The notes under the pieces: model-generated
Database searches by the model: none
What the model saw: the letters and a program-made list of their open reading frames with translations, nothing else
What the model was told of the DNA's origin: nothing
IMG/VR virus record: IMGVR_UViG_3300032731_000311
Span: 1 to 20,592 of that record
Reading direction: 5' to 3' (one strand)
DNA length: 20,592 nucleotides
Source of the DNA: a virus
Made by a program: the position numbers and the translations under genes
Shown: positions 1-20,592 of the stretch, in pieces
Position numbering within the stretch: position 1 is the stretch's first letter
How the letters are laid out: each line of letters opens with the position of its first letter

Positions 1-57
1 AACCAACAAAGGGAAATCATATCAAGAAATGCTTTGAGAAAGGATCAGAGTGAGTGA
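1..57 (+). CDS. C-terminal end of an upstream gene (partial)
   Basis: Frame 1 is open from the first base to a TGA at 55-57 and would give the last 18 residues of a protein ending KDQSE. The stop overlaps the next start as TGATG, a junction type repeated elsewhere in the window, and this is why I prefer this frame. The other two + frames also stop within the first 53 bases, so the evidence is only positional. Nothing can be said about function. Confidence 0.35.
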   Translation, partial: NQQREIISRNALRKDQSE

Positions 58-392
58 TGGGAAGTAACAGCAACAGAGATTTTACTAAAGGTGAAAGATT
101 GGCTCGACATGTCCAAAGAATGCTGGAATCGAACAAATCCTATAAAGAAAATCTCTGCCCGATATGCCACAAGCCCTATTGTGACGATGGACTAAGACCT
201 GAGCCACCGGAATTGTGTCAGGGGCATGATGATAACGTGGATATTTTAAGGCCATGCATGGATAATACTTGTGAATACCACGATATTTTATTTGAGCAAA
301 GCTGCTGTAGAAGTGAAAATGGAGAGTATGCAGGCAAGTGCCTCGATGAATATGGCTGGGATCAAATGAAACAGGAACAAAATAATGATTAA
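57..392 (+). CDS. Small Cys-rich, probably zinc-binding phage protein
   Basis: This encodes 111 residues from ATG 57; a GTG at 54 is in frame directly before it, but ATG 57 forms a TGATG junction with the upstream stop and lies behind an AAGGA-like ribosome site. The protein starts with a basic helix-like stretch, followed by CPICHKPYC and then several further Cys and His residues (CQGH, CxxxxCEYH, CC), a pattern that suggests bound metal. I do not recognise the family. Its base composition differs from the genes to the right: GCA/TGC triplets are common here and rare further in. The last 8 bases overlap the next gene. Confidence 0.6.
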   Translation: MGSNSNRDFTKGERLARHVQRMLESNKSYKENLCPICHKPYCDDGLRPEPPELCQGHDDNVDILRPCMDNTCEYHDILFEQSCCRSENGEYAGKCLDEYGWDQMKQEQNND

Positions 393-567
393 AAAACCTA
401 AGAAATGTTGTGCAATGGGTTCTTATGAGTGTCAGGTCCCTATGCCGATTAACGGCGGCGTATTAAGTCTTTATTCAAACGTCGAAATTCCAGGTATTCC
501 TACTAAGGACCACGACGCGATTATAGAAATTTCTAAAACCAGGATCGTAAATAGCGATCCGGCATAA
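385..567 (+). CDS. Small hypothetical protein
   Basis: This is a 60-residue protein whose start overlaps the previous gene by 8 bases (ATGATTAA), an overlap type repeated at several other junctions in the window. An AGGA-like ribosome site lies inside the upstream gene. The N-terminus is basic and has KKCC, with one more Cys at residue 16; the rest looks like a short beta-rich domain. No family is recognised. Translational coupling to the upstream gene is likely from the overlap. Confidence 0.55.
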   Translation: MIKKPKKCCAMGSYECQVPMPINGGVLSLYSNVEIPGIPTKDHDAIIEISKTRIVNSDPA

Positions 568-581
568 AAAAGAGGTAGCAA

Positions 582-797
582 ATGGATACTAGAACAGGAG
601 AGATTTTTTCAATGGAGGACCTTAAAAAAAAGTTTATAGAAACTCCCGAGGAGGAGGCTTTTTTTATTCCTATTAGTCCAACACCCGAGCAATTTAAACG
701 CGGTAAGGTAAGCAGAAATGATTATTGCCCTTGCGGGAGTGGCAAGAAATTTAAAAAATGCTGTCTCCGAAAGGACGAGGAGCATAAACGAGGATAA
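582..797 (+). CDS. SEC-C motif miniprotein
   Basis: This 71-residue protein ends in a clear SEC-C zinc-binding motif, [17 protein letters not shown], with Cys at 49, 51, 60 and 61. The motif is best known from the C-terminus of SecA, where it binds zinc and contacts SecB and the ribosome, and it also occurs in many small proteins of unknown role. The first 45 residues are acidic and carry no second domain. The start ATG follows AGAGGTAG. A role as an adaptor or nucleic-acid-contact module is possible but is inference. The motif itself is unambiguous. Confidence 0.8.
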
Positions 798-824
798 CAT
801 AAAACCCTAACAGAAAGGTAGTAA

Positions 825-1292
825 ATGGAACATAAAAGAAAAATAACTATCCCGATCCAATATAAAGGCCCGGATTTTAAAAATATCTGGACCCTTTTAA
901 TGATAGCCGCTATAGCAATCCTTATTATGGTTCTTGCTTGGACCCCGGTAAAAACCTGGTTAAATCCCCCGATTGCTTTTACGGACGATGCCGGTAATTT
1001 TCTATTTGCCAGGCAAGTACCAGGGGGTAACCAGGTCCTCGCTCTTGGTTTTGAGGAGGGCGGCCGGGTCCGATGGAATAGGTTCACGATACAGAGCAGA
1101 CAGCCGGCCCCCGACCCTATCCCTAAACCTACCGCTAAGGACTCCCTGGACGCGGTCCTGGAGGATGCTATTAAAGAGGCTCAAGAAGTCCTAGATGCTG
1201 GTAAAGTTTTGGATACACTTGAACAGGATGCCGACGTCCTGGGGAAGAAAGTTAAGGACTTCGGTAAAAAGGTCCGCCAGAAAACGGGATAA
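825..1292 (+). CDS. Single-pass membrane protein with C-terminal helical tail
   Basis: The product has 155 residues. A basic cytoplasmic-type N-terminus (residues 1-20) is followed by one hydrophobic helix at about 21-40 (IWTLLMIAAIAILIMVLAW). Next come a short beta-like domain, a Pro-rich linker at about 92-103 and a charged helical tail that may form a coiled coil. AAGG lies upstream of the ATG. The topology suggests a short inner segment with most of the chain outside the cytoplasm. No enzyme motif is visible. Membrane-anchored accessory proteins such as superinfection-exclusion factors can look like this, but nothing in the sequence proves such a role. Confidence 0.6.
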   Translation: MEHKRKITIPIQYKGPDFKNIWTLLMIAAIAILIMVLAWTPVKTWLNPPIAFTDDAGNFLFARQVPGGNQVLALGFEEGGRVRWNRFTIQSRQPAPDPIPKPTAKDSLDAVLEDAIKEAQEVLDAGKVLDTLEQDADVLGKKVKDFGKKVRQKTG

Positions 1293-1299
1293 ATTAAAT

Positions 1300-1374
1300 A
1301 TGGCCGGCTCCGGGAGTACTTCCTTAGCTTCCTTGATAGTAGTGCAAAAGGCCCCAGGGTCGGCCATTAATTAA
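1300..1374 (+). CDS. Possible 24-residue micro-ORF
   Basis: A 24-codon ORF fills the gap between two genes and stops one base before the next ATG. The peptide begins MAGSGSTSLASLIVV and is mildly hydrophobic. There is no clear Shine-Dalgarno site before it, and the following gene also lacks one, so translation through this micro-ORF could feed the downstream start. Alternatively this is a non-coding leader: TGGCCG at 1301-1306 and CGGCCA at 1361-1366 can pair around the segment. The evidence is weak. Confidence 0.2.
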   Translation: MAGSGSTSLASLIVVQKAPGSAIN

Positions 1375-1375
1375 A

Positions 1376-1567
1376 ATGGAAAAAGAAATATTAACAATAA
1401 TAGCCCAAAACTCTATTTACTCCTATGATGATATTAGGCAGGCCTGGTTAGGCTGTAGGCGGAGCTACGATTTATTAATTACCAGTATTGAATTAAGCGC
1501 TAGTCTCGGGCTACCGTTTATACAAAAAGTTAACCTTAAAGCTGATCTGTCTATAACAAATGAATAA
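1376..1567 (+). CDS. Small hypothetical protein
   Basis: This is a 63-residue, mostly helical protein of unknown family. It starts with an amphipathic helix (MEKEILTIIAQ) and has a central RRSYDLLITSIELSASLG segment that could be part of a small helix-turn-helix, but I cannot assign it. No good ribosome site precedes the ATG, so the start may depend on coupling with the micro-ORF at 1300-1374. The end overlaps the candidate gene at 1560 by 8 bases. Confidence 0.5.
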   Translation: MEKEILTIIAQNSIYSYDDIRQAWLGCRRSYDLLITSIELSASLGLPFIQKVNLKADLSITNE

Positions 1568-1661
1568 TATTATTATAGCTTGGTCCAGATCCATTTACAA
1601 GCCGAATTACAACAAAGTAATAATTCACCCCTATAGTTTTACTTTAAATGCAATATCCTAA
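1560..1661 (+). CDS. Candidate 33-residue small protein
   Basis: This short ORF begins inside the stop region of the previous gene with the same 8-base overlap (ATGAATAA) used at four other junctions here, and it ends 14 bases inside the NinG-like gene. It bridges the only gap between them and could couple their translation. The peptide is basic and aromatic (begins MNNIIIAWSRSIYK). No Shine-Dalgarno site is visible. The repeated overlap pattern is the main support. Confidence 0.3.
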   Translation: MNNIIIAWSRSIYKPNYNKVIIHPYSFTLNAIS

Positions 1662-2097
1662 GCCTAAAAAGCGTAATAAATCGAAATCCTGGACGACTAT
1701 TAAACGATCGCTCGAGGATGATAAATATAGTATTATGATCCGCCACCTGGCTAATTGGACTTGTGAAAATTGCGGCCGAAAAGTTAACCCGGAAGTAAGC
1801 GAGGGTCGTGCCGTTATACATTGCTCCCATTATTTCGGGAGGGGCCGCCAGGGTACTAGATTCGACCAGGGAAATACAGATTGTCTTTGTGCATATTGTC
1901 ATAAGTTACTAGGCTCGATCGATCCGGAGGCTTACCGGGTTTTCAAGATCAAAAAATTAGGAGGCCTTAAACGTTTTAATGCCTTGACCCTCCGGGCGAA
2001 TTTATACCATAAAAAAGACTTAAAACTGGTCCGGCTGTGGCTCCGATCGGAATTTGAGCGCCTGGGCCTGGATTGGAAAACAGGGAGAGTTTTATAG
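1648..2097 (+). CDS. NinG/HNH-like nuclease family protein
   Basis: The product has 149 residues. It has a lysine-rich N-terminus, a zinc pair Cys39-x2-Cys42 and then HCSHYFGRGRQGTRFD (58-73), N76 and CAYCH (81-85). The order CxxC, (C)SHYxxR, RFDxxN, CxxCH is that of lambda NinG (Rap) proteins and of related HNH folds, with His61, Asn76 and His85 as likely catalytic or metal residues. Lambda NinG acts in Red-dependent recombination and branched-DNA processing. No recombinase or replication gene lies nearby, so the substrate here is unknown. The C-terminal 50 residues are helical and basic. An in-frame TAA directly before ATG 1648 fixes the upstream limit; there is no clear Shine-Dalgarno site. 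Confidence 0.72.
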   Translation: MQYPKPKKRNKSKSWTTIKRSLEDDKYSIMIRHLANWTCENCGRKVNPEVSEGRAVIHCSHYFGRGRQGTRFDQGNTDCLCAYCHKLLGSIDPEAYRVFKIKKLGGLKRFNALTLRANLYHKKDLKLVRLWLRSEFERLGLDWKTGRVL

Positions 2098-2306
2098 TGG
2101 ACACATTAACCTTACCAGGTCGATTATTGTCTATGCACGTTACCAGGTACTCCCAGGACTCCGATATTAGAGTCCCGGATATTATTAAAATTATGAAAAA
2201 TTCCCTCGTTTCCCTGGATACCTGGGGGTTTTGGGCTTATTCGGGCTATAAGAGTTTTAGCCATAAAATTAATTACTTAAGATTTGGAAACGTAGAGGGA
2301 GAGTAA
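2097..2306 (+). CDS. Small hypothetical protein, GTG start
   Basis: This encodes 69 residues from GTG 2097, which overlaps the upstream stop as TAGTG and sits 7 bases after a GGGAGAG ribosome site at 2083-2089. An in-frame ATG exists at 2073 but lies inside the NinG-like gene without a comparable site, so GTG is preferred. The protein has an aromatic central stretch (SLDTWGFWAYSGYKS) and no recognisable motif. Confidence 0.55.
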   Translation: MDTLTLPGRLLSMHVTRYSQDSDIRVPDIIKIMKNSLVSLDTWGFWAYSGYKSFSHKINYLRFGNVEGE

Positions 2307-2310
2307 AATA

Positions 2311-2634
2311 ATGGAAACGATAATTAAAAATTTATACGATATATTGGAGATTCTTGAGGTCGAACATAACCCGGCCGCCCACCATAAGTTAAGTCGGATT
2401 ATCGACGCCTTGGGAGAGGTTAAGTCGATCGGCCCCGACAATATCAGAATTATGACTAGGGAAGTTTCCGCGCCTGGCTTTATGCCACTTATCGGGCAAA
2501 TCGAGGTGGAGGCCGTCGCTGTTATTAAGTTTTCCTCTACCTGTAAGCCGGAGGATTATAAAAAGCATCAAATAGACATAGACGCCCGACTTAAAGAAAT
2601 GTTACTAGGGAGTATTTATGGGAGGATCGAATAA
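2311..2634 (+). CDS. Small acidic hypothetical phage protein
   Basis: This is a 107-residue protein. The N-terminal half is helical (METIIKNLYDILEILEVEH) and the second half reads as beta strands followed by a helix (VEAVAVIKFSSTCKPEDYKK). No catalytic motif is evident and I do not recognise the family. GGGAGAG lies just upstream, and the stop overlaps the next ATG by one base (TAATG), indicating coupled translation. Confidence 0.6.
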   Translation: METIIKNLYDILEILEVEHNPAAHHKLSRIIDALGEVKSIGPDNIRIMTREVSAPGFMPLIGQIEVEAVAVIKFSSTCKPEDYKKHQIDIDARLKEMLLGSIYGRIE

Positions 2635-2900
2635 TGGCAGATATAATACCAGTAGCTTACCGCGATTTAGACTCGCCGGAATGGATACCCTGGGACGCTC
2701 CGACAATTTCCCCGGATAAAGTAGAAACAATCATAGTAGCCACTAGGAACGATAGTTCCCCCTTTGCTAGTATGCTATTAACCTGGGGGAAAACTCAGAG
2801 TCAGAGGATTTTTTACGGGATTAAATTAAGTAACGGCGCGGTATATCATGCTTGCGTTAATACAATTGTTAGGACTCCAAGGAGGGAACATAATGATTAA
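2634..2900 (+). CDS. Small hypothetical protein
   Basis: The product has 88 residues. It starts through TAATG coupling with the preceding gene behind a GGGAGGAT ribosome site. The chain has a Pro/Trp-rich start (SPEWIPWDAPTISP) followed by what look like beta strands (VETIIVATRN, RIFYGIKLSNGAVYHACV). That pattern fits a compact beta-rich domain, but no family is recognised. The end overlaps the next gene by 8 bases. Confidence 0.55.
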   Translation: MADIIPVAYRDLDSPEWIPWDAPTISPDKVETIIVATRNDSSPFASMLLTWGKTQSQRIFYGIKLSNGAVYHACVNTIVRTPRREHND

Positions 2901-3144
2901 AATACACCCCGACACTTACAATACTTTAATGGACTATATTGTCCAGTCGACCAGTAACCTATCAAACCCTTTAGAAACTACCGACAGGTGGGAAAGCTAC
3001 GTATCTATACCGGTCGTTAAACATTTATTAGCTCCGCGAGAGGCACGGGCTATTTTAGAAGTTTTTGGAGTATTGGGAGATTATGGAATAAAACCCGGCG
3101 GAATCTTACATAAAATAATCGCCGAGCAAATGGAGGTAAAATAA
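2893..3144 (+). CDS. Small helical hypothetical protein
   Basis: This encodes 83 residues from ATG 2893, chosen because AAGGAGGGA at 2879-2887 lies 5 bases before it. A longer in-frame start at 2848 would add 15 residues but would lie deeper inside the previous gene. The product is helical (ARAILEVFGVLGDYGI). No domain is recognised. The stop overlaps the next ATG as TAATG. Confidence 0.55.
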   Translation: MIKIHPDTYNTLMDYIVQSTSNLSNPLETTDRWESYVSIPVVKHLLAPREARAILEVFGVLGDYGIKPGGILHKIIAEQMEVK

Positions 3145-3371
3145 TGAGCGCAATAATTAATAAACTACACGACATAGCGGAAAAACGGGCTGATCGAATT
3201 ATTGATAATTTCCAGCCAGCTATATTTCGGATTTTTATATTACCGATCGCTTACGCTCTGGAGGCCCTCGAAATGGCTAGGGCCTGGAATATAATGATTA
3301 AGGAAATTATTGATCTATCCTACGCCGTGGGACTCATAGAGCCATCAAAACCAAATCAGGGAGGGAAATAA
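3144..3371 (+). CDS. Small amphipathic, possibly membrane-associated protein
   Basis: This is a 75-residue protein with a charged N-terminal helix and a hydrophobic stretch at about 25-45 (FQPAIFRIFILPIAYALEAL). The stretch could be a short membrane segment or a buried amphipathic helix. GGAGG precedes the start, which overlaps the upstream stop by one base. No family is recognised. Confidence 0.5.
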   Translation: MSAIINKLHDIAEKRADRIIDNFQPAIFRIFILPIAYALEALEMARAWNIMIKEIIDLSYAVGLIEPSKPNQGGK

Positions 3372-3670
3372 TGAATTACCCAGCTAAACAGAATTCACCG
3401 GCCTATATAGCTATGGCAGGGTTTTTAATCCTGTTTGTAATTGTTATTCTAATCTCAATCAAAGGCCCGGAACCGGTAAAGCAGATAAGCCTCAAGGATT
3501 CAATAGCTACAGACTTAACCCTTGATTTTATGGCCTTAAATAATTTAATTCTAACTATTGAGTACCCCGGCTCTACCTGGGTATTTATCCCTCATTCCGA
3601 TACTGTAGTTATGGAAATGGGCGAGGAGGGGATTATTTCTTATCACGTTATAATAGCAGGAGGTAGATAA
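3371..3670 (+). CDS. Single-pass membrane protein
   Basis: The product has 99 residues with one strong transmembrane helix at about residues 12-30 (YIAMAGFLILFVIVILISIK). A soluble domain follows of which the second half looks beta-rich (STWVFIPHSDTVVMEMGEEG). No cleavage site is evident, so it is probably a membrane anchor. The ribosome site is GGGAGGG. Its layout resembles the protein at 825-1292 (N-terminal anchor, outside domain) but the sequences are not similar. The role is unknown. Confidence 0.6.
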   Translation: MNYPAKQNSPAYIAMAGFLILFVIVILISIKGPEPVKQISLKDSIATDLTLDFMALNNLILTIEYPGSTWVFIPHSDTVVMEMGEEGIISYHVIIAGGR

Positions 3671-3906
3671 TGTCAGGGACCACTAAAAAACACCGGATCG
3701 AGAAATTTCTAAAACCTATCCCATATATCGGCCCCCGGACTACCTGGGAAATATCTCAGTATTTTCAGGAATACAAAGGTATATCACTCCCTAATTTTAT
3801 CCTGAGGGTCGTACTTAACGACGATTACCGTATCGTTAATATTCCCTGTTTGGATTATGGTCGCCGCCGTAGGATCGCTAAACGCTACCAGGAGGTTCAC
3901 TTATGA
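3670..3906 (+). CDS. Small basic protein, possible winged-helix DNA-binding fold
   Basis: This is a 78-residue basic protein. The stretch TTWEISQYFQEYKGISLPNF (23-43) followed by strand-like segments and a C-terminal RRRRIAKRY patch could be a small winged helix, but the similarity is only impressionistic. It starts by TAATG coupling behind AGGAGG, and its TGA overlaps the next ATG (ATGA). Confidence 0.5.
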   Translation: MSGTTKKHRIEKFLKPIPYIGPRTTWEISQYFQEYKGISLPNFILRVVLNDDYRIVNIPCLDYGRRRRIAKRYQEVHL

Positions 3907-4199
3907 AAATGAAAATTAAGCGTAATCTGGCTAGATTCCTGGAGCGCCGGGATCAGTTAAATACGCTAATAGCGGACGAGCTTAATCTTATGTTTAAGCC
4001 TGGGGACGAGGTAGCCTGGGACCAGGGCGTAAAAAATAATCCCTATGATACCCGCGAATATTCCGGGATCGTTACCTCTGTTTTGGTCCATAATTGTGCT
4101 CCGTACCTAATAGTATCAAATAAGCGCCGCAAACACCCTTTTAAGGTCGGATATATGCCAGGTAATACCAGGATAGTATCAAGGGGAAACAATGGCTAA
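3903..4199 (+). CDS. Small protein with SH3-like beta domain
   Basis: The product has 98 residues. A basic N-terminal helix is followed by FKPGDEVAWDQG and alternating strands (EYSGIVTSVLVH, YLIVSN, FKVGYMPG), a pattern typical of SH3-like or KOW-like barrels. No family can be named. GGAGGT at 3891-3896 lies 6 bases before the ATG, which overlaps the previous stop (ATGA). The end overlaps the next gene by 8 bases (ATGGCTAA). Confidence 0.5.
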   Translation: MKMKIKRNLARFLERRDQLNTLIADELNLMFKPGDEVAWDQGVKNNPYDTREYSGIVTSVLVHNCAPYLIVSNKRRKHPFKVGYMPGNTRIVSRGNNG

Positions 4200-4386
4200 A
4201 GAAACCCCCACTATAGAAACCGCTAAACAAATATCTAAGCTACACGCCCAAGACGTTGTAATCCTTATTACTGCCGCCCAGGGAGGCCGGTTAACAATGG
4301 TTACCTATGGTCGTACTAAAAATTTATGTGAATATGCTAAACGCCTGGGCGACCTGGCTTTTAATACACTCATAAACAGGCTTTAA
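4192..4386 (+). CDS. Small hypothetical phage protein
   Basis: This is a 64-residue alpha/beta protein with strands DVVILITAAQGG and LTMVTYGRTK followed by a helix (LCEYAKRLGDLAFNTLI). The GGxLxxVTYGRTKxxxxxA pattern resembles small conserved phage proteins of unknown role; I cannot name the family. It is coupled to the preceding gene by an 8-base overlap. Confidence 0.55.
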   Translation: MAKETPTIETAKQISKLHAQDVVILITAAQGGRLTMVTYGRTKNLCEYAKRLGDLAFNTLINRL

Positions 4387-4387
4387 T

Positions 4388-4588
4388 ATGCTGAAAGCTA
4401 AAAAATACTTTTGTCCTATGGTAATAATCACCTGGGCGGAATTAAAAACAGAGACCCAGGTAGGCCCTATAGAGGTTAAGATCGACGGGAGTACCGGGTT
4501 CATTCCAGTATACGACGATAAGGATAAGCTCCGTAAGGATTATCCCGCTACGCCGTATTTTCCAGTAACTAAAAAACAGGAGGACTAA
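4388..4588 (+). CDS. Small hypothetical protein
   Basis: This is a 66-residue protein starting one base after the previous stop. It is beta-rich in the middle (MVIITWAELKTE, GPIEVKIDGSTGFIPVYDD) and ends in a basic tail. No motif is recognised. The next gene begins directly after its stop codon. Confidence 0.5.
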   Translation: MLKAKKYFCPMVIITWAELKTETQVGPIEVKIDGSTGFIPVYDDKDKLRKDYPATPYFPVTKKQED

Positions 4589-4768
4589 ATGTCCTATACT
4601 CAGGTAATAATCCCCTGGCTACCGGAGAACTCAAAAAACATAGAATACCTGAGAGAGGAGCTTAAACGGCTAAGAGCTAAAGGCTGGCCGGTCCGTACTT
4701 ATTCGCGGAGAAATGACGGAATAAAAAAACGACGACAAATTAAATTAGTGAGGTTTATTTATGACTGA
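4589..4768 (+). CDS. 59-residue basic protein
   Basis: This gene fills the space between two small genes exactly. It starts at the base after the previous TAA, with AGGAGG at 4580-4584 as ribosome site, and its TGA overlaps the next gene by 8 bases (ATGACTGA). The product begins MSYTQVIIPWLPENSKN, has a charged helix (EYLREELKRLRAKGW) and a strongly basic C-terminal half (KKRRQIKLVRFIYD). Nucleic-acid binding is possible from charge alone. Confidence 0.6.
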   Translation: MSYTQVIIPWLPENSKNIEYLREELKRLRAKGWPVRTYSRRNDGIKKRRQIKLVRFIYD

Positions 4769-4979
4769 CAACTTGATCCCTAACAAGCATAAAAGCCGGT
4801 TTACTTTCAATCCTATCCCACCCACTATAATAAAGGCCCAGGACGGCCTTAAATGCCCATCCTGTAGGTCAGCTAATACCTCGGCCTTGGACCCTAATAG
4901 CCTCTACTGTAATGAATGTAAAACCGGTTTTGGTATGGGTCTCTATATACAAGTCTACGGATTTTCGGCAGTTATTTAA
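4761..4979 (+). CDS. Zinc-ribbon miniprotein
   Basis: The product has 72 residues with two CxxC knuckles, CPSC at 32-35 and CNEC at 50-53, separated by 14 residues, forming a typical zinc ribbon. The N-terminal 30 residues are basic and Pro-rich. A GAGG ribosome site lies in the preceding gene. Zinc ribbons of this size commonly bind nucleic acid or protein partners; nothing more specific can be said. It is the last gene before the largest intergenic gap and may close the small-gene operon. Confidence 0.65.
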   Translation: MTDNLIPNKHKSRFTFNPIPPTIIKAQDGLKCPSCRSANTSALDPNSLYCNECKTGFGMGLYIQVYGFSAVI

Positions 4980-5207
4980 GACTACCTCTATACCATTATG
5001 GGCCCGGCGGCCTAATTGCTTGACTCCTCTACGGAGGAGTCGCCTCCGGGTCTATTAGTTTTGGTGTAAATATTCTTTATGGATACCCATTAAAACTAAA
5101 TTATATATTATATACGTGAATGAAAAAGCAACTCCCAATATTAAGATAAATACCCGACCCGGCCAACGCATAGGCCGACACGATAAGCAAAATAGACGGC
5201 GTGGTAT
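4980..5207 (+). other. Intergenic region upstream of the terminase genes
   Basis: This 228-base gap is the largest in the window. It holds a strong hairpin (5022-5041) with an overlapping alternative hairpin (5033-5047) and an AT-rich run around 5086-5114 that could be melted easily. I see no -35/-10 pair with proper spacing. A 43-codon GTG ORF at 5116-5247 has no ribosome site. The position between the small-gene block and the packaging genes suits a transcription control point or a packaging signal, but neither is demonstrated. Confidence 0.4.
5022..5041 (+). promoter_or_regulatory. Perfect 8-bp hairpin with UACG tetraloop
   Basis: GACTCCTC-TACG-GAGGAGTC is a perfect inverted repeat whose loop, closed by C-G, is a UNCG-class tetraloop, one of the most stable RNA loops known. 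There is no T-run after it, so it is not a standard intrinsic terminator. It may be an mRNA end-protecting, processing or regulatory structure. GGAGG at 5033-5037 could instead pair with CCTCC at 5043-5047, giving two mutually exclusive folds. Confidence 0.5.
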
Positions 5208-5816
5208 ATGGCTAACCCTAAATACGAGCCGACTGATAAACACATAGCAACAGCCGAAACCCTGGCCAGCCAGGGGGCTACTAATATCGAGATAGCTAAG
5301 GCTCTAGGGATTGGGCGTACTACTTTTTTTAAACATACGCGAACATTCGCGAGCGCCTTAAAAAAAGGCCGCGAGAAATGGTGGGACGACTCAGTCGCCC
5401 AGGGAATAGAGAAAATAGGGCTAAAAAAATTAGTATTTGGTTTTGAATACACCGAGAAAACAACCGAGGAAAAATTTAATAAGTATGGCGTATTATTCGA
5501 TACTACGAAATACGTTACAAAATTCTATCCTCCTAACGTCGCGGCTATTATTTTTGCCCTTTGTAATAGGAATCCCGATAGATGGAAAAATATAAATGAT
5601 CCATTCCGAGGCCAAGGAATTACTCAGGACGTCGTCGATCAAATTGCCGCCGGCCTTACTACCCTTGACGCCGATACAGTCCCATTTCCTACGGAATCGC
5701 CGGACACTCCACCCCCAGGCCCACCGGTTCCAAGTCTTAAGCGCCGGTCGCCGGTCCCGGAAAACGCTCCTCGGGAAACGCCGCCTGTTTTACGAATCCA
5801 TAGGTCAGGTAAATAA
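5208..5816 (+). CDS. terS: Terminase small subunit
   Basis: This 202-residue protein recognises phage DNA and loads the large subunit for packaging. An N-terminal helix-turn-helix spans about 12-45 (ATNIEIAKALGIGRTTFFKH). The family hallmark KFYPPNVAAIIFALCNRNPD and RWKN lie at about 106-129. From about residue 140 the chain is Pro-rich and low in complexity. That tail (residues 130-202) is encoded in DNA that also encodes the first 73 residues of the large subunit in another frame. The start lacks a strong ribosome site; ATG 5208 is chosen because the HTH would otherwise be truncated. Gene order with terL and portal supports the call. Confidence 0.85.
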   Translation: MANPKYEPTDKHIATAETLASQGATNIEIAKALGIGRTTFFKHTRTFASALKKGREKWWDDSVAQGIEKIGLKKLVFGFEYTEKTTEEKFNKYGVLFDTTKYVTKFYPPNVAAIIFALCNRNPDRWKNINDPFRGQGITQDVVDQIAAGLTTLDADTVPFPTESPDTPPPGPPVPSLKRRSPVPENAPRETPPVLRIHRSGK

Positions 5817-6981
5817 GAGGTATTTCGCCGGCGCTCCGATCCGTAAACAAGCTAAGGAAATATTTTGGAGTGATCTTAAAAATTATCTAAAAATCTTTAC
5901 TGTAGGTCGTCCCTCAGAGTCCGACCTGGTTATTAATTTATTTAATGGTACTGAGGTCCACGTTATCGGGTTGGACCGACCGGAGCGAATAGAGGGCCAG
6001 CCCTGGGACGGCTGTATTATAACAGAATTCCCAAATATTAAGCCTAGGGCCTGGGCCGAAAACATAAGACCCGCCCTGGCGGATACTAACGGCTGGGCGA
6101 TCCTGGAGGGAGTTCCTGAGGGCCGGGATCATTATTTTACTATGGCTAGCTATAACGCCGGGGGAGCGCTTCCCCCGACTATACCCTATTACGGAGCTTA
6201 TGGCCTTAACCCTGAGGACCCGGAGGTCTGTTTCTATTCCTGGTTTAGTTCCGATGTACTCCCTGTCTCAGAAATAGAGAGCGCTAGGCGTACCCTGGAC
6301 CCGCGGACATTCCGCCAGGAATACGAGGGGAGCTTTGAGGGTTACGAGGGGCTACTCTATTATGCTTTTAGCCAGGAAAACGAGGACGCCGATAAAACAG
6401 TTAGGGACCTTGACCGCCCGGTAATTTTAACCTGCGATTTTAATAAAAGTCCTATGGTTTGGGAGGTTGGCCAAATGACAAAAGCCTACCAAGCCGGCCG
6501 TGAGTACAAGGCCGTAAAAATAGTACAAGAGATTTCCATTCCTTTATTTGCCAAAACCCCCGCCGCCGTTCGCTTATTCCTAGACTATATGGAGGATCAC
6601 CAAAACAAAACAATATTTTTAACAGGTGACGCCTCGGGACAATGGGAGGGCCATAAGGACCACTCTACCGACTATGTAATTATCCGGGATTCCCTCAGGG
6701 AGGCCGGTTATAAGGTTTTTATGAGAGTACCCTCCCATAATCCCAGCGTTAACAATAGGGTTAATATTGTTAATTCACTTTGTAAAACCGCCTCCGACCT
6801 GGTTCGTTTATGGATAGTGCCTACGGCCACCTATTTACTCACTGACCTCCGACAAAACGAGGGCGACGACAAAGGCGGTAAAAATAAGGACGACGACGAG
6901 CGGACTCACGGGTCTGATGCTTTAGACGCCCTAATATGGTTAGAATTCGCGGATGAATTTTATAAGATGAAAGGTAACTAA
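5596..6981 (+). CDS. terL: Terminase large subunit (packaging ATPase/nuclease)
   Basis: The 461-residue DNA-packaging motor has an N-terminal ATPase with LTPIQ then Walker A SAGRRSRKT (49-57) and a Walker-B-like GCIITEF (139-145) in which the usual Asp before Glu is Thr. IRPALADTNGW (157-167) and EGVPEGRDHYF (171-181) are typical of the family. The C-terminal RNase H-like nuclease shows D281 (TCDFNKSP), D345 (LTGDASG) and H438/D441 (THGSDALDAL). Only ATG 5596 precedes Walker A in this frame, so the gene must overlap terS by 221 bases. GTG or TTG starts are possible but would still overlap. The ribosome site is weak (GGAA), which suggests coupling to terS translation. The portal gene follows directly. 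Confidence 0.93.
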   Translation: MIHSEAKELLRTSSIKLPPALLPLTPIQSHFLRNRRTLHPQAHRFQVLSAGRRSRKTLLGKRRLFYESIGQVNKRYFAGAPIRKQAKEIFWSDLKNYLKIFTVGRPSESDLVINLFNGTEVHVIGLDRPERIEGQPWDGCIITEFPNIKPRAWAENIRPALADTNGWAILEGVPEGRDHYFTMASYNAGGALPPTIPYYGAYGLNPEDPEVCFYSWFSSDVLPVSEIESARRTLDPRTFRQEYEGSFEGYEGLLYYAFSQENEDADKTVRDLDRPVILTCDFNKSPMVWEVGQMTKAYQAGREYKAVKIVQEISIPLFAKTPAAVRLFLDYMEDHQNKTIFLTGDASGQWEGHKDHSTDYVIIRDSLREAGYKVFMRVPSHNPSVNNRVNIVNSLCKTASDLVRLWIVPTATYLLTDLRQNEGDDKGGKNKDDDERTHGSDALDALIWLEFADEFYKMKGN

Positions 6982-8511
6982 ATGGCTATTACTATTTGGC
7001 AATTAAACAACATGTACGCCCGTAAGGAAATGGACGCTACGAGTGTAGCTCGCGCTCAAATACGGGACATTTTTTACGATATAGATACGGCCTGGATTAG
7101 AGACCTGTTACTCCAGGACCTTAAAAAGTATTTCGATGATAAAGATATTAGTTATATGAAACTTATTACCCTGGACTTTTTTGTCCCGGCCTTTATAGAT
7201 CGGATTAGTCACGTATACGATGAGCCTCCGATAATTAAGGCTCTCACCGAAAAAGGGGCATTAGATAAGAACAATAAAGACTTGGCAAAAATCCGCCAGT
7301 TACTTAACGAGACTAAATACGCTACCAGGTTTAACGAAAACCAGGAGCGGACGATCCTACATAACACTATATTGGTCCAGGCCCGTTACTATAAGGAATT
7401 GGACCGTATGTATATCCAAAACGGCTTTAATATCGGAAATACCAGGGTCCATACCTACCCCGGATTTATTGAGGAGGCCGCGATTATTGCTTACGAGACC
7501 TATAACCAGATGGAAGAAAAAACCTGGATCGTATGGGACCACTACAATAAAACGCTGTTCGAGGCTAAAGGGGACATTAAATATGAACCGGAAAGCCGGA
7601 GTATAATAGCAGATACTAAAAGAGCCGTAGGGGATAATAAAGACCTAGTCCAGCCTGGGGGAATATGGCCCTGGGTTAAATACCAGCATCGGGCCGATCC
7701 GGCTGATTATTGGGGGTCGGGAATAGACTCCATAATAGAGCTAGTCCGGGCAATGAATATTTTACTTACCGTTACCCAGGATGATAGTATCCAGGAAACT
7801 ATCCGAATACTATTCTTAAACTTTGATCCAGCCGGGAATAAGGGTGATAAAGGCCAATTAAAAGTAGGGTTACGTAATCCGGTATTTAAAGAGCAAAATT
7901 TGCCAGGTAAAGAAAACACCCTGGACGCTAAAATTCTGAGCGCGGACCTGTATAATAAGGAAATACTGGACCTAATCGAACGCCTGGCCGATATATTGGG
8001 CTCTATGCACAACGTAGATTCTGTACTAAAAACCAAGCTCCAGCAAGATATAAGCGGGATCGCCTTACGGCTCCGTAAAGAGCCGATCCTCCAGCGCTGG
8101 AGTAAAGATATTAATAATTTCCGTTATAGCGATATGGAACTAATTACGGCCCTTGTACGGGTACATAATTACCATAGAGGAGCCGAGAACAAGGGCGAGG
8201 TCGCTCAGGTAACAGATAAGCTAATTGACGAAAAGGTCTTGGATAACCTGGTTATTGATTATATGGAGCCTCAAATCATAACCGATGAAAAAGAGGAGTA
8301 CGAACTAGAACAGAACAAATGGCAGGACGGGACCAGCAATCCTATTGAGTGGGTACTCAGGGCTCACCCGGATTTCTACGGCGATCGGGATACCGCTATC
8401 AAATACATCGAGGAAAACCGCAAATTATTAAAGGACCTGGGGATTATAGCAGAATCCCAGGGGCTACTTGGTAATATGAGAGGTGGAAAACGTGGCGGAA
8501 CTGATAAATAA
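6982..8511 (+). CDS. Portal protein
   Basis: This 509-residue protein is the expected portal, the dodecameric ring through which DNA enters the capsid. The evidence is position directly after terL, a length typical of SPP1 gp6-like portals, and sequence features such as FFVPAFIDRISHVYDEPPII (~66-85), a central region with repeated aromatic strands, a long helix around 330-350 (ILDLIERLADILGSMHNVDS), and an acidic C-terminal region with ITDEKEEYELEQNKW. AAAGG precedes the ATG, and there is no gap to terL. The family is inferred from context and pattern rather than from an invariant motif. The end overlaps the next gene by 20 bases. Confidence 0.82.
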   Translation: MAITIWQLNNMYARKEMDATSVARAQIRDIFYDIDTAWIRDLLLQDLKKYFDDKDISYMKLITLDFFVPAFIDRISHVYDEPPIIKALTEKGALDKNNKDLAKIRQLLNETKYATRFNENQERTILHNTILVQARYYKELDRMYIQNGFNIGNTRVHTYPGFIEEAAIIAYETYNQMEEKTWIVWDHYNKTLFEAKGDIKYEPESRSIIADTKRAVGDNKDLVQPGGIWPWVKYQHRADPADYWGSGIDSIIELVRAMNILLTVTQDDSIQETIRILFLNFDPAGNKGDKGQLKVGLRNPVFKEQNLPGKENTLDAKILSADLYNKEILDLIERLADILGSMHNVDSVLKTKLQQDISGIALRLRKEPILQRWSKDINNFRYSDMELITALVRVHNYHRGAENKGEVAQVTDKLIDEKVLDNLVIDYMEPQIITDEKEEYELEQNKWQDGTSNPIEWVLRAHPDFYGDRDTAIKYIEENRKLLKDLGIIAESQGLLGNMRGGKRGGTDK

Positions 8512-8728
8512 ACATATAGATAAAATCGACGCGATCCAGGAAGCAATCCAGGACGATGCCGACGCGATCCTCCGCGAGTTTGACCTGGACAGATTTTTTA
8601 AAAACCCTGAAAAATACCTGGAGGAAATAGCGGACGCTTTTTTAGATGACCATTTACCGGAATTGATCCAGGCCGCCCAGGAGGGCGAGCGTTTCGGCCT
8701 GGAAATCCTGGATAACCTGGAGCCCTAA
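8492..8728 (+). CDS. Small acidic helical protein after the portal
   Basis: This encodes 78 residues from GTG 8492, chosen because AGAGGTGG at 8479-8486 lies 5 bases upstream. An in-frame GTG at 8483 would overlap that site. The protein is almost wholly acidic helix (AELINKHIDKIDAIQEAIQD, LEEIADAFLDDHLPELIQAA), consistent with a coiled-coil or helical-bundle factor. A portal chaperone or internal head protein is possible from position only. Confidence 0.6.
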   Translation: MAELINKHIDKIDAIQEAIQDDADAILREFDLDRFFKNPEKYLEEIADAFLDDHLPELIQAAQEGERFGLEILDNLEP

Positions 8729-8729
8729 T

Positions 8730-9041
8730 ATGAAGTGGGTTTATATAGTTACTATTACGGTAGGTTTTTGGCTGAATTTACCCTGCCCCTCCTGGGAATA
8801 TAATATAATCCAACCCGACGGAGTTGATACCTTAATTTCTATCTATGATCGGGAAATGCTAGAGGATATTGTCGGCGCTCCCTGTCCCCTGGATCATGGC
8901 CGCTATACGTATTTAGAGTATCGCCGGACATTTGATAATAAATTGTGTGCAGAGGCCTTTAAAGAGAGCCTCCCGCTATATAAAGGGAAATACTTACTTA
9001 AGCGGTCCCTGGACTCTATGGAGGTTAATATTGACTATTGA
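8730..9041 (+). CDS. Small protein with hydrophobic N-terminus
   Basis: This is a 103-residue protein. The N-terminus MKWVYIVTITVGFWLNLPCP looks like a short signal peptide or anchor, with Cys19 near a possible cleavage or lipidation position although the lipobox is poor. The rest is charged, with two more Cys (52 and 73). No family is recognised. It starts 2 bases after the previous stop, 8 bases behind GGAG, and ends in TGA that lies inside the next gene. Confidence 0.5.
   Translation: MKWVYIVTITVGFWLNLPCPSWEYNIIQPDGVDTLISIYDREMLEDIVGAPCPLDHGRYTYLEYRRTFDNKLCAEAFKESLPLYKGKYLLKRSLDSMEVNIDY
9020..9025 (+). promoter_or_regulatory. Ribosome binding site deciding a TTG start
   Basis: GGAGGT lies inside the end of the preceding gene, 5 bases upstream of TTG 9031. 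No ATG or GTG lies at a suitable distance in any frame, so the site supports TTG initiation. Confidence 0.55.
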
Positions 9042-9195
9042 AGCCCAGGCCATAATTGAGGCTTATGTAGATAAATTACTTTTGGGAGGGTACTACCGTG
9101 CCGGCTCCAGGGCCGATCGTATAACCTACCTGGCTCGCCGACTAAAGAATAAACTAAATCATATAGTTGGAATAAAAGCGAATCAATGGCCGTAA
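9031..9195 (+). CDS. 54-residue protein with TTG start
   Basis: The start TTG 9031 is chosen because a full GGAGGT at 9020-9025 stands 5 bases before it. The longer in-frame ATG at 8932 would lie deep inside the upstream gene without a ribosome site. The product is a small basic helical protein (TIEAQAIIEAYVDKLLLGGY then RLKNKLNHIVG). It overlaps the genes on both sides by about 10 bases. The role is unknown; its place between portal and virion-morphogenesis genes suggests a connector or assembly accessory. Confidence 0.5.
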   Translation: MTIEAQAIIEAYVDKLLLGGYYRAGSRADRITYLARRLKNKLNHIVGIKANQWP

Positions 9196-9653
9196 AGACC
9201 GTAACGGATACTTTCGATATTCGCCTGGCTATAAAGACCTTAAAAAGGTTTACTCCGGTAATAGTAAACGACGCCGCCGATATTGTTAAAAAAGATATTA
9301 CTGCCGGGATTGAATACGGACGCGATATTAAAGGTAAACCACTCACTCCCTTACTACCGGCCACGATCAAAGCCAAGCGATCTAAAGGCGTAGAGTTTCC
9401 CCGGCGGATACTATGGGAAAAGGGTATAATGCAAAACTCCTATGTTAACCAAAGAGCTACCAGGAGGATACCTGTAGCCGTGTTAATCTGCCCGAAGTCA
9501 AGGACTGAAATAGGCGGATACCATCAAAAAGGGGAGGGAAATAATCCGGTCCGGGAATGGTTCGGAATATCTACGACCGCCCACAAAAGAATAGATGAGC
9601 ATATCAGGATAAAATTAATTGAAATACTCCGGTCCGGCTGGGGCCTTAAATAA
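9186..9653 (+). CDS. Phage virion morphogenesis protein (Mu gpG-like)
   Basis: The product has 155 residues and looks like the phage virion-morphogenesis family, which acts in tail completion or head-tail joining. The features are an N-terminal helical region, GKPLTPLLPATIKAKRSKG (50-68), and the C-terminal signature YHQKGEGNNPVREWFGIS (112-129) followed by a final helix. In Mu the gpG gene adjoins gpF; here the MuF-like gene follows directly by a one-base TAATG overlap, so the pair is kept in reversed order. The start overlaps the preceding gene by 10 bases, with only a weak ribosome site. Confidence 0.72.
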   Translation: MAVKTVTDTFDIRLAIKTLKRFTPVIVNDAADIVKKDITAGIEYGRDIKGKPLTPLLPATIKAKRSKGVEFPRRILWEKGIMQNSYVNQRATRRIPVAVLICPKSRTEIGGYHQKGEGNNPVREWFGISTTAHKRIDEHIRIKLIEILRSGWGLK

Positions 9654-11002
9654 TGCCAAGTTTCCAGACCTATGTAGATACTGAGGCAATGAAATTAATA
9701 ATAGGTTCCGAACTCGAGGAGACTATTACCAGGTTCTTAGGTGAATACCAGAAAACAGTAACCAGGTTAACGGCCGCCGGTATGCCAGCTAATCAGATTC
9801 GTAGAATAATAGAGAATGATCTCCAGGGATCGGGTCGCCTATTCGGCCAGCTAAAAAATGGGATTAGTAAGGGAGTAGGTCGAGGGGCCGGCGATATATC
9901 CGGGGAGGTCTCCGAACAGGTCCAAGTAAAAAAGAAAATTAAGAAGTTTAGATGGGTTACCGTATCCGTAAAACCCTGTCCCGATTGCTCCCCCAGGCAT
10001 AACCGCAAGGAAACTATGTCTACCTGGAGGAAAATAGGTAAACCCCGGTCCGGCTTTAGTGTCTGCCAGGGCTCCTGTAAGTGCCGCCTGGTAGCCGAGA
10101 AATACAAGGGGAGGATTAAAAAGCCTATTATCCGTCAAACCTCCTACCTTAATAGTAATATGGCCGGGAAACATAAATCTATCAAGCAAGCGGAAGCCTG
10201 GGCTAATCATAATTATAAAAATGTTCAATTTGATTATATAGGAATGGAATTACGGTCAGCTAACGACCTTAATAAACAATATAAAATACTGGCTAAGGAT
10301 TTCCCGGAGGTCTCCGATCGGCTGGAATACGTCGGGACATTCCGCAACTATATTCCTAATAAAGCCAAAACTCCAGGGTATAGTCAGAAATATTTTGCCA
10401 ATAAACGGCGGTATAAATGGGCTGGTAAACGGCGGAACTGGATAGGATTCGCTGTCCAAGACGGTTATACGATTGGGTTAAACCCTAAATATTACGGAAA
10501 CTACGACTTTTTTAAAAAGTCAGTCTCCAGGCTGGTAAATAGTGGATACCATCCTCTCGGCTGTGCTAACCCGGCGAGTATATTAACTCATGAGTGGGGC
10601 CACATGGTAGAGAATTGGATTAGGCGGGACCTGGGAAACGTAGCTGTAGCGGAATATTACGCGGCCACCGATGCAGTCGGCCTGGTCCGCTCTACATTCC
10701 AGGAATTTATAGATGCCTGGAGATTAAATAGTAAGGCCCGTTTATCAGTAAGCGAGTACTCTATGGAAAGTATGCGGGAAACCTGGGCCGAGGCCTTTAG
10801 TCAGGTGTATCATGCCAGTAACGACGTACTCCCGGAATTTTCCAGGAGAGTAAAATACTTTTTAGAGGAAATCCTAGACCGGTCGAGATGGGTTAAGCCG
10901 GTAGATGCCTGGTATGTAATAAGGGATCAGGCGGCTAAGGATAAAATAAAATATTACCTGGCGGAAATCAGGGAACTCTTAGGAATCCTCCCGCCTCAAT
11001 AG
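9653..11002 (+). CDS. MuF-like minor head protein fused to a zinc metallopeptidase domain
   Basis: This 449-residue protein has two parts. Residues ~1-100 are helical, followed by a MuF-type zinc module: Cys109 and Cys112 (CPDC), GKPRSGFSVC with Cys138, and CKC with Cys142 and Cys144. MuF/SPP1 gp7 proteins bind the portal and enter the capsid. After a basic linker (~150-180), the C-terminal part has ILTHEWGHMVE (310-320), an HExxH zincin motif with His313, Glu314 and His317. A downstream SEYSMESMRETWAEAF (367-382) has Glu376 or Glu380 as possible third ligand, matching the AEAF segment of zincin-like phage and toxin domains. MuF proteins with C-terminal toxin or enzyme domains are a known polymorphic-toxin class. 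Alternatively, the domain could be the capsid-maturation protease, since none other is visible. Domain assignment is by motif. Confidence 0.72.
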   Translation: MPSFQTYVDTEAMKLIIGSELEETITRFLGEYQKTVTRLTAAGMPANQIRRIIENDLQGSGRLFGQLKNGISKGVGRGAGDISGEVSEQVQVKKKIKKFRWVTVSVKPCPDCSPRHNRKETMSTWRKIGKPRSGFSVCQGSCKCRLVAEKYKGRIKKPIIRQTSYLNSNMAGKHKSIKQAEAWANHNYKNVQFDYIGMELRSANDLNKQYKILAKDFPEVSDRLEYVGTFRNYIPNKAKTPGYSQKYFANKRRYKWAGKRRNWIGFAVQDGYTIGLNPKYYGNYDFFKKSVSRLVNSGYHPLGCANPASILTHEWGHMVENWIRRDLGNVAVAEYYAATDAVGLVRSTFQEFIDAWRLNSKARLSVSEYSMESMRETWAEAFSQVYHASNDVLPEFSRRVKYFLEEILDRSRWVKPVDAWYVIRDQAAKDKIKYYLAEIRELLGILPPQ

Positions 11003-11013
11003 GAGATAAAGTT

Positions 11014-11205
11014 ATGTATGGAGAACGTCCAATATGTTACACTTGTTCAAGGTTTTGGAGATTAAGCTTTGATCTTCGAAAATGCGACGCTTACCCTAAG
11101 GGGGTCCCTGAGGACATTATTGGGGCCAGTAACGACCATAAGGAAAAATTCGACGGAGATCACGGTCTCCAGTATGAAAAAGGGGAGCCTCAGGACAGGG
11201 AATAA
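11014..11205 (+). CDS. Small Cys-containing conserved phage protein
   Basis: The product has 63 residues with CYTC at 8-11, Cys24 and then KGVPEDIIGASNDHKEKF and GDHGLQYE. The pattern CxxC, C-x-AYPxGIPxxI, DHxxxFxGDxGxxY recurs in small proteins encoded near head genes of tailed phages; its role is unknown to me. AGGAG overlaps the previous stop 9-13 bases upstream of the ATG. It is the last gene before an internal promoter. Confidence 0.65.
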   Translation: MYGERPICYTCSRFWRLSFDLRKCDAYPKGVPEDIIGASNDHKEKFDGDHGLQYEKGEPQDRE

Positions 11206-11224
11206 TAAGTGTACAAATTCTTAC

Positions 11225-11252
11225 TTGCATAATAATAATAACAAACTATAAT
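11225..11252 (+). promoter_or_regulatory. Sigma-70-type promoter for the scaffold/capsid genes
   Basis: TTGCAT (11225-11230), a 16-base spacer, and TATAAT (11247-11252) form a near-consensus promoter. Transcription starting about 7 bases after the -10 box would begin at 11258-11260, directly at ATG 11261, so the message would have essentially no leader. No Shine-Dalgarno site precedes that ATG, which fits. It would give the scaffold and capsid genes their own strong transcription. Confidence 0.55.
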
Positions 11253-11260
11253 ATTACAAT

Positions 11261-11905
11261 ATGGGTAAAGCAAAATCCGAAATAATTAATGAAACCCTCC
11301 GGGCTGTCTATTCTAAGGTAACTGGATTCGACGATGCCGAGGAGGTCCTAACTGTCCTAAAGCAAGTGGAGAGTTTGGTAGTTGACTTGGGTACTACCGT
11401 CGAGGCTTTCGGTCGTGAGAACAAAACAAAAACGACCTCAATTACTACCCTCGAAAATAAGGTAAGTACCCTCGAAACCGACCTAGCCACCGCTAAAAAC
11501 ACTATAAGCGAGTCCGACACTGAGGGACTCCAGGCCAAGATTACCACGCTCCAGACCGAGAAAACCGATTGGACTAAAGAACGATCCGACCGGGTTAAGG
11601 CACGGCTGGAGGTAATCGCTAAACACCCCCAATTTAAAACGATCCAGGAAACCGGCGTATTTAAAGGTATTTCAATCGACAAGGATACTAGTAAGGTAGT
11701 ATTTGCCGAGGACCTTAAGCCGGAGGCGATTCTGGAAATGGGTGATAAGGCCGAGGAGTATATCAAGTTAGGAGTATTTGGCAAGGTTAATGAACTGGAT
11801 ACTCCTCAGGACCAGCGCTTACACCCGGACGACAAGCCGATCGAAGTTACTGACCGTAGCTCGCTGGGTGATAAGATTACTACCGGTCTAAAAGAGTATA
11901 CCTAG
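11261..11905 (+). CDS. Probable capsid scaffolding protein
   Basis: The 214-residue product lies directly upstream of the major capsid gene. Residues ~45-115 are a long Ser/Thr-rich coiled coil (TTLENKVSTLETDLATAKNT, LQAKITTLQTEKTDWTKERS), followed by a compact alpha/beta part and an acidic C-terminus. Position, size and coiled coil match scaffolding proteins that organise capsid protein during assembly and then leave the shell. Since no Shine-Dalgarno site precedes ATG 11261 and a promoter ends 8 bases before it, translation is probably leaderless. No protease motif is seen. Confidence 0.65.
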   Translation: MGKAKSEIINETLRAVYSKVTGFDDAEEVLTVLKQVESLVVDLGTTVEAFGRENKTKTTSITTLENKVSTLETDLATAKNTISESDTEGLQAKITTLQTEKTDWTKERSDRVKARLEVIAKHPQFKTIQETGVFKGISIDKDTSKVVFAEDLKPEAILEMGDKAEEYIKLGVFGKVNELDTPQDQRLHPDDKPIEVTDRSSLGDKITTGLKEYT

Positions 11906-11907
11906 AT

Positions 11908-11928
11908 ATTATTTAATCACTAAATAAT
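11908..11928 (+). promoter_or_regulatory. AT-rich hairpin in the capsid gene leader
   Basis: ATTATTTA-ATCAC-TAAATAAT is a perfect 8-base inverted repeat with a 5-base loop, ending 2 bases before the capsid ribosome site (AGGAGG, 11931-11936). A hairpin here would leave the ribosome site exposed and might protect the 5' end of a processed capsid message. A protein-binding operator is also possible. Confidence 0.45.
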
Positions 11929-11930
11929 TT

Positions 11931-11936
11931 AGGAGG
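11931..11936 (+). promoter_or_regulatory. Strong ribosome binding site of the major capsid gene
   Basis: AGGAGG, 6 bases before ATG 11943, is among the best Shine-Dalgarno matches in the window, as expected for the most abundant virion protein. Confidence 0.7.
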
Positions 11937-11942
11937 TCTATT

Positions 11943-12902
11943 ATGGCCGGTATTCGTGCGGCGGACTTACAGTACGTCCTTAATGTTATACCCCTCTCAG
12001 ACTATCAAAAGGCTTTTGCCCTTGATGAAACCTTTATCAATTTAATCGGTGGGCTTAAACCCGGACCGGGTCGCCTACAAATTCCATTCCATCACGCCGG
12101 CAACACTACCGCCGGGTCGTTTATCGAGGGTGACGACCTGAGTACTGCCGGAAAACAGAGCCGTAGGCTCCTGTCTTTCGATTATAAGCGTATTTATGTA
12201 ACTGCCGGGGTCGATGGTCTCCAGGAAGCTATCGCGAATAATGGTGGTATCGTCAAAATAAATGATTTACTTAACCTCGAGGTTATGCAAGCCGTCGAGG
12301 ACCTCCTGGACGAACTTAATACCCAGACCCTTAGCGACGGGACCGGGAACTCCAGCGCAGACGTAGACGGTCTCCAGTTTCAAATTGCTGACGACAATAC
12401 CTGGGGGGGGCTGGCTCGCGCTTCTTATGCCTGGCTCCAGAGCTACGTTAACGATAACGGTGGAGCTAATCGGGCATTGACCGAGGCCCTTATGCGAACT
12501 ATGCACAATACCGCCGTAGATACCCGGAAAGCAAAATACAACGCTATATTTTGCGGGTCCGATTTATACGACGCTTACGAGGATTTAATGGGCGATCGCA
12601 AGCGTTATATTGATATGAAAGTCGGTGATATATCATTTAAAGGCCTGTCCTTTAAACAGCGTCCGCTTATCAATATTCCGGGCTTTGCCGCTAACCGGAT
12701 GGACTTTGTCCGCCGGGGTGATTTCTCCCTTAAATATCTACCTATCCAGTCGATCGACAATAAAAACCGGATAGTTAAAGGCCCCTTTAAGGTCGAGGAA
12801 GTCGCGTCCAATAGTGACGATACATATTTCAATATTATTATGTATCCTCAATTAATGTGCCTGAACCCCTGGAAGCAATTAAGCCTCCAGGATGTCGAGT
12901 AA
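11943..12902 (+). CDS. Major capsid protein
   Basis: This 319-residue protein forms the icosahedral shell. Support comes from its place after the scaffold candidate, its size, its strong ribosome site and its HK97-fold-like pattern. It has an N-terminal arm, an extended region (IPFHHAGNTTAGSFIEGDDL), a long spine-type helix (INDLLNLEVMQAVEDLLDEL), a central AMHNTAVDTRKAKYNAIFCG-like A domain and a final beta segment ending in NPWKQLSLQDVE. Unlike HK97 itself it has no long N-terminal delta domain, which agrees with a separate scaffold gene. No single invariant motif defines the family, so the call rests on several lines together. A GC-rich hairpin follows the stop. Confidence 0.85.
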   Translation: MAGIRAADLQYVLNVIPLSDYQKAFALDETFINLIGGLKPGPGRLQIPFHHAGNTTAGSFIEGDDLSTAGKQSRRLLSFDYKRIYVTAGVDGLQEAIANNGGIVKINDLLNLEVMQAVEDLLDELNTQTLSDGTGNSSADVDGLQFQIADDNTWGGLARASYAWLQSYVNDNGGANRALTEALMRTMHNTAVDTRKAKYNAIFCGSDLYDAYEDLMGDRKRYIDMKVGDISFKGLSFKQRPLINIPGFAANRMDFVRRGDFSLKYLPIQSIDNKNRIVKGPFKVEEVASNSDDTYFNIIMYPQLMCLNPWKQLSLQDVE

Positions 12903-12915
12903 TAATTAGTTGATC

Positions 12916-12951
12916 GGGGCCGGTCTTTTTTCCTCCTTATGTTCCGGCCCC
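12916..12951 (+). terminator. GC-rich hairpin after the capsid gene
   Basis: GGGGCCGG (12916-12923) and CCGGCCCC (12944-12951) form a perfect 8-base stem around a 20-base pyrimidine-rich loop containing T6. There is no T-run after the stem, so it is not a textbook intrinsic terminator. It may cause partial termination or protect the 3' end of the capsid message. Confidence 0.45.
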
Positions 12952-13019
12952 TCCGCTTTCCAATTATGCCGACCAAACAACCTAAACCGAAATTTTCAGA
13001 CAATAACCGGAGGTAAATA

Positions 13020-13652
13020 ATGTTCAATAAATTTAAAACATTGTTTTTAGTTTTAACCCTTGTATTTTTCGGGATCGGCTCCGCTCAGGCGGGGGATTTC
13101 GATATAATTACCGGTCTATTTGACGGATCATCTACCGCGACGCTAGTAAACGCCGAGGTAGGTACTACCGCGACTATAACCCTAACTCGTAAAATCCAGG
13201 GTCGGCTCCAGTACCCGGATCGGCTCTCGTTTGAAATGCGAGCCACTGAGGCCACAGGCGACACCACAGCGCTAGTATGTGCTTTAGATTTAAGTAACGA
13301 TGGGACCTATTGGTATAGCTACGGGACCCTGGCTACTTTATCCAGTACCACAGGCGATAATACTACGACCGTCGCGAATAAGGTACTTAAGGATAGTAAT
13401 GAAAGTATGCTGGCCAGCGTGGCCGATGTGGTTACAATGGCTCAGACGGAGACTTGGACCTATGCTAACACTGATTCCAGTGATTCTCTAAAGGTAGCCT
13501 CTACGCTCTTGTCAGGGAACAATACCCACGCCTGGACGCCGACCTACGCCTCGGAGTATCCTACTTGGAAATATTGCAGGGTACGGGCTACCAAGACCCA
13601 GGACGACGATACGCTTACGGTAGCGGTGCGGTTAGTTAAAATTTTTCACTAA
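13020..13652 (+). CDS. Secreted beta-rich protein with signal peptide
   Basis: The product has 210 residues. It begins with a textbook Sec signal peptide: basic MFNKFK, hydrophobic TLFLVLTLVFFGIG and cleavage site SAQA|GD after residue 24. The mature part is Thr/Ser-rich and beta-rich, with LDLSNDGTYWYSYGT at ~91-105. The SNDGTxW motif returns in the protein at 16686-16997. A signal peptide on a gene between the capsid and connector genes is unusual, because virion proteins normally stay in the cytoplasm. It could be a host-surface modifier expressed with the late genes. GGAGG precedes the ATG by 5 bases. No enzyme motif is visible. Confidence 0.65.
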   Translation: MFNKFKTLFLVLTLVFFGIGSAQAGDFDIITGLFDGSSTATLVNAEVGTTATITLTRKIQGRLQYPDRLSFEMRATEATGDTTALVCALDLSNDGTYWYSYGTLATLSSTTGDNTTTVANKVLKDSNESMLASVADVVTMAQTETWTYANTDSSDSLKVASTLLSGNNTHAWTPTYASEYPTWKYCRVRATKTQDDDTLTVAVRLVKIFH

Positions 13653-13679
13653 TCCCCTAAACCAGAGAGGAGTCCTTAC

Positions 13680-14162
13680 ATGAAAGGATCATTTACTAAG
13701 GCTATGGAACTCTCCGAGCCGGAGAGAACTAAATATATAGCTAAGAATATCAAACCGACCAAAATTTACCCGGTCTTTAATCCTGGATCTCCGATCCCTG
13801 TTAGATACCAGGGCGAATTATTGGAGGTTCCTAGTGGCGAGTCTGAATGGCCCGAGGAGTTTGCCTACTGGCTACTCTGTAAATATAATTTCCTGAAATC
13901 GCCGGCTGATAAATCCAAGAAAAACCTTTTGGACGGGAGGGAGTATGCTCCCGAGCCTATCTATGATTTTATAGAGACTTTCCCGGAAATTATACCCGCC
14001 TATGATGATATTACAGCCAAGGAAATTACGGCCTGGCTAGGTAAGCTAGAGGTCCCGATCGAAGCGAAAGCCAAGAAAAAGGAACTTTACGCCCAGCTAG
14101 TAGCCCAGGCTAACGATCCTCCGGTCGATCCTAGTAAACCTCAGGAGCCCCCGCCCGAGTAA
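13680..14162 (+). CDS. HeH/LEM-type domain protein of the head-tail region
   Basis: This is a 160-residue protein. Residues 1-100 form a domain I do not recognise, with Pro-rich turns and a KIYPVFNPGSPIPVRYQGE segment. Residues ~111-141 (ITAKEITAWLGKLEVPIEAK then AKKKELYAQLV) match the short helix-extended-loop-helix (HeH/LEM, SAP-like) fold found at the ends of phage structural proteins. It ends in a Pro-rich acidic tail. Similar phage proteins lie between capsid and connector genes and are annotated as head or DNA-contact accessories. AGAGGAG precedes the start. Confidence 0.6.
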   Translation: MKGSFTKAMELSEPERTKYIAKNIKPTKIYPVFNPGSPIPVRYQGELLEVPSGESEWPEEFAYWLLCKYNFLKSPADKSKKNLLDGREYAPEPIYDFIETFPEIIPAYDDITAKEITAWLGKLEVPIEAKAKKKELYAQLVAQANDPPVDPSKPQEPPPE

Positions 14163-14165
14163 ATA

Positions 14166-14603
14166 ATGTCTATTTTATCTAATATCACGGTAAACACCGC
14201 TACGCTCCAGGCCATTAAAAAGGATATTTCAAATTATCTTTTTAGCCAGGAGAGCCAGAGCGATTTTAGTGACCAGGTCACCCAAGCTAAACGGATTGTT
14301 TACCGTGATATTAAAGCGGACTATAAAAAAGGGAAACTCCTCGAGGGCCTTAATCCTACGGACGCGGACCTGGAAACCGACTTGGCCAAGATTAAGGACT
14401 TACCCAGCCAACCAATCCAGGATAAAATCGCCTACCATGCTTTAGCGCTTATCATGTATGCTAACGAGGACGACAACCTGGGAGCCTATTATAAAGGTAT
14501 AGCGGAATCTATACCGGCCGAGTATTACGTCGACCTGGACGAGGACTCGGTTATAGACCTTACGGAGCAAGATATAGCCCCTAGGGCTATTTTCGGCCGA
14601 TAA
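14166..14603 (+). CDS. Head-tail connector / adaptor candidate
   Basis: This 145-residue protein, largely helical and acidic, has an N-terminal helix followed by FSDQVTQAKRIVYRDIKADY, a middle helix (IQDKIAYHALALIMYANED) and YKGIAESIPAEYYVDLDEDS. Proteins of this size and helical make-up located after the capsid gene usually attach to the portal as head-completion adaptors. It starts 4 bases after the previous stop and overlaps the following gene by one base (TAATG), which supports a shared assembly step. The assignment is by position and fold pattern. Confidence 0.5.
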   Translation: MSILSNITVNTATLQAIKKDISNYLFSQESQSDFSDQVTQAKRIVYRDIKADYKKGKLLEGLNPTDADLETDLAKIKDLPSQPIQDKIAYHALALIMYANEDDNLGAYYKGIAESIPAEYYVDLDEDSVIDLTEQDIAPRAIFGR

Positions 14604-15007
14604 TGGCAGATACTAGGCTACAGAATTTATCGGCGGCGATCCAGGCCAGTTTTTCGACCTATACGTATTACCCTGCTAGCGAATGGTTTAACCCCGAGGT
14701 CGGTATGATTCCCAAGGCCCGACTGGACGACGGCTATAATCTTAAGTTTGAATCGGACGAGTCAGAATTTGAGGACCGGGTAGTTAACCGGGTCCGGGTA
14801 CAAATTGAATTTGTCATGAATCCGAAAAACGACCTTTACCTGGCGGCGATCCAGGATATAGTCGATTCCGTAGCTGGATTAAAGACCTTGGCCTTTACCG
14901 GGAAAAAGAGGATTAGGATAAAGGAAGAAATATGGACCACGACTTTAATAAATGAAAAATTATTATTATTAACATTCCCCGAAGTATACTTTGAAATAGG
15001 AGCGTAA
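14603..15007 (+). CDS. Tail terminator/completion candidate
   Basis: The product has 134 residues with an alpha/beta pattern: a first helix (LQNLSAAIQASFSTY), a strand region VNRVRVQIEFVMNPKNDLY, a helix LAAIQDIVDSVAGL and final strands (IWTTTLINEKLLLLTFPEVY). Helix-strand-helix proteins of about 130 residues in this position are typical of tail terminators (gpU-like), which cap the tail tube. It is translationally coupled to the gene before it and lies 3 bases from the next. No diagnostic motif was seen. Confidence 0.45.
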   Translation: MADTRLQNLSAAIQASFSTYTYYPASEWFNPEVGMIPKARLDDGYNLKFESDESEFEDRVVNRVRVQIEFVMNPKNDLYLAAIQDIVDSVAGLKTLAFTGKKRIRIKEEIWTTTLINEKLLLLTFPEVYFEIGA

Positions 15008-15009
15008 TT

Positions 15010-15405
15010 ATGGCACTAAATTGGGATAAAATTTTTTACGGGCCTTTTAATATGGTTATAGCCGGCGGGACCGGTTTAACTGTTAACGGCCTTAAAGAGG
15101 ACGCTATTAGCGTCAATGTTGAAACTAAACGCGGGTCCAGGGACCTCGAGGACGGCGACGCAAAACACTGGCTTACCGGTCGCGAAGGTAATATCGAGGT
15201 TACAATCGACGAATTAGCCACCGCCGACGTCGGTTACATCGAAGCCGGGACCTCTGTAGCGTTTACCTTTACCGAACAGTCGGACGTTATTACGATGGCC
15301 TACGAAAAAGCCTTTGTGGATATTGAAAACGGCCGGACCAAAATTATATTCGTTAAGGCCGCCGGCGTAGCCTCGGCCCTGACTGATATTATAACCATAA
15401 GTTAG
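15010..15405 (+). CDS. Tail/neck structural protein, paralogue 1
   Basis: This is a 131-residue beta-rich protein whose sequence repeats in the next gene: IFYGPFNMVIAGG, GLKEDAISVNVET, a DGDAKHWLTGREGNIEVTI stretch, then FVDIENGRTKIIFV and a C-terminal ALTDIITIS. Its position after the tail-completion candidate suits a tail tube or neck ring protein, though no tape measure is present to confirm a long tail. It begins 3 bases after the preceding stop. Confidence 0.5.
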   Translation: MALNWDKIFYGPFNMVIAGGTGLTVNGLKEDAISVNVETKRGSRDLEDGDAKHWLTGREGNIEVTIDELATADVGYIEAGTSVAFTFTEQSDVITMAYEKAFVDIENGRTKIIFVKAAGVASALTDIITIS

Positions 15406-15415
15406 GAGGCTTATA

Positions 15416-15853
15416 ATGGGTTTAACAGATACTAAAATTACGTTTTTTGGCCCCTTTGACCTGGATTTATTAGTAGCTGGGGAGCCCGACGTTTCCCAGT
15501 ACGCCCGTACAGGTCTTAAAGAGGACGCTATAGTTATTAATATGCCTACGGCTGTAGGTGAGCGGGAAGCCGCGGACGGATCGAAAAGGCGCTGGGTTAA
15601 CGGCCGGGATATTATTATCGAAATATTCCTGTCTGAAATTGACCCGACAGCCACGACCGGCGATATGGTCAAGATCGAGGCGGCCGATAAACTTACTATT
15701 GATTTTCTAGAGGCTAACGCTGCTAGCGATATTCTTACCATTGAGACCTTTGATAAGGCCATAGTAGACGTCGAGGGCGGGCGGATGAAAATAACTATTT
15801 ATAATTCCGGCGACCTGGCTAAGGGCTGGTCTGATTTAATTAGCCTAGCTTAA
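15416..15853 (+). CDS. Tail/neck structural protein, paralogue 2
   Basis: This 145-residue protein is clearly related to the one before it: FFGPFDLDLLVAG, TGLKEDAIVINMPT, DGSKRRWVNGRDIIIEIFL, IVDVEGGRMKITIYN and SDLISLA occur in the same order. It is about 14 residues longer, with the extra residues near the N-terminus and middle. AGGAGG precedes the ATG. The two copies probably arose by tandem duplication and diverged, and could form alternate layers or a hetero-ring. The function is inferred from position. Confidence 0.5.
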   Translation: MGLTDTKITFFGPFDLDLLVAGEPDVSQYARTGLKEDAIVINMPTAVGEREAADGSKRRWVNGRDIIIEIFLSEIDPTATTGDMVKIEAADKLTIDFLEANAASDILTIETFDKAIVDVEGGRMKITIYNSGDLAKGWSDLISLA

Positions 15854-15865
15854 GAGGGGGATAAA

Positions 15866-16006
15866 ATGACTGAAAAGAAAAAAATTCAAATGGTCGCAAT
15901 GGTTAACAAACACGGCGACCCCCGCCTGGTATATCCTGAGGACGTAGCTCACCGGGAGAGCATTGGCTGGAAAATTAAAAAACCAGCTAAACCCAAAACT
16001 AAGTAG
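15866..16006 (+). CDS. 46-residue basic protein
   Basis: A short gene with AGAGGGGG as ribosome site starts at ATG 15866. The product has a Lys-rich start (MTEKKKIQMVAMVNKHGDPR), a core VYPEDVAHRESIGW and a basic tail KIKKPAKPKTK. The PEDVxxxxxxGW core resembles small phage proteins encoded with tail or neck genes, often of unknown role. It fills the gap between paralogue 2 and the membrane-protein gene. Confidence 0.6.
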   Translation: MTEKKKIQMVAMVNKHGDPRLVYPEDVAHRESIGWKIKKPAKPKTK

Positions 16007-16014
16007 GTACAACT

Positions 16015-16314
16015 ATGTCGCCTCGCGAAACGGGAGGGTTTTTCCTAAAGGACGTTATTCAGGTAGGTTTTTATATTGTTACCGCCATAGCTTTATTTAT
16101 TGGATTTAGGGCTACTACTCAGGGACATATAGTTAATGCCGCTATACACCTGGACGAGTCTCAGGCGATAATAGTATCAAAATCCGCTGATTTTTTGAAT
16201 CAGGACCCGATCGGGCGCTTGGTAGTCCTAGAGACTAAACTTATAGCCTTTGAGGATATTCAAATACGGAACGGCGAAAAACTGGACCAAATTTTAATTA
16301 AACTAACCGAATGA
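16015..16314 (+). CDS. Single-TM protein, holin-associated candidate
   Basis: The product has 99 residues with one transmembrane helix at about 13-30 (DVIQVGFYIVTAIALFIGF). A C-terminal helical region follows (LVVLETKLIAFEDIQIRNGE, KLDQILIKL) that could form a coiled coil. XhlA-like holin accessories combine one anchor with a coiled coil, but in the reverse order, so the comparison is loose. The neighbouring gene also has a membrane segment. A structural membrane-piercing role is possible too. Confidence 0.45.
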   Translation: MSPRETGGFFLKDVIQVGFYIVTAIALFIGFRATTQGHIVNAAIHLDESQAIIVSKSADFLNQDPIGRLVVLETKLIAFEDIQIRNGEKLDQILIKLTE

Positions 16315-16324
16315 GAGGAAATTA

Positions 16325-16681
16325 ATGGAATGGATATTGGCACTAGTCGGCGGAGCCGTCGGAATTAGCGTAATTCTTAACCGGATTATTAAAAAGAAAT
16401 TAACCCCGGAGGTCCTGGCTCGCTGGGATATTAAGGTCGTTAAGTTTTCTCATACTAAATGTCAACCAGGCGGGTACTGGGTAGGCCGTATATGTACGTT
16501 AAACATAACTAAATGGCCGTTTGTCGGAGTATTATGGGAGAATCTTATAGAGCCCTGGGTAATTATCTTTTTGCGTATGGGAGCCAAATATCTCGCTCAA
16601 ATCATTAAGGACGTTATAGCCGTAGGTATTCCTAACGGACTACTGAGCGATAACGCCCAGCCGCCTAAACCAGAGGAGTAA
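16325..16681 (+). CDS. Small membrane protein, holin or tail-tip candidate
   Basis: This 118-residue protein starts with a hydrophobic helix (MEWILALVGGAVGISVILN), followed by a basic patch (RIIKKK), an aromatic middle (GGYWVGRICTLNITKWPFVG) and a second hydrophobic helix near 76-103 (PWVIIFLRMGAKYLAQII). Two membrane-type segments with a basic loop fit a small holin, but the middle is longer than usual. GAGAGG precedes the ATG. No lysin gene is found nearby to confirm a lysis cassette. Confidence 0.4.
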   Translation: MEWILALVGGAVGISVILNRIIKKKLTPEVLARWDIKVVKFSHTKCQPGGYWVGRICTLNITKWPFVGVLWENLIEPWVIIFLRMGAKYLAQIIKDVIAVGIPNGLLSDNAQPPKPEE

Positions 16682-16685
16682 TTTT

Positions 16686-16997
16686 ATGAGTGAAAAGGCC
16701 ACCGCCGCGATACAAACCGTAACGGCTAGTTACGTCGACCTGGCCGGGTCCGAAATGAGGACCCCCTTAAATGGGACTTTTTCCTACATTATCCAGGCCA
16801 CCGTCCAGGATATTAAGTTTAAAATCCTATGCAGTAACGACGGGACTAATTGGGCCGAGGATACTCCGGAGACCGATCTAGTCGCCGCCGCTAGCGCTTA
16901 TGAGGCCGGCCCGGCTTTCGCCCTGTATTACAAAATACAGATTATTAAGGGAGCGGTCGCCGGTGGGAAAGTAACTGCCCAGGGATACGCTAAATAA
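16686..16997 (+). CDS. Small beta-sandwich structural protein (SNDGTxW motif)
   Basis: This 103-residue protein has no signal peptide. It consists of beta strands, with FSYIIQATVQDIKFKILCSN followed by DGTNW, and a final strand pair (YYKIQIIKGAVAGGKVTAQG). The SNDGTNW motif matches SNDGTYW in the secreted protein at 13020-13652, so the two may share a domain type. Small beta proteins like this decorate phage virions or bind sugars; the evidence here is pattern only. It is coupled to the next micro-ORF by TAATG. Confidence 0.5.
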   Translation: MSEKATAAIQTVTASYVDLAGSEMRTPLNGTFSYIIQATVQDIKFKILCSNDGTNWAEDTPETDLVAAASAYEAGPAFALYYKIQIIKGAVAGGKVTAQGYAK

Positions 16998-17098
16998 TGA
17001 TACGGATACCTATAAGGCTAGGGATTTTCCTGGCTATATCCAGGCGTTTACGGGTATGGAGTAAGCATTTAAAACTACGCTCTAAAGACCTGGGTTAA
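16997..17098 (+). CDS. 33-residue cationic hydrophobic peptide
   Basis: This micro-ORF starts in a TAATG overlap with the preceding stop. The peptide begins MIRIPIRLGIFLAISRRLRV and has about nine Arg/Lys and one Asp, with alternating hydrophobic residues, as in membrane-active amphipathic helices. Its place beside membrane-protein genes allows a lysis or membrane-disturbing role, which is inference. A 5-base stem (17090-17104) surrounds its stop codon. Confidence 0.4.
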   Translation: MIRIPIRLGIFLAISRRLRVWSKHLKLRSKDLG

Positions 17099-17123
17099 TC
17101 CCAGCCCCGCCAGGAGTTAGACA

Positions 17124-17924
17124 GTGGACGTTAAGAGCTTTCAATTAAGCTCGAGTCTTGTTCGATCGAGTTATAAGTCTATTAATCTGGACGCCTATAC
17201 AGGTAAAGTTTCCGTTACTTTCGGAGTTATTTACCCTACGATCGGGAACTGGCAGTTAACCTCTTTTAAATATTACGATGGTTCCTGGCATGACTGTACA
17301 ATCCACGCCGATAGTGCTGTAGTAAAATCCACTAATTATAACGCTACCCACAAGGAAAAGAATTTTATTGTAATATGGGACGCCTCCGAGGACCTTACTT
17401 TATTGGCTCATACTGATTTGAAAATAAAGCTATCGGTAGAGGATGCAGACGGAGCGGAGGACGATTATAGTGTATCAAGCAATACTAGCGCGATTTTTAA
17501 CTTCGATTTATTACCTAAAGTAGATAAGGCCGTCGAGCCGACTATCTACCAAAAAGATACGACCCCGGACTTTATTGCCGAGGTTCCTAGCTCGGTAGAG
17601 GTTTGTAATATGCACTTTATTTTAAAGATTGCCACTAACGAGGCCCTGGATGAAAACCTTATAACGGTCGACTCCTCGGATTCGCAAACTGGCTGGTACT
17701 TTGAAATAGAGGAGGCTTACGTTAGTATGTTAGCCGCCGGCTGTCCCGATAAATCAGCTTTGGTAGATAACGCCAGGTTAAAATATGTTAAACAGGGGGC
17801 CATGACCCCGCCTGATGTATTTTACTGGCAAATGTATGTAAAAACGGCTACGAAAAAGGCCGACGGAGTAGGTGAATTAGACCTGGCCCCTGGGGCTATG
17901 GCTGGCTATCCATGCAATTACTAA
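17124..17924 (+). CDS. Beta-rich structural protein with Ig-like domains
   Basis: This encodes 266 residues from GTG 17124, with AGGAG at 17112-17116 placed 7 bases before it. The N-terminal half carries strands typical of an Ig/FN3-like fold: KVSVTFGVIYPT, WQLTSFKYYDGSWHDCTI and KNFIVIWDASEDL, resembling phage virion domains with the YDGSxWxxC pattern. The second half begins with a repeat-like Pro/Lys linker (LLPKVDKAVEPTIYQKDTTP) and continues as a beta domain with three Cys. It lies directly upstream of the tail-fibre-like genes, so a baseplate or fibre accessory is likely. It has no signal peptide. Confidence 0.5.
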   Translation: MDVKSFQLSSSLVRSSYKSINLDAYTGKVSVTFGVIYPTIGNWQLTSFKYYDGSWHDCTIHADSAVVKSTNYNATHKEKNFIVIWDASEDLTLLAHTDLKIKLSVEDADGAEDDYSVSSNTSAIFNFDLLPKVDKAVEPTIYQKDTTPDFIAEVPSSVEVCNMHFILKIATNEALDENLITVDSSDSQTGWYFEIEEAYVSMLAAGCPDKSALVDNARLKYVKQGAMTPPDVFYWQMYVKTATKKADGVGELDLAPGAMAGYPCNY

Positions 17925-17933
17925 AGGATCAAT

Positions 17934-18053
17934 ATGAGTAAAGGCACAAAGCGCATGTTAATTGTTTTTGCCGTTGCTATTGGGATACCCTTGTCGGGCG
18001 TTCTATGGGCATTTTTAAATCTGTGGATTATGGGAATAGCGAATAAATTATGA
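17934..18053 (+). CDS. 39-residue single-TM micro-protein
   Basis: This short gene encodes a basic N-terminus (MSKGTKR) and one transmembrane helix (MLIVFAVAIGIPLSGVLWAF), then a short tail. AAAGGA lies just upstream. The stop overlaps the next candidate ATG (ATGA). Size and topology fit a small holin-like or pinholin-like membrane peptide, or a membrane partner of the exported fibre proteins that follow; neither is shown. Confidence 0.5.
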   Translation: MSKGTKRMLIVFAVAIGIPLSGVLWAFLNLWIMGIANKL

Positions 18054-18106
18054 TCGAATTCAGATCCACCGGCTTGTATAAAAACTATAATAAGGTTATA
18101 ATATGA
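18050..18106 (+). CDS. Possible 18-residue coupling micro-ORF
   Basis: An ORF of 18 codons joins two ATGA junctions: it begins in the stop of the 39-residue gene and ends in the start of the first fibre gene. The peptide starts MIEFRSTGLYKNYNK. It could be a translational bridge rather than a functional peptide. The evidence is only the doubled overlap. Confidence 0.2.
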   Translation: MIEFRSTGLYKNYNKVII

Positions 18107-18861
18107 GAAAATATTTAGCAATTCTTATAATGATAGGTGTAATTACCGGCCAGAGCGGAGAGGACCGGACCGGAACCTATATATCCGCGTTTTATAAATC
18201 CTGGTTAAATTTTACCGGTACTAGTCACGATTCGATATTAATAGCCGTTACCCGTATCCAGGACGGAGCCGGGTATTACGCTCCATTTTCCCTGGGCCAG
18301 GATAGCCTGGTTATTCACGGCTACACTCAGATTAATAAAAATTTGGTAGCCGAGAACGCGGCCGGACCCGCGATCCTGGACGAGGGGGCGACCCTCTCTA
18401 ATCCGACTTTAGTACCAAACCAGGCGGACAATAATACGGGAATAGGAAGCCAGGGCGACCAACTAGGAATTATATCGGCCGGCTCCCGTGTATTCGATAT
18501 GGATAACAATGGGTCCGGTACACTTTTATCTATGGTATCGTCCTCCTCTTTATGGTTGTCTTATGATGAATATCCTGATGCCTCGACGGAATTTCGGGCT
18601 CGCAAAGTTTTTGCTTATAGTACCAGGTCAGACGCGGGAGAGCAAGAAATAGATATACCCGCGGACAGGGTCGAATTAGTCGGTCAGCTAGGTTTTATTA
18701 TCGATTGCGACGGAAACGCGGCCTGGAACAATATTACAGTTATAGCTGATGGCGGCGGGAAAACCATAAACGGAGCCGGATCGGTTAAATTAAATACCGA
18801 TTACGGTTGGATGCTTACAATAAGTTTTAACGATTCTGTTTTTGCTACCGGATCACTTTAG
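18103..18861 (+). CDS. Exported tail-fibre-like protein, paralogue A
   Basis: This 252-residue protein begins with a signal peptide (MRKYLAILIMIGVITGQSG, cleavage probably near residue 16-20). It shares with the next two genes the block YKSWLNFTGT and VTRIQDGAGYYAPFSLGQDS, then VIHG. The NTGIGSQGDQLGIISAGS region resembles repeats of phage fibre proteins, and the C-terminal GKTINGAGSVKLNTDYGW matches a common tail-spike/fibre end domain. Tail fibres are made in the cytoplasm and do not normally have signal peptides. Either the N-terminus is a membrane or tail anchor, or the protein is exported to the host surface. The ATG overlaps a TGA (ATGA). Confidence 0.6.
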   Translation: MRKYLAILIMIGVITGQSGEDRTGTYISAFYKSWLNFTGTSHDSILIAVTRIQDGAGYYAPFSLGQDSLVIHGYTQINKNLVAENAAGPAILDEGATLSNPTLVPNQADNNTGIGSQGDQLGIISAGSRVFDMDNNGSGTLLSMVSSSSLWLSYDEYPDASTEFRARKVFAYSTRSDAGEQEIDIPADRVELVGQLGFIIDCDGNAAWNNITVIADGGGKTINGAGSVKLNTDYGWMLTISFNDSVFATGSL

Positions 18862-18871
18862 GAGTAAGATT

Positions 18872-19618
18872 ATGAGAAAATTATTAGCAATTATTTTAAT
18901 TAGCGGCCTGGTATTTGGTCAGAGCGGCGACGCGAGGGCCACAACCTCAATTAACGCCTTTTATAAATCCTGGCTCCAGTTGACCGGGACTAATAACGAC
19001 ACTATAGTAACGGACGTTACTCGTATCCAGGACGGAGCCGGTTATTATGCTCCGCTTAGCATAGGGACCGACTCCCTGGTAATTCATGGCTATACGGTAA
19101 TAGAAAAGAAGTTAACAGTCGAGGACGCGGCCGGTCCGGCGATTTTAAACGAGGCAGCCAGTATCACTAATCCGACACTATTACCCAATAAGGCCGATCC
19201 TAATACTGGTATAGGCGGCGACGGATCGGACCGCCTGAGCTTTATAGCCGGCGGGACCGAGGTAGCTTATGCTTATTCCTCCGGCGGCGTTCAATATTTT
19301 TATATTAATAGCGGTTTTGGATTCGGGGCCACTAACGTAGTACTAGCCACTTATACCCTAGACCTGGACGATAGCTTTATAGCGGCTAATCATAGCTCTG
19401 GAGGAGTTCAGACTCTTAGTCTCCCGGCCTCTCCTCCGAGTGGCTGGATTATTATTATAATTGATATAGAGGGTAACGCCTCGGGGAATACTATTACTAT
19501 AGATACGGTAGGCGCGGAAACTATTAACGGAGCCGCTAGCGTTACAATTACAACCGACTACGGCTGGAGAATAATATCCGCTTTCGGTGGCGAATATTAC
19601 GCCACTGGAGAACTTTAA
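18872..19618 (+). CDS. Exported tail-fibre-like protein, paralogue B
   Basis: This encodes 248 residues from ATG 18872, chosen because AGGAG (18860-18864) lies 7 bases before it; a longer in-frame ATG at 18842 lies inside the previous gene. The signal peptide is MRKLLAIILISGLVFGQSG. Its block FYKSWLQLTGTNNDTI and TRIQDGAGYYAPLSIGTDS closely matches paralogue A, and NTGIGGDGSDRLSFIAGGTE and ETINGAASVTITTDYGW recur. The middle (about 125-185) differs from A, as expected of receptor-facing fibre segments. The tandem position and near-identical start (ATGAGAAAAT) support recent duplication. Confidence 0.62.
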   Translation: MRKLLAIILISGLVFGQSGDARATTSINAFYKSWLQLTGTNNDTIVTDVTRIQDGAGYYAPLSIGTDSLVIHGYTVIEKKLTVEDAAGPAILNEAASITNPTLLPNKADPNTGIGGDGSDRLSFIAGGTEVAYAYSSGGVQYFYINSGFGFGATNVVLATYTLDLDDSFIAANHSSGGVQTLSLPASPPSGWIIIIIDIEGNASGNTITIDTVGAETINGAASVTITTDYGWRIISAFGGEYYATGEL

Positions 19619-19632
19619 ACAGGAGTAAACCC

Positions 19633-20592
19633 ATGAAAAACCTAATCAAAATTTTATTAATTACTAGCCTGGTATTCGCCCAGAATGATCGAAGTAACGC
19701 CCGGTTTTCTCGATACTATAAAAGCATACTCCAGCTAACCGGGACCTCTAATAGTGAGATCGGCGCGGAATTAGTCCGGGTCCAGGACGGGGCCGGGAAT
19801 TTCTCCCCTTTGTGGATCGCTACGGATAGTGTAAAGGTCTCCGGGACTTTTTGGGTAACTGGAGCGGTTACTCTGGATAGTGTGGACGCCAGAATAATTA
19901 CAGTCGATTCGGTTTATGTTGCTGACTTAACTAATCTGGATTATGCTACAGCTACCCGATTATTGGCTACCGACGGATCAAAAAACGTAGTGTCAACCGA
20001 TCTTAATTCGTGGGTTACTGGTACAGCCTACGAGGTTACAATTGCCGACGACGCCGACGGAACTATTACTATTAGTTTACCAGATTCGGTTTATCAGAAT
20101 TTATTTGAGGCCGATAGTATTTGGGCAAATTACGCCGGGATAGCTAATTTATTAGATGTTGACGGCTTAACGGAATTAGATAGTACTCATATATCGCTCG
20201 GTCTGGAAATCGACAGTATTTTAACTTTCAGTAATAGCGGGGTAGTTATAAGTCAAGATTCCTCGGGCGAATTACATATAGAGGGCTCTTGGAATCCAAC
20301 TACAGACGATGGTCACGATCTTGGACGGCCTGGATTTGAGTGGAAGGATATTAGCATAGATGGAGTTGCATATATAGATTCGCTTGAGGTTCATGGTAAC
20401 GCCTCTATTGCAAGTCACTGGAATTTTAAAGATAATGCCCTGACTTCACTCACTGATAATAACACGACGTTTACCGCTTTTGCTGGTAAGGCTATTGTGA
20501 TTGAATCAGTAAGTATGGACGGTGGAGTGGTTACAGGTGTAACAGATTTGACAATGACAGGCACAATACAGGGGAGTGGACTTAATACATTG
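19633..20592 (+). CDS. Exported tail-fibre-like protein, paralogue C (3' end outside window)
   Basis: This open frame of 320 codons has no stop before the window ends. AGGAG at 19621-19625 lies 7 bases before the ATG. The signal peptide is MKNLIKILLITSLVFAQND, followed by FSRYYKSILQLTGTSN and RVQDGAGNFSPLWIATDS, the block shared with A and B. After residue ~75 it departs from them and is much longer, with DSV-type repeats (AVTLDSVDARIITVDSVYVA) and a fibre-like HDLGRPGFEWKDISIDG at about 233-249. Base composition seems to change near 20280, suggesting the distal fibre part has a different origin. Function as an adhesin is inferred. Confidence 0.6.
   Translation, partial: MKNLIKILLITSLVFAQNDRSNARFSRYYKSILQLTGTSNSEIGAELVRVQDGAGNFSPLWIATDSVKVSGTFWVTGAVTLDSVDARIITVDSVYVADLTNLDYATATRLLATDGSKNVVSTDLNSWVTGTAYEVTIADDADGTITISLPDSVYQNLFEADSIWANYAGIANLLDVDGLTELDSTHISLGLEIDSILTFSNSGVVISQDSSGELHIEGSWNPTTDDGHDLGRPGFEWKDISIDGVAYIDSLEVHGNASIASHWNFKDNALTSLTDNNTTFTAFAGKAIVIESVSMDGGVVTGVTDLTMTGTIQGSGLNTL

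What the first reader, a model, noticed from the sequence alone, without database searches (positions are those of the whole stretch)
9653..11002. MuF-like minor head protein carrying a zincin metallopeptidase domain
The sequence shows a MuF-type Cys module (109/112/138/142/144) followed by HEWGH (313-317) and a downstream ETWAEAF glutamate segment (376-382). MuF proteins with C-terminal toxins are known, and MuF/gp7 proteins are packaged in the head. A metallopeptidase here could be injected as an effector, or could serve as the missing capsid-maturation protease, since no other protease is visible between terminase and capsid.
Basis: partly seen in the sequence, partly recalled or inferred. 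Interest (0 to 1): 0.75.

Follow-up and report, generated by a model that had tools for sequence, protein, structure and literature searches.

The report
Phage head protein carrying swappable protease
A phage minor head protein of the MuF family carries a swappable zinc-protease domain, most likely delivered into bacteria with the phage DNA, next to a small unstudied partner gene that accompanies such enzyme cargoes in many uncultured phages.

Summary
The 449-aa protein has the Cys module (109/112/138/142/144), HEWGH (313-317) and ETWAEAF (376-382). Residues 1-160 are a divergent MuF domain. Residues 169-449 form a confidently modelled zincin (pLDDT 93) whose nearest solved relatives are M34 peptidases (anthrax lethal factor catalytic core, Pro-Pro endopeptidases). 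His313, Glu314, His317 and Glu376 are invariant in 31 diverse sequences; Tyr369 and Glu380 nearly so.

The effector reading is supported; the capsid-maturation reading is not. Phages with this MuF type carry zincin, ADP-ribosyltransferase (ART) or no extension in the same slot. Two phages with 77-80% identical DNA differ exactly by zincin versus ART plus the adjoining small gene. Three zincin-MuF phages also encode a dedicated S78 or ClpP-like prohead-protease candidate.

New here: the small downstream gene (11014-11205, phrog_33375, function unknown). A scan with its motif alone returned 119 loci; 87 hold a zincin ORF, nearly all directly upstream, and most others sit behind JAB-like, ART or zeta-toxin domains. 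So one partner family serves several enzyme classes.

MuF metallopeptidase toxins are a published class (Jamet 2017). The gene is a new member; the shared partner makes it a variant. Delivery, proteolysis and partner function are inferred.

The parts
9653..11002 (+). MuF-zincin gene, 449 aa
   Evidence: open frame; relatives at 58% (L006) and 32% (L025)
9653..10132 (+). N-terminal MuF domain, residues 1-160
   Evidence: 78% identical in L006, 36-37% in L120 and L015; profile-profile match to Phage_Mu_F domains E 3e-7
9977..10084 (+). Cys module (C109, C112, C138, C142, C144) of the MuF domain
   Evidence: all five invariant in five diverse members
10157..10999 (+). C-terminal zincin domain, residues 169-449, M34-like
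   Evidence: AlphaFold2 pLDDT 93, pTM 0.92; PDB profile search: lethal factor 1.4e-6; Foldseek probability 1.0 to lethal factor, TM 0.46, E 6e-3
10589..10603 (+). HEWGH, residues 313-317 (zinc ligands His313 and His317, general base Glu314)
   Evidence: H, E, H invariant in 31 sequences; on predicted helix 307-326
10757..10798 (+). Tyr369 ... Glu376-Phe382: catalytic Tyr and third zinc ligand Glu376 by analogy with M34
   Evidence: Glu376 invariant, Tyr369 and Glu380 at least 90%; Glu376 and Glu380 on predicted helix 374-387
11001..11005 (+). AGGAG ribosome-binding-like site overlapping the stop codon, 8 nt before the partner ATG
   Evidence: direct reading
11014..11205 (+). partner gene, 63 aa, phrog_33375, CxxC...CxAYPxGxP...H
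   Evidence: phrog_33375 E 2e-5; invariant C, C, C, A, P, G, P, H in 14 members; linkage
9186..9653 (+). tail-completion-like gene directly upstream (context)
   Evidence: phrog_26 E 0.004, Phage_tail_S E 0.03; same slot in L006, L015, L025, L093, L120
6982..8511 (+). presumed portal gene (context)
   Evidence: position after TerL and 18-79% identity to the same-slot gene in five relatives; no profile match, so by position only
11261..11905 (+). scaffold gene (context)
   Evidence: Phage_scaffold E 2.7e-5, below Pfam cut-off; phrog_194 E 2e-4
11943..12902 (+). major capsid gene (context)
   Evidence: SU10_MCP E 9e-10; phrog_9953 E 3e-25

Best explanation
A MuF-family minor head protein acts as carrier: it is assembled inside the head near the portal and leaves with the DNA (inferred from MuF biology). 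Its C-terminus is an exchangeable M34-like zinc endopeptidase, probably using His313, His317 and Glu376 as zinc ligands, Glu314 as base and Tyr369 as helper, which cleaves a bacterial protein early in infection (inferred; target unknown). The gene 11014-11205 encodes a small Cys/His protein that belongs to the effector unit and is exchanged with it; it either keeps the enzyme harmless or loadable while virions are made, or protects the producing cell. Shown: domain architecture, catalytic residue conservation, predicted fold, cassette exchange, partner linkage. Inferred: packaging, injection, proteolysis, target, partner action.
For: Fold and active site: 31-row alignment, model, PDB profile and fold matches to M34 peptidases, phage minor capsid proteins of like fold. 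Modularity: same MuF type with zincin (window, L025, L093), ART (L120) or nothing (L015). Block exchange: L120 vs L093 DNA 77-80% identical on both sides, no match from MuF codon ~154 to the last codons of the small gene. Window vs L006: synonymous differences 0.75-0.81 in residues 231-449 against 0.56-0.61 in residues 1-230, with catalytic motifs kept. Partner: 87 of 119 small-gene loci hold a zincin ORF, 75 within 60 nt; others are next to ADPrib_exo_Tox 1e-18, ART, Zeta_toxin 4e-20 and JAB-like motifs. At least 32 of 53 tested zincin ORFs carry Phage_Mu_F, 4 match Phage_min_cap2. Related zincins lie in very large actinobacterial ORFs. Literature: MuF toxins, 20% metallopeptidase, 89% followed by a small ORF (PMC5576092); the MuF-domain protein gp44 of phage 80alpha is an ejection protein (PMC12323379).
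Against: No experiment shows this protein in virions, injected, or cleaving anything. Some zincins are fused to the portal (L022/L154), which cannot itself be injected, so release or an in-head role is needed there. One small family beside several enzyme classes is unusual for a classical immunity protein. Temperate lifestyle, typical of MuF toxins, is not shown: no integrase on the 32.8-kb contig with the identical gene.
Confidence: 0.75

Rival explanations
1. The zincin is a processing protease: it cleaves its own polypeptide, or portal/MuF neighbours, inside the head to free an ejectable fragment.
For: Portal-MuF-zincin single chains exist (L022/L154) and would need release. Zincin-like domains in phage and plasmid polyvalent proteins were proposed to autoprocess (PMC5512222). 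In the actinobacterial protein L047 the domain sits mid-chain.
Against: In the window the domain is C-terminal with nothing downstream to release; it is swapped for an ART in the same slot, and an ART could not do that job; MuF-only relatives exist (L015).
Confidence: 0.15
2. It is the capsid-maturation protease that trims scaffold or capsid protein.
For: No other protease was found between terminase and capsid genes; one phage protein of like fold bears the name 'Capsid maturation protease'.
Against: Dedicated S78 or ClpP-like proteases accompany zincin-MuF genes in L023, L026 and lotta8-1. Same-layout relatives without the zincin exist (L015, L120). The window has a separate scaffold gene, an arrangement that can work without proteolysis (general knowledge of SPP1-type phages). 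None of the known maturation protease families matches.
Confidence: 0.04
3. The domain is a catalytically dead remnant kept as a structural head part.
For: A few more distant members have altered motifs (L055, L119).
Against: All four key residues are invariant in the 31-row alignment while the rest of the domain diverges to about 20% identity.
Confidence: 0.05

Closest known systems
MuF polymorphic toxins of phages (Jamet et al. 2017, PMC5576092)
   Same: MuF N-terminus in the packaging module, variable C-terminal enzyme (20% metallopeptidase there), small ORF downstream
   Different: The small ORF belongs to one family shared by zincin, JAB-like, ART and zeta effectors, not an evidently enzyme-specific immunity protein; temperate lifestyle not shown
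M34 peptidases: anthrax lethal factor catalytic domain and Pro-Pro endopeptidases (Pfam ATLF, PF07737)
   Same: HExxH, then Tyr and Glu seven residues apart; best profile and fold matches
   Different: Below the Pfam cut-off (15.3 vs 27.4 bits); only a partial fold match (TM 0.46); phage MuF carrier in place of the toxin's own N-terminal parts; bacterial cells are the likely target
Zincin-like MPTase domains of phage polyvalent proteins (Iyer et al. 2017, PMC5512222)
   Same: virion-delivered context, HExxH plus downstream Glu, likeness to lethal factor reported there too
   Different: single effector on a MuF carrier rather than a many-domain chain; no match to any polyvalent MPTase Pfam model
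phrog_33375
   Same: the partner gene is a member (E 2e-5)
   Different: listed as unknown function; its linkage to effector genes is reported here

Membership tests
MuF polymorphic toxins | N-terminal MuF domain | tested here: met
   no single-sequence Pfam hit, but profile-profile E 3.2e-7, probability 93%, controls 0.1-0.4%
MuF polymorphic toxins | gene in the DNA-packaging module, near the portal gene | tested here: met
   three small genes separate it from the presumed portal, between TerL and capsid genes; portal by position only
MuF polymorphic toxins | variable, exchangeable C-terminal enzyme domain | tested here: met
   zincin vs ART vs none
MuF polymorphic toxins | small ORF directly downstream | tested here: met
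   11014-11205; linkage
MuF polymorphic toxins | toxicity neutralised by the small ORF | not testable with these tools
   needs expression
MuF polymorphic toxins | temperate phage | tested here: inconclusive
   no integrase or recombinase on a 32.8-kb contig of unknown completeness
M34 / ATLF peptidases | HExxH with downstream Tyr and Glu ligand on a second helix | tested here: met
M34 / ATLF peptidases | score above the Pfam cut-off | tested here: not met
   15.3 vs 27.4 bits
M34 / ATLF peptidases | same fold | tested here: inconclusive
   Foldseek probability 1.0 but E 6e-3, TM 0.46
capsid maturation proteases (S78, S14, U9 and others) | match to a known family | tested here: not met
capsid maturation proteases (S78, S14, U9 and others) | the only protease of the morphogenesis module across relatives | tested here: not met
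   separate S78/ClpP-like proteases in L023, L026, lotta8-1

The most novel reading that the evidence does not exclude
The phrog_33375 protein is a general partner of phage-delivered effectors: one small Cys/His fold that accompanies zincin, JAB-like, ART and zeta-toxin cargoes on MuF proteins, exchanged with each cargo, acting as a loading or silencing factor for injected enzymes. It is sometimes fused as the N-terminal part of larger proteins, and could be used to find unknown injected effectors by genome context.
Probability: 0.4. Interest if true: 0.8.

Novelty: new variant of a known kind. Interest (0 to 1): 0.6.

Why it matters
It gives a clean natural experiment for phage-delivered enzymes: near-identical backbones differing only by zincin or ART cargo plus partner. 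The partner gene is a simple genomic beacon for effector genes in uncultured phages, and may explain part of the long-noted small ORF behind MuF toxins. It also argues against treating this kind of zincin as a capsid-maturation protease.

Tried and rejected
Single-sequence Pfam, PDB, phage and plasmid searches found only weak matches. A first structure prediction with 3 rows failed (pLDDT 36) and was discarded. The small gene was first taken for a zincin-specific inhibitor; rejected because 32 of 119 loci lack a zincin hit and most of those carry other effector domains. A pretoxin-HINT domain seen upstream of a zincin turned out to be an intein with a homing endonuclease (L157, L111). A capsid-maturation role was considered and rejected. 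Profile searches for a solved MuF, portal or partner structure found nothing significant.

Full report
Observation. The reading frame 9653-11002 (+) encodes 449 aa with Cys109/112/138/142/144, HEWGH 313-317 and ETWAEAF 376-382. All are kept in L006 (HEFGH there), a relative with 58% overall identity.

N-terminal half. A single-sequence Pfam search gives no MuF match. An alignment of five same-slot proteins (A8: window, L006, L025, L120, L015) keeps all five Cys. Compared profile to profile with domains that match Pfam Phage_Mu_F, it aligns over 111 columns with E 3.2e-7 and probability 93%; two unrelated alignments score 0.1-0.4%. This is a divergent MuF domain.

C-terminal half. Searches of viral contigs with short conserved pieces found the same domain on several other MuF or portal-MuF proteins. 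The 31-row alignment leaves only His313, Glu314, His317 and Glu376 invariant; Tyr369, Glu380, Asn277 and Gly316 are at least 90% conserved. AlphaFold2 on that alignment gives pLDDT 93 and pTM 0.92; HExxH lies on helix 307-326 and Glu376/Glu380 on helix 374-387. The model coordinates could not be read, so ligand distances were not measured. The profile matches the lethal factor catalytic core in the PDB at 1.4e-6 and Pro-Pro endopeptidases weakly (0.6). Foldseek gives lethal factor at probability 1.0, TM 0.46, E 6e-3, then PPEP-3. In the viral library the best hits include phage proteins called 'Lethal factor', 'Minor capsid protein' and 'MuF-like minor capsid protein'. From general knowledge, the Tyr-to-Glu spacing of seven equals that of lethal factor. 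The Pfam ATLF cut-off is not reached, so this is an M34-like zincin, not a certified member.

Exchange. L120 and L015 share the window's gene order TerL, portal-position gene, a conserved ~80-aa gene, tail-completion-like gene, MuF, scaffold, capsid, with extra small genes in some. The MuF gene carries a zincin in the window, an ART-like domain in L120 and no extension in L015. L093 is a close relative of L120, with TerL 89%, tail-completion-like 76%, scaffold 79% and capsid 89% identical, but carries a zincin. DNA identity of 77-80% stops at MuF codon about 154 and resumes in the last codons of the small gene: effector domain and small gene were exchanged together. Between window and L006 the last 219 residues have near-saturated synonymous differences (0.75-0.81) against 0.56-0.61 in residues 1-230 and 0.49-0.64 in the other genes compared, pointing to recombination inside the gene.

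Partner gene. The 63-aa gene 11014-11205 starts 11 nt after the MuF stop with AGGAG at 11001-11005. It matches phrog_33375, unknown function. An iterated zincin profile hits an ORF in 87; 75 of the 87 lie within 60 nt of the small gene, 28 of them in a 4-nt ATGA-type overlap. 84 of 87 pass a motif check for HExxH plus a downstream Glu. After clustering at 70% identity, 74 of 104 clusters hold a zincin. Of the other loci, 12 have a JAB-like HxHP...SxxD motif upstream; Pfam on 28 upstream proteins gives ADPrib_exo_Tox (5 members), ART (3), Zeta_toxin, PARP and others. The same pairing occurs in two cultured phages: Flavobacterium phage lotta8-1 (MuF-zincin gp028 then gp029) and, outside any MuF gene, Brevibacillus phage Jenst (JENST_116 and JENST_114). 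L015-L017 (MuF only) lack it. Not every zincin locus has it: L030, L039 and L045 do not.

Role. Jamet et al. (PMC5576092) described MuF toxins, 20% with a metallopeptidase, 89.4% followed by a small ORF against 25.5% of short MuF proteins. The present gene fits that class. The capsid-maturation idea fails on comparative grounds: L023 has Peptidase_S78 (4e-32), L026 S78-type, lotta8-1 a ClpP-like protease, each near its zincin-MuF gene, and L015 and L120 keep the layout without the zincin. Autoprocessing stays possible, above all for portal-fused forms. At least 32 of 53 zincin ORFs with enough upstream sequence carry a Phage_Mu_F domain.

What is new. The small partner is one family across enzyme classes. 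It could be an immunity protein on a shared fold (as SUKH-type immunity families are, from general knowledge) or a loading/silencing factor. The sequence data do not decide. Delivery, proteolysis and target are inferred throughout.

Limits. The motif-based scans sample only sequences that fit the motif. L120/L093 is one exchange pair. The window is a fragment with no identified host, and no integrase was found on the 32.8-kb contig that holds the identical gene.

Noticed in passing
window 13020-13652, 18103-18861, 18842-19618: Late-region proteins with Sec-like signal sequences; the last two are tandem paralogs (about 71% DNA identity over 347 bp). Unusual among phage structural genes.
   Followed up: no
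window 5596-5816: Terminase small and large subunit frames overlap by 221 nt in different frames; a like overlap is present in L006.
   Followed up: no
L157:566-2365, L111:87-1886: Intein with a homing-endonuclease-like domain in the part upstream of the zincin, in or next to the MuF domain.
   Followed up: partly
L040:5362-8364: 1000-aa protein with two HExGH segments and the small-partner motif as its N-terminus; a separate partner gene follows at 8937.
   Followed up: partly
L075, L105, L117, L134, L147: Small-partner motif as N-terminal part of 300-1050 aa proteins.
   Followed up: no
L047 (Actinomadura), L170, L173: Related zincin domains inside very large bacterial ORFs that look like secreted polymorphic toxins.
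   Followed up: partly
L058, L060, L061, L078, L081, L095, L107, L121, L125, L151, L156, L158: JAB-like HxHP...SxxD domains at the C-terminus of the protein upstream of the small gene (in several a MuF Cys/His motif is visible), not matched by Pfam.
   Followed up: partly
L026:2370-2600: Partner gene lies convergent to the zincin gene here, on the opposite strand.
   Followed up: no
window 582-797 and 1648-2097: SEC-C motif protein (Pfam 9e-9) and a protein with weak endonuclease VII/HNH likeness.
   Followed up: no
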